From Pseudolabrys sp. (GTDB lineage Bacteria > Pseudomonadota > Alphaproteobacteria > Rhizobiales > Xanthobacteraceae), in the NCBI GenBank assembly GCA_030655215.1, contig JAURVZ010000084.1:186001-250000 (forward strand): a stretch of 64,000 bases of DNA, written 5' to 3'. Position numbers and translations under genes: made by a program. Under the pieces are notes generated by a model. That model was not told the origin of the DNA. It saw nothing but the letters and a program-made list of their open reading frames with translations, and made no database searches. The number at the start of each line of letters is the position of its first letter. The stretch's first letter is position 1. Below are positions 1 through 64,000 of the stretch, piece by piece.

Positions 1-336
1 GGCGCCGATGCCAATGGCCGCGCCGGCGCCGAGCCAGGGCGAACCGGTCGACTTGATCACCGTCGCCGCGACGCAGGCGCTGAGGCCCACGGTCGCGCCG
101 ATCGACAGATCGATCTTGCCGGTCAGGATGACAAGCGTCAGGCCCGACGCCATGAAGAAGACAAGGCTCGCCTGCCGCAGGACGTTCAGCAGGTTGTTGG
201 CGGTGAGGAACGCGTCGCTGGCAATCGACAGCACCACGCAGATGATGGCGACAGCCAGCAGCCGGTAGGCAACGTCGGTGACGTCGCGCGACAGCGTCAG
301 CTTGAACTTGGGAGCGACTGCTTCAACCTGGCTCAT
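1..336 (-). CDS. Sugar ABC transporter permease, RbsC family (partial)
   Basis: Inner-membrane permease of a ribose/xylose-type ABC importer. It is read leftward and cut by the window edge, so only the first 112 residues are visible, and it is too incomplete for the ORF track. The start ATG shares an ATGA overlap with the stop of the permease gene at 333-1304, which indicates translational coupling. The visible part has a hydrophobic first helix (about residues 26-43) followed by the family-typical region ending in TGKIDLSIGA, the conserved segment also present in its neighbour as TEGLDLSIGA. The two permeases probably form a heterodimer served by the ATPase at 1297-2838. The substrate cannot be read from the sequence. 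Confidence 0.88.
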   Translation of the reverse strand, partial: MSQVEAVAPKFKLTLSRDVTDVAYRLLAVAIICVVLSIASDAFLTANNLLNVLRQASLVFFMASGLTLVILTGKIDLSIGATVGLSACVAATVIKSTGSPWLGAGAAIGIGA

Positions 337-1304
337 GAGTCGTGTGCCTTCCGCACGCCGTCGAAGAACAGCGCGACAATGACGAGCAGCCCGACGCAGA
401 TAACCTGGATCGAGGACGGCATCGCCAGCAGATTAAGTCCGTTGCGCAACACACCGATGGTGACAACGCCGAGCAGCGTGCCGAGCAACCAGCCCTCACC
501 GCGTTCGAACTGGGTGCCACCGACCGCGACGGCGGCGATGGCGTCGAATTCCATGCCGATGGCGGCGGTGGGATGCGCCGAGCTGATGCGCGACGTCAGC
601 AGCAAGGCGCCGATGCCGGCCATCAGGCCGCCAATGCCATAGACGATGGCAAGAACGCGCCGGTCATTGATGCCGGCATGCCGCAGCGCTTCGCGGTTAC
701 CGCCGAGCGCCGGCACGTAGGTGCCGAAGCGCGTGTGGTAGAGGATGCCGTGCATCACCGCATAGGCGACCGCTGCGAGGATGAGCGGAAACGGAATGCC
801 GAGCACCGTGCCGGAATAAAAGAAGTGCAGTGATGGCGGCATGCCGACAATGCTGGTGCCGTCGGTAATGACAAGGCAAAGACCCTGCGCAATGCCCAAC
901 GTGCCGAGCGTGGTTACGAAGGGCGGGATGTCGATCCAGGCAATCAGCCAGCCATTGAGCAGGCCGAAGGCCAGACCGATCGCAACAGCGGCGATGAAGG
1001 CAATCGTCAGCGAGCCGGTCGACACCGCGACCGAGGCGAGCACGACCGAACCGAGGGTCAGCACCGCGCCGATCGACAGGTCGAGGCCTTCAGTCATGAT
1101 GATGAAGGTCATCGGCAAAGCGAGCAGCAGCAGGATCGACGACTGCACCAGGATGTTGCTGAGGTTGGGCGCAGTCGAGAACCCGGGGCTCATGGCGGCG
1201 AAGATCGCGAACAAGGCGACCAGCACGAAAGCGACGCCGGGCACGCGGCCCAGCGTTGCCATGCCTTGCGCCATGACGCCTCCACTGAGGGCGCGATCAC
1301 TCAT
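333..1304 (-). CDS. Sugar ABC transporter permease, RbsC family
   Basis: A 323-residue permease of the BPD_transp_2 (RbsC/XylH) family. It is highly hydrophobic with many predicted membrane helices and carries the conserved DLSIGA segment near residue 75. The start overlaps the end of the upstream ATPase gene by 8 bases, and the stop overlaps the second permease in an ATGA. The three genes are therefore one translationally coupled operon transcribed leftward. The pair of non-identical permeases resembles importers for pentoses, sugar alcohols or autoinducer-2. Specificity remains open because no periplasmic binding protein lies in the visible part of the operon. Confidence 0.92.
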   Translation of the reverse strand: MSDRALSGGVMAQGMATLGRVPGVAFVLVALFAIFAAMSPGFSTAPNLSNILVQSSILLLLALPMTFIIMTEGLDLSIGAVLTLGSVVLASVAVSTGSLTIAFIAAVAIGLAFGLLNGWLIAWIDIPPFVTTLGTLGIAQGLCLVITDGTSIVGMPPSLHFFYSGTVLGIPFPLILAAVAYAVMHGILYHTRFGTYVPALGGNREALRHAGINDRRVLAIVYGIGGLMAGIGALLLTSRISSAHPTAAIGMEFDAIAAVAVGGTQFERGEGWLLGTLLGVVTIGVLRNGLNLLAMPSSIQVICVGLLVIVALFFDGVRKAHDS

Positions 1305-2838
1305 GGTGCATTCCTAACTGCAAGATGTTTTCTTCATTCAGCCGCTCGCGCGACAGTTCGCCGGCAATGATGCCCTCACGCATGACGTAGGCGCGGTCGC
1401 AAACATTGACGATCTCGCTGAGCTCGGAGCTGATCATCAGGATAGCGGCGCCATTCTCGACCAGGTCGTACATCAGCGCGAAAATTTCAGCCTTGGCGCC
1501 GACGTCGATGCCGCGCGTTGGCTCGTCGAAGATGAACAGCTTCGCTTCGGCCGCCAGCCACTTGCCGATGACAACCTTCTGCTGATTGCCGCCGGACAGC
1601 ACCTGCACCGCGCGGCGTGGCGACGGTGTTGCAATGCGCAGCTTCTTGATCATTGCCTGCGCGACTTTGGCGGCCTTGCCGGGATGAAAGATGTGCGACG
1701 GAAACAGCTTGTCGAGCGACGACACGACAATGTTGTCGCCAACCGAACGGATCAACGCCAGGCCTTGCGACTTGCGGCTTTCCGGGATCAGCGCAACGCC
1801 CATGCGGGTCGCTTCGTCCGGCCCGCCACTGAAACGCTTGCCGAAGAACGTCACCTCACCGGCCGTGATCCGGTCGGCGCCGAAAATGGCGCGCGCCACT
1901 TCGGTGCGGCCGGAGCCGACCAGCCCGCAAAGGCCGACGATTTCGCCGGCGCGGACGTTGAGATTGATGTCGGAAATGCCGCTCGGCCCGGTCAGGCCCT
2001 TGACGTCAAGCGCAACCGCGCCCGGCTTGATGTTGTCGCCACGACGATGAATGGCATCGACCTTGCGGCCGACCATCTTCTGCACCAGGTCGCTCGGCGT
2101 GGTTTCGTTCGGCAGCACGGTCGCCACCATCTTGCCGTCCCGCAGGATGGTGATGCGATCGCCGAGCAAGAAGACTTCGGCCATGCGGTGCGAAATATAA
2201 ACGATGGCGACGCCGGCAGCCTTCAAGCGGCGCATCATGCCGAAGAGGTGCTCAGTCTCGGTGTCGGACAATGCCGATGTCGGCTCGTCCATGACCAGAA
2301 TGCGGGCGTTCTGTGACAAAGCCTTGGCGATTTCGACGATCTGCTGCTGCGCCACGCCGAGCGTGTGAACCGGCGCATCGATATCGATATCGGAGCCGAT
2401 CATGCCGAGCACGCGTTGCGCTTCGCTGCGGATCTTCTGGCGATCGATGGTGCCAGGAATCTTGCCGGGAAATTCGCGGCCGAGATAAATGTTTTGCGCA
2501 ACGCTGAGATACGGCACCAGCGAGAATTCCTGGAAGATCACCGCGATGCCGAACTGGCGCGCGTCCAGCGTCGACTTAATCTCGATTTTCTCGCCGTGGT
2601 TATACAACTCGCCTTCGTCGGCGACGTAAGCGCCGCACAGCACTTTCATCAGCGATGATTTGCCGGCGCCGTTCTCGCCGCACAGCATATGGATTTCGCC
2701 GGCCCAGATCGGAAACGACACATTGTCGAGCGCGCGCACGCCGGGGAATGTCTTGCAAATGCCGCGCAGCTCCAGCAGCGGCCCGCGCGCTGTCGCGCTG
2801 TCCGCCTGCACCGGTGCGATGGTCGCGAGGTCCGTCAT
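1297..2838 (-). CDS. Sugar ABC transporter ATP-binding protein (RbsA/MglA type)
   Basis: Tandem-ATPase subunit that energises the two permeases. The first half has Walker A GENGAGKSS, a signature region around GVAQQQIVEIAKAL and Walker B ILVMDEPTSAL. The second half has the degenerate Walker A GLVGSGRTE, a full signature LSGGNQQK and FIFDEPTRG, the standard RbsA pattern. The ORF track begins at residue MKTRQRG, but homology starts just after an internal ATG at 2838 (MTDLATIAP), giving 513 residues, which is normal for the family. No strong Shine-Dalgarno separates this start from an alternative at 2877. Transcription is divergent from the LacI-type regulator. Confidence 0.92.
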   Translation of the reverse strand: MTDLATIAPVQADSATARGPLLELRGICKTFPGVRALDNVSFPIWAGEIHMLCGENGAGKSSLMKVLCGAYVADEGELYNHGEKIEIKSTLDARQFGIAVIFQEFSLVPYLSVAQNIYLGREFPGKIPGTIDRQKIRSEAQRVLGMIGSDIDIDAPVHTLGVAQQQIVEIAKALSQNARILVMDEPTSALSDTETEHLFGMMRRLKAAGVAIVYISHRMAEVFLLGDRITILRDGKMVATVLPNETTPSDLVQKMVGRKVDAIHRRGDNIKPGAVALDVKGLTGPSGISDINLNVRAGEIVGLCGLVGSGRTEVARAIFGADRITAGEVTFFGKRFSGGPDEATRMGVALIPESRKSQGLALIRSVGDNIVVSSLDKLFPSHIFHPGKAAKVAQAMIKKLRIATPSPRRAVQVLSGGNQQKVVIGKWLAAEAKLFIFDEPTRGIDVGAKAEIFALMYDLVENGAAILMISSELSEIVNVCDRAYVMREGIIAGELSRERLNEENILQLGMHHE

Positions 2839-2989
2839 GCGCGACTGGTTGCGGATGACGAGCAGCGGCAAACGCATGCCGCGCTGATGTTCAGACAGAT
2901 GATTGCCACTAGGCGTCCCCGTTTCTTCCCGACACAAACTTCGCTGCGTGGATCGTGAGCGTCCACGTTGCCGGGTTTTCACGCCCGTG

Positions 2990-3003
2990 GTAAAACGATT
3001 TAC
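2990..3003. promoter_or_regulatory. Candidate LacI-family operator
   Basis: The 14-mer GTAAAACGATTTAC is a near-perfect palindrome (one mismatched pair) around a central CG, the typical architecture of LacI/PurR operators. It lies in the 288-bp divergent region between the sugar ABC operon and the LacI-type gene, so it could control both. A second, weaker inverted repeat (CGTGGA...TCCACG, 2947-2967) lies just to its left. Binding is inferred, not shown. I see no other feature in this intergenic stretch. Confidence 0.5.
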
Positions 3004-3126
3004 GAAGTGGCTGATGAATGCAAGTGAAATTGCGTCGCAGCCAGGGAGCGTACCGGATCGCGATGCGCTTGAAAGACGTTGTGCGTCGCACCATTGCGAT
3101 GCGGGGATGAGGCACCAAGGATCGCA

Positions 3127-4164
3127 ATGGGCGGAAAGCGCAGGCGTCCGACGACAGGTTCATCGCCGACAATTCGCGATGTCGCAAAGCGTGCCGGTGT
3201 CTCTCCTGGCACAGTATCCAACGTATTGATCGGCGTGCGCGGCGTGCGGGCAGACAGCCGCATTTCAGTGATGAAGGCAGCCGAAGCGCTCGGTTACAAA
3301 TCCAACCACATGGCCTCAAGCCTGCGGCGTGGACACACGCGAACAATCGGCGTGGTTGTGCCGGACTTGTCCAACGAATTCTTCTCAGGCCTGGTCACGC
3401 ATTGGGAAGCACAGGCGGCCAAGGCCGGCTACGAAATCCTCGTTGTCTCCAGCGGAGACAATCCAGAGACGGAAACGCGGCGAATACAATCTCTGATCGC
3501 ACGGCGCGTCGATGGGCTGCTCATTGTCGCGGCGCGCGACGACTTCGGCGCAGCGTCGGGATTTCCCGCCCTGCTCCCGCCTGCCGTGCTGGTCGATCGC
3601 GCCTCAGGGCACAAAAGGTTCGACACTGTGTCGTCCGACAATGTCGCCGCCGGCTATGACGGCACATTGCATCTCATCAAGCTCGGGCATCGCGACATCG
3701 TCCTGGTCACGTCCGATGATAGTCATCTCCACCTGCGCGACCGTGTCGATGGCTACCGAAGGGCGCTGAAAGAAAACGGCCTCGCCAAGCGCGAACGGCT
3801 GGTGATTGGCGGCCGCAGCGTTGAAGCCTGCCGCGCGGCAATCGCTCAGGAATTCCGCCGGCCGGTGCGGCCGACGGCGATCTTCGCCTCGACCTTCTTT
3901 GCGACCTTGGGAGCGATCAAGGCCATTCACGCCTTCGACATCGCTCTGCCGGGCGAGATATCACTGGTCGGCTTCGAACATTCCGAATGGGCGACGGTTT
4001 TTCAGCCGCATCTCACTGCGGTGGCACAACGCCGCGAAGAGCTTGCTGCGAAATCCTGGAGCACGCTGATGGACCGCATCGGCTCGCCGCGCGCCAAGCT
4101 GCGCAGCATGAAGATACCGGTCGATTTCAGCATTCGCGACTCGGCGCAGCAACTGGCGGACTAA
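3127..4164 (+). CDS. LacI family transcriptional regulator
   Basis: DNA-binding repressor of the LacI/GalR family, 345 residues from the chosen start. The N-terminal helix-turn-helix reads TIRDVAKRAGVSPGTVSNVL, followed by the hinge-helix segment YKSNHMASSLRRG. The remainder is a periplasmic-binding-like effector domain beginning TRTIGVVVPDLSNEFFS. The track starts 16 codons earlier, but ATG 3127 is preceded by AAGGA at good spacing and places the HTH at the usual distance from the N-terminus. It is divergent from the sugar ABC operon, which it probably regulates. Its 3' end overlaps the convergent oxidase gene by four bases. Confidence 0.9.
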   Translation: MGGKRRRPTTGSSPTIRDVAKRAGVSPGTVSNVLIGVRGVRADSRISVMKAAEALGYKSNHMASSLRRGHTRTIGVVVPDLSNEFFSGLVTHWEAQAAKAGYEILVVSSGDNPETETRRIQSLIARRVDGLLIVAARDDFGAASGFPALLPPAVLVDRASGHKRFDTVSSDNVAAGYDGTLHLIKLGHRDIVLVTSDDSHLHLRDRVDGYRRALKENGLAKRERLVIGGRSVEACRAAIAQEFRRPVRPTAIFASTFFATLGAIKAIHAFDIALPGEISLVGFEHSEWATVFQPHLTAVAQRREELAAKSWSTLMDRIGSPRAKLRSMKIPVDFSIRDSAQQLAD

Positions 4165-5327
4165 GGTCGAGCGGCGATCACGTGATCGCGCGTGATATCC
4201 ACGACCGTGCGGCAGCCGATCATCGCCATCGTGTAAGCGAGGTCCGATTGCAGGATGTCGATGGCCCGCTTGGCGCCACGCAATCCGCCGGCCGCCACGC
4301 CATAGATCGTGGCACGGCCGGTGAAGCAGAAATCGGCTCCAATGGCTTTCGCGACAATGAGGTCGCTGCCACGCCTGATGCCGCCGTCGAAGAATACGCG
4401 GATATCCTTGCCGGCGCCGGCCCGCACCTGCGCCAGCGAGTCGAGCGCGCCTTGCATGCAATCAAGCTTGTTGCCGCCATGGTTGGAAATCGTCACCGCA
4501 TCGGCGCCGGCCTGCACCGCGCGCAAGGCGTCGTCCGGATGCACCAGGCCTTTGACGATCATCGGGCCCTTCCAGAGGCTGCGAATACGATCGAGATCGC
4601 GCCAGGTCTGCGCGTTGTTCCAGTTCTGGACGTAATAGGCCGAGACCTGCTTGGCGCTGCTGCCGGGCGGCGCATAGGCGGTCCAGCTCTCCAGCTTCAT
4701 GCCGCCGCTGCGCAGGTAATCGGCGGTCCAGAACGGATGCACCAGCGCATCGAGAAACAGCTTCGGAAAGGTGCGGATGGTCGGGCCGGTCGCCATCGAC
4801 ACGCCGGTGCGCGAGACCACTTCGGAGCGCGGCTGTAGTGGGTAATCGACCGTGTAGACCAGAACCTTGACCCCGGCGTCGCGCGCCCTGCCCAGCATTC
4901 TGTCGGTCACCTCCGGCGTATGCGCGCCATAGAGCTGATACCAGGTGTGGTCGGGTGCAACGCGGGCGACCGTCTCGATGGTCGCGTGCGACGCGCCCGA
5001 TAAAACGAACGGAATGTTCGCGTCGCGCGCGGCTTCGGCCAGCAGTTCATCAGCGAAACGGCGGTAGATGCCGGCAATGCCGACCGGCGAAATGCCGAAC
5101 AGGCTGGCATATTTGCGCCCGAACAATTCAACGCTGGTATCGACCGGCGTGACATCGGCCAGCGCGCGCGGCTGCAATTTATACTGCCGGAACGCATTGA
5201 CGTTGCTGCGGATGCCGCCGCCGTCGCCGGCGCCGCCTTCGAGATAGTCGCCGACGAAGCGCGGCATGCGCCGCAGAGCGAGACGGCGCAAGCCTTCGAT
5301 ATTCACCGCCCGGTCGACCGCCGTCAT
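4161..5327 (-). CDS. FMN-dependent alpha-hydroxy-acid oxidase/dehydrogenase family protein
   Basis: Member of the glycolate oxidase/L-lactate dehydrogenase (LldD) family, 388 residues. Family active-site elements are visible: the N-terminal tyrosine in VGDYLEGGAG, WYQLYG, the FMN-binding lysine in MIVKGLVHPDDA, the catalytic histidine in ISNHGG and the phosphate loop FFDGGIRRGSD. The substrate-carboxylate arginine that normally follows (SNHGGRQLD) is replaced, giving SNHGGNKLD. The substrate may therefore not be a simple 2-hydroxy acid. The start at 5327 is preferred because homology begins there and GGG-rich SD-like sequence precedes it. The longer track ORF runs into the divergent HpaF-type gene. 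Cytoplasmic or peripheral enzyme. Confidence 0.88.
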   Translation of the reverse strand: MTAVDRAVNIEGLRRLALRRMPRFVGDYLEGGAGDGGGIRSNVNAFRQYKLQPRALADVTPVDTSVELFGRKYASLFGISPVGIAGIYRRFADELLAEAARDANIPFVLSGASHATIETVARVAPDHTWYQLYGAHTPEVTDRMLGRARDAGVKVLVYTVDYPLQPRSEVVSRTGVSMATGPTIRTFPKLFLDALVHPFWTADYLRSGGMKLESWTAYAPPGSSAKQVSAYYVQNWNNAQTWRDLDRIRSLWKGPMIVKGLVHPDDALRAVQAGADAVTISNHGGNKLDCMQGALDSLAQVRAGAGKDIRVFFDGGIRRGSDLIVAKAIGADFCFTGRATIYGVAAGGLRGAKRAIDILQSDLAYTMAMIGCRTVVDITRDHVIAARP

Positions 5328-5421
5328 GTCCCTGCCCTTCGCCTTCAATCGGACATTGCTTCTATTGCCGCACGGACCATGTTTCAAGCTAAGATGCGCG
5401 CTGAAACTTGCGGAGCCGCCG

Positions 5422-5808
5422 ATGCCCCATGTCATTGTCGAGTATTCGACCAATATCGAACCAGCGCTCTCGCCGCGCGCCGTGCTTGAAGAAGTGCATG
5501 CGGCGGTGCTGGCAACCGGCGTGTTCAAACTCGCCGCCATTCGTACGCGCGCGGAACCGCGCGACCTTTACGTCATTGCCGACGGCGATCCGTCGCATGC
5601 CTTCATCAATGTCATGCTGCGCATTGGCGTCGGCCGTGACGAGGCAACCAAGACGATGATTGTCAAAACTATCATGGACCGCCTTGCCGAGATCAGCGCG
5701 CTGCTGTCAGCCAAGGCCGGCCTGAACATGCTGGTCGAGATCCAGGAGATCGCGGAGCCGGCGCTGCGCAAGGGCAATATGCACGAGCGCTTCGCCGGCG
5801 GAGCCTGA
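5422..5808 (+). CDS. hpaF: 5-carboxymethyl-2-hydroxymuconate Delta-isomerase family protein
   Basis: Small enzyme (128 residues) of the CHMI family, which isomerises 5-carboxymethyl-2-hydroxymuconate in the homoprotocatechuate meta-cleavage pathway. The mature start MPHVIVEYS supplies the N-terminal proline that acts as the catalytic base in the tautomerase-like superfamily. The track ORF begins 52 codons too early. The chosen ATG at 5422 puts Pro2 in the correct position. The adjacent convergent gene encodes an HpaD-type dioxygenase, which supports the pathway assignment. Other pathway enzymes (HpaE, HpaG, HpaH, HpaI) are not in the window. Confidence 0.85.
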   Translation: MPHVIVEYSTNIEPALSPRAVLEEVHAAVLATGVFKLAAIRTRAEPRDLYVIADGDPSHAFINVMLRIGVGRDEATKTMIVKTIMDRLAEISALLSAKAGLNMLVEIQEIAEPALRKGNMHERFAGGA

Positions 5809-5811
5809 GCC

Positions 5812-6792
5812 TTACGGCGCGACGATCGGCTGCGCCTGCAGCACCGGATCCCTGACCTCAACACCGGCGAACAGAGTGCCCTCCTCGAACCAGCTCTTCG
5901 GCGCCGGCGCGCCCCACAAAGTCTGGCGCTGCGGGTCCTTGAGGTTCCATTTGATCGGCTCGTGATCGGGATCGACCGTCAGATAGTCCGAGCAATAGAT
6001 CTCGATACGGTGGCCGTCCGGATCACGGACATAGAGAAAGAACGCATTGGAAATGCCGTGCCGCCCCGGCCCGCGCTCGATATTGCCGACATAGCCGGTG
6101 GTCGCCATCAGATCGAGCAGATCGATGATGCTCAAAGGCGTCGGCACCCAGAACGCCACATGATGCAGCCGCGGCCCGCGGCCATTGGTGAAGGCCATGT
6201 CATGCACACCGCCCTTGCGATGCATCCACGCCGCCCACAGCCGCTCCGATGTTTCGTCCTCGGTATATTCGGCAACGCGAAAGCCGATCTCGTTGTAGAA
6301 CGCAACCGAAGCATCGACATCGGTCGAGAAGCAATTGAAATGATCGATGCGCAGCGGCCGCACACCGCGATAGCGCGCATATTGCTGGTGGATCGGCTCC
6401 AGCCGCTTCATCTCGTGATAGAACTCGAGCGGCAGGCCGCCGGGATCGCGCGTGCGCAAGGTGCGGCCCTGATGCGGCCGCTCGATCCAGCTCACCGGCA
6501 AGCCCTTGCTCTTGAAGTGATGCGCGGCCTTGTCGAGGTCCTCGTCGGAATAAACCTTGAAGCCGAGATCATTGGCCATCGGCTCCGGCCCCTGCCGCAG
6601 GATCAGGCTGTGATGGTTGCGCTCCTCAAGCCCGCGCAGGAACAGCACGCCGCTGTCTTCATACGACACCTGCATGCCGAAGGTATCGACATAGAAACGC
6701 CGGCTGGCGGCAATGTCCCTGACGACCAGTTCGACATGCGACAGGCGCACAATGTTGAACGGCGGATAAAGATTGGCCTTCGGTACCGGCAC
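5812..6792 (-). CDS. hpaD: Extradiol dioxygenase, homoprotocatechuate 2,3-dioxygenase type (VOC family)
   Basis: Ring-cleaving dioxygenase of the vicinal-oxygen-chelate superfamily with two tandem glyoxalase-like modules (about residues 10-125 and 145-270). The likely 2-His-1-Glu iron ligands are in IDHFNCFS, RLHHVAFW and RIEIYCSDY, matching homoprotocatechuate 2,3-dioxygenases. The track reports a 605-residue ORF, but its first 278 residues are antisense shadow of the crotonase gene. The real start is GTG at 6792, preceded by AGGGAG at 7-base spacing, giving 326 residues. It is convergent with the hpaF-like gene (3-base gap), so the two are not in one operon although their products act in consecutive parts of one pathway. 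Confidence 0.87.
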   Translation of the reverse strand: MPVPKANLYPPFNIVRLSHVELVVRDIAASRRFYVDTFGMQVSYEDSGVLFLRGLEERNHHSLILRQGPEPMANDLGFKVYSDEDLDKAAHHFKSKGLPVSWIERPHQGRTLRTRDPGGLPLEFYHEMKRLEPIHQQYARYRGVRPLRIDHFNCFSTDVDASVAFYNEIGFRVAEYTEDETSERLWAAWMHRKGGVHDMAFTNGRGPRLHHVAFWVPTPLSIIDLLDLMATTGYVGNIERGPGRHGISNAFFLYVRDPDGHRIEIYCSDYLTVDPDHEPIKWNLKDPQRQTLWGAPAPKSWFEEGTLFAGVEVRDPVLQAQPIVAP

Positions 6793-6906
6793 CTTTTCGC
6801 TCCCTGCGCGTCCTCTTCCGGGCCGCAAAGCGATTATCGCATGCGGTTTGGAATTGACCAGCGCGCGCTGTAGAGTGCCCGGCAGCGTGAGCCTGAAGGA
6901 GTTTCC

Positions 6907-7683
6907 ATGAGTGACGGTGAAGTGCGGGTCGTGCGCGACGGCGGCGTGGCGACAATTTTGTTCGATCGGCCACAGGCGCGCAACGCCATGACCTGGCGCA
7001 TGTATGAGGGGCTGGCCGCGGCCTGCGCGCAACTGAGCGGCGACGATACTGTGCGCGTCACCGTGCTGCGCGGCGTCGGCGGCAAGGCCTTCATTGCCGG
7101 CACCGACATTGCCCAATTCCGCGAATTCACCAAGCCGGAAGACGGCGTCGCCTATGAAGAGAAAATGGAAGTCTATCTCGCCGCGCTCGAGGCGATGCCG
7201 ATGCCGACACTGGCCGTCGTCGAAGGCTGGGCGATTGGCGGCGGGCTGGCGATTGCCGCCTGCTGCGATTTGCGCATCGCCACGCCCGGCACAAAATTCG
7301 GCGTGCCGATTGCCCGCACGCTTGGCAACTGCCTGTCCGTCAGCAATTACGCGCGGCTCGTCGCGTCGCTCGGGCCCTCCCGCACCAAGCAGATGATGTT
7401 GCTGGCCGAAAACGTGCCGGCCGAAGACGCGTTGGCCGCCGGCTTCCTGATGGAGATTGCCGAGCCGCACGCGCTCGACGCCCGCGTCGCCGCGATTTGC
7501 GAGCGCCTGCTCGGCAATGCGCCGGTCACGATGCGCGTGACCAAGGAAGCCATTCGCCGCCTGCAACATGTCGGCATTCCGAATGGCGACGATCTGGTTC
7601 GCGCCGCCTACGGCAGCGACGATTTCCACGAAGGCGTCGATGCCTTCGTCGCCAAGCGCCCGCCGCAGTGGAAGGGCCGTTGA
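6907..7683 (+). CDS. Enoyl-CoA hydratase/isomerase (crotonase) family protein without canonical Glu pair
   Basis: A 258-residue crotonase-fold protein with a strong GAAGGAG Shine-Dalgarno. The oxyanion-hole segments are present (GKAFIAGTDIAQF and EGWAIGGGLAIAACCD). Compared with rat enoyl-CoA hydratase, the first catalytic glutamate (GGGCELAM) is alanine and the second (FGQPEI) is replaced in FGVPIARTLG. It is therefore unlikely to hydrate enoyl-CoA by the standard mechanism and may be an isomerase, hydrolase or lyase on an acyl-CoA. It is followed directly by the convergent GMC oxidoreductase. The true substrate is unknown. Confidence 0.85.
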   Translation: MSDGEVRVVRDGGVATILFDRPQARNAMTWRMYEGLAAACAQLSGDDTVRVTVLRGVGGKAFIAGTDIAQFREFTKPEDGVAYEEKMEVYLAALEAMPMPTLAVVEGWAIGGGLAIAACCDLRIATPGTKFGVPIARTLGNCLSVSNYARLVASLGPSRTKQMMLLAENVPAEDALAAGFLMEIAEPHALDARVAAICERLLGNAPVTMRVTKEAIRRLQHVGIPNGDDLVRAAYGSDDFHEGVDAFVAKRPPQWKGR

Positions 7684-9357
7684 TCAGCCGCCGTTGCGGA
7701 TCGTGTGCGCCATCTTCTCGGCAATCATGGTCGTCGGCAGATTGGTGTTGCCGCTCGGCACCGCGGGCATGATCGATGCATCGATGACCCGCAGATTATC
7801 GACGCCATAAACCCGGCAGGCGGAATCGACCACCGCCATCGGCGCATCAGCGCGACCGATCGAACAGGTGCTGGTTGGATGCCCCATCGGCGCTGCAGCG
7901 GCGATAATCTCTTCGTCGGTGACCGCACTCTGCGCGTGTCTGTTACCAATCCAGCGGCCGGGACTGATCGCCTGCCCGAGCAGCAGCCGCTTCACCGCCG
8001 CCGGCGCATTCAGCGCAATGTTCGCCGCCAGGCCGAACAGCTCGCCTTTCAGGCCTGGCTGGTTGAACTGATGCAGCGACAGGATCGGCGGCAGGATAAA
8101 GGCATCGTCATAAGTCGCCGCCAGCGAAGGATCGCGCACCATGCTTTCGGCAAAGCGTGCAGATTGCAGGAACCGCGGTGCGTCACGCGGATCCGACAAC
8201 AGCCGGAAATCGATGCGTGGCGGCGTCTTGATGTCCGGCGTGTCGATGGTGACGCGGCCGCGTGAGTACGGCGAATACAGCGCCGCACCGACCATGCCAA
8301 TCGCGGCGCCGAACGGCCGTGGACTGACGCGGCCCATGGCAAAAGCGAGAAGATCGCTCGGCTTGCAATCGGGATGGCCCGACGAATGCCGAACGCAATT
8401 CATGCCGAACTGATGCAGGTCGGCCGCAAGCCGCATTTTTGGCGGGATGGTCAGTGCGAAATGCAAATAAGGATGGTTCTGCAGGTTGGCGCCGACGCCG
8501 GGCCGGTCGGCTTTCACGGCAAGGCCGAGTTTCTGCACATCCGCCGCCGGGCCGATGCCACTGCGGATCAGCATCGCCGGCGAATGAATGCCGCCGGCGC
8601 TCAGGATCACCTTCTGCGCGTTGATAACGCGCGTTTGCCCGCCCTGCTCGATCGTCACGCCGGTGACGCGCCCGCCCTCGACATTGAGCGATGTCACATT
8701 CGTGTTCGGCATCAATTGCAGATTGCTGCGGCGGCGCACATCGGCGCTCAGATAACAGCGCGGGCTCGAGGCGCGCACGCCGTCGCCCTGGCTCAACGGC
8801 AGTGCGAAAGCGCCATCGCCGCCATCTTCATTGATGTCGTCGACATGTCGGAAACCCCGCTGCGCGGCAACGCGCGCCATCGCCTCGGCAAAGCCCGGCC
8901 ATTCATTGCGCGGCACGCGCGTGATCGGCATCGAACCAGGCACATTACTGTCGCGCTGGCGCACCGGATCGATCTCAAGCTGCCGGTAGAATTTGACGAC
9001 ATCGCTCCAGGCCCAGCCTTGTGCGCCGAACGATGCCCAACTGTCGAAATCGGACGGCACGCCGCGCAAGGCCCACATGCCCATGACGCTGGAGCCACCG
9101 CCCATGATGCGGCCTTGCGGATAAGGCCGACGCGTCTCGCCGATGACGCGCTCGGCTTTCAGCTCCGGCCAGAAGTAATTGCGGTTGAGCGATGAACTGG
9201 GGAACGTATCGGCGATGTCGGCCGGCGTCGCATCGGGCGGCGTATCCTGCCCGGCTTCGATCAGCAGCACGCGGGTGACGCCATCTTCACTCAGGCGCGA
9301 CGCGAGGACAGAACCGGCCGTGCCGCCGCCGACGATCAGAAAATCCGGATTATCCAC
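7684..9357 (-). CDS. GMC family FAD-dependent oxidoreductase (choline/alcohol dehydrogenase-like)
   Basis: A 557-residue glucose-methanol-choline oxidoreductase. The N-terminal FAD-binding motif reads DFLIVGGGTAGSVLASRL, followed by the GMC signature around MGGGSSVMGMWALRG. Near the C-terminus, GHPTSTCSIG holds the catalytic histidine and SGNTNLPTTMIAEK completes the FAD site. It starts at GTG 9357, with GAGGAAG just upstream. It lies 20 bases downstream of the adenylate cyclase gene in the same direction and may be cotranscribed with it, although functionally it fits better with the catabolic genes to its left. A second GMC paralogue is at 20891-22516. Confidence 0.9.
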   Translation of the reverse strand: MDNPDFLIVGGGTAGSVLASRLSEDGVTRVLLIEAGQDTPPDATPADIADTFPSSSLNRNYFWPELKAERVIGETRRPYPQGRIMGGGSSVMGMWALRGVPSDFDSWASFGAQGWAWSDVVKFYRQLEIDPVRQRDSNVPGSMPITRVPRNEWPGFAEAMARVAAQRGFRHVDDINEDGGDGAFALPLSQGDGVRASSPRCYLSADVRRRSNLQLMPNTNVTSLNVEGGRVTGVTIEQGGQTRVINAQKVILSAGGIHSPAMLIRSGIGPAADVQKLGLAVKADRPGVGANLQNHPYLHFALTIPPKMRLAADLHQFGMNCVRHSSGHPDCKPSDLLAFAMGRVSPRPFGAAIGMVGAALYSPYSRGRVTIDTPDIKTPPRIDFRLLSDPRDAPRFLQSARFAESMVRDPSLAATYDDAFILPPILSLHQFNQPGLKGELFGLAANIALNAPAAVKRLLLGQAISPGRWIGNRHAQSAVTDEEIIAAAAPMGHPTSTCSIGRADAPMAVVDSACRVYGVDNLRVIDASIMPAVPSGNTNLPTTMIAEKMAHTIRNGG

Positions 9358-9377
9358 GCTTCCTCGCCACTAAAAGT

Positions 9378-11594
9378 CTATTTGGTTTCCAGCGCGAAAA
9401 CCCCGTTCCAGTCACTCGGCGGCGCCTGCTTCTCGAAGCCGCCGATGCGCAGCGAGTAGATATCGAACAGCCGGCTGAGACCGAAGCCTTCGCCCGCCGC
9501 ACGGCAACGCACGATCGCCTCGCCCGCCGCCGCGAAGTCCTGACTTCTGTAGAGCTTGAGCATTTCGTTGAACAGCCCCTGCATGCGCAGGAAATTTTCA
9601 CTCTGTGCAACATCGGCGCCACCGAGCACTGTATAGATCGTCTCCGGCTCGGTCTTCCCCTTGACGGTGATGTAATCGACTTCGAGCAAGGCGAATTTAT
9701 TGCCGACCGCTTGCGCCGTCTTTGAGCCGATCAGGATCTGCACATCATAGGACTTCGTCTGTCCTTCCAGCCGCGACGCCAGATTGACGCAATCGCCCAG
9801 CACTGAATAATTAAATCGCAGGTCGGAGCCCATATTGCCGACGACGCAGCGGCCGCTGTTCAGGCCGACGCCGATCTTGAGCGGAATGAAGCGCTGGCCA
9901 GCCTCGGCCGCTTCCTTCTCGCGCTTGATGTTGATCGTCTCCACCCGCACCAGCATTTCCAGCGCCGCGCTGCAGGCGTTGATCTCGTGCTCGGCGTCAT
10001 GCAGCGGTGCGTTCCAGAATGCCATGATGGCGTCGCCGATATATTTGTCGATCGTGCCGTTCTTCTCGACAATGGCGTTGGTCATCGGCGTGAGAAAATT
10101 ATTCATCAAGGTTGTCAGACCTTGCGGATCGTCCTTGTAGATTTCCGAAATGGTGGTGAAGCCGCGCACATCGCTGAACAGGATGGTCATATTGCGGTCT
10201 TCACCGCCGAGCGTCAGCGTCTCATGGCTGTGCGCCAGCTTGTCGACCAGGGATGGCGATAGATACTGCCCGAAGGCGGAGCGGATGCGGCGGCGCTGCA
10301 ATTGCTCGCGGAAATAATTGATGAAGATCAGCGTGAGGTAAATCAGGAACGTCGCCAGCAGCGGGAACGTGGCGTCGATCAAAATGCGCTGCTGTGTGAA
10401 GAAATACCAGGAGCCGGCAGCAAGCCCGGCGGTGACCAGCGCGCCGAGCGCCAGCATCATCGAGGCGCCGAGGACCGGCCCGATGGCAATGATGATCAGC
10501 CCGAACAACACCGCGGCAGCAAGCTCGGCACCGATCGCATAATTCGGATAGACCAGCATTGACTTCGACAGCACGTTCTCAAGCACCTGCGCATGCACTT
10601 CGACGCCGGACATCGCCGGATTGATCGGCGTTGCCTTGATGTCGCGCAGGCCGACCGCCGAGGTGCCGAGCAGCACCAGCCGGCGGCCGACGCGATCCGC
10701 CGTCACCTTGTCCTCGAGTACATCCTTGGCCGAGACGTAACGGCTGTCGTCGGACGGCGCGAAATAGACCCAAAGCTGGCCGTTGCGGTCGGTCGGCAGT
10801 TCGAGGCCGGGAATGGCGACGCTGACCAGCCCAGCAGCATCCGTCTTGACGCGAATGCCGCCCGCGCCGGTGGCAACGCGCAGCATTTCGAGGCTCAGCG
10901 CCGGCATCAATGTGCCTTGCGCATTCATCACCATCGGCACGCGGCGCACGATGCCGTCCGGCTCCGGCTGGATCGTCAGCATGCCGCGGCCGGCCGCCGC
11001 TTGTTCGAGCGGCGGCACGTTATGGATGATGCCGGGAAAGCCGATGAGGAAATTGCGTGGATCAGGCCCGAGCATGGCAAAGCCGGTCGTCGGCGGCCGC
11101 GGCCCGGCCAAAGGCACCGGCAGATGATGGCCGGATTCGCCGAGCACAACGCGCGCGCGTTTCATCGCGTCGCCGAGCACATCATCATTGCTCGGCAGCT
11201 TCATCAGCGATGCGCGGGTGTCGGCATCGAGATTGCGGAAGCTCTCCGCGGCAATGGCGGGCGACATGCGGTCGGGTTCGGCGAAGATGACGTCGAAGCC
11301 GATGACCGCGCTGCCGAGCCTGGTCAGCTTGGCGACCAGATCGGACAGCAAGGTGCGCGGCCACGGCCATTGGCCATAGGCCTTCAGGCTCGCCTCATCG
11401 ATGTCGACAATGACCGCCGGTTTCAACGTCGCCTGGCGCGGCTGGATGGATTGATAGAAGTCGAAGGTGCGCACGCGCATTGACTCAAGCGGCGCCGGAT
11501 TGCCGATCCGCAACGCAACCAGCGCCGCCAGCAAGAAAAGACAAACCAGCCGCCCAATACCGAAGCCTTGCGCGAAGCGGGTAAGCCTCTTCAT
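9378..11594 (-). CDS. CHASE2-domain adenylate/guanylate cyclase (class III)
   Basis: Membrane-bound class III nucleotide cyclase, 738 residues. It has one N-terminal helix (about residues 16-33), an extracytoplasmic CHASE2 sensor domain (about 45-345), three further helices (about 350-430) and a cytoplasmic cyclase domain (about 465-650). The two metal-binding aspartates lie in LFSDVRGFT and KYIGDAIMAF. A purine-specifying Lys/Asp pair is visible in TVKGKTEP and VLGDCVNLASRLEG, which favours ATP as substrate. It is the last part of the leftward RTX-ABC-HlyD-cyclase series, 13 bases after the HlyD gene. The arrangement suggests that an envelope signal sensed by CHASE2 controls cAMP linked to the secreted protein. 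Confidence 0.92.
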   Translation of the reverse strand: MKRLTRFAQGFGIGRLVCLFLLAALVALRIGNPAPLESMRVRTFDFYQSIQPRQATLKPAVIVDIDEASLKAYGQWPWPRTLLSDLVAKLTRLGSAVIGFDVIFAEPDRMSPAIAAESFRNLDADTRASLMKLPSNDDVLGDAMKRARVVLGESGHHLPVPLAGPRPPTTGFAMLGPDPRNFLIGFPGIIHNVPPLEQAAAGRGMLTIQPEPDGIVRRVPMVMNAQGTLMPALSLEMLRVATGAGGIRVKTDAAGLVSVAIPGLELPTDRNGQLWVYFAPSDDSRYVSAKDVLEDKVTADRVGRRLVLLGTSAVGLRDIKATPINPAMSGVEVHAQVLENVLSKSMLVYPNYAIGAELAAAVLFGLIIIAIGPVLGASMMLALGALVTAGLAAGSWYFFTQQRILIDATFPLLATFLIYLTLIFINYFREQLQRRRIRSAFGQYLSPSLVDKLAHSHETLTLGGEDRNMTILFSDVRGFTTISEIYKDDPQGLTTLMNNFLTPMTNAIVEKNGTIDKYIGDAIMAFWNAPLHDAEHEINACSAALEMLVRVETINIKREKEAAEAGQRFIPLKIGVGLNSGRCVVGNMGSDLRFNYSVLGDCVNLASRLEGQTKSYDVQILIGSKTAQAVGNKFALLEVDYITVKGKTEPETIYTVLGGADVAQSENFLRMQGLFNEMLKLYRSQDFAAAGEAIVRCRAAGEGFGLSRLFDIYSLRIGGFEKQAPPSDWNGVFALETK

Positions 11595-11607
11595 GACGGC
11601 CGCCGGA

Positions 11608-12966
11608 TCATCGTTCCCTGAACGCCCGCATGAACTGGTCTTGCAGCGGCTTCATCAGATAGGAGATCATCGTGCGATCGCCGGTTTGCACGAAAGCCTC
11701 GACCGGCATGCCCGGCAGCAGCCGCACATCGCCAAGCAGCGTAATCGTCTCCGGCGGCAGCGCGATGCGGATCGTATAATAGGTTTGCCCGGAGCGCTGG
11801 TCGACCGACGTGTCGGCCGATACGCGCGACACCTTGCCGTCAATCTCCGGCGTGGTGCGGCTGTTGAACGCGGAGAAGCGCAACACCGCCACCTGCCCGA
11901 TCTGCAATTGATCGATATCCTGCGGCTGCACCTTGGCTTCCACTTGCAGCTTGTCGGCGTCCGGCACGATCAACATGATCGGATCGCCGGCATTGATGAC
12001 GCCGCCGATCGTGTGCACCGTTGACTGGAAAATGGCGCCGGTCTGCGGCGCGCGGATGTCGGTGCGGCGAAGCTGGTCTTCGGCCGTTACCTTGCGTTCG
12101 ACAAACTCGCCGAGCTTGCCGTCGACATCGCGCATTTCCTTGGCGACTTCACTGCTCAGGTTCTGGTCGATCTGGATGATCTGCAGATTGATCTCGGCGA
12201 TGCGGCCCTTCGACTGCGCCGCCGACGCGATCAACTGCGCGCGCTCACCACCGAGCCGGGCCGCTTCGCGCTCAAGCTGGGTCAGCCGCGTCAGTTGCAC
12301 AAGATTGCGGGCATAGAGATCGCGCACGCCTGACAGCTCGCGCTCGATCAGGGTCATTTCTTGCGTCTTCGCGGCCTGCTGCGCTTCGATGCCGCCGATC
12401 TCTTCGTTGAGCTGGGCCATGCGCTGCTGCAACTGCGCCTTCTGGCCGGAGCGCTCGGTGCGGCGCAGTTCAAACAGCCGCCGTTCGCTACGCACGGCGG
12501 ACACCGCATCGGCATCGGTGCGCTCCAGCAACGTTGCCGGAAATTCAATCGTCTCGGCGCCATCGCGCTCGGCCTCGAGCCGCGCCTTGCGCGCGGTCAG
12601 TTCGTTGGTGCCCTTGGTGATGATCGACAGATTGGCGCGCATCACGGTCTCATCGAGACGCACCAGAATGTCGCCGGCCTTGACCTTGTCGCCGTCGCGC
12701 ACACGCAATTCGCCGACAATGCCGCCGGTCGGGTGCTGCACCTTCTGCACGTTCTGGTCGACGACGATCGAGCCTTGCGCAATCAGCGCGCCGGAAATCT
12801 GCACCGTGGCGGCCCAGCCGCCGACACCGCCGCCGAGCAGCAGCACGATCAGCACGCCGGCAAACAGATGGCGGCGGATCGAGGCGCGCGCATCAGGCTG
12901 CGGCGTCTCGGGCGGCATCGGCACCAGCTGCGCGCCGGCGGGGCGTGGTGGAACGCGGCTTTTCAT
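11608..12966 (-). CDS. Type I secretion membrane fusion protein, HlyD family
   Basis: Periplasmic adaptor joining the inner-membrane ABC exporter to a TolC-like outer-membrane channel, 452 residues. It has a cytoplasmic N-terminus, one membrane helix (about residues 30-52), a biotinyl-lipoyl-like half-motif (GEIRVRDGDKVKAGDILVRLDE-like, about 92-112), a long coiled-coil hairpin (about 125-295) and a beta-barrel C-terminal domain (AP-HlyD). The start overlaps the ABC gene stop by four bases, so the two are translationally coupled. No TolC homologue is in the window, so a TolC from elsewhere in the genome must serve. Confidence 0.93.
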   Translation of the reverse strand: MKSRVPPRPAGAQLVPMPPETPQPDARASIRRHLFAGVLIVLLLGGGVGGWAATVQISGALIAQGSIVVDQNVQKVQHPTGGIVGELRVRDGDKVKAGDILVRLDETVMRANLSIITKGTNELTARKARLEAERDGAETIEFPATLLERTDADAVSAVRSERRLFELRRTERSGQKAQLQQRMAQLNEEIGGIEAQQAAKTQEMTLIERELSGVRDLYARNLVQLTRLTQLEREAARLGGERAQLIASAAQSKGRIAEINLQIIQIDQNLSSEVAKEMRDVDGKLGEFVERKVTAEDQLRRTDIRAPQTGAIFQSTVHTIGGVINAGDPIMLIVPDADKLQVEAKVQPQDIDQLQIGQVAVLRFSAFNSRTTPEIDGKVSRVSADTSVDQRSGQTYYTIRIALPPETITLLGDVRLLPGMPVEAFVQTGDRTMISYLMKPLQDQFMRAFRER

Positions 12967-14714
12967 GGCGTGCTCTCGCTCTCGGGAACGATCTTGAGCG
13001 GCGGCGGCGCGGTCGGTGGCCGCAGCACCTTGGCGAGAACCTCATCCTTCGGCCCGAAGGCCTGCACCCGCCCTTCTTTCAGCAGCAGGATCTGGTCGAC
13101 GCCGGCAATCGCGCTCGGCCGGTGCGCCACAACAATGACGATGCCCTTGCGCTCGCGCACGCCCATGATGGCCCGGGTCAGCGCCGCATCGCCTTCGGCA
13201 TCGAGATGCGAATTCGGCTCGTCAAGGATCACCAGGAACGGGTCGCGATAGACGGCGCGCGCCAGCGCCACCCGCTGCGCTTGGCCGGTCGAGAGCGCGC
13301 TGCCATGGTCGCCGACCGGCGTGTCATAGCCCTGCGGCAGGCTGACAATCAGTTCATGAACGCTGACCGCCTTGGCGGCGGCAATCACCGCGTCGAAATC
13401 GGGTTCCAGCTCGAAGCGCGCGATATTCTGCGCCACGGTGCCCGCCATCAGTTCCACATCCTGCGGCAGATAACCGATATGGCGGCCGAGCACGTCCGGC
13501 GACCACTGGTCGAGGGCGGCGCCGTCAAGCCGCACCTTGCCGCGCATCGGCTGCCAGACGCCGACCAGAAGCCGCGACAGGGTCGACTTGCCGGAGCCGC
13601 TCGGTCCGATAATGCCGAGGCCCTGGCCGGCTTCCAGCTTGAAGCCGACATCATGCAGCGTGATTTTCTGCACGCCCGGCGGCCCGGCGCTGACCTGCTC
13701 GACCAAAAGCCGCTGCGACGGCGGGTGCAGCGCCATCGGCGGCGGCAAGGCCGGCATGGCCGCGAGAAGCTTATTCAGTCGCGCCCAACTTTGTCTCGCC
13801 GCGACGAAACCTTTCCAGTGCGCGATGGCGAGATCAACTGGAGCAAGTGCACGGGCGCTCAGGATCGAACCCGCGATGATGACGCCGGCGCTGGCTTCCT
13901 GGAGGATCACCAGATAGGCGCCGACGGCGAGCACGCCGGACTGCAGCATCATGCGCAAGATTTTGGAAATGGCGCTGAGGCCGCCGCCGACATCGGCCGT
14001 GCGCTGCTGGCTGCTCATATAGGCGCGGTTGGCCTGCCCCCAGCGGTCCGCCATGCGGCTGAACATACCCATTGCGGTCAATGCCTCTGCATTGCGCCGC
14101 GCCGCCTCCGCCAGCCCGTTGCGCGCAACGGCCGCTTCCTGCGCTTCCTTGGACGGCGCTTTAGTCAGCGTCTCGGTGAGCATGGTCAGCGCGATCAGGA
14201 TGAGCGCGCCAACGAGAGCTGTAAGGCCGATCAGCGGATGAAACACGTAGCAGACCGCCAGATAGAGCGGGATCCATGGCAGGTCGAACAGCGCCACCGG
14301 GCCGAGGCTCGAAAGGTATGACCGTATGGCATCGAGATCGCGCAAAGGCTGGTTGCCGTCACCGCGGTTGCCGGCGCGCAGAGGCAGCCGCACCATCGTG
14401 TCATAGACCCGGCCGCTCAGCGCCTCATCCAGCGAACCGCCGATACGGCCGAGGATGCGGCCGCGGATGGCCTCGAGCAGGCCGAGCGCGGCGAACAGGA
14501 AAGCGACCAGAACCGTCAGGCCGATTAAGGTCGGCGTCGAGCGGCTCGGCAGCACCCGGTCATATACCTCCAGCATGAAGATGGCGCCGGACAGCATCAG
14601 GATGTTGGTCATACCGCTGATCAGCGCGGTGCCGACAAAGGCGCCACGGCACGCGGCAAGCGCGGCCGAGAGTTCGGAACGGGGTTGCTGGCGGCTGTGA
14701 ATCGGGCGCGACAT
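12963..14714 (-). CDS. Type I secretion ABC exporter, ATPase/permease (PrtD/AprD family)
   Basis: Inner-membrane ABC half-transporter (583 residues) that exports proteins with a C-terminal secretion signal. A membrane domain with about six helices (residues 25-310) is fused to an ATPase domain with Walker A GPSGSGKST, signature LSTGQAQR, Walker B LVILDEPNS and an H-loop AHRPSAI. It lacks an N-terminal C39-type peptidase domain, as is usual for PrtD exporters of RTX proteases and adhesins. It lies 14 bases after the RTX gene and overlaps the HlyD gene. The adjacent RTX protein is the obvious substrate. Confidence 0.94.
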   Translation of the reverse strand: MSRPIHSRQQPRSELSAALAACRGAFVGTALISGMTNILMLSGAIFMLEVYDRVLPSRSTPTLIGLTVLVAFLFAALGLLEAIRGRILGRIGGSLDEALSGRVYDTMVRLPLRAGNRGDGNQPLRDLDAIRSYLSSLGPVALFDLPWIPLYLAVCYVFHPLIGLTALVGALILIALTMLTETLTKAPSKEAQEAAVARNGLAEAARRNAEALTAMGMFSRMADRWGQANRAYMSSQQRTADVGGGLSAISKILRMMLQSGVLAVGAYLVILQEASAGVIIAGSILSARALAPVDLAIAHWKGFVAARQSWARLNKLLAAMPALPPPMALHPPSQRLLVEQVSAGPPGVQKITLHDVGFKLEAGQGLGIIGPSGSGKSTLSRLLVGVWQPMRGKVRLDGAALDQWSPDVLGRHIGYLPQDVELMAGTVAQNIARFELEPDFDAVIAAAKAVSVHELIVSLPQGYDTPVGDHGSALSTGQAQRVALARAVYRDPFLVILDEPNSHLDAEGDAALTRAIMGVRERKGIVIVVAHRPSAIAGVDQILLLKEGRVQAFGPKDEVLAKVLRPPTAPPPLKIVPESESTP

Positions 14715-14728
14715 GCGCGCAGCCTATA

Positions 14729-17632
14729 CTATCCGAGCAAATTCGGCATCAGCACGATGAAATCGTTGACGTGCAGATCGTTAACGCTGGTGTCCGCGAG
14801 CGTTACCGAGTTGAAGCCGTCGGTACCGAGGGCGAACGTCACGTCTCCGCCTGCCTCGGTCCACGTCGCTTTCCAGTCGTCGAATGTGTTCGCCGTCGGA
14901 TGCAGCAGGAATGCCTCCTCCTCCGCGGACATCGTGACGAATCCAGGAACGATGTATGACAGCACGATCTTGTCTACGCCTGGCGTGAAATCGGTCACCG
15001 TGTCGTGACCCGATCCTGGCGAAAAGACGAATGCGTCAGCGCCGCCGTTTCCGGTCAGCATTTCGCTGCCGCTCCCACCGACGATGATATCGCTCTTGGC
15101 GCCACCGCTCAACGTCGTGCCGGCCACAACGTCAAGCCAGACCTTTGCTGACGAGGTAGCATGGCCAGCCAGGCTACTGCTCGGCAGCTCGTTACTTATT
15201 GAATAGTCGAATGTGTCGTCAAACGAGGCGGTGTGCTCCGGCTGTAGCTGGTACAACACTAGGCCACTCTCGCTATCGAAACTCACGCCAGCGCCGACCT
15301 CAGATGGCCAGAAGCCGTGATCCACTTCCTGATAGGCCGTCGTGAAAAAAAGGCCATCCGGGCTGTCATTGACGGCCAGGAAGTCGAACGGGATTGAAAT
15401 AAAGCGGTGTTGTCCTAGGCTGTAGACGTTATCTGCAGAGATAACAAGGTGATCCTCCACGGCTTCTGCCGGGCGCGGCGCGTCGTTTACCGGCGTCACA
15501 TGCACCGTCACCGTCTCGGTATTGCTGTTCGCAACACCATCCGACACCGTGATCTGAATGGTGCGATCCGCGCTGCCGGGATCATTTCCAGTGTTGCTGA
15601 ATTGGATCTGCTGCAGCGCCGCGGCGTACTCGCTCAAAGTTGCCACACCGGCCAGAGTCAACACACCTGTCACCGGATCATATGCCGACGCGATGATCCC
15701 CGCTGGCAGCGTGCCGATCGCCGTAAGGAGATCGCCCGGCCGGAAGTTAGCGATCTTTATCGTCGCCGACTGCAGTTGAGTGCCGTCGCCGTCAGTGATT
15801 TTAGTCGCTGGCGAAGATATTGCGACGCCCGGGCCACCTTCCACGTAGTTCAGCGCGGCAGCTGCATATTCGATTTTGACGTTGTCGATGTAGAACCAGT
15901 CATCGTTATCGACACTGTCGTCAACGCTGAACCGGATTGTCGTCGATGACGAGATGTAGCCTGAAATATCGAAGCTGAATTGCTGATACTCGCTGTCGGT
16001 AGAGGTGCCGTAGCCGGTCGCGCCGATCTTGCCTATGATCGTGAAATTGATGCCGTCCGACGAGGCCCAGACATAAACGACATCGTCGGGATCGCCGTAC
16101 TGGATCTCGCGCCGGTAGTCGAACTTCAGTGTCGCCGTGCTCGCGCCACTCAGATCGGCCGTGCGCTGGATTGTATCGGCGACATCGGATTCGTAATCAT
16201 CATCGCTGAGGAACAGGCGGAAATTGCCAGCATCGCCGGCTGGATCGCTCTTAACCTGGATTTCGCCGGTGGTGGCTGGATTGCTGGTGTAACCGTGCTC
16301 GTACTCGACCCAACTGCCGGTCCAGTTCGCCGTGCCGGAATTCGAACCGTATGACTGGGAGCCGAATTGGTCGGCCACCGTATTGTTGTGGCTGATGACA
16401 AGCACCGGTGCAACATTCATAGGCGGCACGTTGACCGGAACGGGCGACGGTATCACCACCGTCTCGGTGTATGTGGTCTGGCCGCCGGTCGGGGTTGGCG
16501 TCGTGATGGTCACCACCGCCGTCGTATAATTTGGCGGCGCCGCATCATTGTTCGGCGTGTCGGACGGACTGCCCGTCTTGTTCTGCTCCGGAAACAACTG
16601 AATCGTTGTCAGCGGCTTGTCGGTCGACTGCGGGTTCGGCGTCGGATTGTTGTTCGGGTCGGCCTGCTGGTTCTGCTGAAGTATCTGGTCGCCGATCGCC
16701 TTGATGCTGAGGATCTGCTGCAACGCCGCGAGTTCGACGGCCAACTGCCCCGGCGTCTTCTGGATTTCCTCGGCGATGACCTGCAGCGGCCCGGCTGGAC
16801 GCACGACGATCATCGGGCCGTCTTGTACGACGTTGGCAATGATGACGCCGCGGCTGTCGAGAATGACAGCGCCGGTGGCGCTCTGCGAGACGTAGAAGTT
16901 GACCGTGCCGTCGTTGGCGGTGGTCACGCCGCCGACGGTGCCGCGGATGCCCATCGTGGCCACTGGTGTCGAGATGGCCATGTTGCCGGTATGGGCGATT
17001 TCGCCTGAAATGAACGTCAGCGAGCCCTGCACCAGGTCGAGAAGCTGCGAATTCTGCGAGCCTTGCGGGTTATAGACGAATTCGTTGACCACCATGCGGG
17101 TGTTGGCGGTCAGGTTGAGCGTGCTGCCATCGTTGAAGGTGACGCCGAGCGTGCCCGCCACGGTCTGCATCACGTCGCCCTTGAGGATCGGGTCACCGGC
17201 CTGGGCCGGCATCGCGACGCCATTGCGGACGATGGTCGCGTCGCTCGAGGCCTGCGCGACACGGCCGACAGCCTGCGCCGCAGCGGCCGGGGCACCGGCC
17301 TGGGCGTATTGGCCGGGCGCGACCGGACCGGCCAGCGCTTCGACCACGTTGGCCGACAGCATGGCGCCTTCCGGCGACAGCAAGGGCGCCCGGACGTCGC
17401 CGGCGAAATAGTCGTGAACCAAATAGGCGTCGCCGCCCTCGCCCCGCAAAATCAGGTCGGCGCCGGCACGGCTGAACTGGGCGTTGAAGAGCAAATGCGC
17501 GTCGGGAATCGTGACGCTCGGGCCGCCCTCGCCGGGCTCAATGGCGACCGACGTCGGGCCCACCTTCGCCGAAGCTTGCGCTTCGCCGAGAGCGAAACTC
17601 TCGCCCGCCCAATCATCCACGCTGCGTAACAT
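14729..17632 (-). CDS. Large FecR-domain RTX surface/secreted protein, T1SS substrate
   Basis: A 967-residue secreted protein without a Sec signal. The N-terminal 110 residues are followed by an Ala-rich run (PAAAA near residue 115) and a FecR-like domain (about 120-265) with the feature DPILKGDVMQTVAGTLGVTF. Next come a Pro/Asn/Gln/Thr-rich linker (about 315-410), a jelly-roll carbohydrate/ligand-binding-like domain (about 425-590), cadherin-like repeats ending in PVNDAP (about 595-715) and a further sandwich domain. RTX repeats lie at about 841-880 (LSGGAKSDIIVGGSGSEML), followed by a C-terminal T1SS target region. Composition and gene order make it the substrate of the downstream exporter. 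The weak SD (GGGG) at the chosen ATG leaves the start slightly uncertain. Likely a surface adhesin or matrix protein. Confidence 0.88.
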   Translation of the reverse strand: MLRSVDDWAGESFALGEAQASAKVGPTSVAIEPGEGGPSVTIPDAHLLFNAQFSRAGADLILRGEGGDAYLVHDYFAGDVRAPLLSPEGAMLSANVVEALAGPVAPGQYAQAGAPAAAAQAVGRVAQASSDATIVRNGVAMPAQAGDPILKGDVMQTVAGTLGVTFNDGSTLNLTANTRMVVNEFVYNPQGSQNSQLLDLVQGSLTFISGEIAHTGNMAISTPVATMGIRGTVGGVTTANDGTVNFYVSQSATGAVILDSRGVIIANVVQDGPMIVVRPAGPLQVIAEEIQKTPGQLAVELAALQQILSIKAIGDQILQQNQQADPNNNPTPNPQSTDKPLTTIQLFPEQNKTGSPSDTPNNDAAPPNYTTAVVTITTPTPTGGQTTYTETVVIPSPVPVNVPPMNVAPVLVISHNNTVADQFGSQSYGSNSGTANWTGSWVEYEHGYTSNPATTGEIQVKSDPAGDAGNFRLFLSDDDYESDVADTIQRTADLSGASTATLKFDYRREIQYGDPDDVVYVWASSDGINFTIIGKIGATGYGTSTDSEYQQFSFDISGYISSSTTIRFSVDDSVDNDDWFYIDNVKIEYAAAALNYVEGGPGVAISSPATKITDGDGTQLQSATIKIANFRPGDLLTAIGTLPAGIIASAYDPVTGVLTLAGVATLSEYAAALQQIQFSNTGNDPGSADRTIQITVSDGVANSNTETVTVHVTPVNDAPRPAEAVEDHLVISADNVYSLGQHRFISIPFDFLAVNDSPDGLFFTTAYQEVDHGFWPSEVGAGVSFDSESGLVLYQLQPEHTASFDDTFDYSISNELPSSSLAGHATSSAKVWLDVVAGTTLSGGAKSDIIVGGSGSEMLTGNGGADAFVFSPGSGHDTVTDFTPGVDKIVLSYIVPGFVTMSAEEEAFLLHPTANTFDDWKATWTEAGGDVTFALGTDGFNSVTLADTSVNDLHVNDFIVLMPNLLG

Positions 17633-17961
17633 AAGCGCGCGCCCCTGAGGCCTTTGGCCCAGTTTTCTTAAGCTTTAGCGAGAAAAGCCCCCCGACGAGG
17701 CTAATTAACAAACTCTTATAGGTATCAGAGGGGTAGTCAATGCAGAACGCCGCAACCCCACCCCTGGAAACCTCTGCAATGTTAACGCGGGCGGGAACCA
17801 TGGTAGTTTTGCAACTATTCACTTGAAGTTCCTGCATAATCGGCCAGCAATTGCTGTTTCCTGCGTCATCCTCCTGTCTGGGTCGCGCGGTGGCGCCCGC
17901 AGGTTCAAACCCGACATCGGGCCAGATGGCGCAGATCTCTTAGGCCCGACCGACATCCGCC

Positions 17962-17981
17962 GCTGTGACCGGCATCACAGC
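17962..17981. promoter_or_regulatory. CRP/FNR-type palindrome TGTGA-N6-TCACA
   Basis: The core at 17964-17979 is an exact TGTGA-CCGGCA-TCACA, with flanking GC pairs extending each arm to seven bases. This is the consensus of cAMP-CRP sites. It lies 110 bases upstream of the MBL hydrolase start and 330 bases upstream of the RTX gene, in the 457-bp divergent region 17633-18089. That places it directly beside an operon encoding an adenylate cyclase. The rest of the gap is AT-richer near the RTX gene, probably its promoter, and I see no RNA gene or further motif there. Function is inferred from consensus match and context. Confidence 0.62.
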
Positions 17982-18089
17982 CGGAAATCCCCGCAAAACG
18001 CACACTGCCGCCGGCTGCAATTCGTATTTGTCACGCAGCCCGAATGGCTTATGAAGCCGTTCCTTTCTGGCGCCAGGCGGTGACGATCG

Positions 18090-18908
18090 ATGCGAATTCG
18101 TTTTTGGGGAGTACGGGGAAGCATTGCCTGCCCGGGCGCGGAAACGATCCGCTATGGCGGCAACACGCCGTGCATTGAAGTGCGCTGCGGCGACCATGTG
18201 CTGATCTTCGACGCCGGCACCGGCCTGCGCCCTTTCGGCAATACGCTGATCAAGAACGTCAAGATTCGTACCGTCGATATCTTCCTGACGCATTGCCATC
18301 TCGATCACGTCACCGGCCTGCCCTTCTTCGCGCCGTTTTTCGCCGAGGGCTACAAGGTGCGGATCTGGGCCGGCAATTTGATGCCGGAAAGCAGTATCGA
18401 GCAGGTCATCCGCAAGCTGATGAGTTCGCCGCTCTTCCCGGTCGAGGTCGAGATTTTCCGCGCCGCCATCGAATTCCACAACTTCGTCTCCGGCGATGTT
18501 CTGAAACCTTTCGATGGCGTCACCGTGCATACCGCGCCGCTCGATCACCCGGACGGCTGCAGCGGCTACCGCGTTGAATATGGCGGCAAGGTTTTTGCTT
18601 TGCTCAGCGACACATCGGGATTTCCCGGCAAGCGCGACAAGGAGTTGGTCTCACTGGCGCGCGACGCTGACCTCGTTGTCTATGACGCGACCTTCACCGA
18701 ACAGGAAATTGCCACGCGCGAGGGTTGGGGACACTCAACGTGGGAGCGCGGCATCCGCATGGCCAATCAGGCCGGCGCCAAGCAGCTTTGCCTGTTTCAC
18801 CACGACCCATCGCACGATGACGATTTCATGGACGCGCTCGCAGCCGATGCCGCTGATTCACGGCCCGGCACAATCACGGCGCGCGAAGGCCAGATTATCG
18901 ATCTCTGA
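18090..18908 (+). CDS. MBL-fold metallo-hydrolase (possible phosphodiesterase)
   Basis: A 272-residue metallo-beta-lactamase-fold enzyme. The metal-binding signature is clear: THCHLDHVTG (HxHxDH), the HPDGCSGYRV histidine, LLSDTSG and a late VVYDATF...GHST segment with the aspartate and histidine of a binuclear site. The opening FWGVRGSIACPG and YGGNTPCIEV is typical of the lactamase_B_2/phosphodiesterase-like subfamily. It has no signal peptide, so it is likely cytoplasmic. Because it diverges from an operon with an adenylate cyclase and has a CRP-type site upstream, a cyclic-nucleotide phosphodiesterase role is attractive. The fold also covers many other hydrolases. Confidence 0.87.
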   Translation: MRIRFWGVRGSIACPGAETIRYGGNTPCIEVRCGDHVLIFDAGTGLRPFGNTLIKNVKIRTVDIFLTHCHLDHVTGLPFFAPFFAEGYKVRIWAGNLMPESSIEQVIRKLMSSPLFPVEVEIFRAAIEFHNFVSGDVLKPFDGVTVHTAPLDHPDGCSGYRVEYGGKVFALLSDTSGFPGKRDKELVSLARDADLVVYDATFTEQEIATREGWGHSTWERGIRMANQAGAKQLCLFHHDPSHDDDFMDALAADAADSRPGTITAREGQIIDL

Positions 18909-19100
18909 CGGCGCCGAGTGCTTAGAGATTATTCACCCTGCCCGCCCGCCTTTCACCGGCCATTTACCGTTGCCGCGAAAGCAGGGCTCGCCGGCGCCCG
19001 CATTTAACCTGAACGAAGCAGCCGGCATTTTATTCATAAGCCCATGAGCGGCATGAGACCGGCTTGAAGCCGGCGCAACGCCCGCTCTTGGGGACGTCAC

Positions 19101-19832
19101 ATGCTGCCTGCTTCACAGGTGCGCACCTTGGTGCGCGCAATGGCCCTGCTTTGCCTTGCCGGACTTTGCGTCAGCAGCGCAAAGGCAGAACCGGCGCCGC
19201 CGATGCAACTGGCTGCGCTCGCACCGGTGGATGACGCCATTCAACCGGCCTCCGGTCCATTCGGCATGATCGCCGCGCATAGCGGCGCAATGTCCGCCAA
19301 ATGGCGCAGCCTGCAGCCGGCCATTGATATGGAAGCCCGCATTCTCGACCTGTGCCGCAGCGATGCGCAGCTTTGCCCGGCGGCGGCGGCGAGCTTCCTC
19401 GCCATCATCGACACCGCGCGCAACCGCGCGGGCCGCGCCCGCATTGGTGAAATCAACCGCGCCATCAATCTGGCCATCCGCCCCGAGGATGATCGCGCGC
19501 GCTATGGCGTTGCCGACATATGGACGACGCCGTTGATGACCTTTGCGCTGGGGGCCGGCGATTGCGAGGACTATGCCATCGCCAAATATGTCGCGCTGCG
19601 TGCGGCCGGCATCGCGCCGGACGATCTGCGCATCGTCATCGTGCATAATCCGGCGCTGCGCCAGGATCATGCGGTGACCGCCGCGCGCGTCGATGGCGAA
19701 TGGCTGATCCTGGACAATCGGCATATGTTGATGCTGAGCGACAAGCAGCTCACGACGATGGTGCCGCTGGTGACGCTCGATCACGAGGATGCCAAGCCGC
19801 CGGTTACCGTGGCGGAGGCGTCTAGAACCTGA
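19101..19832 (+). CDS. Transglutaminase-like cysteine peptidase, LapG/BTLCP family
   Basis: Periplasmic protease of the bacterial transglutaminase-like cysteine peptidase family (DUF920), 243 residues. A signal peptide is visible (hydrophobic residues 12-27, cleavage near SAKAEP). The catalytic Cys-His-Asp triad lies in GAGDCEDYA, RQDHAVTA and LILDNRH. The acidic residues flanking the cysteine match the calcium-binding pair described for LapG. LapG cleaves the N-terminal retention module of the LapA adhesin to free it from the outer membrane. No LapD-like GGDEF/EAL receptor is in the window. The nearby RTX protein and T1SS make a Lap-like partnership plausible. A GGGGA Shine-Dalgarno supports the start. 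Confidence 0.87.
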   Translation: MLPASQVRTLVRAMALLCLAGLCVSSAKAEPAPPMQLAALAPVDDAIQPASGPFGMIAAHSGAMSAKWRSLQPAIDMEARILDLCRSDAQLCPAAAASFLAIIDTARNRAGRARIGEINRAINLAIRPEDDRARYGVADIWTTPLMTFALGAGDCEDYAIAKYVALRAAGIAPDDLRIVIVHNPALRQDHAVTAARVDGEWLILDNRHMLMLSDKQLTTMVPLVTLDHEDAKPPVTVAEASRT

Positions 19833-20754
19833 CCCGCAATGACAGCGACCCGCTGTCGCCTTGCGTGGTGTGCTGCGCGCCGAACTCGCGATAATATTTC
19901 GCCACCAGGTTCATGGCGATATTGTTCATCGTGAATGTATAGCTGATGCCAGGACCGATGCCGGCGACGCGCAGCTTGCGGCCGCCTGCGATTGTGCCGG
20001 CGCCGCTGTCGGGGCCGAGCTGCTGCGCGTAATAGCCGACGGCGCCAAGCTTGAAGGCCGGCGTCAGCATGCGCCCGGCGGCGAAATCGAAGTGAAACAT
20101 ATCGCCCGACTTATAATTGGTGTCGGTGTTGGCGAAGCTGTTGACGTAGATCGCCGCGCCCGACACTTCCCAGCCGGTTTTCGGATCGAAGTAAGTGACG
20201 CCAAGCTGCGGCGACACCGCCCAGGCATTCTTGCCGGTATTGGCCAGCCGGTTGCGATCGTAATTGCCGGCCGGCAGGAACACGGCGGCCAACACATTCC
20301 AGTGCCAATTGCCGGCGTGCCAGCCGAGCGTCACAGGATTGACGACGATGTCATTGAGCGAGGTCAGGCTGCCGCTGCGCCGCATCGTGCCGAAGCGGGT
20401 GGCCAAGGCCATGTCGGCATCGAAGTCCGACACGCCACCGCGCACCGAGAAGGCGTAATCGCCGCCAAACAACTGATACGGCGTGACCACCGTGACGCCG
20501 AGAACATGGGTGACCTGCTTGAGGTCTAGCGTCAGGCGGCCTTGCGGCAATGTCGAGCGTTCCTTGCCGCTATAGACATAGAAATCCTGCCGCACCGTCA
20601 CGCCGGGCCCGGGCAAAACGCCGGTCATGAAATCGCGATAGCCTTTGAAATAAGGGCTCTGGCCGCCTTCGACGGCCGCCGCCGGCAAGAGCGATGCGAC
20701 CAGCGCAACAGCGACAAGCGGATACGTCCAGAATCGCTGCAACGCACCAAGCAT
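19822..20754 (-). CDS. Outer-membrane channel of the phenol meta-pathway/SphA-like family
   Basis: A 310-residue predicted outer-membrane beta-barrel of the MetA-pathway transporter family (PF13557 type). It has an N-terminal signal peptide (about residues 10-28, ending AAAVEGG), alternating hydrophobic beta-strand pattern throughout and a C-terminal phenylalanine (SLSLRVRF), the classic outer-membrane assembly signal. Family members are often found with aromatic catabolism genes and are thought to pass hydrophobic substrates. The 3' end overlaps the convergent LapG-type gene by 11 bases. Its link to the aromatic genes at 5-9 kb is only suggestive. Confidence 0.8.
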   Translation of the reverse strand: MLGALQRFWTYPLVAVALVASLLPAAAVEGGQSPYFKGYRDFMTGVLPGPGVTVRQDFYVYSGKERSTLPQGRLTLDLKQVTHVLGVTVVTPYQLFGGDYAFSVRGGVSDFDADMALATRFGTMRRSGSLTSLNDIVVNPVTLGWHAGNWHWNVLAAVFLPAGNYDRNRLANTGKNAWAVSPQLGVTYFDPKTGWEVSGAAIYVNSFANTDTNYKSGDMFHFDFAAGRMLTPAFKLGAVGYYAQQLGPDSGAGTIAGGRKLRVAGIGPGISYTFTMNNIAMNLVAKYYREFGAQHTTQGDSGSLSLRVRF

Positions 20755-20890
20755 TACACATTGTAACAGCGGCCAATGCGCTCAGGAAGGCTGCGACACG
20801 AGCATAACCACAGCTGTTGCAGTGATCCGCTTCGCCGTGCTGAATTGAAGCCAAGGTCCGGAACAACGCGGACTCATGGGGAAGAGGCCA

Positions 20891-22516
20891 ATGACGACCG
20901 CGCAATCATTCGACTACATCGTCGTCGGCGCCGGCTCCGCCGGTTGCGTGCTGGCCAATAGGCTGACCGCGTCGGGCCGCCACCGCGTGTTGTTGCTGGA
21001 AGCTGGCGGCAATGACCGCAATTTGTGGATCCACATTCCGCTCGGCTACGCCAAGCTGTTCACCAACGCCAAATATAACTGGCTGTACAAATCCGAGCCC
21101 GAGCCGGAGCTGAACGGCCGCGAGATCATCCAGCCGCGCGGCAAGGTGCTCGGCGGCTCAAGCTCGATCAACGGATTGATTTACCTGCGCGGCCAGCCGC
21201 AGGATTTCGACCACTGGCGTCAACTCGGCAATAGCGGATGGAGCTTCGACGATGTGCTGCCCTATTTCCGCAAATCCGAGGATCAGGAGCGCGGCGCCGA
21301 CGACATGCACGGAACCGGCGGGCCGCTCGCCGTGTCCGATGTCGAGAAGCATCCATTGTGCGAGGCTTTCATCGAGGCCACCGAGCAGGCCGGCTTCCCG
21401 CGCACCGAGGACTTCAATGGCCGCGATCAGGAAGGCGCCGGCTATTTCCAGCTGACCGCGCGCAATGGCCGCCGCCGTTCGACCGCCGCCGGCTTTCTGA
21501 AACAAGCACGCAAGCGGCCCAATCTCGTTGTCGCCACCGGCGCCTTGGCGACACGCGTTCTGTTCGACGGAAGCCGCGCCACCGGCATCGCATATACCCA
21601 GAACGGCCTGCAACACACCGCGCATGCGGCTGCCGAAGTCATCCTCGCCGGCGGCGCCTTTAACTCACCACAGCTGTTGCAGCTTTCCGGCGTCGGCCCG
21701 GCCGAGCATTTGCGCTCCCTCGGTATTCCGGTGGTGGCCGACAGGCAAGGCGTCGGCGCCGATCTGCAGGACCACTTCCAGGTGCGCATGCAGTATCGCT
21801 GCACCGAGCCGATCACCATGAACGACTTCGTCAATGACTGGCGGCAGCGCATCCATGGCGGCCTGCGCTATATGACGTCGCGCAAGGGCATGCTGACCAT
21901 TGGCGCGGGCTATGCCGGCGCTTTCCTGCGCACGCGGCGGGAGCTGGAAACGCCGGACGTGCAGATCCATTTCATATTGTTCAGCGCCGACAGTCTCGGT
22001 GGCGGGCTGCATCCGTTTCCCGGCTTTACCGCATCTGTCTGCCAGTTGCGGCCGGAAAGCCGCGGCACCGTGCGCATCAAATCGCGCGATCCGGCTGCGG
22101 CGCCGGCGATCCAGCCGCGCTATCTCTCCAGCCAGTTCGATATCGACACGATTCTTGATGGCATGAAGCTGCAACGCACGATCATGAGCCAGAAGGCGAT
22201 GCAGCATTACATTGCCGAAGAGCGCGTGCCCGGCGCGGCCTGCACCAGCGATGCCGACCTGCTCGCCTATGCGCGCGCCACCGGCACGACGATCTTTCAT
22301 CCGACCAGCACCTGCCGCATGGGCTCGGATCCCGCTGCCGTGGTCGATAAGCGTTTGCGGGTGCATGGCATCAGCGGCCTGCGCGTGATCGATGCCTCGA
22401 TCATGCCGACGGTGGTGTCAGGCAATACGAATGCGGCTGTGGTGATGATCGCGGAAAAGGGTGCGGATATGGTCCTTGAAGATGCCGCCACACCGCCGCT
22501 GGCCGCGACGGCGTAA
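20891..22516 (+). CDS. GMC family FAD-dependent oxidoreductase (choline dehydrogenase-like)
   Basis: A 541-residue glucose-methanol-choline oxidoreductase. It contains the FAD motif [18 protein letters not shown], the GMC signature [18 protein letters not shown], a second signature [16 protein letters not shown] and the C-terminal catalytic region [10 protein letters not shown] plus [14 protein letters not shown]. The ATG at 20891 is chosen over the track start at 20876 because GGGGAAGAGG lies directly upstream of it. It is closer to typical bacterial choline/alcohol dehydrogenases than the paralogue at 7684-9357. It converges with the altronate dehydratase-family gene with no spacing. Confidence 0.9.
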
Positions 22517-24034
22517 TCACATCGTCGCGCCGATCTGCCACGGCACGAATTCGAGATCGCCATAGCCCAAGTCTTCCGACTTGGTGTGCGCACCGGAAGC
22601 GACCGCCAGCACCTTGTTGAAGATTTCCTCGCCTTTCTGCTCGATGGTGACGCCGTCAAGGATATCGCCGCAGTTGATATCCATGTCCTCGGTCATCGTC
22701 TCATAGACATAGTGATTGGTGGCGAGCTTGATTGAGGGCGTCGGCTTGCAACCGAAGGCAGACCCGCGGCCGGTGGTGAAGCACATCACATTGCAGCCGC
22801 CGGCCACTTGCCCCGTGGCGCCGACCGGATCGAAGCCCGGCGTATCCATGAAGACGAAGCCTTTCTCGCGCACCGGCTCGGCATATTCATAAACCGCACG
22901 CATTGTCGTCGTGCCGCCTTTGGCCGCCGCGCCAAGCGACTTCTCGAGAATGGTGGTCAGGCCGCCGGCCTTGTTGCCGGGCGACGGATTATTGTTCATC
23001 TCGCCGCGATTGCGCTCGGTATATTCCTCCCACCAGCGAATGCGCTCGACCAGTTTCTCGCCGACGGTCGAATTGACCGCGCGCCGCGTCAGCAAATGTT
23101 CGGCGCCATAGATCTCCGGCGTCTCGGCCAGCACACCGGTGCCGCCATGCTTGACGAGCAGATCGACCGCCGACCCAAGCGCCGGATTGGCGGTGATGCC
23201 GGAATAACCGTCGGAGCCGCCGCATTGCAAAGCCAGCATGACTTCGGACGCCGGCCGCGTTTCGCGCTTGGCCTTGGCGGCAATCGGCAACATGGCGCGG
23301 ATGCGTTCGACGCCTTCCTCGATCGTCTTGCGGCTGCCGCCGATCGCCTGAATGGTCATGGTCTGGAAGCGGTCGCCTTCGACCAGATCATAATGCTGCT
23401 TCATGCTGTCGATCTGGAAGGTCTCACAGCCGAGGCCAACCATGAGTGCTCCGCCGAGATTGGGATGCGTGGCGTAACCCCATTGCGTCCGCCGCAGCAC
23501 GTCCCAGCCCTCGCCTTTCGAGGCCATGCCGCAGCCGGTGCCATGCACGAAGGGCACGACGCCGTCGATCTCCGGATAGTCCTTGAGCATGTCGGAGCGG
23601 TTGACCGCTTCAGCGATGAACTTCGCCACCGTCGCCGAGCAGTTCACCGAGGTGAGCACGCCGATATAATTGCGCGTGCCGGTGTGACCGTTGGCGCGCA
23701 GATAGCCCTGGAAGGTGGCGCGCAATTCTGGTGGCAGCATTTCGTCGTTCTTGGCGTCCTCGGCGAAGCGATAGTCGCGCGCGAAATCATGCATGACGAC
23801 ATTCTGCTCATGCACCCAGTCGCCCGGTGCGATGTCCTTGGAGGCAAAGCCGATGATCTGGCCGTATTTGCGCACCGGCTCGTCGAGCGCGATCGGCGCA
23901 ATCGCCATCTTGTGGCCGCGCGGAATGCGCTCGCGTGCCCTGGCGCCACCTGCGCTGTTGCCGGCCACGATCTGGTCGACGGCAACGATGACATTGTCGC
24001 CATGCGCGAGCCGGACGAAGCGCGGAGTATCCAC
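22517..24034 (-). CDS. Altronate/galactarate dehydratase (UxaA) family protein
   Basis: A 505-residue dehydratase of the UxaA/GarD family, which removes water from sugar acids such as altronate or galactarate. An N-terminal SAF-like domain (about residues 1-95) precedes the catalytic C-terminal domain with [25 protein letters not shown]-type start, [29 protein letters not shown] and [14 protein letters not shown]. Conserved cysteines and histidines fit an iron-dependent site. It begins at GTG 24034 with an excellent AGGGAGG Shine-Dalgarno 8 bases upstream. It could cooperate with the sugar-related genes elsewhere in the window, but its exact substrate is unclear. Confidence 0.88.
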
Positions 24035-24158
24035 GGCGTTAGCCTCCCTGGAGCGATTTCAATGTATTCTGCGCTCTTGCGAGTGAGAAGCAAGAGCCAA
24101 CATAGCCGTCGAAATTGCGCCGTGATTGGGCTACAGGTCTCAGCTTCAAGGGGCTTGC

Positions 24159-25529
24159 ATGCAGCGCGAAAAAGAACAGGTCGCATTGACGTCCATCGCG
24201 GCTTCGGCGGCGCTGACGGTTGCCAAGGGTATCGTCGGCTTTTCCACCGGCTCGCTGGCAATTCTGTCGGAGGCTGCGCATTCGCTGATCGATCTCGGCG
24301 CCGCGATCATGACCTATATTGCCGTGCGCATTTCCGGCAAGCCGGCCGACGAAGAGCATCACTACGGCCATGGCAAGGTCGAGAGCGTGTCGGCCTTGGG
24401 CGAGACCGCGCTGCTGTTTCTGCTGTCGGGCATGGTGATCTGGGAAGCGGGCAAGCGGCTGCTCGGCGACGAGTCGCACACCGTTGTCGCGACCTATTGG
24501 GCCTTCGGCGTCATGATCGCGTCGATCGTTGTTGATTATTACAGGGCCCGCGCTTTGACACGCACGGCCGTGAAAACGCAGAGCCAGGCGCTGGAAGCGG
24601 ATGCCCTGCACTTCTCGTCCGACATGTGGTCATCGCTGGCCGTGCTGGTCGGCCTTGGCGGCGTTTATTTCGGCTTGGCCTGGGCCGATGCCGGCGCGGC
24701 GATCCTCGTCGCCGTGCTGGTGTGCAGCGCCGGTTGGCGGCTGTGCCGCCGCACCATCGAGACGCTGACCGATACCGCGCCGGCCGGTGCGGCGGAGAAG
24801 ATCACGGCGATTGCCGAGACCATTACCGGCGTCGTCGCGGTCGAACAGGTGCGCGCCCGCAGCGTCGGCGACACGACGTTCATTGATCTCACCTTCGCCG
24901 TCAGCCGCACATTGCCAATCGATCGCGTCAGCGCCATCAAGGGCGAAGTCGCCAGCGCCATCGCCCGCGAGATTCCCGGCGCCGAACCGGTCGTCACCGC
25001 CAATCCGGTCGCGCTTGATAGTGAGACGGTGCTCGACCGCGTCATGGTCATTGCCCGCAACCGCGCGCTGGCGGTGCACCACGTCACCGTGCACAACATC
25101 CGCGACAGACTGGCCATCGCGCTCGACCTCGAGGTCGACGGCAAGCTCACACTGGCCGATGCGCACGCCATCGCCGATGGGCTGGAGGAAGCCATCGCCG
25201 CCGAGCTCGGCACCGGCGTTGAAGTCGAAACCCATATCGAACCACTCGAGCCGGTCGATGCGCTAGGCCGCGAGGCGCCGACGGAGCGCGTGCTGGCGGT
25301 GCAGACCATGCTGGCCGAACTGGCGGTGCAGGACCGCGCCTTGCGCAATATTCACGATGTCCGCGTGCGTGAAACCGATGACGGCGAAATCGTCAATTTC
25401 CATTGCGACGTCGACCCGGACCTCAGCGTGCAGACTGTGCACGAGAAGGTCGACGCGCTGGAGCGTGCACTCAAGCAGCATTCGTCACTGATCAAGCGCG
25501 TCATCGGACATGCCGAGCCGATCAGCTAG
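24159..25529 (+). CDS. Cation diffusion facilitator (CDF) metal exporter with three C-terminal repeats
   Basis: Proton-coupled divalent metal exporter, 456 residues, longer than the usual 300. The membrane domain shows the HxxxD metal sites AHSLIDL and LHFSSDMW, and the cytoplasmic HHYGHGKVES loop. After residue about 205 it carries three tandem ZT-dimer-like modules, beginning near VVAVEQVRARSV, LAVHHVTVHNIR and LRNIHDVRVRET. The ATG at 24159 has AAGGGG upstream and begins MQREKEQ. The track start is 11 codons too early. The GST gene follows in the same direction after 12 bases, so the two may be cotranscribed. Confidence 0.9.
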   Translation: MQREKEQVALTSIAASAALTVAKGIVGFSTGSLAILSEAAHSLIDLGAAIMTYIAVRISGKPADEEHHYGHGKVESVSALGETALLFLLSGMVIWEAGKRLLGDESHTVVATYWAFGVMIASIVVDYYRARALTRTAVKTQSQALEADALHFSSDMWSSLAVLVGLGGVYFGLAWADAGAAILVAVLVCSAGWRLCRRTIETLTDTAPAGAAEKITAIAETITGVVAVEQVRARSVGDTTFIDLTFAVSRTLPIDRVSAIKGEVASAIAREIPGAEPVVTANPVALDSETVLDRVMVIARNRALAVHHVTVHNIRDRLAIALDLEVDGKLTLADAHAIADGLEEAIAAELGTGVEVETHIEPLEPVDALGREAPTERVLAVQTMLAELAVQDRALRNIHDVRVRETDDGEIVNFHCDVDPDLSVQTVHEKVDALERALKQHSSLIKRVIGHAEPIS

Positions 25530-25541
25530 GGGAGACCCGAC

Positions 25542-26180
25542 ATGACCATCACCATCACGGCCTTCGAGAAGTCACCCGATGGCGACCAGGGGCTGGCGCG
25601 GGATACGCGGGTGCGCTGGGCACTTGAAGAAGCCGGCCTGCCCTACAAAGTTCGGCTGGTGTCGTTCAAGGCGATGAAAGAGCCGTGGCATCTGGCGCTG
25701 CATCCGTTCGGTCAGATCCCGACCTATGAGGAGGGCAACCTCGCTTTGTTCGAGACCGGATCAATCGTGCTGCATATCGCGCAGCGCCATGCCGGCCTGC
25801 TGCCGGACGATGTCGATGCACGCGCGCGCGCCATCACCTGGATGTTCGCCGCCACCAATACGGTCGAGCCGCCGATCCTCGAACTGCAGAACGCCGTTCT
25901 TTTGGAGCGCGACAAGTCTTGGAACAACGAGCGACTACCGCTGGTCAAGGATCGCGTCCGCGACCGGATGAAGCAATTGTCCGCGCGCCTCGGCAATGCC
26001 GACTGGCTCGATGGTGATTTCAGCGCCGGTGATTTGATGATGGTGTCGGTGCTGCTCAGGCTGCGTTCGTCGGGCATCCTGGACGAATATGCCAACCTGG
26101 CTGCCTATGTCGCGCGCGGTGAAGCGCGGCCGGCGTACAAACGCGCTTTCGCGGCGCAATTGGAAGTCAATAAACCGTAG
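25542..26180 (+). CDS. Glutathione S-transferase family protein
   Basis: A 212-residue cytosolic GST. The N-terminal thioredoxin-like domain includes VRWALEEAGLPYKVRLV and the cis-proline region FGQIPTYEEG followed by LFETGSIVLHIAQRH, the glutathione gamma-glutamyl-binding ES/TS-type site (here ETGS). The all-helical C-terminal domain includes the N-capping motif region WLDGDFSAGDLMMVSVLLR. A GGGGAGA Shine-Dalgarno lies in the short gap after the CDF gene. The substrate is not predictable. The convergent Bug-type gene is separated by a strong hairpin. Confidence 0.9.
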   Translation: MTITITAFEKSPDGDQGLARDTRVRWALEEAGLPYKVRLVSFKAMKEPWHLALHPFGQIPTYEEGNLALFETGSIVLHIAQRHAGLLPDDVDARARAITWMFAATNTVEPPILELQNAVLLERDKSWNNERLPLVKDRVRDRMKQLSARLGNADWLDGDFSAGDLMMVSVLLRLRSSGILDEYANLAAYVARGEARPAYKRAFAAQLEVNKP

Positions 26181-26185
26181 ACTGT

Positions 26186-26212
26186 CCGGGGCGCGCGCCA
26201 AGCGCGCCCCGG
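26186..26212. terminator. Hairpin between convergent GST and Bug/TctC genes
   Basis: A perfect 11-bp GC-rich stem (CCGGGGCGCGC/GCGCGCCCCGG) with a five-base loop lies just after the GST stop and before the convergent TctC-type stop. The position suits a bidirectional terminator. No clear U-tract follows on either strand, so it may act as a stabilising or Rho-assisted element. Confidence 0.55.
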
Positions 26213-26225
26213 TATGGAAAAAAGT

Positions 26226-27188
26226 TTACTTCGCGCCGTCCTTGAACATGTCGGCCAGCTTCGCCGTATCCGCCGCAATCGCCTTGTCGAACGCGTCCGG
26301 CGTCAGCGCCATGGCTTCGACGCCCTGCGCCGCGAACTTCGCCTTGATGTCGTCGGTCTTGACGATGTCGGCGACGTCCTTGTTGATCTTGGCGACGATC
26401 TCCTTCGGCGTACCGGCGGGCGCGAGGATGCCGAACCACGAGTCATATTTGAACCCGGGCAGCGCCTCTTCGCCCAAAGTCGGCGTGTCCTTCATGGTCG
26501 GGTTGCGCGCGGCGGTGGCGACCGCCAGTGCGCGGACCTTGCCGGCCTGCACCAGTTCGACGCCGACATTGATCGGCGTGAAATACATCTGCGTGTCGCC
26601 ACGCACGACGCTGGTCACCGCTTCCGGCGCGCCCTTGTAAGGCACATGCACGAGATCGATCTTCGCCGCTTCCTTGAACATGGCGGCGGCGATGAAAGTC
26701 GAGCTGGCAAGTCCCGGCGAGGCAAAGTTCAATTTGCCCGGGCTCGCCTTGGCCAGTTCGATGAACTCCTTGGCGGTCTTTGCCGGGGAGTCCGGCGGCA
26801 CGATCAAGACCACCGGAACAGACGCGACCGGCGCCACGCCGACGAAATCTTTCACCGGATCGAAAGAGAGACCCTTGTTTATGACGCCGGCAATCGTGTG
26901 ACCGTTCGAGGTCAGCATCAAAGTGTAGCCATCGGCCGGGCTCTTGGCGACCGCTGTTGTTCCCGGCAAGCCGGGACGGTTTTCGACCAGCACGGTCTGT
27001 CCCCAGACGCCGGTCAACTTGTCGGCAACAATACGCGCCAGAATGTCGGTGGCGCTGCCGGCCGAGAACGGCACAACGATTTTGACCTGCTGGCTCGGAT
27101 ACGCCTGCGCCAGCGCCTGCCCGCTGACACCGATACTCAAAGCAGCCGACGCCGCGATACCCAATAATACTCTGCGATTAAGTCCCAT
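26226..27188 (-). CDS. Tripartite tricarboxylate transporter substrate-binding protein (Bug/TctC family)
   Basis: Periplasmic binding protein of the Bug family, 320 residues, with a signal peptide (hydrophobic core about residues 8-24, AQAYPSQQ after cleavage). Family landmarks include VKIVVPFSAGSATDILARIVA, VENRPGLPGTTAVAKSPADGYTLMLTSNG and LAVATAARNPTMKDTPTLGE. These proteins capture carboxylates and other small organics and may or may not be served by TctAB membrane partners, none of which are in the window. ATG 27188 is chosen because GGAGG lies five bases upstream. The track start is a GTG inside that same SD region. Confidence 0.9.
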   Translation of the reverse strand: MGLNRRVLLGIAASAALSIGVSGQALAQAYPSQQVKIVVPFSAGSATDILARIVADKLTGVWGQTVLVENRPGLPGTTAVAKSPADGYTLMLTSNGHTIAGVINKGLSFDPVKDFVGVAPVASVPVVLIVPPDSPAKTAKEFIELAKASPGKLNFASPGLASSTFIAAAMFKEAAKIDLVHVPYKGAPEAVTSVVRGDTQMYFTPINVGVELVQAGKVRALAVATAARNPTMKDTPTLGEEALPGFKYDSWFGILAPAGTPKEIVAKINKDVADIVKTDDIKAKFAAQGVEAMALTPDAFDKAIAADTAKLADMFKDGAK

Positions 27189-27343
27189 CGTATCCTCCAC
27201 AAAACAAGCGGGTTAATCTCCGCTCTGTTGTCGCATTGGTACCACGTTTGGATGCTCTCTGCGAGAGCGCCGCTGTTGCCAAACGTCGCAACCGGGACTT
27301 TTGACTGCTTCCAATTTCCTCACTCAGGCCTTAGATCAAGACC

Positions 27344-29986
27344 ATGCGCACAGACATTGCCCAGCCGATCCGCCTCAAGGACTATCGCCAGCCGGATTGG
27401 TGGGTCGATACGGTCCATCTCGATGTCGCCCTGCATCCGACGCAGACAAAGGTACGCGCCACTTTGGCGCTGCGGCCGAATGCGGAAAGTGCCGCGGCGC
27501 CTGTGGTGCTCGATGGCGACGGGCTGACATTGGTGTCGCTGAAGGTGAACGGCGCGCTACTCCCCGCCGAGGCCTATATCGCCGCGCGGGACAGCCTGAC
27601 CATTCCGCAGCCGCCGAGCGGGCCTTTCACGCTTGAGATCGAGACTTTGGTCGATCCGACCGCCAATACACAGTTGTCCGGCCTGTATCGCACCAGCGGA
27701 AACTGGTGCACGCAATGCGAGGCCGAAGGCTTCCGCCGCATCACGTATTTCCCGGATCGTCCCGACGTCATGGCGATCTACACGACGCGCATCGAGGCCG
27801 ACAAAAAAGAAGCACCGGTGCTGCTCAGCAACGGCAATCTGACCGAGAGCGGCGACTTAGCCGATGGCCGCCACTTCGCCGTCTGGCACGATCCGCACAA
27901 GAAGCCGGCCTATCTGTTCGCCTTGGTCGGCGGCGACCTGGCGCATGTCGAGGACACGTTCCGCACCCTATCCGGCCGCGACGTGACGCTGCAGATCTAT
28001 GTCGAGCACGGCAAGGAAGACCGCTGCGACTACGCCATGGACGCGCTCAAGCGCTCGATGCGCTGGGACGAGGAAGCCTATGGCCGTGAATACGACCTCG
28101 ACATCTTCATGATCGTCGCCGTGTCCGACTTCAATATGGGCGCGATGGAGAACAAGGGCCTCAACGTCTTCAACGATAAATACGTGCTCGCCTCGGGTGA
28201 CAGCGCCACGGACGGCGACTTCGGTGGCGTCGAAGCGGTCATCGCGCATGAGTATTTCCACAACTGGACCGGCAATCGCATCACCTGCCGCGACTGGTTC
28301 CAGCTTTGCCTGAAGGAAGGCCTCACGGTTTTCCGCGACCAGGAATTCACCAGCGACATGCGCTCGCGTCCGGTCAAGCGCATCAGCGATGTGCGCGGCC
28401 TGCGCGCGGCGCAGTTCATCGAGGACTCCGGCCCGCTGGCGCATCCGGTGCGCCCCGAGCAATACAAGGAGATCAACAACTTCTACACCAGCACCATTTA
28501 CGAAAAGGGCGCTGAAGTGGTGCGCATGGTGCACACGTTGCTGGGCGCGGCAAAATTCCGCCAAGGAATGGATTTGTACTTCGAACGTCACGATGGCGAA
28601 GCCGCCACCGTCGAGCAGTTCATCCAGTGCTTCGCCGATGTCGGCGGCTGGGCCGACAAGACGCAGTTCATGCTGTGGTACAGCCAGGCCGGCACGCCGG
28701 TGGTCACCGCCACCACGCATTACGATGCCGGCGCGAAGACCTACGGCCTGACCGTCAAGCAAACCATTCCGCCGACGCCGAACCAGTCCAACAAAAGGCC
28801 CATGGTGATTCCGTTGGTCACCGGTCTGGTTGGCAAGGATGGCCGCGACCTGCCGCTCACCCTCTCCAGCGGCGGCACGATCGAGCGCGGCGTGCTCGTG
28901 CTCGATGAGAGCGAGAAGACTTTCACCTTCACCGGCATCACCGAGCGTCCGGTGCTGTCGATCAATCGCGGCTTCTCGGCGCCGATCAAGCTCGTCAGCG
29001 ACATTGATGGCGCCGACCTCGCCTTCCTCGCCGCGCATGACAGCGATCCGTTCAACCGCTGGCAGGCCTTGCAGACCACCGCCATGCGGCTGCTGATTGA
29101 CAATGTCTCGCGCCTGCGCGCCGGCGAAACGGCCCGAACCGACGATGCCTTGCTGGCGGCGATGGCCGCCATTCTTGACGACACCAAGCTTGAACCGGCC
29201 TTTGTCGCGCTGGCTTTGACGCCGCCGGGCGAAGGCGACATCTCGCGTGAGATCGGCCGCGACATCGACCCGGACGCCATTTACCGCGCCCGCGCCGCCT
29301 TGCGCGCCGACATCGGCAAGCATCTCGGCGACGCGCTGGCCAAGGTCTATGAACGTATGGCGACCACCGGCCCCTATTCGCCCGATGCGAAGGCTGCCGG
29401 ACGCCGCGCGCTACGCAACACCGCGCTCGATCTTCTGGCGGCCAACGCCGCGCCTGATGCGATTGCCCGCGCCGCCCAGCAATATGACGCGGCCGACAAC
29501 ATGACTGACCGTATGGCGGCGCTGGCCACCTTGTCGCAGCACGATGTGCCGGAACGGGCGACCGCCTTGGCCGATTTCTACACGCGCTATGCCGCCGATG
29601 CGCTGATCATCGACAAATGGTTCTCGCTGCAGGCCATGACACCACAGCCAACGACGCTGGATCATGTCCGCGCCCTCACCGCCCATCCTGCCTTTGGCAT
29701 GACCAACCCGAACCGGGTGCGCTCACTGATCGGCGCCTTTGCGCAGAGCAACCCGACGCAGTTCAACCGCGCCGATGGCGCCGGCTATGACTTCGTCGCC
29801 GACACCATCCTCGCGCTCGATCCGAAGAACCCGCAGCTCGCCGCCCGCATGGCGACCGCCTTCCGCACCTGGCGTACCTTGGAAGCCGGCCGTCAGACCA
29901 AGGCGCAAGCCGCTTTGCAGCGCATCAAGGCCGTGCCGTCGCTGTCACGCGACCTGTCCGACATCATCGAGCGTGCTCTCGGATAA
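27344..29986 (+). CDS. pepN: Aminopeptidase N (M1 family, PepN type)
   Basis: Zinc aminopeptidase of 880 residues, the usual size for bacterial PepN. It removes N-terminal residues from peptides in the cytoplasm. The substrate-recognition motif GAMENKGLN and the zinc motif HEYFHNWTGNRITC with the downstream glutamate in LKEGLTVFRDQEF are intact. The C-terminal DUF3458-type domains characteristic of PepN follow. The gene stands alone and no strong SD is seen. A weak hairpin follows before the kinase gene. Confidence 0.96.
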   Translation: MRTDIAQPIRLKDYRQPDWWVDTVHLDVALHPTQTKVRATLALRPNAESAAAPVVLDGDGLTLVSLKVNGALLPAEAYIAARDSLTIPQPPSGPFTLEIETLVDPTANTQLSGLYRTSGNWCTQCEAEGFRRITYFPDRPDVMAIYTTRIEADKKEAPVLLSNGNLTESGDLADGRHFAVWHDPHKKPAYLFALVGGDLAHVEDTFRTLSGRDVTLQIYVEHGKEDRCDYAMDALKRSMRWDEEAYGREYDLDIFMIVAVSDFNMGAMENKGLNVFNDKYVLASGDSATDGDFGGVEAVIAHEYFHNWTGNRITCRDWFQLCLKEGLTVFRDQEFTSDMRSRPVKRISDVRGLRAAQFIEDSGPLAHPVRPEQYKEINNFYTSTIYEKGAEVVRMVHTLLGAAKFRQGMDLYFERHDGEAATVEQFIQCFADVGGWADKTQFMLWYSQAGTPVVTATTHYDAGAKTYGLTVKQTIPPTPNQSNKRPMVIPLVTGLVGKDGRDLPLTLSSGGTIERGVLVLDESEKTFTFTGITERPVLSINRGFSAPIKLVSDIDGADLAFLAAHDSDPFNRWQALQTTAMRLLIDNVSRLRAGETARTDDALLAAMAAILDDTKLEPAFVALALTPPGEGDISREIGRDIDPDAIYRARAALRADIGKHLGDALAKVYERMATTGPYSPDAKAAGRRALRNTALDLLAANAAPDAIARAAQQYDAADNMTDRMAALATLSQHDVPERATALADFYTRYAADALIIDKWFSLQAMTPQPTTLDHVRALTAHPAFGMTNPNRVRSLIGAFAQSNPTQFNRADGAGYDFVADTILALDPKNPQLAARMATAFRTWRTLEAGRQTKAQAALQRIKAVPSLSRDLSDIIERALG

Positions 29987-30006
29987 AAAGACCTCCCGCT
30001 TACCCC

Positions 30007-30027
30007 TTGAGAGGACTCAAAATTTTT
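30007..30027 (+). terminator. Weak terminator-like hairpin after pepN
   Basis: A 5-bp stem (TTGAG/CTCAA, loop AGGA) is followed by AATTTTT, 20 bases past the pepN stop. The shape fits a Rho-independent terminator but the stem is short and AT-containing, so this is tentative. Confidence 0.35.
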
Positions 30028-30109
30028 AGTGGGTAACGATTTTTTCATAATTGACTCTCTGGACTCTCGACAAATCAGCGCCTGTCGATTCAAATCGACT
30101 TACTGATTC
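30014..30109. promoter_or_regulatory. Cluster of five GANTC (CcrM) sites and a palindrome upstream of the kinase
   Basis: GANTC occurs at 30014, 30053, 30062, 30087 and 30105, five sites in 96 bases where about 0.4 would be expected by chance. In alphaproteobacteria GANTC is methylated by CcrM, and the state of such sites affects GcrA-dependent promoters of cell-cycle genes. A perfect inverted repeat GTCGATT-CA-AATCGAC (30084-30099) includes one of the sites. Regulation of the downstream PleC-like kinase is inferred. Confidence 0.5.
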
Positions 30110-30169
30110 GGACCGGTATTGCAGTGCTTCCGGATCGGGCGGCGGGGAAAATTCCACACGGAGGCCTTC

Positions 30170-32464
<2,295 letters not shown>

Positions 32465-32471
32465 GGCGCCT

Positions 32472-35450
32472 CTAAGGTTCTTTGCCTAAAATCCGTACGA
32501 AACTCTCGCGAACACGCTTCTGCGTTTCCTTGAGCGTGACATTGAGCGTGGCGAAGTCCGGCACGTCAGCGGCGCGCGCCAGCAAGCGCAAGAGGCCGGG
32601 CCCGGCCGTCTTCGGATCGAATGGCCCGGCGAGGCACAGGCGCAATATCTGCGTCAGGTCGTGATAAAGCTGCGCCGCCGGCCTTAAAACTTCGGCATCC
32701 TCAACCGAAACAAGTTTCAACTGCCGCGCTTTGTCGAGCACGCGCGCGGTGGATGTATCGAGAATGTCCGGATGCTGGTGCGCATGCACCAACTGCAAAT
32801 ACTGCGCGATGAATTCGAGATCGACCAGCCCGCCAACCGCGTTCTTGAAATCCCACGGATTGCTGTCGCCCTTCTCATTGGCGATCGCCGTGCGCATCTC
32901 GACAACGTCACCGGCGATCTGCTCGGCATCGCGCGGCTGGCGCAATATGTCCTGAATGACGCCTTCAACACGCGCGGTGAATTCCGGTGACGCCGACACG
33001 ACGCGGGCGCGCGTCAGCGCCATGTGCTCCCAGGTCCAGGCCTCGGTCTCTTGGTAGTTGATGAAACTGCCGATCTGCGTCGCCAGCGGCCCCGCCTGCC
33101 CCGATGGCCGCAGCCGCATGTCGACCTCGTACAGCGCGCCGTAATTGGTCTGCGCGGTCAGCGCATTGATCAGGCGCTGCGTCAGCCGCGCGAAATATTG
33201 CGCGCCGTACAGAGTGCGCTTGCCGTCGGACTCAGGATGCTCACCATCGAAGTCGTAAAAGGTGATGAGATCGAGATCGGAGGTCGCCGTCATTTCGCGG
33301 CCGCCGAGCTTGCCCATGGCCAGCACCGCTGTTTCCTCGGCTTTGACGTGGCCATAGGTATTGGCAAACACCTCAGACACCGCGCGATGCACAGCGCGGA
33401 TCACCGCGTCGGCCAGCCGCGCAAAGGCCTCACCGGCCAGCCGCGCTGTCAGTGTGCCGGACAGGATGCGGACCCCGATCAGAAACATGTATTCCAGCCC
33501 GAACATGCGGATGCGCTCGAGCAGATCCTCGTCATAGCGCGATTGCGCAAGCGCAGCATCGAGCCGGCGCTGCAGCTCCTCATCATCCGGCAACACGCCG
33601 AAGAAACTCGGATCAACCAAAGCATCCATTACCTGCGGATGCCGCGCCAACGTGTCGGCCAGCCGTGGCGCAATGCCGAGCACAAGCGCAATCAGCGCGA
33701 TAAATTCCGGTTTCTGCCGCAGCAGCGACAGCAACTGCGCCGCGCCATGCAGATTGCCGAGGAAGTGGTCGAACAAGATTAGCGTCGCATGCGGATTGTC
33801 GGTGCGGCCGATGTGCTCCAGCAAGGTCGGCAGCAGCGCAGTCAGATGCGCATGCGTCACCTCGCCTTTCAGCGAGCGATGCTCGCCGGCCAGCCACTGC
33901 CGCACAATGGCCGATGTCTCCAGCGGTGCGCGGAAGCCAAGTTCCGTGAGCCGCGCCAACGTCTGTGGATCATCGATGTCGGCGGGAAAATTCAGCGCCG
34001 GCCCATCGCCGTCCGGCACTTTCTCGAACAGCCGCGCATAGTGGCTTTGCACCGCTTCGAGATGACCGACCAGCGCTTCGGCGAAAGCGTCGCGATCGGG
34101 ATAGCCGAGGAAACGCGCAAAGCGCTCCAGGTCGGCGCGCGTCGCCGGCAGCACCTGCGTCTGCTCGTCATTGACCATTTGCAGGCGGTGCTCAACCACG
34201 CGCAGGAAGCGATAGGCCTCCTTCATCGCGTCGCGCGCAGCGGCATCGATCCAGCGGTCCTCGCAAAGTTTGTCGAGCGTGATCAACGTATCGCGGTCGC
34301 GCAGATGCGGATTACGGCCGCCGGCAATCAGCTGCTGCGTCTGCGCAAAGAATTCGACTTCGCGAATGCCGCCGCGGCCAAGCTTGATGTTATGGCCTTC
34401 GACAGCGATCTCACCATGGCCGCGGAAAGCGTTGATCTGCCGCTTCATCGCATGCACGTCGGCAACGGCGGCGAAGTCGAGATATTTGCGCCAGACAAAG
34501 GGCGCCAGCTCGGCGAGGATTGCTTCACCGGCCTTGATGTCGCCGGCGCAGGCGCGGCCCTTGATCATCATCGCCCGTTCCCAGTTCTGACCGACGCTCT
34601 CGTAATAAGACATCGCCGCATGAGTCGAGATGGCAATGCCGGTCGAGGCTGGATCGGGACGCAAACGTAAGTCAGTGCGGAACACATAGCCGTCGCCGGT
34701 GTGCTCCTGCAGCAGTTTCACCACGCGCTGGGTGATGCGCACGAAGGTCTTTGCCGCTTCGGCATTCTCCGGCAGCGCCTCGCTGTCCGGATCGAAGAAG
34801 ACGATGAGGTCGATGTCGCTGGAATAGTTCAGCTCAAAGCCGCCCATCTTGCCCATGGCGAGCACGATGTAGCCGCTGTCGATGTGCGGATTGGCGATGT
34901 CGGGAGGATTGAGTTTACCTACGCGTGCCGCTTCCGAGAGCGCGAAGTTCACGGCGGCAGCAACGGCGGTATCGGCAAGCTCGGTCAGCGCCTGCGTGGC
35001 GCGCATCACCTGCCAGACGCCGCCAATGTCGGCGAGCGCGATCAGCAGCGCGGCCTCCGCTTTCATGCGACGGAGAATGCGCATCGCTTCGTCGATGTCC
35101 TCGCAGGTCGCGGCGGCGCGGCCGCTTGCAGCGAGCAACCCGTCGAGATGCGTCTCCGGCGCGGCCTTCATCATCGCGAGAAAGCGCGCCGGCGCGGTCG
35201 CCACCAGATCCCACAGGAAAGGCGAACTGTCGGCGAGGCTCTCCAGCAATGTCTCGATGAGAGGGTGATCAGCCAGCAGGGTCCGCATCGCGGTGCCATC
35301 GGCATCGCCAAGGCCGCCCAGCCATTCGCTCAGTTTTGCCTTCGCCGCTGCCGGATCGTTGGCAATCGGCGCCGTGACAAGTCGCGACGCCAGCGTCCCC
35401 TGCGGGGATACCTCCGTCAGCTTGGGGTCGTGTCCGGCAGGATCACTCAT
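32472..35450 (-). CDS. glnE: Bifunctional glutamine-synthetase adenylyltransferase/deadenylyltransferase
   Basis: A 992-residue GlnE that adenylylates and deadenylylates glutamine synthetase in response to nitrogen status through PII. Both nucleotidyltransferase domains are present: GKMGGFELNYSSDIDLIVFFD in the N-terminal half (deadenylylation) and GKLGGREMTATSDLDLITFYD in the C-terminal half (adenylylation), each with the metal-binding DxD. The start overlaps the stop of the upstream histidine kinase gene by four bases, so it is translationally coupled to the two-component system. The 3' end is convergent with the PleC-like kinase across a 7-base gap. Confidence 0.97.
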   Translation of the reverse strand: MSDPAGHDPKLTEVSPQGTLASRLVTAPIANDPAAAKAKLSEWLGGLGDADGTAMRTLLADHPLIETLLESLADSSPFLWDLVATAPARFLAMMKAAPETHLDGLLAASGRAAATCEDIDEAMRILRRMKAEAALLIALADIGGVWQVMRATQALTELADTAVAAAVNFALSEAARVGKLNPPDIANPHIDSGYIVLAMGKMGGFELNYSSDIDLIVFFDPDSEALPENAEAAKTFVRITQRVVKLLQEHTGDGYVFRTDLRLRPDPASTGIAISTHAAMSYYESVGQNWERAMMIKGRACAGDIKAGEAILAELAPFVWRKYLDFAAVADVHAMKRQINAFRGHGEIAVEGHNIKLGRGGIREVEFFAQTQQLIAGGRNPHLRDRDTLITLDKLCEDRWIDAAARDAMKEAYRFLRVVEHRLQMVNDEQTQVLPATRADLERFARFLGYPDRDAFAEALVGHLEAVQSHYARLFEKVPDGDGPALNFPADIDDPQTLARLTELGFRAPLETSAIVRQWLAGEHRSLKGEVTHAHLTALLPTLLEHIGRTDNPHATLILFDHFLGNLHGAAQLLSLLRQKPEFIALIALVLGIAPRLADTLARHPQVMDALVDPSFFGVLPDDEELQRRLDAALAQSRYDEDLLERIRMFGLEYMFLIGVRILSGTLTARLAGEAFARLADAVIRAVHRAVSEVFANTYGHVKAEETAVLAMGKLGGREMTATSDLDLITFYDFDGEHPESDGKRTLYGAQYFARLTQRLINALTAQTNYGALYEVDMRLRPSGQAGPLATQIGSFINYQETEAWTWEHMALTRARVVSASPEFTARVEGVIQDILRQPRDAEQIAGDVVEMRTAIANEKGDSNPWDFKNAVGGLVDLEFIAQYLQLVHAHQHPDILDTSTARVLDKARQLKLVSVEDAEVLRPAAQLYHDLTQILRLCLAGPFDPKTAGPGLLRLLARAADVPDFATLNVTLKETQKRVRESFVRILGKEP

Positions 35451-36877
35451 CCGGCAATCTGTACCGGGCCTCCGCGCGGCAAAGCAATGATGCTCTTGAG
35501 GCCAGGGTTATTATCGGCGAGCGTCAATTCCCCGCCATGCAACCGCGCCACTGCGGCGGCGAGGCTCAGGCCCAGGCCGGAACCCGGCTGCGAGCGGCTT
35601 TGCTCAAGCCGCACGAAGCGCTCCAGCGCCCTTTGCCGGTCGGCTTCCGGAATGCCGGGGCCATTATCGGCTACCGTCAGCAGCACGCGATCGCCATCGA
35701 CTGCCGCCCGCACCACGATCTGCCGCGGCGGCTCGCCTTCGGCCGTGCCGGTTGGCGCTGCATATTTGATGGCATTGTCGACCAGATTGGCCATCGCCTG
35801 GCTTATCAGTTCGCGGTTGCCCTTCACGGGTGCTGCCTGCGGCGCCTCGACCATGAGCTCAATGCCCTTCTCGTCGGCCAAAGGCTCGTAAAGCTCGCCA
35901 ATGTCATTGGCGATTTCGGCGGCGTCGAACTCGACCATGCCGTCGCGCGCCTGCCCGGATTCGGCGCGCGCAATCATCAGCAGCGCATTGAAGGTGCGGA
36001 TCAGGCCGTCGGATTCCTCGATCGTGCCTTCCAGCGCCGCCCGGTATTCGGCCTCGCTCGAGGCAGAGCGCAAAGCCTGTTCGGTGCGGTTGCGCAGCCG
36101 CGTCAGCGGCGTCTTCAGGTCGTGCGCGATGTTGTCGGACACTTCCTTGAGGCCGAGCATCAGCGCCTCGATGCGCTCCAGCATCAAATTGAGATTTTCC
36201 GCAAGGCGGTCCAGTTCGTCGCCGGTACCGGCAATCGGCAACCGCTCGCCAAGATCGCCGGCCATAATGCTGCGGCTGGTTTCCGTCATGGCATCGACGC
36301 GCCGCAGCACGCGCCGCGTCACGAACAGTCCGCCAGCGAGGCCGAGCACAATGACGATAGCGACCGACCAGCGGCCGGCCGAACTGACAATATGATAAAG
36401 CCGCTCGCGCTCTTCGAGATCGCGGCCGACCAGCATGCGAAAGCCGCCGGTCAGTTGGAACACCCTGACCAAAGCATGGTGGTCGGGATGACTTTTATCT
36501 TTCTCGTCCGCTTCATCGAGCCGCCGGTAGGTCGTTTCGATCCAGCCGGGCTTGTCGAGCGCGCCGGGCTGCAGCGCCGTGACATTGCCGGCCAGCGGCT
36601 GCCCATTGAATGTGGTGACCAAGTAAAGGCTGGAGCCCGGCCGCTTGGCCCGCTCGTCAATCGACGCGACCAGCCGGCGAATGCCGCCCTGCCGGTATTG
36701 CTCGGACAGACCGGTGATCTCGGCGTTGACCGTATCGGTGATCTGCTCGGTAATCAGGCGGCGCGTATTGAACGCGAAATAGCCGAGCAGGAAGGCGGCA
36801 AACAGCGCAAACACCGTCAAATAGACCAATGTCAGCTTGAACGTGGTGGTGCGGAAAAGTTTACCGAGCGCCGTCAC
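35447..36877 (-). CDS. OmpR-type two-component sensor histidine kinase
   Basis: A 476-residue inner-membrane kinase. Two membrane helices (about residues 13-33 and 168-190) flank a periplasmic domain, followed by a HAMP domain, a HisKA domain with the histidine in DNIAHDLKTPLTRLRNRTEQA and a HATPase domain with VDNAIKYAAP, VADNGPGIPE and GSGLGLSLAAAVARLHGG. It begins at GTG and overlaps the response regulator gene by 17 bases and glnE by 4 bases. The regulator-kinase-glnE order following degP is conserved in the Bradyrhizobium group. The signal is unknown, but the position next to degP suggests envelope sensing. Confidence 0.93.
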   Translation of the reverse strand: MTALGKLFRTTTFKLTLVYLTVFALFAAFLLGYFAFNTRRLITEQITDTVNAEITGLSEQYRQGGIRRLVASIDERAKRPGSSLYLVTTFNGQPLAGNVTALQPGALDKPGWIETTYRRLDEADEKDKSHPDHHALVRVFQLTGGFRMLVGRDLEERERLYHIVSSAGRWSVAIVIVLGLAGGLFVTRRVLRRVDAMTETSRSIMAGDLGERLPIAGTGDELDRLAENLNLMLERIEALMLGLKEVSDNIAHDLKTPLTRLRNRTEQALRSASSEAEYRAALEGTIEESDGLIRTFNALLMIARAESGQARDGMVEFDAAEIANDIGELYEPLADEKGIELMVEAPQAAPVKGNRELISQAMANLVDNAIKYAAPTGTAEGEPPRQIVVRAAVDGDRVLLTVADNGPGIPEADRQRALERFVRLEQSRSQPGSGLGLSLAAAVARLHGGELTLADNNPGLKSIIALPRGGPVQIAG

Positions 36878-37541
36878 GGATCATGTACCCCGTGCCGCGA
36901 ATGGTGTGCAGAAGCGGCTGGGAGAAGTTCTTATCGATCTTCGAGCGCAAACGCGAGATGTGCACGTCAATGACGTTGGTTTGCGGGTCGAAATGATAAT
37001 CCCATACGTTTTCAAGAAGCATGGTGCGGGTGACCACCTGCCCGGCATGCTTCATCAAATATTCAAGCAGGCGGAATTCGCGCGGCTGCAACGTGATCTC
37101 TTCAGCGCCACGCCGCACCACATGCGACAGCCGGTCGAGATGCAGGTCGCCGACGCGCAATTCGGTTTCTTCATTGCGGCCGCCGCGGCGCCGCGCCAGC
37201 ACTTCGACACGCGCCAGCAATTCGGTGAATGAATAAGGCTTGGGCAGGTAATCGTCGCCGCCGGCACGCAGGCCTTTGACCCGGTCATCGACCTGGCCCA
37301 GCGCGGAAAGAATAAGCGCCGGTGTTTCGATGCCCTTCTTGCGCAAGGTGCCGATTACCGTCAGGCCGTCGAGCTTGGGCAGCATGCGGTCGACAATAAG
37401 AACGTCATATTGCCCGTCGAGCGCCGAGGCGAGACCATCCTCACCGTCATGCGCCGCCTCGGCAACGTGGCCGACTTCCTTGAACGCCTTGACCAGATAG
37501 TCGGCCGCGTCGCGGTCGTCCTCGATGATCAGAAGCCGCAT
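36861..37541 (-). CDS. OmpR/PhoB family response regulator
   Basis: A 226-residue regulator with a receiver domain (DD pair in MRLLIIEDDRDA, phospho-acceptor Asp in DVLIVDRMLPKLDG, the late lysine in YLPKPYSF) and a winged-helix DNA-binding domain (VRRGAEEITLQPREFRLLEYLM through HTIRGTGYMIRDG). The start at 37541 (MRLLIIEDD) is the only one that places the receiver correctly. The track ORF has 25 extra residues. The partner kinase gene overlaps at the 3' end. It is separated from degP by a strong hairpin. Confidence 0.94.
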   Translation of the reverse strand: MRLLIIEDDRDAADYLVKAFKEVGHVAEAAHDGEDGLASALDGQYDVLIVDRMLPKLDGLTVIGTLRKKGIETPALILSALGQVDDRVKGLRAGGDDYLPKPYSFTELLARVEVLARRRGGRNEETELRVGDLHLDRLSHVVRRGAEEITLQPREFRLLEYLMKHAGQVVTRTMLLENVWDYHFDPQTNVIDVHISRLRSKIDKNFSQPLLHTIRGTGYMIRDGAR

Positions 37542-37663
37542 GGTGACCCGATCCGGTTGAGCGTCGCTGGACCTGTTGCCTGCGCTTTGCCCGTAACTCT
37601 CCACATAACTAGCCATCGGTTACACCATTTCCAGGCGATTCGGCGGCGCCGGGGGGAAGAAGT

Positions 37664-37690
37664 TCGGGGCGGGCACAAGGCCCGCCCCGA
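37664..37690 (-). terminator. GC-rich hairpin downstream of degP
   Basis: A perfect 10-bp stem (TCGGGGCGGG/CCCGCCCCGA) with a seven-base loop CACAAGG lies about 70 bases past the degP stop in the 215-bp gap before the response regulator. No clear U-tract follows, but the stem is strong and the position fits separation of the degP transcript from the two-component/glnE unit. The gap must also contain any promoter for the regulator. I see no clear consensus. Confidence 0.5.
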
Positions 37691-37756
37691 TGAGGTTGTA
37701 CCGCTAAGCGGGGGCGACGGTTGCCGCGGCACATCCCCAAACTCATTAGTCCGCTA

Positions 37757-39298
37757 TCAGCCTTGGCCGACCGGGAGCGCGACGAAGCGGGTGTTCTCGC
37801 CCTTCTTCACGCGCAGCAGCACCGTGCGCTTGCCGCCGGTCTTGGCGGTGGCAATGGCATTGCGCACATCGGCAGGCGAGGACACGGCCTTGCCGGCCAC
37901 TTCAAGGATCACATCACCGGTGGCGAAGCCCTGCTCGACCGCGGCACCGGACGGGTCGACACCCGTCACGACGACACCGTCATTACCGGCACCGGCGACA
38001 CGCGCCGCAGGTGCCAGAGTGAGGCCGAGCTTACCGAGGTCAACGCCGTTGGCGTCTTCCTTGCTCGGCGCAGCCTTGGCTTCCTTGCTGTTCGGCAACT
38101 CGCCGAGCACCAGGTTCAGTGTCTTCTCTGAACCCTTCTGCATGACAGTGAGCTTGACGTTCGCCTTCGGCGCAAGCGCGCCGATCTTCTTGGCGAGGTC
38201 GCGGGCGTCCTTCACTTCGGCGCCATTGACCGCGGTGATGACGTCACCCGCTGCAATGCCCGCCTTCGCGGCCGGACCGTCAGCCTGCGGCTCGGCAACC
38301 AGCGCACCAGTCACCTTCTTTAGGCCGAGGCTCTCGGCGATATCCGGGGTCACCGGCTGGATCTGAACGCCGATCCAGCCGCGCGTTACGGTGCCATTGT
38401 CCTTGAGCTGCGTGATCACCGACTTCACGGTGTCCGACGGAATCGCGAAGGCGATACCGACCGAACCGCCCGACGGAGAGAAGATCGCCGTGTTGACGCC
38501 GATCACATTGCCTTCGGTGTCGAAGGTCGGGCCACCCGAATTGCCCTTGTTCACCGGCGCGTCGATCTGGATGAAGTCGTCGTAAGCGCCGGCGCCGATG
38601 TCACGGCCACGGGCCGAGACGATGCCGGCGGTCACCGAACCACCGAGTCCGAACGGATTGCCGACCGCGATCACCCAGTCACCAATGCGCGGCGGGTTGC
38701 CGGCGAGATTGACGTACGGGAAATTGCCGCCTTCGACCTTGATCAAGGCCAGGTCCGTGCGCGGATCGGTGCCGATCACCTTGGCGGTGTGGATCTTGCC
38801 ATCGTCCGTGGTGACTTCGACGCTGTCGGCTTTTTCAACGACATGATTGTTGGTCACGGCAAAGCCGTCAGCCGAGATAAAGAACCCCGAGCCCTGGCCG
38901 GTGACCGGGCTACGGCCGCCACCGCGCGGACCGCGCTGCTGCGGCATGCCTTCTTCACCACCGAAGCGGCGGAAGAATTCGCGCAGTTGCGGCGGCACGT
39001 TCTGCATGTCTTCGCCGCCCATGCCGCTGGTCTGCGATTCGGCGCCGACCTTGACGCGCACCGACATGACCGCCGGCTTCACCTTCTCAACGATGTCGGC
39101 AAAGCCGACCGGCGCCGGCATCTTCTTGGCTTGCTCGGTCAGGTTCTGCGCCTGCGCGGCGGTGTAGGTGCCCTGCATGTTCATGCCGGGGGTCACGACA
39201 AGCGCACCGATGCCGAGGCCGGCAATCGTGGTGGCGAGCAAGGCAATGCGGCGGGCGGACAGCACGCGGCTCTTGAAGGGGGAAACGCTCTGGGTCAT
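37757..39298 (-). CDS. degP: DegP/HtrA-type periplasmic serine protease (Do family)
   Basis: Periplasmic protease-chaperone of 513 residues that degrades or refolds misfolded envelope proteins. The N-terminal hydrophobic segment (about residues 17-40) is a signal peptide or anchor. The trypsin-like catalytic triad is seen in VTNNHVVEKA (His), PRTDLALIKV (Asp) and GNSGGPTF (Ser). Two PDZ domains follow (about residues 280-380 and 400-505). A Gly/Arg-rich loop lies before the catalytic core. A GGAG Shine-Dalgarno precedes the start. The 163-bp gap to ccmH upstream is AT-rich and probably holds its promoter, likely a stress-type one, but I could not assign a consensus. Confidence 0.94.
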   Translation of the reverse strand: MTQSVSPFKSRVLSARRIALLATTIAGLGIGALVVTPGMNMQGTYTAAQAQNLTEQAKKMPAPVGFADIVEKVKPAVMSVRVKVGAESQTSGMGGEDMQNVPPQLREFFRRFGGEEGMPQQRGPRGGGRSPVTGQGSGFFISADGFAVTNNHVVEKADSVEVTTDDGKIHTAKVIGTDPRTDLALIKVEGGNFPYVNLAGNPPRIGDWVIAVGNPFGLGGSVTAGIVSARGRDIGAGAYDDFIQIDAPVNKGNSGGPTFDTEGNVIGVNTAIFSPSGGSVGIAFAIPSDTVKSVITQLKDNGTVTRGWIGVQIQPVTPDIAESLGLKKVTGALVAEPQADGPAAKAGIAAGDVITAVNGAEVKDARDLAKKIGALAPKANVKLTVMQKGSEKTLNLVLGELPNSKEAKAAPSKEDANGVDLGKLGLTLAPAARVAGAGNDGVVVTGVDPSGAAVEQGFATGDVILEVAGKAVSSPADVRNAIATAKTGGKRTVLLRVKKGENTRFVALPVGQG

Positions 39299-39461
39299 CG
39301 GGAAAGCTCCATCTGAATTCGGTGACGCGCCAGCGCGTCGTTGAATTGGAAGATGGGGTTTCGAGCCTTACAGCGTTCTTTCGGGGGGATTAAACTTCGG
39401 TAAGGTGGGGAAATTTTTATTACGGAAAATAACCTCGATTAAACAATAACTTGCAGCAATT

Positions 39462-39917
39462 TTAGTCGGTCAGCTGGCGCATTCGGCGCTGCTCGTCGCT
39501 GCTCAAAGCGGCGGTTTCCAGCACGACCGTCTTACGACGTGCCATCGCCAGCAGCGTCACGATACCGGCGAGCAGAACGAGCGGCGGCAAGCCCCACAGC
39601 AGCAACGTGGAAATTTCCAGCGGCGGCCGCAGCAAAACAAACGAGCCATAGCGCGACACCAGATAATCGAGCACCTGCGCGTCGCTATCGCCCTTCACCA
39701 GCCGCTCGCGCACCAGCAGGCGCAGATCCTTGGCGAGCGGCGCATCCGAATCGTCGATCGACTGGTTCTGGCAGACCATGCAACGCAATTCTTGTGACAG
39801 CGCGCGGGCGCGTTGCTCAAGCGCCGGGTCCTTCAGGACTTCGTCCGGCGTCACCGCAAAACTCGCCTGCGGCAGCAGCAGCGCGGCGATGAGGACGAGA
39901 CGCGCGATGAGCCGCAT
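39462..39917 (-). CDS. ccmH: Cytochrome c maturation protein CcmH/CycL
   Basis: Membrane-anchored thiol-disulfide protein of 151 residues that reduces apocytochrome c before haem attachment. It has a signal peptide (about residues 1-21), the CXXC active site in [17 protein letters not shown] and a C-terminal membrane helix (about residues 104-127). It lies 5 bases downstream of ccmF and completes the ccmI-E-F-H operon (cycHJKL in rhizobia). Confidence 0.95.
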
Positions 39918-39922
39918 GCGCC

Positions 39923-41917
39923 CTACTCCGCCGGCTGCAGCGTTGACGATGGCTTGCTGGCCTTCTTTGCCGGCTTCGGTGCACCAACACGCAAGCGCCG
40001 GTCCGACAAAGACAGCAAACCGCCCAACGCCATCACCAGCGAGCCGAGCCAGATCAGCAGCACTAAAGGCTTGAAGTAGAGGCGCACGGCGACCGAGCCG
40101 TCTTCATTGACGTCGCCGAGCGACATGTAGAGCTGGCTGAAGCCGCGCGTCAGCAACGCCGCTTCGCTGGTCGTCGACTGCCGTGCGCCGAAGCTACGCT
40201 TGGACGGCTCCATCAAGCCTACGGCAACGCCGCCGCTGCGCGCGGTGAACTTCGCCACTGTTTCGCGGAAGTTCGGTCCGGCGCGTTGCGTCATGCCATC
40301 GAAGCTCATGTCATAGCCGGACAGCGACGTACTCTGCCCTTGCTTCAGCGCAACAATGCGCTCCTCGCCCCAGGTGCTGGCGGTGACAATGCCGAGCAGC
40401 GTCACCGCCATGCCGAAATGCGCCAGCGCCGTGCCCCACACCGAGCGGGGCAAACCAAAGGTGCGCGCGCGAACGGTTGCAAGCGGCAGGCGGAATACTC
40501 CAGTGTGCTCGACCAGATCGACCAGCGATCCCGCCATCACATAGAACGCTAGACCAATGCCGAACGGCGCCAGCACTGAGGTCACGCCCATGGCAACGAA
40601 CGTCACCGCAATCGCCACAAGGCCAATGGCAAAGGCTGCCATCAGCCGCTGCGCCACGCCGAGCACATCGCCGCGCTTCCACGCCAGCAATGGCCCGAAC
40701 GGCATAGCAAAGAGCAAAGGAATGAACAGCGGCCCAAAAGTAAGATTGAAGAACGGCGCACCGACCGAAATCTTTTCGCCGGTGATCGCCTCGAGCGCCA
40801 GCGGATACAGCGTGCCGACGAAAACGGTCAGGCAGGCCGTCGTCAGGAACAAATTGTTGAACACCAGAGCGCCCTCGCGCGACACCGGTGCGAACAGCCC
40901 GCCCTGCTTCAGCATCGGTGCGCGCCATGCAAACAGAGCCAGCCCGCCGCCGATAAAGAAAATCAGGATCATCAGAATGAACACGCCGCGCGACGGATCG
41001 CTGGCGAACGTATGCACCGATGTCAGCACGCCGGAGCGCACAAGGAAGGTACCGATCAGCGACAGTGAGAAGGCAAGGATGGCCAGCAGCACCGTCCAGA
41101 TTTTCAGCGCATTGCGCTTTTCCATCACCACGGCGGAGTGCAGCAGCGCGGTGCCGGCGATCCACGGCATCAATGATGCATTCTCAACCGGATCCCAGAA
41201 CCAGTAACCGCCCCAGCCGAGTTCGTAATAAGCCCAGTACGAGCCCATCGCGATGCCGACGGTGAGAAACATCCACGCCGCGAGCGTCCATGGCCGCACC
41301 CAGCGCGCCCAGGCCGCGTCAATGCGGCCTTCGATCAGCGCAGCAATGGCGAAGGAAAACGAGATGGAGAAGCCGACATAGCCGAGATACAGAAGCGGCG
41401 GATGCACCGCGAGGCCGATGTCCTGCAGGATCGGGTTGAGGTCCTTGCCCTCGAATGGCGCCGGCGCGAGGCGCAGGAACGGGTTCGAGGTCAGCAGGAT
41501 GAAGAGATAGAAGGAGCAAGCGATCCATGACTGCACCGCCAGCACATTGGCTTTCAATGTCGCAGGCAGGTTGCCGCCGAATGCCGCCACGGCCGCGCCG
41601 AAGGCCGCCAGGATCAGCACCCACAGCAGCATCGAGCCTTCGTGATTGCCCCAGACGCTCGTGAATTTGTAGATCAGCGGCATCATCGAGTGCGAATTCT
41701 CAAACACATTCGCCACCGAGAAATCCGACGTGACGTAACACGCGGTCAGCGCGACGAATGAAAGCGCGACGAACACGAACTGCATCAACGCGGTCGAACC
41801 CGCCAGTCGCATCAGCGCCGCGTCACCACGCAAGCTGCCGACCAGCGGCACCAGTGCTTGCACAATGCCGAGCGCCAGGGCCAGCACCAGCGCGTAATGT
41901 CCGAGCTCGGGGATCAT
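39923..41917 (-). CDS. ccmF: Haem lyase subunit CcmF/CycK
   Basis: Large polytopic inner-membrane protein (664 residues, about 15 helices) that, with CcmH and CcmI, attaches haem to apocytochrome c in the periplasm. The conserved tryptophan-rich haem-handling motif reads [18 protein letters not shown], and conserved histidines lie in flanking loops (for example [15 protein letters not shown]). The length is normal for the family. It is 10 bases downstream of ccmE and 5 bases upstream of ccmH, in one transcription unit. Confidence 0.97.
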
Positions 41918-41927
41918 CGTGAATGAC

Positions 41928-42416
41928 TCATGGCGTCTTGCTCATGGTGGGCTTGTCGACGACATGCGCGTCGGTCTTCATCTCACCCTCTTGCCAACGG
42001 CCGGTCTTCTTCAAGGCGTCGACCACTTCACGCGGCATGTATTTCTCATCGTGCTTGGCGAGCACGCTGTCGGCGACGAAGGAGCCGTCAGCCGCGATCT
42101 TGCCTTCGGTCACCACGCCTTGCCCCTCGCGGAACAGGTCAGGCACGATGCCCTGATAGCGCACGGCGATCTCATGCGCGCCATCGGTGACCGCAAAACG
42201 CACGTTCAAACTTTCGCCGCGCTCAAGGCTGCCCGGCTTGACCAGCCCGCCAATGCGCACGCGCGTGCCGGCGGCCGGCTTCTTCTCCGCAATGTCGCTT
42301 GGCGAATTGAAGAACACGATGGAGTCGCTCAGCGCGCTCAAGACCAGCACAGCGGCAAGCGCCAGCACGCCAAGGCTGCCGCCGATCAGGGTCAAACGTC
42401 GTTGCTTGCGCGTCAC
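41928..42416 (-). CDS. ccmE: Haem chaperone CcmE/CycJ
   Basis: Periplasmic membrane-anchored haem chaperone of 162 residues. It has one N-terminal helix (about residues 9-30), an OB-fold domain and the covalent haem-binding histidine and following tyrosine in [11 protein letters not shown]. It carries haem from CcmABCD to CcmF. It starts at GTG and overlaps the ccmI stop by four bases (GTGA), so the two are translationally coupled. ccmABCD are not in the window. Confidence 0.96.
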
Positions 42417-43546
42417 CCTTCCAGCCCCATGCTTTTGATCAACTCGCCGATCTGGCGCAATTTTTCGGGATCGCTGGCCAAGGCCTTCCTGGCATCGCCG
42501 GCGGCGGCCGTTGCCTTGTCGCGGTCACCCATGACCATATAGGCGCGCAACAGGCGCTGCCAACCTTCAAGGTCACTGCCATCTTCCTTGAGCTTGTCGG
42601 CGAGCCGCGCCACCATGCCGCGGATCATGTCGGCGCGGTCCTGCTCGCTCATCGTGTTCGCCGCGGCAACATCGGCAGCACTTGGTCCCGCGGTTCCGGC
42701 AATCGGCGGCGTCGACACGACACCAAGACGCGCCAATGACTCGCGCACCATCGGCGCCCACGGTGCATCGGCTGGTGCGTCCTTCAACATGCCGGTCCAG
42801 ATCGCGGCGGCTTTCGGCTTGTCGCCATCCTGCTCGGCCGCAACGCCGACGAAAAACTTTGCCTTCAAGTCATTGGCATCGAGAACCAGCGCACGTTCGA
42901 ACGCTGTCTTGGCTTCAACGGTGATGACGCCATTGCTCGCCGCCGACAACGCCTCGCCGAGATCGGCCTGCCGCGACGCCGTCTCGCCGGATAGCGCCAG
43001 CAACTTGCGACGCGCATTCACGGCGTCATCGAAACGGCCAAGCCGCAGATACACCGGCGCGATCACTTCATAGCCGCGCGCATCATTCGGATTCTGCTCG
43101 AGATGCGCCTCGACCCGCCCGATCAACTCCTGGATCGAACGGTCTTGCGGCTGCACCGCAGCCGCGCGGCGCTCGGCCAGAGGCTGGCCGGGCAATTGCG
43201 GCGAACCAAGCGTGAGATAAATCGCTGTCGCGCCAATCGGCAGCAGCACCAGCCCGGCCAATGCCGTCGCCCGCCGCCGCCACAGCGGCGACGCGCCGGC
43301 AACAGTCTTGTCGGCCTCGGCCACATCGGCCGCAGCGATCAGCCGCCGCGAGACTTCCACCTTGGCCGCTTCCGCCTCAGCCTCACCGATCAGGCCGGTG
43401 GCGCGGTCGCGCGCGATCTCATCAAGCTGGTCGCGATACACGGCAATGTCGCTGCCGCCCGCGTTCGCCGTGCGCCGGCCAAGCGGCCACAGCACGGCGA
43501 AAATCGCCGCCGCGGTCATCAGCGCAAACGCAAGCCAGAGGGTCAT
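42413..43546 (-). CDS. ccmI: Cytochrome c biogenesis protein CcmI/CycH
   Basis: Apocytochrome c chaperone of the CcmFHI complex, 377 residues. It has an N-terminal membrane helix ([20 protein letters not shown]), a cytoplasmic linker and a second helix (about residues 92-113). A periplasmic TPR domain contains repeats such as [23 protein letters not shown] and [20 protein letters not shown]. It is the first gene of the leftward ccmIEFH operon. The 143-bp gap upstream should hold its promoter. I see no clear SD (CTCCTCCC precedes the ATG). Confidence 0.94.
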
Positions 43547-43689
43547 GGGAGGAGTGTATCCACTTTACTGGCGTTCAAAACAACCGCCAGGACGGGATAC
43601 ATCAGCCGCAATCATGGCGGCCATGCGCAAGGGTCACAGGGGGAAGGAATGCCGGGAACACCGGACTTTTCAGCCGCCGCCTTGAAAAC

Positions 43690-45093
43690 TCAGCCCCGCG
43701 CCGCCTTGCGATCGGCGGCGGCCAGTTCGGCGGCCTTGCTGAGCTGGGCGGCGTAGTCGCGCCCGAATACCGTGGCGCATAGCCGCACCGCGGCATCGAC
43801 CTGCGACTGGCGGAAGCTGCGCTCGGCCGGCACCGCGTGGCGCAGCGCTTCGAGCAGGCCGCGGGTGGCGTGGTCGAGATATTGCTGCAGCTCGGAAAAG
43901 GTCCGCTGCGTCATTTCATTGATCGCCAACTCACCGGCGAAATGGCGGCAGGTACCAACGAAAGCGACCAGCGCCTCGGTGTCCGCCACTTCGGCAGAAT
44001 CTAGCGAGCTGTTCGGGCGGATCTCGCCCGTCGCGCGCGGCTTGAGCAAGCGGCGCACCCGGCCCGGCATTGAATCGATTTCCAGCCGCAACGTATCGCC
44101 GATCTGGCTGCGCAGGCCGGATAGCGCCCGGCCCCAGCTCGAATCCATCGGCATGTTCAGCTCGGTGCGCAGGCCGCGCGCCGCGTCATGGATGGTCTTG
44201 AGCAATGCGCCGACTGCCACGCCACGGCCGCTGCGCAGATCATCGCGCAACTCTGCAACCTGCCGCTCAAGTTCGGACAGCACGATCGTCACGGCCACGC
44301 CATAAGGCGTCTCGGCCACGCGCGCCGCGGTGTCGCTGCCCGCCGCTTTGACGCCGAGGCGGATCAATTGCCATGGCGCCGCCAGCCGGTGCATCACCGT
44401 CAGCATGGAATAGAGAAACACATCGCTGCTCGTCGGCGAGGTCTTCTCGATCAGCGCCCTGCACTCGTCGATCTGGCGCGGCCCGAGATTGCCAACCTGC
44501 AGCGGCAAATGCGCCGCCATGGCGCTGAGTCCATCGCGGGCATTCAACACGCATTTCAGAATAGCGGCATCTTCGCCGGCGCGTTGCGTGCCGATCTGCG
44601 AGAGCATGCGGCGCCTGGCTTTATCGTCGGTGTCGGCATTGCGCAGTTGATCGGTCAGCGCCAATGCGACGCGATCCTGAAAGGCCCGCACGAAATACTT
44701 CGCCTTCTCGGCATCGCCTTCAGCCAATGCAGCGTTGACGATATTGTCGACAGCCTTGGCGTCATCGGGAAGAACGTCGCGCGCAATCCAGTTCCACAGC
44801 AAATCGAGCGACGAGCGGGAGATGCGCCCGAGATGACGATGCTGGCCGATATCGTCAACGAGGAAGGGTTCTAGCGGTTTGAAAAACAGCCGCCCGCTGT
44901 TGCCTATGCGCGGCGCGCCTTCGCGCTGGTCGCGGGCAATGCGGCGCAACTCCTGGAGAACGAGATCGGCGGCGCCGAGCTCATCGCCGCGCAGCAGGCT
45001 GCGCTCGAATTCGGCAATGAGCATCCCCCGCGCTTGCGGCGACAACTCGCGCAAGAACAGTTGCAGACGTTCAATCGTGTCGGCGCCCGCCAT
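43690..45093 (-). CDS. Conserved hypothetical protein
   Basis: A 467-residue soluble, largely alpha-helical protein with no signal peptide or membrane segment. I do not recognise a functional domain. Visible features are helical repeats rich in Arg, Leu and Ala, an N-terminal region around ERLQLFLRELSPQARGMLIAEFERSLL and a motif-like RLFFKPLEPFLVDD. The codon use matches neighbours and the frame is uninterrupted, so it is a real gene, probably lineage-specific to Hyphomicrobiales. It stands alone between ccmI and the lipoprotein gene, all leftward. Confidence 0.75.
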   Translation of the reverse strand: MAGADTIERLQLFLRELSPQARGMLIAEFERSLLRGDELGAADLVLQELRRIARDQREGAPRIGNSGRLFFKPLEPFLVDDIGQHRHLGRISRSSLDLLWNWIARDVLPDDAKAVDNIVNAALAEGDAEKAKYFVRAFQDRVALALTDQLRNADTDDKARRRMLSQIGTQRAGEDAAILKCVLNARDGLSAMAAHLPLQVGNLGPRQIDECRALIEKTSPTSSDVFLYSMLTVMHRLAAPWQLIRLGVKAAGSDTAARVAETPYGVAVTIVLSELERQVAELRDDLRSGRGVAVGALLKTIHDAARGLRTELNMPMDSSWGRALSGLRSQIGDTLRLEIDSMPGRVRRLLKPRATGEIRPNSSLDSAEVADTEALVAFVGTCRHFAGELAINEMTQRTFSELQQYLDHATRGLLEALRHAVPAERSFRQSQVDAAVRLCATVFGRDYAAQLSKAAELAAADRKAARG

Positions 45094-45195
45094 CGCCGGC
45101 TCTACCCGCGTTAGGAATTACACGGGACTGTGATACCGCAGGCGGCCTTAAGAACTCATTAAGCATGTGGAATGAAAGGCGCGCCCGGCGCAGCG

Positions 45196-45681
45196 TTATG
45201 TGAGCGGCGTCCAGGTGCCGTCCGGGTTGCGGCAGGCCGTGCCGCGCGCGGTCTGCGGCTGGCCGTTGATATAGATCGAGTGGGTGAACGAGCGGCAGTC
45301 CTGCCCGCGCTGCTGATAGGCCGGGCCTGGCACGATGGTGCCGTAGCGGCCGGAGTCGGGGTTCTTCCAGGACACCGGCGCGCCGGACGGGCTGCGCTCA
45401 AGCGCATCCATCTGCGCCTCATAGGCACGGCGCCGGTCTTCCTCATCGAGCGAAGCGCCGATCCGATTGCCGACCAGGCCGCCGAGAAGACCGCCGATCG
45501 CCGCACCGGCCAGCCGGTCGCCCGTGCCGCCACCCGCAACAGCCGCGCCAAGCAATGCGCCAGTGCCGGCGCCGAGCAAGGTGCCGGTGTTCTCGCGCGG
45601 CCCCGGACCGTCCGGCGTCCCGGCGCAAGCGGCAAGCGAAAGCCCCATCGCGGCGATGGCGGCAAACTTCAAAGACGGCAT
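45196..45681 (-). CDS. Glycine-zipper lipoprotein
   Basis: A 161-residue outer-membrane-type lipoprotein. The signal peptide ends in the lipobox LSLAACAG, giving lipidation at Cys19. It is followed by a glycine-zipper segment with GTLLGAGTGALLGAAVAGG and GAAIGGLLGGLVGNRIGA, and a C-terminal domain with two conserved cysteines (QDCRSF and GTACRNPDGTW) that may be disulfide-bonded. It resembles the 17-kDa surface antigen family. The start at 45681 has GGGGGG upstream, and the longer track ORF adds 36 non-homologous residues. Function in envelope integrity is inferred. Confidence 0.85.
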   Translation of the reverse strand: MPSLKFAAIAAMGLSLAACAGTPDGPGPRENTGTLLGAGTGALLGAAVAGGGTGDRLAGAAIGGLLGGLVGNRIGASLDEEDRRRAYEAQMDALERSPSGAPVSWKNPDSGRYGTIVPGPAYQQRGQDCRSFTHSIYINGQPQTARGTACRNPDGTWTPLT

Positions 45682-45790
45682 GAGCCCCCCGAATAGCACC
45701 CGAACGAAACGGCCCGTCAGCGGGCCGGACAAGAATTCTACCGAGAGCCGAGGATTAGGGCAAAAGGCGGGCAAGGCGCTTGCCGTCAAC

Positions 45791-47167
45791 TCACCCCGCC
45801 GGCAGCAGCAATTCCGCGCGCAGGCCGCCGAGCGGCGCTGTGCCCAGCTTCAACTCGCCGCCATAAAGCGCTGCCAGTTCGACCACGATCGACAGCCCCA
45901 GGCCCGAGCCCGGCTTGGTCTCGTCCAGACGGCGGCCGCGCCGGCCGGCCTGTTCGCGCTCGGTCGCCGACAGGCCGCGGCCGTCATCGTCGACCACAAT
46001 GCGCACGACATGATCCTCCGTCGCCGCATCGCGCCGTTCACGCAGAACTTCGATGGTCACGCGCGACGACGCCCATTTGCAGGCATTGTCGACCAGATTG
46101 CCGATCATCTCTTCGAGATCGGCGCGCTCGCCGCGAAAACGCGCCGCTTCCGTGGCACGCACCTCGATGATGATTTCGCGGTCGCGATGAATCTTCTCCA
46201 TTGTCCGAGCCAGCGCCGTCACTACCGGCATGACATCGGTGACCGTGCCGATCACCGTCATGCGCGCCGCCAGCCGCGCGCGTTCGAGATGACGCGTGAC
46301 CTGATCACGCATAATGGCCGCCTGCTCCAGCACCTTCAGTGCCAGGGAATCGTCGCCGCGCGCGGTGGCTTCATTGACCATCACTGACAGCGGCGTCTTC
46401 AACGCATGCGCCAGATTGCCGACGTGCGTACGCGCGCGCTCGACAATTTCTTTGTTGGCGTCGATCAAAGCATTGGTCTCGCGCGCCAGCGGCGCAATCT
46501 CTTCCGGGAATTTTCCGCCGAGACGTTCGGCCGTGCCCGAACGAATGGCGGTCAGGCTGTCTGTGATGCGCTTGAGCGGCGCCAGACCAAAACGCACCTG
46601 AAACATCGTGGTCAGCAGCAGTACCGCCGCCAGAATGAAAAACGTCAGCACCAGAGCCTGGTCGAACGTGCGCGTCTCGTCCTTGATTTCGGCAGCATCA
46701 CCGGCAACCACAACGAGGAAGCGGCCTTCGTCGCCGAGATCGATATTGCGCTCGACCTGCCGCAAGCTTTGCTCTTCCGGCCCGGTTGCGTAGCCCTGCC
46801 GCGAGCCGTCCGGACCCGGCGCAACGCCGAAATCCTGCAGCCGCGGCAAGCCGCCATCCCACAGCGAGCGCGACGCGCGCACTTCATTCTTGCCGGTGTC
46901 GGTGCGGGTGATTTGCCAATACCAGCCGGACAACGGCAATTCGAACAGAGGCTCGCCCAGTTGCGGCGGCGTTCGGTCGTTCGGATCATCCGGCGAGGCG
47001 ACGTCGGCGACCAACGTGCGCAGATAGACGCCTAACCTGCGGTCGAAGGCGCGCTCGACGCCTTGCCGGTAAAACGACGACAGAACGATCCCGGTGACCA
47101 GGAGGATAAACACGGTCCATGCCGTGGCCGAAACGAACAGGCGCAGCGCGAGGGAGTTGGCGCGCAT
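45791..47167 (-). CDS. feuQ: FeuQ-like sensor histidine kinase
   Basis: A 458-residue kinase with two membrane helices (about residues 8-30 and 175-195) flanking a periplasmic sensor, a HAMP domain, the HisKA histidine in VGNLAHALKTPLSVMVNEA and an HATPase domain with LVDNACKWASSRV, DDDGRGL and GSGLGLSIVVELAALYGG. The LAHALKTPL H-box and gene order (PepSY-type protein, regulator, kinase) match the FeuN-FeuP-FeuQ system of rhizobia, which controls cyclic glucan export and osmoadaptation. It follows the regulator gene by 6 bases. The FeuQ identity is by similarity and not certain. Confidence 0.85.
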   Translation of the reverse strand: MRANSLALRLFVSATAWTVFILLVTGIVLSSFYRQGVERAFDRRLGVYLRTLVADVASPDDPNDRTPPQLGEPLFELPLSGWYWQITRTDTGKNEVRASRSLWDGGLPRLQDFGVAPGPDGSRQGYATGPEEQSLRQVERNIDLGDEGRFLVVVAGDAAEIKDETRTFDQALVLTFFILAAVLLLTTMFQVRFGLAPLKRITDSLTAIRSGTAERLGGKFPEEIAPLARETNALIDANKEIVERARTHVGNLAHALKTPLSVMVNEATARGDDSLALKVLEQAAIMRDQVTRHLERARLAARMTVIGTVTDVMPVVTALARTMEKIHRDREIIIEVRATEAARFRGERADLEEMIGNLVDNACKWASSRVTIEVLRERRDAATEDHVVRIVVDDDGRGLSATEREQAGRRGRRLDETKPGSGLGLSIVVELAALYGGELKLGTAPLGGLRAELLLPAG

Positions 47168-47173
47168 GTGCGC

Positions 47174-47839
47174 TCAGGTGCCCGGCGGGGTGAGCATATA
47201 GCCAAGGCCACGCACCGTCTGGATGATATCGACACCGAGCTTCTTGCGAATGCGGCCGACGAACACTTCGATCGTATTCGAGTCGCGGTCGAAGTCCTGG
47301 TCGTACAAATGCTCGACCAGTTCGGTGCGCGACACGACGCGGCCATTGTGATGCATGAGGTATTCGAGCAGCCGGTATTCATGGCTGGTCAGCTTCACCG
47401 GATTGCCGTCGACCGACACGCGGTTGGTGCGCGAGTCGAGCCGCACCGGGCCGCAGGTGAATTCGCTCTTGGCATGCCCGACCGAGCGGCGCAGCAGCGC
47501 CCGCAAACGCGCCAGCACTTCCTCGAGATGAAACGGCTTGGCGACGTAGTCATCTGCGCCGGCGTCGAAGCCTTGCACCTTGTCGCTCCAGCGGTCGCGC
47601 GCCGTCAGCATCAGCACCGGCATGATGCGGCCATTGCGCCGCCAGGCTTCCAGCACCGAAATACCGTCCATTTTCGGCAGGCCGATATCGAGGATCACGG
47701 CATCGTAAGGCTCGGTATCGCCAAGGTGGTGGCCCTCTTCGCCGTCATAAGCGCGGTCAACCACATAGCCGGCATCGGTCAGTGCCGTTGTCAGCTGACG
47801 GTTGAGATCGGGGTCGTCCTCGACAACGAGCAGGCGCAA
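47174..47839 (-). CDS. feuP: FeuP-like OmpR-family response regulator
   Basis: A 221-residue response regulator with receiver domain (VVEDDPDLNRQL, phospho-acceptor in YDAVILDIGLPKMDG, lysine in YVAKPFHLEE) and winged-helix output domain ending TVRGLGYMLTPPG. The receiver closely follows the FeuP pattern (AYDGEEGHHLGDTEPYDAVI). The start is TTG at 47839, supported by GGAGA eight bases upstream and by the correct receiver N-terminus. It is followed after 6 bases by the kinase and preceded by the PepSY-type gene, all in one direction. Confidence 0.87.
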   Translation of the reverse strand: MRLLVVEDDPDLNRQLTTALTDAGYVVDRAYDGEEGHHLGDTEPYDAVILDIGLPKMDGISVLEAWRRNGRIMPVLMLTARDRWSDKVQGFDAGADDYVAKPFHLEEVLARLRALLRRSVGHAKSEFTCGPVRLDSRTNRVSVDGNPVKLTSHEYRLLEYLMHHNGRVVSRTELVEHLYDQDFDRDSNTIEVFVGRIRKKLGVDIIQTVRGLGYMLTPPGT

Positions 47840-47871
47840 GGCGGCGTTCTCCAGAACCGGCGACGCCGGCT

Positions 47872-48234
47872 TTACAGCCCGGTGATAGGCTCGCCATTGG
47901 TGGCGTCAACCGTGGCGCGGGTCACTTTGCCATTCCGCGCCAGCAGAGTCAGCACATAGAACAATTTCTCGCCCTCGCTGCAAAGCTGGGCCCGGACGAC
48001 CTCGCCCCTTTGGCCGCGCTCGCGCAACGACTTGATCGCCGAGGCCAGCGCCACTGCCTTCTTGTCGGTGACCGCGGCGCGCTGTTCGGCCCGGTTCAGG
48101 CAGGCGCGTTCAACCGGCGCGCCGGCCAGGCCTTGCGCCACCGCAACCGGCACGACGGAACTGGAAAAGACCGGGCCCGACAGCACCAGCAGTCCCAGAA
48201 GAATCGCAGCATTGATAATGCGGGGAACCGGCAT
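47872..48234 (-). CDS. PepSY-domain periplasmic protein, possible FeuN-like modulator
   Basis: A 120-residue secreted protein with a signal peptide (about residues 8-34) and a PepSY-like domain (AVALASAIKSLRERGQRGEVVRAQLC through ATVDATNGEPI). It lies 32 bases upstream of the feuP-like gene in the same direction. In Sinorhizobium a small periplasmic protein, FeuN, encoded at this position restrains FeuQ. This gene may play that role. Two cysteines (residues near 45 and 85) could form a disulfide. The assignment rests on position and domain type. Confidence 0.8.
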   Translation of the reverse strand: MPVPRIINAAILLGLLVLSGPVFSSSVVPVAVAQGLAGAPVERACLNRAEQRAAVTDKKAVALASAIKSLRERGQRGEVVRAQLCSEGEKLFYVLTLLARNGKVTRATVDATNGEPITGL

Positions 48235-48287
48235 GGGGCGTGTCTAGAGGCGCGCCGGTGAACGCTGGCTGAACGGGGAACTTGGGC

Positions 48288-48968
48288 TCAGCTGTTAAAC
48301 CCGTCGAATGACGCGAAAGTGTCCAAAGCGGCGCGTGGCGCACGCCAGCCATTGATGGGCGCATCCGGATCTTCATAGCCGATGGCCATGCCGGAATAGA
48401 TCATCAGCTCGTCGGGGAGATCGAGGAAGGACCGCACGGTCTTGTGGAATGACACCCAGGCCTGTTGCGGACAGGTGTGCAGCCCATGGCCGCGGGCCAG
48501 CAAGGCGACGGTTTGCAGATAGCCGCCAATGTCGGCCCACTGCGCTTCGCCATGCGATCTGTCGCGGGCAAAGAACAAGGCTGCCGGTGCGCCGAAGAAG
48601 TCATAGTTGCGGGCATATTGCCGGTAACGCGCGGCCTTGTCCTCGCGCGGCACGTCGATCGACTGGTACAGCAGCTCACCGACGGTGAAGGCGCGCTCGC
48701 GATAGGGCTCGGCCATCGGGTGCGGATAGATCTGGTATTCGACGCCCTCGCCTTTCGGTAATTCGGTCGCCATGCGCGGCGCCAGCAATGCCTTCAAGGC
48801 GTCGAGGCGTTTGCCGGCAATGGCATAAACCCGCCACGGCTGAAGATTGCCGGCTGATGGCGCGCGCGCCGCCCGCTCGACAATATCGCGCACCGTTCGC
48901 TCCGCGACGGGCTTCGGCAAAAACGCCCGGCACGAATAGCGCGAGGCAACGGCATCGAAAATGTCCAT
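48288..48968 (-). CDS. Nitroreductase family protein
   Basis: A 226-residue FMN-dependent oxidoreductase of the nitroreductase superfamily. The N-terminal FMN phosphate-binding motif RYSCRAFLPKPV and ARAPSAGNLQPWRVYA are typical, as is the C-terminal IYSGMAIGYEDPDAPIN. Substrates may be nitroaromatics or quinones. A GGAG Shine-Dalgarno precedes the ATG. It diverges from the DUF4304-like gene with 58 bases between starts, where an unusual inverted repeat spans both start codons. Confidence 0.9.
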   Translation of the reverse strand: MDIFDAVASRYSCRAFLPKPVAERTVRDIVERAARAPSAGNLQPWRVYAIAGKRLDALKALLAPRMATELPKGEGVEYQIYPHPMAEPYRERAFTVGELLYQSIDVPREDKAARYRQYARNYDFFGAPAALFFARDRSHGEAQWADIGGYLQTVALLARGHGLHTCPQQAWVSFHKTVRSFLDLPDELMIYSGMAIGYEDPDAPINGWRAPRAALDTFASFDGFNS

Positions 48969-49029
48969 GATAGTCTCCGCGACAATTTGCTATAATGGCG
49001 CGGAACGCAGCGGACGCAAGACTATCATG
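48966..49029. repeat. Inverted repeat spanning both divergent start codons
   Basis: CATGATAGTCT (48966-48976) and AGACTATCATG (49019-49029) are perfect 11-bp inverted copies separated by 42 bases. Each arm contains the start codon of one of two divergent genes. This could be a regulatory symmetric element or the scar of a local inversion or duplication. Confidence 0.6.
48988..48996 (+). promoter_or_regulatory. Extended -10 promoter candidate (TGCTATAAT)
   Basis: TGC-TATAAT is a perfect consensus -10 hexamer with an extended TG, 31 bases upstream of the ATG of the DUF4304-like gene. The region 17 bases upstream has no good -35, as is common with extended -10 promoters. Such an E. coli-like element is unusual in this high-GC window and may mark an acquired gene. 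Confidence 0.45.
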
Positions 49030-49686
49030 GCTCAACCCAGCGAGCACGGTCGCATCATCGCGGCGGCAGCCAAAGCGGCCCTCGCGCCGATCGGATGTGT
49101 GCGCAAAGGCCAGTCGCGCACCTGGCGAGCCGACCATCGCTATTGGGTCATTGACGTCGAATTCCAACCAAGCGGCTGGCAAAAGGGAAGCTACCTCAAT
49201 ATTTCTGTCGCGTGGCTTTGGAATGTGACCCACGGTTACGACTTTGCATATCGCGCGGGATCTTTCATTCCTTTCGAGACCGCAGAACAATTTACCCCGC
49301 CGATAAGAGAACTGGCCGCGATCGCCGCGACGGAAGTCTTGAAAGTCAGAGAACAATTCGGATCATTTTCGGACATTTTGGACTACATCAAAGCTGACAA
49401 CAGACGTGCACCCTGGCCCGGCTTCAATGCTGCTATCGTTTGCGGACTCGCTGGCGACATTGTCTCCGCTCGCCAATATTTTCATGAGGTTGAAGCATGG
49501 GATACCGATAAGTCCCCTTGGCGCGCGCGAGCGAAAATAGACGCGATTAAGCTTGAAGCGCTGCTCGATCGTCCGGAGCGTTTTCGAGACGCTGTTGCTG
49601 AGTGCATCGCCCGCCGCCGCCAACTCATGGGCCTGCCGCCCGACCCACACTGCTTTGATGAACTGGATTCCAAAGCAACGCCATGA
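49027..49686 (+). CDS. DUF4304-like hypothetical protein
   Basis: A 219-residue protein of unknown function, resembling DUF4304-type proteins in its N-terminal part (IGCVRKGQSRTWRADHRYWVIDVEFQPSGW and YLNISVAWLW). No signal peptide or membrane segment. Base composition appears less GC-rich than neighbouring housekeeping genes, which with its promoter style suggests horizontal acquisition. The start at 49027 (MAQPSEHG) is chosen because the track ORF would run into the divergent nitroreductase gene. The SD is weak. Confidence 0.7.
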   Translation: MAQPSEHGRIIAAAAKAALAPIGCVRKGQSRTWRADHRYWVIDVEFQPSGWQKGSYLNISVAWLWNVTHGYDFAYRAGSFIPFETAEQFTPPIRELAAIAATEVLKVREQFGSFSDILDYIKADNRRAPWPGFNAAIVCGLAGDIVSARQYFHEVEAWDTDKSPWRARAKIDAIKLEALLDRPERFRDAVAECIARRRQLMGLPPDPHCFDELDSKATP

Positions 49687-49746
49687 CCGGGCCAATATTC
49701 CTTCGAACAGGATGTCCCTTGCTTGTTGCTCCCTGCGCCCGCTCAA

Positions 49747-50154
49747 TCACTTCCTCCCTAATATCCGCGCCGCCTTCTCCAGACTCCGCCCGCCGAAATA
49801 AGCGGTGAGCACGATCATCGCCCATTGCGCGACGTCGCCGGTGAGCGGATCGGTCGTGCCGAGCCCGAGAACTTTGTCGATGACCACAACTTTCCACGCG
49901 TAAATGACAAAGGCGCCGGCAAACAGAGGACGCGGCAGCGCCGTGTACCAGCGCCCCTGCTCGGCAATGACCAGTTGCGTTGCTAATTCGCGCTCACGCT
50001 GCTGCAGCCCAAGTTCGCGCGCCGCCAGATCGGCGGCAATCTTCTCCGATGTATTCTCCGCCGTGAGCTTCGCCCGATAGCCATCGACGGCGGCCTTGGC
50101 GAACGGCCCGCCGAGCAGACTGCCGAGCCAGCCGAGAAGTGTGCTCAGCATCAT
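49747..50154 (-). CDS. GTA-type three-helix holin
   Basis: A 135-residue membrane protein resembling the holin family associated with gene transfer agents. It has an N-terminal amphipathic helix (MMLSTLLGWLGSLLGGPFAKAAVDGY), a charged coiled-coil (AENTSEKIAADLAARELGLQQRERELA) and two membrane helices (about residues 78-95 and 110-126). It would open the inner membrane for lysis and particle release with the adjacent muramidase. It overlaps the upstream small membrane protein gene by four bases. It is the last gene of the leftward phage-like cluster. Confidence 0.82.
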   Translation of the reverse strand: MMLSTLLGWLGSLLGGPFAKAAVDGYRAKLTAENTSEKIAADLAARELGLQQRERELATQLVIAEQGRWYTALPRPLFAGAFVIYAWKVVVIDKVLGLGTTDPLTGDVAQWAMIVLTAYFGGRSLEKAARILGRK

Positions 50155-50381
50155 TCACCTTTTGCCAGGCTACGGCGCCGCGCCAGTTCGGTCACGAGGC
50201 CAATGCCGATGACGTAATACGGCACGTATTTCGGCTGCAGCACAGACTGGACCGCGGCGCTGACGCTCGGGTCCTGCAGCAAGGCTTCCACCGCCACCAG
50301 CGCCAATCCGGCACAGGCGACGGCCCGCGCCCACAGGATGGTGATGGAGTGCATGAAGGATGATTTGATCTTGTCCCACAT
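50151..50381 (-). CDS. Small phage-type membrane protein
   Basis: A 76-residue protein with two hydrophobic segments (ITILWARAVACAGLALVAVEALL and YVPYYVIGIGLVTELARR). The start at 50381 has AGGAG seven bases upstream and overlaps the muramidase stop in TAATG. The holin gene overlaps its end by four bases. Its place between muramidase and holin suggests a lysis accessory or second holin. I do not recognise the family. Confidence 0.75.
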   Translation of the reverse strand: MWDKIKSSFMHSITILWARAVACAGLALVAVEALLQDPSVSAAVQSVLQPKYVPYYVIGIGLVTELARRRSLAKGE

Positions 50382-51008
50382 TAACGAACTCCTGTTGAAA
50401 ATGATTTCATGATGCGCGCGACAAGGCCGGCCCATCCGGCCGGCGCGGCCTTCGCCACCGGCGCCGCATCCGGCGCGCGCTTGAGCGGTTGCTCCGCAGC
50501 GAGCTTCAGCGAAAAGCTCTTCACCTCGGCGACGCGTCGGCCCCAGCCTTTGCCGAACACGTCCCAGGTCTTCAGCCGCTGCAGGAAGCGCAAGCGCTCA
50601 TCGCAAATCGCCGTCACCAGCGCACGCGCATCGGCCGCCTTCGCCGCGATGACGACGCGCATTCACCACACTGCTGTCGTCCGGCAGCTTGAGGCAGCGC
50701 CGCAGCACTTTGCCGCTGCGGCCGATGCCGGAATTCACGCCGTAGTCGAACACGGCATAATCGACACCGGCCGGCAGATCATCGCAGCGCTGCGCGTCCC
50801 AATATTTGGTGCGGTAAATGCGGTTGGCCTCACCCAGCGACATCGCTTTGACGTCGGCGGCTGTCCCGCCCGCCTTCACATATTTCCGGTAATCGTGGAT
50901 GGTGATGCCGAAATTGGTCGGCCCGCCCGGATCGGATGGATGATTGGTATAGCCGCCTTCGTGCTGCAACAGGCGCGCGAGCGCCGCTGAGAAGTTCTCA
51001 GCAGCCAT
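50381..51008 (-). pseudogene. GH108-type muramidase with single-base frameshift
   Basis: Phage-type peptidoglycan hydrolase split in two frames. The N-terminal part (from ATG 51008, with AGAGG upstream) contains the GH108 catalytic motif LLQHEGGYTNHPSDPGGPTNFGIT and most of the predicted peptidoglycan-binding region YAVFDYGVNSGIG. After KLPDDSSVVNA the frame changes, and the C-terminal part (ALVTAICDERLRFLQRLKTWDVFGKGW) continues in the frame of the 93-residue track ORF. One extra base in GCGC near 50657-50663 would account for it. The downstream gene starts in TAATG at the end of the second frame, showing that frame was the original end. It could be a sequencing error, but a decayed lysis gene is equally possible. 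Confidence 0.82.
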
Positions 51009-51130
51009 TGGTGGCCTCTTTTGTATGTTTAAATTCCGGGACAACACGCCGAACTTTGCGGCTCCCACTTCCTGGGGGGCACCGCCTGAGTTATGCTATA
51101 AGCAAGACAACCGCGGATAAGCTGACCTTC

Positions 51131-51907
51131 ATGCGCCCAACAAAGCTCGTCATGCTCCACTGCCCTAAGGCGGCGGGTACGTCGGTTTCGACGTATCTCG
51201 GGGCGTTCTTTAAGAACAAGACGGACCTGCCAGCGGCATCGTTCCGGCTATCGGACGAGAGCAAGTGGCCGAACTACAAAGCCTTCGATTTCATTCATGG
51301 GCACTGCGGTTACGATCTTGTTAGGTATCTCGGCGCGGAATTCCAATGCGTTACAAGCTTTAGACATCCGGTTGCCCGCCTTGCATCGCTGTACAATTTC
51401 TGGCGGAACGACACGATTGAGAGCCAGGTTGCGGAGGTCGTTAGCGAGAAAAACCCGCCACCACACAAGATCGCGCAGCATCTTGCTCACGAGCTCTCAT
51501 TTTCGGAATGGGTGGCATCTGACGAAAACGCCGTAACGATGTATACGCGCAACGCTCACACGCGGCAGATATTGCGAAACTGGTGGACGCCGAAGGACCT
51601 GTCGTGGTTCGATATGGAAATCGTTAAACACCGCATCCGCAAAATGCCTTGGTTCTATATCGCCGAGTTGCAGGCTGACTCGATGAGGTTGCTCGATGTG
51701 GCGTTCGGAAAGGCGATCACCAAACCGGACCTCGGACGAGAAAACGTCACGACCTACGCAAGAAAGCCGCAGACTTCGCCGACAGCGAAAGACGCCGAAG
51801 TGATCGCTCGCTACAATGCAGCAGACATTTTGATTTATAACTACGCACTAAAGAGACAGAAGAGCGCCGCCGCCTTAATGTCGCGGTCGTCTCTAGCGGC
51901 AGGATAA
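51131..51907 (+). CDS. Sulfotransferase family protein (Sulfotransfer_2-like)
   Basis: A 258-residue cytoplasmic or membrane-associated sulfotransferase that uses PAPS. The 5'-phosphosulfate loop reads HCPKAAGTSVSTYL and the 3'-phosphate motif SFRHPVARLASLYNFWRN. The start at 51131 begins MRPTKLVMLHCPK, which puts the PAPS loop at the expected N-terminal position. The 65 extra residues in the track ORF overlap the muramidase and are not homologous. It is on the opposite strand from the phage-like genes around it and is less GC-rich, which points to insertion as cargo. Likely substrate: a glycan or lipid headgroup. Five bases separate it from the next gene. Confidence 0.85.
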   Translation: MRPTKLVMLHCPKAAGTSVSTYLGAFFKNKTDLPAASFRLSDESKWPNYKAFDFIHGHCGYDLVRYLGAEFQCVTSFRHPVARLASLYNFWRNDTIESQVAEVVSEKNPPPHKIAQHLAHELSFSEWVASDENAVTMYTRNAHTRQILRNWWTPKDLSWFDMEIVKHRIRKMPWFYIAELQADSMRLLDVAFGKAITKPDLGRENVTTYARKPQTSPTAKDAEVIARYNAADILIYNYALKRQKSAAALMSRSSLAAG

Positions 51908-51912
51908 TTCCT

Positions 51913-52839
51913 ATGAAACCCGCACCTCTCGTTGCAAATGGCATTCCGAAATCTGGTACGTATTTTTTGGACGCCATCGTCAACGCGACAGGCCTGTGGC
52001 AATCAACGGGGCTTCATCTTGCTGCCCCGCATACCGTTGTCAGAAGTTCGGACGGCTCCACCTCCACCGACAGCCGGCCCGCAACCTCAGTCATCCCCGC
52101 GCTGGCCGATGGTACTTACGCCAATGCCCATATGATTTGGAGCTCTGAGATCGAGGCGGCAATATTGTCGCGTAACGCGAAGCATGTTCTCATCATTAGA
52201 GACCCGCGCGACACCATCGTTTCCATGATGCGATGGCAGACGTACAATCCAAAGTTCGTGACCAATGCAGCCGAGCAGGAAGCGCAAAGCGTCCTTCGGT
52301 TAGGGTTCGCTGATGATAGAGCGCGCGCCTTGCACTTCATTCACCGTATGCGCTGGAATGACTATGCCCAATACGCACCTTGGCTGAAATCTTCGGCTTG
52401 CCACGTCGTCCGCTTCGAAGAACTTTATAGCGAATTGACTGACGACAAGAGCGAGCTGACGTCGGTGAAGGGGCTTCTGAACTATCTCAGCGTCGGCGGC
52501 ATCGATTCCGCTTCTTTGCGGGCGACTCTGCACCAAGGCGTCACATCGTCTGGCATAAAGAACAAGATTGGCGCTTGGCGCGAACTGTTCGGAGAGGAAC
52601 ACATGAGTTTGCTGGACTATCCTGCTCTCAACGAATCGATGGCAGCCTTGGGCTACACTGCGCACAGTCACCCGGCGCTTACCAAAGTCGAGTTTTACGA
52701 TGATGCCAACGGCAAAAAAATGCGCCGTGAATATTGGAACCCGCAGCATCCCGAATGCCCGTCGCGCTATAGAGTGCATGTCGATCAGAGTGTTTACGTG
52801 CGCGCGGAGCCGGCAGAGGCTGCTGTATCTAACCCGTGA
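51913..52839 (+). CDS. Sulfotransferase domain protein (Sulfotransfer_1-like)
   Basis: A 308-residue PAPS-dependent sulfotransferase. The 5'-phosphosulfate loop is NGIPKSGTYFLDAIV and the 3'-phosphate motif IIRDPRDTIVSMMRW. A region GIKNKIGAWRELFGEEH resembles the late substrate and cofactor segment GxxxxKWR. It follows the other sulfotransferase by five bases on the same strand, so the two form a small operon. Both lie between the DUF2793 fibre gene and the lysis genes of the leftward phage-like cluster. The C-terminal extension (DANGKKMRREYWNPQHPE) is unusual. Confidence 0.86.
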   Translation: MKPAPLVANGIPKSGTYFLDAIVNATGLWQSTGLHLAAPHTVVRSSDGSTSTDSRPATSVIPALADGTYANAHMIWSSEIEAAILSRNAKHVLIIRDPRDTIVSMMRWQTYNPKFVTNAAEQEAQSVLRLGFADDRARALHFIHRMRWNDYAQYAPWLKSSACHVVRFEELYSELTDDKSELTSVKGLLNYLSVGGIDSASLRATLHQGVTSSGIKNKIGAWRELFGEEHMSLLDYPALNESMAALGYTAHSHPALTKVEFYDDANGKKMRREYWNPQHPECPSRYRVHVDQSVYVRAEPAEAAVSNP

Positions 52840-52909
52840 AAAGACATTGGCAGTTTGCTGTGCCGTTAGTATTGCAACCTGCAACAACACGGACCTCGCG
52901 AAGCCGGTC

Positions 52910-54025
52910 TCACGAGTAATCACCTCCGGTCGCCACCAACCCAGACGCGCTGCCAGGCAAGTAGGACGCGCCGCCACCAGCGGTGAAGATCACGCCGTTT
53001 CGAACCGCCGAATATCGGACGCCGGTAGCCGCGCCGGAATACGTAATGCCGCTCGCCTGCGCATATGAAAGACGGTCGGCGAGCGCGAAGGCGCCGCTGA
53101 ATGCTGGCGCCCCCGTGAGAGTCACAGTGCGGCCCGAGCCGCCGGTAACAATGCTGCCATGCGTCAACGCCTGGAGATGGTAGGACGCGCTGCCGGAGAT
53201 GGTATAATCGATCCCGTTCGCGACAATCTTTCCGTCGGTCGTGGCAAGCATTTGACCGCCGGCAATGGCGCCAAAGTCCATTGCCCCAGATACCGTGATA
53301 ACGCCGCCAGTGAGCGCGTTTATTCCCGCACCGGACGACGTTGCGATCTTGAGCCCGGCAATGGAAAGATTGCCGTAATTCGAGACAGAAATAGCGACGC
53401 CGGCTGTGGAGAGCAGCACGCTCGAAGGGGACAACGTGTTGCCACGAAGAGTGACGGTCCCGCGACCGACCCATGGACCGGCGACGGTGACCGACCCGGT
53501 GTAATTGCCGCTCTCCACCTGAATCGTAACGTCATATCCATTGAGATCGAGGGTAGCGACGACGTTGATCGCCTTCTGAATTGTCAGGAACGCGCCGCCC
53601 GACGAATTCGCCAAACCGTTGTTGCTGTCAGACCCATCGGTACGCACGTAGTATGTGCGGTTTGCCGTCAGAACTTCACGGCATGGCTTGATCACAGCCA
53701 CCCAGGCACTGCCGTTCCAGCTCAACAGCGCGCTCTCGTCGATGACATAGGCAAGCCAGCCGATGCGCGGCGCACTGAATTGCCAGGCGCCGTCCTGCCA
53801 CGCCGCAATGGCGTTGACATGGCTGGCCCATGCACCTGTCGCGCCGGTCTTGACGATCCAGCGTTGCCCTTCGGACGGCGAACCGGGCGGCGCGGTCAGA
53901 TCGCGGTCAAGCACTGCGAGTTGCACCAGAGTGTCGAGAATGCGCAAGGCTTCGTTGTGGGTGACGTGCTTCTGCGCCTGGCTGCCTTCAATGCAAGGCA
54001 GCGCCAGATTGGCGGTGTCGGTCAT
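52910..54025 (-). CDS. DUF2793 tail/fibre protein with beta-helix
   Basis: A 371-residue phage-type structural protein. The N-terminal DUF2793 domain (LPCIEGSQAQKHVTHNEALRILD through LSWNGSAWVAV, residues 5-110) is typical of GTA and rhizobial phage tails. The C-terminal part is a right-handed parallel beta-helix (repeats around VTVAGPWVGRGTVTLRGN and GVAISVSNYGNLSIAGLKI), likely a receptor-binding fibre or depolymerase-like domain. It lies 14 bases after the megatron gene. It is adjacent to the inserted sulfotransferases, and both may concern surface glycans. Confidence 0.85.
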   Translation of the reverse strand: MTDTANLALPCIEGSQAQKHVTHNEALRILDTLVQLAVLDRDLTAPPGSPSEGQRWIVKTGATGAWASHVNAIAAWQDGAWQFSAPRIGWLAYVIDESALLSWNGSAWVAVIKPCREVLTANRTYYVRTDGSDSNNGLANSSGGAFLTIQKAINVVATLDLNGYDVTIQVESGNYTGSVTVAGPWVGRGTVTLRGNTLSPSSVLLSTAGVAISVSNYGNLSIAGLKIATSSGAGINALTGGVITVSGAMDFGAIAGGQMLATTDGKIVANGIDYTISGSASYHLQALTHGSIVTGGSGRTVTLTGAPAFSGAFALADRLSYAQASGITYSGAATGVRYSAVRNGVIFTAGGGASYLPGSASGLVATGGDYS

Positions 54026-54039
54026 GTTTTGCGTCTCTG

Positions 54040-57000
54040 TTATTGAATTGCGAGCGTTATGTCGGCGGGGAAGCCGCGCCCGATCGTTGCCGAGAGTTGC
54101 ACCACGCGCAGGTGCAGGGTCGCTTGCGGCGCGCCGAAGTCGGTCAGTTCATGCGCGGCCGTATAGAGGACTGACGGTGTCGTTGCTGTCAGCGTGCGCA
54201 GCGCCGTCGCGCCAAGCATGACGTCAATCTCGTATGTCTCGCTGTCCTCGCCGAGCGGCACTTCGCCGGTCCAGCTGTCGCCGTCGGCGCGCGTGCGGCG
54301 GATCCAGCCGATGCTGACGCCACTGCCATCGCGCACGGCTTTGACATGGACTGGCGACAAGGGCCGCAGCGCCGTCGCGCGCGGTGTCGCGACGAGCGAT
54401 AGCGCTGATGCATCGCCGGTGTCGCGGCCGGCCGCGACCACGCGCAATTGCAATGGCCGCTCCAGCGCGCCGATGCCGCTCGCCACTGTCACGATCTGCG
54501 GATCGAGCAGCACAAACGGCGCGCCAGCGGCCAGCATTGGCGTCATCGCCCACTCGCTGCCGAATTGCCCGCGCAACAAGCGAGAGAGTTTGTACTCCCG
54601 CTCGCCCACTAATTCGGCATTGGCGAACTGGATCAATTCCCAATGGCCATCGGCATTACGCAAGGCCGCAACATTGGCGCCGCCGAGCACCGCATTGTCC
54701 GATGCCGATGCTAACGCGCCGCCGAAAAGCCGGACGCGGCATTCAGCCTTCTGCCAGCGCGCCGTCGGCCCGGCCGGCAGCACATCGAGCGTCTCGCCCA
54801 TTGTTGCGCGCGCCTGCGCCAGCGCCACGCGGCTGAAGCTCGCGCCATCGTGTGACGCCCAAACAGCCATCGCGCCCGGCCATGGCTCGGCCGAAACCGC
54901 CATGCGCATCAGCGGCACCGGCTGCTCCGCCGACAAAGCCGGCAGATCGAGCACAAGCGCATGCGCCGGCCCAAGTGCGGGCGGCAGCACGGTCGTGCGT
55001 TGCCGCGGCGCCTGCAGGCTGACATTGAACACTTCCGGATCGATCGAGCGCGCCCGCACCGCGCGCGCCTCGGCGTCGGTAATTTCCTCGATCTCGATCA
55101 GCCGCCGCCGTCCATTGATCGTCACGCCGGCGACATCGCCCGGCGTCAGTCCCAGCAAACTCGGCGGCAGCGCGAACACTGCGCTCTCTCGCCCGGCCCA
55201 CAGATCCTGCAGCCAGATCTCTGTGCGCCGCTCGACACTCACATCGTCACTGACAATGGCGAGGTCGGCATGCGCGCGCCGCGCCGACAATCCGACCAGC
55301 CGGCGCGAGGTCGCCGTCGCGCGCTGATAGTCGGCCGCCATTTCGGTGAAGCCAATCGACACCGCACGCGGCAGGTCGCTCTCCTGAGCGCGCACCAGCC
55401 GCGCCGGCGGCACATCCTCCGGCAAGACCAGATCGTCTTCCGTCAACTCGATCACCGGCGCGCCGCCGCGCTGGCGAAAGCGCAACACGCCGTCCTGCTC
55501 AACCGCGTCGAACTGAAACGCCAGCGCCAAAGGATCGAGCATGGCGCGCGGCGCCATCGGCCGGTCGACGACATAGCCATCCGGTCCCTCGCCGAGTTCA
55601 TCGGTCTCGGCATCGGTGACGCCATTGTCCTCAAGCAGCGTCGACACCAGCCCATCGAGCGTCGCATTGCCGAGGCGTCCGGTCAGCCAGTGCCCGCTCT
55701 GCCAATTGGCGGCGTCGCTCCACACATCGCCCGCGGCGGGGAACACCGGATAAGGCCGCGCATCCCAGGTCCACAGATGAATGGCGTCGGCCGTCACCAT
55801 GCGGCCGCCATAGACGCTCGACACCGGGTTGAGCGCGGCATCGCCGAACGCCGGATCGAAAGCCCCTAACACCGCTTCAAGAAAGCGGCGCTGGATCAAG
55901 TCATCGCGCTTGCCACTGGAGAAATATGGCAGCGCTGCTTCCGACGACTTGGCATCGGGAAATGTGCTCGGCTGGTTGGCGCCTTTGTCGACCGCGGGAC
56001 AGCCGAGTTCGGTCAGCCAGATCGGCTTGCTCTGCGGCACCCAGCCGGTCGGGCTGCCAAGCTCAACGCCACCGACACGTTCATAGTGCGGGCGCGACCA
56101 GAAATTCCAGATGTCCTTCTGCCGGTAGATCCACGGCTTGCCGAGGCCATCGGTAATGGCGCTGCGCGTTTGCGCCAGACGCGCGGCATCGTTGGCATAG
56201 TACCAGTCATAGGCCTCGCCGCTGTTGAGGTGCCCGGCGATGTAGTCGCGGCGATAAGGGCTATCGCTGAGCGCGCGGTCAAGCGCATTGGCGTCGTCGC
56301 GCCAGTCCGACAAAGGCGCGTAGTAGTCGATGCCGACACAGCCGATCGCCGATGACGCCCATAGCGGATCGAGCGGAAAGCGCACCTCGCTGCCGATCAC
56401 ATGCGAGCCATATTCGGTCCAGTCGGCGGCATAGGTGACAAGTGTATCGCCGCCAACAATGGCCTTCACATCCGCCGCCAGGGTCACCAGCGCATTCACC
56501 GCCGGATAGACACCGGAGGCCGAACGCACGCGCGTCAGCGCGCGCATCTCCGAGCCAATCAGAATAGCATCAACGCCGCCGGCGCTCTCGGCCAGCGCGG
56601 CATAGTGCAGAATCATCTTGCGGTAATTCCATGCGTCGGCGCCCCCGGCGAAGAACGTATTCACCTGGCTCGCGGCGGCAGCCGTGCCATCCACCGTGCC
56701 GGCGCGTTCCGGCGCCGGATCGCAGTTAATGCGCCCGCGCCATGGATAGGCCGGTTGCGACGCCGCGCCGCTATGCGGATCGCTGAGTGCATTGCCCGGC
56801 GCAATGTCCATCATCACGAACGGATAGAGCGTTACCTTCAGCCCGCGGGCTTTCAATTGCGCAATCAGATTCACCACGCTCCAGTCGGACGGCGTGCCCC
56901 CATAGGCTGGCCGCCCGCCGACACTCGACACCTGATAGGCGGCATCGCGCGTCACACCCGCAACGGACCACGTCGCGCCATGGGTTGTCTTGATAGAACT

Positions 57001-57906
57001 GTCGATGCCGGGCCGCACGCGGCACTGCCCGCAGCGCAAATCGCTGCCGAACCAACTCACCACAATGGCGACGCGCTCGAGGTTCGGCGCCACGGCCTGC
57101 AACTCGTCGAGCGAGGCAATCACGTCCGAGGCAGCAAACGTCACATGCCGGTTCTCAGGGCCCGATATGCCAGGTCCCAAAACTTGCACCACAGTCGACG
57201 GCTCATAGCCGAACTCGGTCGAACCCGGGATCAGCGTCACCGCGCGCACCATTTTCTCAAGCTGGCCGACCGCCCGCACCACCTCGAACGACAATTGCGG
57301 AATGCGGTTGCCGAAATCGGCGAGCGGCAGGCGCTCGATGACGACATAAGCCAGCCCGCGATAGGCCGGCGCGGCGCCTTCCTTGGCGACGATCAAGGGG
57401 TCTGGCGTCTGCGTCTCGTCGCCGGTGTAGACGCGCATGGTCACGCCGCTGAGATCGAGCGGTTTGCCATCGGCCCAGACACGCCGCACCGCACCGATCG
57501 GCCCTTCGCACAAGCCGAGCGCGAGATTGCCGTAATATGCGTAGGTCGTCGTCGTGGTGACTGTCGTGGTCGATCCGCCGCCGCCGGTGCTCTTGCCGCC
57601 GCCGGATTGCTCGGTCGAGGTGCTGGTGCTGACCACCTCTTGCAGATTGGTCGCCCAGATCACCTGCCCCGCCAGACGCGCGCGGCCATAGAGACGCGGG
57701 ATCGCCGCGCCATCCGTCGAGGCCATGACTTCGAGATCGGCGAGGCGCGGCCCTTCGACCGTGCGCTCGCGCCGCGAACCGAACAGAGCCTGGTCGATGG
57801 CGTTGCCGGCGACGGCGCCAACAACGCGACCGATTATCGCCCCCGCCGGCCCGAGCAATGACTTGCCGGCGACGCCGCCTGCCGCTGAAAGAAGGAGTGC
57901 TGCCAT
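54040..57906 (-). CDS. GTA baseplate multidomain protein megatron (orfg15-like)
   Basis: A 1288-residue tail-tip protein of the RcGTA g15 type. The N-terminal part has a Gly-rich hydrophobic segment and a hub-like region. It is followed by a glycoside-hydrolase TIM-barrel domain (around ILHYAALAESAGGVDAILIGSEMRAL and KPIWLTELGCPAVDKGANQPS, about residues 430-680), a phage tail-3-like domain (about 750-930) and C-terminal fibronectin-like domains. It contacts the host envelope and helps penetrate it. The start forms TAATG with the NlpC/P60 stop. Full length for the family and no frameshift. Confidence 0.92.
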   Translation of the reverse strand: MAALLLSAAGGVAGKSLLGPAGAIIGRVVGAVAGNAIDQALFGSRRERTVEGPRLADLEVMASTDGAAIPRLYGRARLAGQVIWATNLQEVVSTSTSTEQSGGGKSTGGGGSTTTVTTTTTYAYYGNLALGLCEGPIGAVRRVWADGKPLDLSGVTMRVYTGDETQTPDPLIVAKEGAAPAYRGLAYVVIERLPLADFGNRIPQLSFEVVRAVGQLEKMVRAVTLIPGSTEFGYEPSTVVQVLGPGISGPENRHVTFAASDVIASLDELQAVAPNLERVAIVVSWFGSDLRCGQCRVRPGIDSSIKTTHGATWSVAGVTRDAAYQVSSVGGRPAYGGTPSDWSVVNLIAQLKARGLKVTLYPFVMMDIAPGNALSDPHSGAASQPAYPWRGRINCDPAPERAGTVDGTAAAASQVNTFFAGGADAWNYRKMILHYAALAESAGGVDAILIGSEMRALTRVRSASGVYPAVNALVTLAADVKAIVGGDTLVTYAADWTEYGSHVIGSEVRFPLDPLWASSAIGCVGIDYYAPLSDWRDDANALDRALSDSPYRRDYIAGHLNSGEAYDWYYANDAARLAQTRSAITDGLGKPWIYRQKDIWNFWSRPHYERVGGVELGSPTGWVPQSKPIWLTELGCPAVDKGANQPSTFPDAKSSEAALPYFSSGKRDDLIQRRFLEAVLGAFDPAFGDAALNPVSSVYGGRMVTADAIHLWTWDARPYPVFPAAGDVWSDAANWQSGHWLTGRLGNATLDGLVSTLLEDNGVTDAETDELGEGPDGYVVDRPMAPRAMLDPLALAFQFDAVEQDGVLRFRQRGGAPVIELTEDDLVLPEDVPPARLVRAQESDLPRAVSIGFTEMAADYQRATATSRRLVGLSARRAHADLAIVSDDVSVERRTEIWLQDLWAGRESAVFALPPSLLGLTPGDVAGVTINGRRRLIEIEEITDAEARAVRARSIDPEVFNVSLQAPRQRTTVLPPALGPAHALVLDLPALSAEQPVPLMRMAVSAEPWPGAMAVWASHDGASFSRVALAQARATMGETLDVLPAGPTARWQKAECRVRLFGGALASASDNAVLGGANVAALRNADGHWELIQFANAELVGEREYKLSRLLRGQFGSEWAMTPMLAAGAPFVLLDPQIVTVASGIGALERPLQLRVVAAGRDTGDASALSLVATPRATALRPLSPVHVKAVRDGSGVSIGWIRRTRADGDSWTGEVPLGEDSETYEIDVMLGATALRTLTATTPSVLYTAAHELTDFGAPQATLHLRVVQLSATIGRGFPADITLAIQ

Positions 57907-58343
57907 TAGTCACCAACTCCGGGAAACCGGAACGCATAAGCAATGTGCCGCCGCCACCAAGGCGCCAGCGCCACTTCGGCAACCGAAGCGCCGTCATGCG
58001 CGTGCACGATCTTGTCAGGCGCCGTGATAATGGCGGCATGCTTGGCCGGCAGATTGCTGCGCCAGCGAAACAGCAACACGTCGCCTTCAGAGAATGCGTT
58101 GCGGTCGATGAGTATCAAGTGTCGCGCTGCGGCTTCGGCCAGCGACTCGCTGCCGGCCGCTTCCGCCCAGTCCGGCGCATAGGCTGGCGCTTGCTCCGGC
58201 TCGTCGCCGATCACGGCGCGCCACACACCGCGCACCAGCCCGAGACAATCGCAGCCGATACCTTTCAGTGATGCCTGATGCCGATAGGGCGTGCCGATCC
58301 AGCCGCGCGCTTCCGCGACGATGAGAGAACGAGTGATAGTCAT
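57906..58343 (-). CDS. NlpC/P60 cell-wall peptidase (GTA orfg14-like)
   Basis: A 145-residue tail-associated peptidoglycan peptidase. The catalytic cysteine lies in GIGCDCLGLVRGVWR and the histidine in AKHAAIITAPDKIVHAH. The start at 58343 (MTITRSLIVAEA) has GAGG five bases upstream. The stop overlaps the megatron ATG by one base. A repeat element (58352-58409) separates it from the hub gene, which in other GTA clusters is nearly contiguous. Confidence 0.92.
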   Translation of the reverse strand: MTITRSLIVAEARGWIGTPYRHQASLKGIGCDCLGLVRGVWRAVIGDEPEQAPAYAPDWAEAAGSESLAEAAARHLILIDRNAFSEGDVLLFRWRSNLPAKHAAIITAPDKIVHAHDGASVAEVALAPWWRRHIAYAFRFPGVGD

Positions 58344-58351
58344 GGGGACCT

Positions 58352-58409
58352 CGTGTCCCGGACGCAGCGCAGCGTTCTTCACGATGCGAGATCCGGGACC
58401 CCGGTTACT
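58352..58409. repeat. Intergenic palindromic repeat, copy 1
   Basis: A REP-like element with outer arms CCCGGA/TCCGGG and the right end ATCCGGGACCCCGGTTACT shared exactly with the copy at 62749-62808. It lies between the hub and NlpC/P60 genes, and the hub stop codon (TAA) lies inside its right end. This suggests insertion altered the C-terminus of the hub protein. Confidence 0.72.
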
Positions 58410-59295
58410 TGTTTAAACTATTTCCGTCATTGCCCGGCTCGCCCTGAACCGGATAGCGCACGACAAAGTCATTGCCGGGAATGTGCGGGAAGCCGCGAAA
58501 ATTCACGATGTTGTTGAAACGGTCGCGGCACGTCGTGAAGCGCTTGTCGCAACCGGCTGTCACAGTGAATGTATCGCCGGGCGCAATCGCCTGCGGCATC
58601 GCCTGCCACAGATCGAGCGTCACATCGGTCGCTTTGCGATGCAGCTTCACCTCAATCGCCAAACCGTTGTTCGCGCCGCTGGTGAAAGTAAGCTTGCCGG
58701 CCGTGAACCAGCCATCGCCGAACGCGCCTAGGCCACTGGCGCGGAACGCCGATGTTGCAGTCAACGCGACCACTGTGCCGATGCCGCGAAACGCAGACAA
58801 CATTAGATTGACCTTGCAGCGGCTATCACCGCAATCGGCCGAGCACGTCGCCGTATAAAGCCGCCCTGTGTCTTGCGTCAGCTTCTCGCTCAATCCCCGC
58901 ATCTCGGCGGTAAACACCGCGCCATCGCGGCGCACTTCGCCAAGCGTGCCTTTGGCCATCAACACGCGCAGAGACGGCTCGCTCCAGTCGACCAGCCACA
59001 GCTCGACGCCCGCAGCGTCGTAGCGGCCGGCCGCGAGATCATCCTCGTTCAACGTGTCATCATTGAGCGCGCCGCTGAGCTCCGACGTGTCGGCCGCGAG
59101 CCCATGCTTCTGCGCCACCTCACTGCCGCTGAGACCGGTGCCGGCGCGGCAGGTCACCGCGCCGAGCACGACATCCTCGTCGTGATCGGTGAAGCCTTGC
59201 GTCACATCATCCTGGCGCACGATCAGCCAGCAGCGGCACAGAGTCGTCACGCCGGAGTCCATCTTCTCCTGCAAAGCGGGCGGGATGTTTCTCAT
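58405..59295 (-). CDS. GTA hub protein, DUF2163/BR0599 family (orfg13-like)
   Basis: A 296-residue baseplate hub protein. The N-terminal DUF2163 domain (about residues 15-165) is followed by a phage_BR0599-type C-terminal domain (about 190-285). Cysteines in TATCSADCGDSRCKVNLM and AGCDKRFTTCRDRFNN fit the iron-sulfur cluster reported for the RcGTA hub. The last residues (EPGNDGNSLNK) and the stop lie at the edge of the palindromic repeat, so the natural C-terminus may have been replaced. The start overlaps the stop of the DUF2460 gene by four bases. Confidence 0.91.
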   Translation of the reverse strand: MRNIPPALQEKMDSGVTTLCRCWLIVRQDDVTQGFTDHDEDVVLGAVTCRAGTGLSGSEVAQKHGLAADTSELSGALNDDTLNEDDLAAGRYDAAGVELWLVDWSEPSLRVLMAKGTLGEVRRDGAVFTAEMRGLSEKLTQDTGRLYTATCSADCGDSRCKVNLMLSAFRGIGTVVALTATSAFRASGLGAFGDGWFTAGKLTFTSGANNGLAIEVKLHRKATDVTLDLWQAMPQAIAPGDTFTVTAGCDKRFTTCRDRFNNIVNFRGFPHIPGNDFVVRYPVQGEPGNDGNSLNK

Positions 59296-59933
59296 GGCTT
59301 GATCTCCACCACGGGAATTTTCGGAATGGCGCCAGCGGCAAAGGCGGACAGATCGACCTCGAGATAATCGGTGTCGAAGCGCACCGGCACGTCGAACAAA
59401 AACCCGGCGGTGACGTCGATGCCAAGGCCGGGGATATGAGCCGGCAGGAACGTCACGATGCCCGTCGTCGAGTCGACGCTGAAGTGCATGCCGCGCGTCA
59501 TCTCGACACCGGCCACCGCGATGCGCACGCTCAACGGCACCGGCTTTTCAATCGGTCGCCGGTACGGCGCAAACTCGTCGCCATAAGTCTTGCGCAACGC
59601 AAACGTTGCCGTCACGCCATCGCCATAGCCGATGATCTGATCCAACGGCGTCACCGCCGCATCCGGCGCCGCGGAAGAATGATCGAGCCGGTCGCGCCAG
59701 CGAAAGCCATACAGTCGCCCGCGCCGCTCCTCGAAGAAGGCAATCGCCTGCGACAACGCCTGATGCGTCTTGACGCCATAACCGGCGTCGTAACGCCGTC
59801 GCGAATGCGCCCAGCGCGCATTGCGCTCCTCGCGGCCGGAGCCGAGCGCAACCACATCGGTACGCCGCTGCGGCCCGCCGGCGCTTTTCAGCGCGATGTC
59901 GAGCGGAAACAGGATTTCATGAAATGCGGTCAT
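59292..59933 (-). CDS. GTA tail protein, DUF2460 family (orfg12-like)
   Basis: A 213-residue distal tail protein of the TIGR02217/DUF2460 family. Landmarks include FHEILFPLDIALKSAGGPQRRTDVVALGSGREERNARW at the start and GIVTFLPAHIPGLGIDVTAGFLFDVPVRFDTDYLEV near the end. In RcGTA this is the ring connecting tail tube and hub. It directly abuts the tape measure gene and overlaps the hub gene by four bases. Confidence 0.93.
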   Translation of the reverse strand: MTAFHEILFPLDIALKSAGGPQRRTDVVALGSGREERNARWAHSRRRYDAGYGVKTHQALSQAIAFFEERRGRLYGFRWRDRLDHSSAAPDAAVTPLDQIIGYGDGVTATFALRKTYGDEFAPYRRPIEKPVPLSVRIAVAGVEMTRGMHFSVDSTTGIVTFLPAHIPGLGIDVTAGFLFDVPVRFDTDYLEVDLSAFAAGAIPKIPVVEIKP

Positions 59934-60518
59934 CTAGAGTCCCCGCTGACCGCGCGCCACCGCGCGCGCAATCTGCCCGGTGATGTAGGCTTCCGAACGC
60001 TGAAAGCTGCCGGGGTCCGGCGTCGCAATGTGAATGGTGACGTTGCCGCTTTGGCCGCCGCTCGCTGCAACACCGAGCCGGCCATCGGCGCCGCGCGACA
60101 GCGGCACAATCGCCTCCGGCCCGGCGTCACCGGCCAGCCCCATGCCGCCGCTCAGTGGAAAGTAGCTCGGCGTGTTGATGATGCCGCCGGAAGCGAAAGG
60201 CGTCAGGTTCTTGATGACGCCGCCATCATCGCCGTCCGTTAGAATGTTCTTGAAGTCGCCAGCCAGCAACCGCGCAATCGGCTTGAAGGCATTCTGCATC
60301 GCCAGGCTCGACAGCTTCAGCGTCAGACCTTTCAGCACATCGTCGAACTGCTTGCCGCCGGTCGTCGCTTGCGCAAACGCCTTGGTAATGGCGCTGGCGA
60401 ATTGCCCGGCGCTGACACCGAGCACCTTGAGACTTTGCCGCTGCTTTTTCGTCGGATCGTCGCGCGGCGGCACTTGAGAATATTGCGCGCCTTCGTCAAA
60501 CCCATAATCATCGCTCAT
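59934..60518 (-). CDS. GTA tail tape measure protein (orfg11-like)
   Basis: A 194-residue short tape measure protein, as in GTAs, whose tails are short relative to siphophages. The conserved C-terminal region has LTPFASGGIINTPSYFPLSGGMGLAGDAGPEAIVPLSRG, typical of lambda-type tape measure C-termini. It sets tail length. It overlaps the upstream chaperone gene by 11 bases and abuts the DUF2460 gene. Confidence 0.91.
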   Translation of the reverse strand: MSDDYGFDEGAQYSQVPPRDDPTKKQRQSLKVLGVSAGQFASAITKAFAQATTGGKQFDDVLKGLTLKLSSLAMQNAFKPIARLLAGDFKNILTDGDDGGVIKNLTPFASGGIINTPSYFPLSGGMGLAGDAGPEAIVPLSRGADGRLGVAASGGQSGNVTIHIATPDPGSFQRSEAYITGQIARAVARGQRGL

Positions 60519-60699
60519 CGGGAAACCTCTTCATCAAATCCGCCAACCCGCCGCGATCGAGCGGCACGCTCCGCCCACCGCGCACCGCTTCAATTGCGTA
60601 GCTGAGCTCGCGCGGCGTCATGCGCCAGAACTGCTCCGGCGGCAGCTTCAACACGCCGAGGCCGAAGCCGATGGCCTCCGGCCAAGGAAACGGCTTCAC
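60508..60699 (-). CDS. GTA tail assembly chaperone (orfg10.1-like)
   Basis: A 63-residue phage tail assembly chaperone of the RcGTA rcc01693 type (FPWPEAIGFGLGVLKLPPEQFWRMTPRELSYAIEA). It starts at GTG, overlapping the gp10 stop in GTGA. It would coat the tape measure before tail polymerisation. Confidence 0.86.
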   Translation of the reverse strand: MKPFPWPEAIGFGLGVLKLPPEQFWRMTPRELSYAIEAVRGGRSVPLDRGGLADLMKRFPDER

Positions 60700-61010
60700 G
60701 CCGCGTCCCCAAATGTCGCTGCGATCAAGGCCGCGGCAATGCGCACATAGCCCTGCGCGCCGCCATCGACCGCGAGCCGTGCGACTTCGTCGTCACTCAC
60801 CGCTTCTCCGGCGCCACGCAACCCGGCGCCGATGATGCGTGTCAGGTCGCGCGCCTTCAGCCGCCCCGAGGCAAAGCGCTCGGTCAGCGCCACCAAGTCG
60901 TCAGCGCCAAACGCATCTTCCAGTTCGGCCAAAGCGCCGAGCGTCAGCACCAAGGTGCGCTTGACGCCGCCGAGCTCGGCCTCGATCTCACCGCGATATT
61001 TGTTGGCCAT
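60696..61010 (-). CDS. GTA gp10-like tail protein
   Basis: A 104-residue member of the gene transfer agent gp10 family (MANKYRGEIEAELGGVKRTLVLTLGALAELE and FASGRLKARDLTRIIGAGLRGAGEAVSDDEV), a tail assembly component. It lies 3 bases after the major tail protein gene and overlaps the chaperone gene by four bases. Confidence 0.9.
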   Translation of the reverse strand: MANKYRGEIEAELGGVKRTLVLTLGALAELEDAFGADDLVALTERFASGRLKARDLTRIIGAGLRGAGEAVSDDEVARLAVDGGAQGYVRIAAALIAATFGDAA

Positions 61011-61013
61011 CGT

Positions 61014-61421
61014 TTACGCCGCCGCGAATGTCTGCTCGCCAGCCGACTCGAGCGCGACGTCATAGGTCACCTCGCCATTGTGCTCACCGGCGAATTCCAG
61101 ATTGGTGATCTGGAATTTGCCCTGCACCGTGCCGAAGTCCGGAATGACGATCTGGTAATTCTTCACCGCGCCGTCGAAGAAGGTCTGCCGCATCAGCGCA
61201 TCGGTCGCTGCATCCTTGAACAGGCCGCGGCCGGAGATCGAGGCGCGCTTGACGCCGGCGCCATCGAGCAGTTCTCGCCAGCGATTGGCGCTCTCGGCAT
61301 GCGTGATGTCGACAGTCTCGGCGTTGAACGACAGCCGGCGCGTGCGCAGGCCGGCCACCGTTGTGTAGCCTGCGCCGTCGGCGATCTTGATCAGCAGGTC
61401 CTTACCTTTTTGAGCGGTCAT
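61014..61421 (-). CDS. Phage major tail tube protein, TP901-1 family (orfg9-like)
   Basis: A 135-residue tail tube protein (MTAQKGKDLLIKI at the start, LSFNAETVDITHAESANRWRELLDGAG in the core). The start at 61421 has GGAGA five bases upstream, in preference to the track start four codons earlier. It polymerises into the tail tube of the GTA particle. It is in register with its neighbours (spacing 3 and 15 bases). Confidence 0.93.
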   Translation of the reverse strand: MTAQKGKDLLIKIADGAGYTTVAGLRTRRLSFNAETVDITHAESANRWRELLDGAGVKRASISGRGLFKDAATDALMRQTFFDGAVKNYQIVIPDFGTVQGKFQITNLEFAGEHNGEVTYDVALESAGEQTFAAA

Positions 61422-61436
61422 GATGTTCTCCAAAAA

Positions 61437-61847
61437 TTAAAGCGGTTCGGTCACGGCGCGGAAGCGAACCAGCGCGTGATAGGTGCGGCCGTCGGCTTCG
61501 CGCCGCACATCGGCGACGGCGAAGCGAAGATTGATGAGGCTGTGCCCGCTCAAGGTCAGCGGCGCATCGTCGAGCGCTTGCAGCAGCGCGCCGGCAATGA
61601 CATGGGCTTCCTTGTGGCCGCCCTGCCGCGACCAGGCATGCAAGGTCAGCTGATGCTCAGCGCCGGATTCAGTGCCGGTCGAGAAATCGGCGATGCGCGC
61701 TTCGCCAAGCGTCACGTAAGGAAAGGCCGCCTGCTTCGGCGGCTCGTCATAGATCTTCGGGCCGCCGAGCACAGAGGTGAGCGTGCTGTTGGCGGCCAAC
61801 GCGCTGTGCACGGCGGCACGCAGCGCGACGGCGGATGCAATCGGCAT
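61437..61847 (-). CDS. Tail completion protein, DUF3168 family (orfg8-like)
   Basis: A 136-residue tail terminator or completion protein (AALRAAVHSALAANSTLTSVLGGPKIYDEPPKQAAFPYVTLGE). DUF3168 proteins cap the tail tube where it meets the head. It lies 1 base after the head closure gene. Confidence 0.91.
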   Translation of the reverse strand: MPIASAVALRAAVHSALAANSTLTSVLGGPKIYDEPPKQAAFPYVTLGEARIADFSTGTESGAEHQLTLHAWSRQGGHKEAHVIAGALLQALDDAPLTLSGHSLINLRFAVADVRREADGRTYHALVRFRAVTEPL

Positions 61848-61848
61848 G

Positions 61849-62169
61849 TTAATCCTCCCGCTGTTCGGCGTCGATGTCGAGAAAGCGCCGGTCAGCGCTC
61901 TCGCGCACGGCGAGCACGCGATAGGTGCGGATGCCGTCGATGAAGCGATGCCGGGTCGAGACGTCGTTGCGTTTGCGAATGGTGATGGTGGCGCGAAGCG
62001 CCGCTCCGAGACGATGAGCCTCGCTCTCGCTGCGCGCCGACAAAGGCGTCACCTTGGCCCACAGCACGGTGACGACATCATAGAGCCGGGTGACGCCGCC
62101 CTGCCCGTCGTCGCTTTCGCTGGCCGCTTCCAGCACAACACGGCGGTTGAGTTGCCCGGGCGCGGTCAT
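61849..62169 (-). CDS. Head-tail adaptor/head closure protein (orfg7-like)
   Basis: A 106-residue phage head closure protein (MTAPGQLNRRVVLEAASESDDGQGGVTRLY and DVSTRHRFIDGIRTYRVLAVRESADRR). The start at 62169 overlaps the connector stop in ATGA. The 32 extra residues of the track ORF are out-of-frame connector sequence. Confidence 0.9.
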   Translation of the reverse strand: MTAPGQLNRRVVLEAASESDDGQGGVTRLYDVVTVLWAKVTPLSARSESEAHRLGAALRATITIRKRNDVSTRHRFIDGIRTYRVLAVRESADRRFLDIDAEQRED

Positions 62170-62732
62170 AGCGACAGCATCCGGTAAGGCGCGATCAACG
62201 TCGCGACGGTCGATGGCAGGATCGTCACAGCGCCCAGCGCCGCCAGTCCGCGGTTCTCGTACCAATGCGCGACCAGCAAGCGCAGCGCGTGCCGCAACGG
62301 CTCCGGCACGTCGGTGGCGGCGTCGCCGTAACCGCAGATAACATCCAGTTCGATACCGGCGACGATCCGCCCCGGCGCCGGCAAAGCCCAGGGCGCGAAA
62401 GCTAGGGCCGAACCGCCGCTGTCGACAACGAAGGACTCGGCGTCGACCGCATGCGCGACGCCGCCATCATCATAGACCCGCGTTGCCGACAGCTCCCGCA
62501 ACGGCGCCGGCGCGACCTTAAGCCGCCCGTCTTCCGGCCAGGCGTCCAACGTGATGCGCCAGGTTTGTGTGATCAGCGCGCGGCGCGTCTGCGCCTCGAC
62601 GTGAATGCGCGAAGCGGCTATCAACGCGCCGATGACATCGTCGTCATCATTATGCTCGACGCGGAGAAACGCTTTTGCCTCGGCGAGCGACAGCGGCTCG
62701 ACCGCAGGCGCGGTGAGAAGTAGAGAAGACAT
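62166..62732 (-). CDS. Head-tail connector protein (orfg6-like)
   Basis: A 188-residue connector of the phage gp6/HK97-like family (EPLSLAEAKAFLRVEHNDDDDVIGALIAASRIHVEAQTRRALITQTW). It is the first gene of the leftward tail operon in this window, with GGAG upstream. In other GTA clusters it is preceded by the capsid gene, but here the repeat copy 2 and a rightward protease gene lie upstream. Confidence 0.91.
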   Translation of the reverse strand: MSSLLLTAPAVEPLSLAEAKAFLRVEHNDDDDVIGALIAASRIHVEAQTRRALITQTWRITLDAWPEDGRLKVAPAPLRELSATRVYDDGGVAHAVDAESFVVDSGGSALAFAPWALPAPGRIVAGIELDVICGYGDAATDVPEPLRHALRLLVAHWYENRGLAALGAVTILPSTVATLIAPYRMLSL

Positions 62733-62748
62733 GATGTTTGCTCCGAAT

Positions 62749-62808
62749 CGTGCCCCGGACGCGGTGCGGCATGCAATGACGCACCGCAGATCCGGGACCC
62801 CGGTTACT
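62749..62808. repeat. Intergenic palindromic repeat, copy 2
   Basis: The element has inner arms GCGGTGCG/CGCACCGC and outer arms CCCGGA/TCCGGG, and ends ATCCGGGACCCCGGTTACT, identical to copy 1. It lies 16 bases before the start of the connector gene (leftward) and ends 2 bases before the ATG of the trypsin-like gene (rightward). It may mark the boundary where the GTA structural module was broken. Confidence 0.72.
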
Positions 62809-62810
62809 CA

Positions 62811-63557
62811 ATGAAGAAATTTGGTTTCGCCGTTTTTCTCTCGCTCACAGCCGCCCCCGCGCTCGCCATCACCGGCAATGCGCCGCCGGCCACCGGATGG
62901 GCGGCGCGTCCGATCGTCATGGTCATTGATGGCCGCGGCAATCTCTGCACCGGCACGGCGCTGGCGCCGGACCTCGTGCTCACCGGCGCGCATTGCGTGA
63001 CGCTGCCGGTCGCTTACAAAGTGCGCACCTATCAGAACGGCGCCACCATCGATGCGCGCCAGGTCATGCGCCATCCCGGCTTCAGCATGGCGAGCTATGC
63101 CGCCAGTCGCGCCACCGCCGACATTGCGCTCATCAAGTTGGCGCAGCCTCTGCCCGACATCATTGTGCCGGCGGCGCTCGCAGCTTCGCGCCGCGTTGCC
63201 GTCGGCGAAACGCTGACCATTGCCGGCTTCGGCGTCACGCGAAACAAAACCGATGATGGCCTGGGCATTCCGCGCGCCGCCACGCTTGTTGTCACCGGCA
63301 AGCCCGGCAGTCTGCAGGTGCGGCTGCAGGATCCGGCAACGCAGAACAAACGCGCCGGTCTCGGCGGCTGCGTCGGCGATTCAGGCGGCCCGGCTTTCGA
63401 TGGCGAAGGCCCGCTGGTCATCGGCGTCATCAGCTGGTCGACGGCGCCGAATGACGAAGCCGGCTGCGGCGGGCTGACGGGCGTGACGCCGCTGTTGAAT
63501 TACCGGCAGTGGATTGTGGATACCGCGAAAAAACTCAACTCACCAATCGGAAACTGA
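62811..63557 (+). CDS. Secreted trypsin-like serine protease (S1)
   Basis: A 248-residue secreted protease. The signal peptide (MKKFGFAVFLSLTAAPALA) is followed by a chymotrypsin fold with the triad in LTGAHCVTL (His), TADIALIKL (Asp) and GDSGGPAF (Ser). Two cysteine pairs are plausible (LCTG/AHC and GGC/AGCGG). The ATG abuts the palindromic repeat, and the SD is weak. It stands where the capsid module of the GTA would be expected. A predicted SGNH esterase follows. Confidence 0.92.
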   Translation: MKKFGFAVFLSLTAAPALAITGNAPPATGWAARPIVMVIDGRGNLCTGTALAPDLVLTGAHCVTLPVAYKVRTYQNGATIDARQVMRHPGFSMASYAASRATADIALIKLAQPLPDIIVPAALAASRRVAVGETLTIAGFGVTRNKTDDGLGIPRAATLVVTGKPGSLQVRLQDPATQNKRAGLGGCVGDSGGPAFDGEGPLVIGVISWSTAPNDEAGCGGLTGVTPLLNYRQWIVDTAKKLNSPIGN

Positions 63558-63594
63558 GACAGTCTGCCGGACGCTCCCATAGAAGGATCGACGG

Positions 63595-64000
63595 ATGTTC
63601 AAAGTCAGTCATTTCAGCTTCGCTGTTATCGCCGCACTCCTCTGCCTGACAAGTGTTTCGCCCTCTTACGCAGAGGTGCGCGTCGCCGTCATCGGCGACA
63701 GCAACGTCTACGGCAAAGGCGTCTCAACAGACGACAATTACGTTACGCAACTTGCGAGCCGGCTCAAGGCCAAGGGTCTCGACGTCTCGGTCTCGAACGG
63801 CGGCCGCAACGGCGATACGACCGGCGGCCTTCTGGCGCGCCTGGATTCAGCTGCGCCGCAAGGCACGCAGGTCGCCGTTGTCTGGGTCGGTATCAATGAC
63901 CAGAGGAGTCTCGGTGCCAGTAAGGAGCAGGTGCAGGCCGGACGGGCCGCTATTGCACAGCGATTGAAGGCGCGCGGCATCGAAGTCATTACATTGGTCG
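63595..64000 (+). CDS. SGNH/GDSL-type esterase (partial)
   Basis: The first 135 residues of a secreted SGNH hydrolase cut by the window edge. The signal peptide (about residues 1-27, ending SYAEV) is followed by block I VAVIGDSNVYG, a block II glycine/asparagine region SNGGRNGDTTGG and block III VWVGINDQR. Closest in style to arylesterase/TesA-type lipases. AAGGA lies upstream of the ATG at 63595, and the ORF track does not list this frame because it is open at the edge. It is 37 bases downstream of the protease gene. Confidence 0.85.
   Translation, partial: MFKVSHFSFAVIAALLCLTSVSPSYAEVRVAVIGDSNVYGKGVSTDDNYVTQLASRLKAKGLDVSVSNGGRNGDTTGGLLARLDSAAPQGTQVAVVWVGINDQRSLGASKEQVQAGRAAIAQRLKARGIEVITLV

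Follow-up and report, generated by a model that had tools for sequence, protein, structure and literature searches.

Conserved GANTC sites in the predicted promoter of a PleC-like kinase gene point to GcrA- and CcrM-dependent expression across the Hyphomicrobiales

In the 64-kb stretch of Pseudolabrys DNA that we analyzed (the window), the intergenic region between pepN and the ATG of a sensor histidine kinase gene at 30170 (29987-30169) contains five GANTC sites, starting at 30014, 30053, 30062, 30087 and 30105. Does this cluster mark a promoter that is read by GcrA on DNA methylated by CcrM, and which of its sites carry the signal? The features that bear on this question are collected in Table 1.

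The cluster is unusual for its surroundings. GANTC occurs 81 times in the window versus 282 +/- 15 occurrences expected from dinucleotide shuffles, a 3.5-fold depletion of the kind expected for genomes with CcrM, and because the word is so strongly avoided, the cluster is the more notable. When 81 sites were scattered randomly over 64 kb, at least five fell within 96 bp in 2 of 5000 trials. Shuffling the 96 bp themselves reached five sites in 3 of 5000 cases (0.06%), and dinucleotide shuffling of the AT-richer intergenic region 29987-30169 did so in 29 of 5000 (0.6%). Outside 30014-30109, even three GANTC sites in 96 bp are found nowhere else in the window. The original prediction of a dense cluster before the kinase is thus borne out, with five sites at the densest spot of the window. 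Genome-wide, the ranking is less exclusive: in the genome's own assembly (3.64 Mb, 80% complete), GANTC triples with gaps of at most 30 occur at about 25 places, and the cluster is among the densest but not at the top, as C92:8027-8164 holds six sites. That denser intergenic region (G000:C92:8027-8313, equivalent to L206:3028-3310) has nine GANTC in 283 bp together with the DnaA-box-like words TTATCCACC and TTGTGGA, and lies upstream of an open reading frame resembling a YbjN-domain protein.

Table 1. Positions in the window of the predicted promoter elements, the GANTC sites and the neighboring genes.
Feature	Position	Strand	Remarks
pepN	27344-29986	+	flanks the kinase gene upstream
Outermost GACTC	30014-30018	+	14/29 of the genus alignment
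Degenerate CtrA-like box, GTAA-N6-TTTC	30033-30046	+	weak here; GTAA-N6-TTAA in many relatives
GACTC at about -47	30053-30057	+	25/29 of the genus alignment
GACTC abutting the -35	30062-30066	+	34/34 genus, 2/17 family representatives
Predicted -35, TCGACA	30067-30072	+	34/34 genus, nearly all family representatives; TGGACA, TAGACA or TCGACA in relatives
Palindrome (7-2-7), GTCGATTCAAATCGAC	30084-30099		from the original prediction; judged chance
GANTC at the upstream edge of the -10	30087-30091	+	14-15 bp after the -35; 34/34 genus, 15/17 families
Predicted -10, TCAAAT	30090-30095	+	17-bp spacer; from the alignment of relatives
Start-region GANTC, TGATTCGG	30104-30111	+	GATTCG; 34/34 genus, 13/17 families; matches TGATTCG/YGAKTCK
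PleC-like sensor histidine kinase, 764 aa	30170-32464	+	ATG preceded by GGAGG
glnE	32472-35450	-	flanks the kinase gene downstream, convergent

Both regulators that the prediction depends on are encoded in the same genome. The single CcrM homolog aligns over its full length with the CcrM of PDB 6pbd (E 4e-156); it scores 605 bits against the NCBIfam CcrM model, under the 830-bit cut-off, which none of the searched genomes reached, the Caulobacter vibrioides control included. A single GcrA is present as well (PDB 7ye1, E 4e-39). Both proteins also occur in 22 of 22 relatives checked, so no natural loss of either was available among them as a test of promoter dependence.

The kinase can be called PleC-like from its predicted domain layout. 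Two transmembrane segments (about residues 35-64 and 203-227) enclose an extracytoplasmic region, presumed to have a Cache fold, and are followed by two tandem PAS domains, HisKA and HATPase_c, as in Caulobacter PleC, whose architecture is Cache, PAS-A, PAS-B and kinase (PMC8980812). NCBIfam holds no PleC model, and its DivJ model matches only the kinase part, below the cut-off. Each same-genus genome has one clear ortholog, and the neighborhood is partly shared, as pepN lies upstream in 42 of the 72 loci with room for it, and 26 of 45 loci have glnE downstream in convergent orientation. A further GATTC at 30209-30213, within codons 14-15 of the kinase, is kept in all 29 genus members (28 GATTC, 1 GACTC); it encodes Asp-Ser (GAT TCC), so protein constraint can explain its conservation.

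The conservation of the promoter separates the five sites from one another. We collected the sequences upstream of orthologs, picked by protein similarity alone, from 34 members of the genus and 17 other families of the order, and aligned them on T[G/C/A]GACA. The alignment predicts a transcription start at about 30102, which would put the core GANTC sites within about -40 to +40 of it. The sites at 30062, 30087 and 30105 are each present in 29/29 sequences of the genus alignment, where the average four-of-five word of the intergenic region is retained in 37%. At the level of families, 16 of 17 retain one or both of the core sites, at the -10 and in the start region, at the expected offset; one of the two is missing in four to five families, and the exceptional representative (L067) has GANTC at a different spacing. 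The start-region site lies 28-33 bp downstream of T[G/C/A]GACA wherever it is counted in Table 1, and all 47 sequences that keep it read YGAKTCK, 40 of them TGATTCG, a word with a single copy in the whole window (30104-30110). The site abutting the -35 recurs in Bradyrhizobium, Xanthobacter, Pseudovibrio and some Roseibium loci. The core sites are under strong selection. The signal ascribed to all five sites therefore runs deep in 30062, 30087 and 30105, whereas 30053 is a genus-level feature and 30014, found in about half of the genus, is probably not essential. The perfect palindrome around one of the sites, which the original prediction had also put forward, exists but is irrelevant: perfect 7-2-7 palindromes number 10 in the window, and among 51 orthologous promoters just 3 carry one at the same place, so we dropped it as an operator and attribute it to chance. 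TTGACT at 30051 was considered as an alternative -35 and rejected, as it has no well-placed conserved -10 and lies in a region unshared outside the genus.

The arrangement is also specific to this gene. A strict pattern (GACA-N13-16-GATTCNAAT-N4-10-GATTCGG) scanned against some 85,000 genomes of bacteria and archaea found at least 80 loci, and among the 80 matches listed, 73 lie directly upstream of a PleC-like kinase, one is cut by the end of its locus and six fall in Bacteroidota, Planctomycetes and Gammaproteobacteria, which is about the number that we estimate chance would give. The kinase-linked matches listed include Bradyrhizobium, Nitrobacter, Methylocystis, Xanthobacter, Azorhizobium, Ancylobacter, Pseudovibrio, Roseibium, Kaistia, Mesorhizobium, Afifella and others. 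The pattern occurs once in the Pseudolabrys genome and is absent from the other 114 genomes of a 115-genome sample of the class. A general class of -35/GANTC promoters (TNGACA-N10-19-GANTC) gave 92 matches in the same genome, mostly coding-like and with no obvious enrichment of N14-15 by eye, and was dropped as uninformative. Two pleC orthologs from outside the order (L226 and L227) have a looser promoter, with TGGACA, GAATC and then GATTCG or GAATC, which suggests that the architecture is older than the order; this version is missing in four other outside-order genomes examined.

Could the sites be bystanders in a sigma70 promoter that is indifferent to methylation, its conserved -35, -10 and initially transcribed sequence containing GANTC by accident? 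We regard this as improbable. The -10 site does overlap the -10 hexamer, the start was placed by alignment, and core-promoter constraint alone would conserve part of what we see. Within that site, however, N varies (T, A or C) and so does the following base, while G, A, T and C are constant; four fixed recognition bases around a free position point to the methylation site as the target of selection. GATTCG in the start region, which is not part of the hexamers, is conserved to the same degree, a third GANTC recurs in the spacer at one offset (4-5) in 7 of 17 families, and all of this stands in a genome that otherwise avoids the word.

A conserved site of some regulator other than GcrA and CcrM, such as CtrA, LexA or an unknown protein, is about as improbable in our judgment, and the points in its favor concern CtrA. 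Upstream of the -35, one-mismatch TTAA-N6-TTAA occurs in 37 and TTAA-N7-TTAA in 46 of 116 sequences versus about 6 in shuffles; as the 116 sequences are related, these figures are not to be read as a probability. Of the other gap lengths, 4 shows mild enrichment (19 versus 5 in the same sequences), and 5, 8 and 9 show none upstream of the -35. In Sinorhizobium meliloti, CtrA was bound at the pleC promoter region by ChIP-seq, and its depletion left pleC expression unchanged (PMC4433202); Brucella abortus CtrA is cited in PMC2877005 as binding pleC. Against this reading, the CtrA box does not coincide with the GANTC sites and is degenerate in the Pseudolabrys genome at hand, and what is conserved corresponds exactly to the CcrM site and the GcrA motif. 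We prefer to see CtrA as an additional input rather than an alternative. Several loci of Roseibium/Labrenzia and similar bacteria (L104, L119, L131, L146, L147, L156 and L161) carry a pair of GTTAAC-type boxes (GTTAACAA.. and GTTAACCATTTT) ahead of the pleC -35, a CtrA-like arrangement stronger than that in the window. LexA overlap was discarded, as inspection of the sequence gave no GTTC-N7-GTTC.

That the sites of one genome cluster by chance in an intergenic region richer in AT, for which the 0.6% of shuffles and the other clusters in the genome might speak, is scarcely credible, since every genus member keeps three of the sites and two persist across families, a comparison that refutes chance for 30062, 30087 and 30105 and would leave it as an explanation only for 30014.

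We therefore return to control by GcrA and CcrM. The presence of both proteins, the conservation of site positions across the order and the match of the start site to the GcrA motif support GcrA/CcrM-dependent expression of the kinase, so that this part of the original prediction gains good comparative support. We think it very likely that a pleC ortholog is transcribed from this region by a sigma70 promoter that GcrA activates when CcrM has methylated the DNA, probably with CtrA input. Methylation, GcrA binding, the start site, timing and CtrA input are all things that we infer from sequence, and they would combine as follows. CcrM would methylate the adenines of the GANTC sites, which lie next to the -35, over the -10 and immediately downstream of the predicted start of a housekeeping-sigma promoter (-35 at 30067-30072, 17-bp spacer, -10 at 30090-30095). 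GcrA would bind RNA polymerase at sigma region 2, recognize the methylated sites (TGATTCG at 30104-30110 above all) and help to open the promoter. Transcription of pleC would thereby track the methylation state of the locus, which would shift at fork passage and again when CcrM acts late in the cycle, and in many relatives the upstream CtrA box may add feedback.

The Caulobacter crescentus pleC promoter is the closest known system. Depletion of GcrA lowers PpleC-lacZ activity by about 60%, changing GAnTC to GCnTC reduces it by 60-80%, and GcrA depends on CcrM to bind there (Fioravanti et al. 2013, PMC3667746). An unprecedented additional layer, as the original prediction had it, is therefore not what we find, Caulobacter pleC being a proven GcrA/CcrM promoter already. 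The two promoters share the gene class, promoter GANTC, GcrA and CcrM in the genome and YGAKTCK near the start. They differ in that control in Caulobacter was established by reporter assays and ChIP, whereas the promoter in the window is known from its sequence; the fixed positions at the -35 edge, -10 and start are described for Hyphomicrobiales orthologs, and no genome sampled outside that order has the strict pattern. The GcrA proteins of Brucella and Sinorhizobium bind methylated GANTC, behave alike in vitro and complement a gcrA mutant (PMC3667746), and TGATTCG/YGAKTCK is, as cited in PMC7987155, the motif proposed for GcrA-activated C. crescentus promoters (Haakonsen 2015). Two reports count against our main reading: in Brevundimonas, GcrA-activated promoters yielded no extended motif (PMC7987155), and a promoter GANTC is not diagnostic of CcrM control in Ensifer (PMC8725594). 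S. meliloti pleC (SMc02369), a presumed ortholog likened here by description, is essential and CtrA-bound (PMC4254191, PMC4433202), which assigns it a function and fits the upstream box; GcrA/CcrM control of it is not described in these two papers.

The system is thus of a known kind, and within the literature searched its conserved multi-site GANTC arrangement across the Hyphomicrobiales seems to be new. The survey of Brilli 2010, which tallied GANTC promoter by promoter and could not infer control, did not report the pleC promoter (PMC2877005). Adhikari 2021 described little conservation of GcrA targets outside the Caulobacterales, with pleC unnamed in the main text (PMC7987155). Our use of extended-GANTC conservation as evidence of GcrA control resembles that study of regulon rewiring in the Caulobacterales. 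In contrast to the rewiring, one target, pleC, keeps its promoter here. What appears new is an order-wide, gene-specific set of GANTC sites outside the Caulobacterales: GcrA/CcrM targets are reportedly rewired even among close relatives, yet pleC keeps the positions in nearly all Hyphomicrobiales families with an ortholog found. The arrangement would tie methylation to a kinase upstream of CtrA in rhizobia, Bradyrhizobium and their relatives, and the model of sites at the -35 edge, -10 and start offers a ready means to test at which point relative to RNA polymerase methylation is read by GcrA. More tentatively, and with the odds in our view against it, the Hyphomicrobiales pleC promoter might be an ancestral sensor of methylation specific to this gene. 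Two methylated GANTC sites, at the -10 and the start, would then flank the melted region, and their joint state (full, hemi or null methylation) would be read by GcrA-RNA polymerase as a replication timer for the DivK-CtrA network, unlike the rewired rest of the GcrA regulon.

Replication-timed expression of pleC, also part of the original prediction, is only plausible. In one complete chromosome of the same genus (5.59 Mb), the sign of the GC skew switches near 3.8 and 1.0 Mb, and pleC lies at 2.06 Mb, about 60% along the origin-to-terminus arm. Judging from that one relative, the locus would be fully methylated in early replication and then hemimethylated until CcrM acts. About 225 bp upstream of gcrA in the Pseudolabrys genome, three GANTC sites lie within 35 bp (G000:C6:59625-59659), which suggests possible feedback on gcrA.
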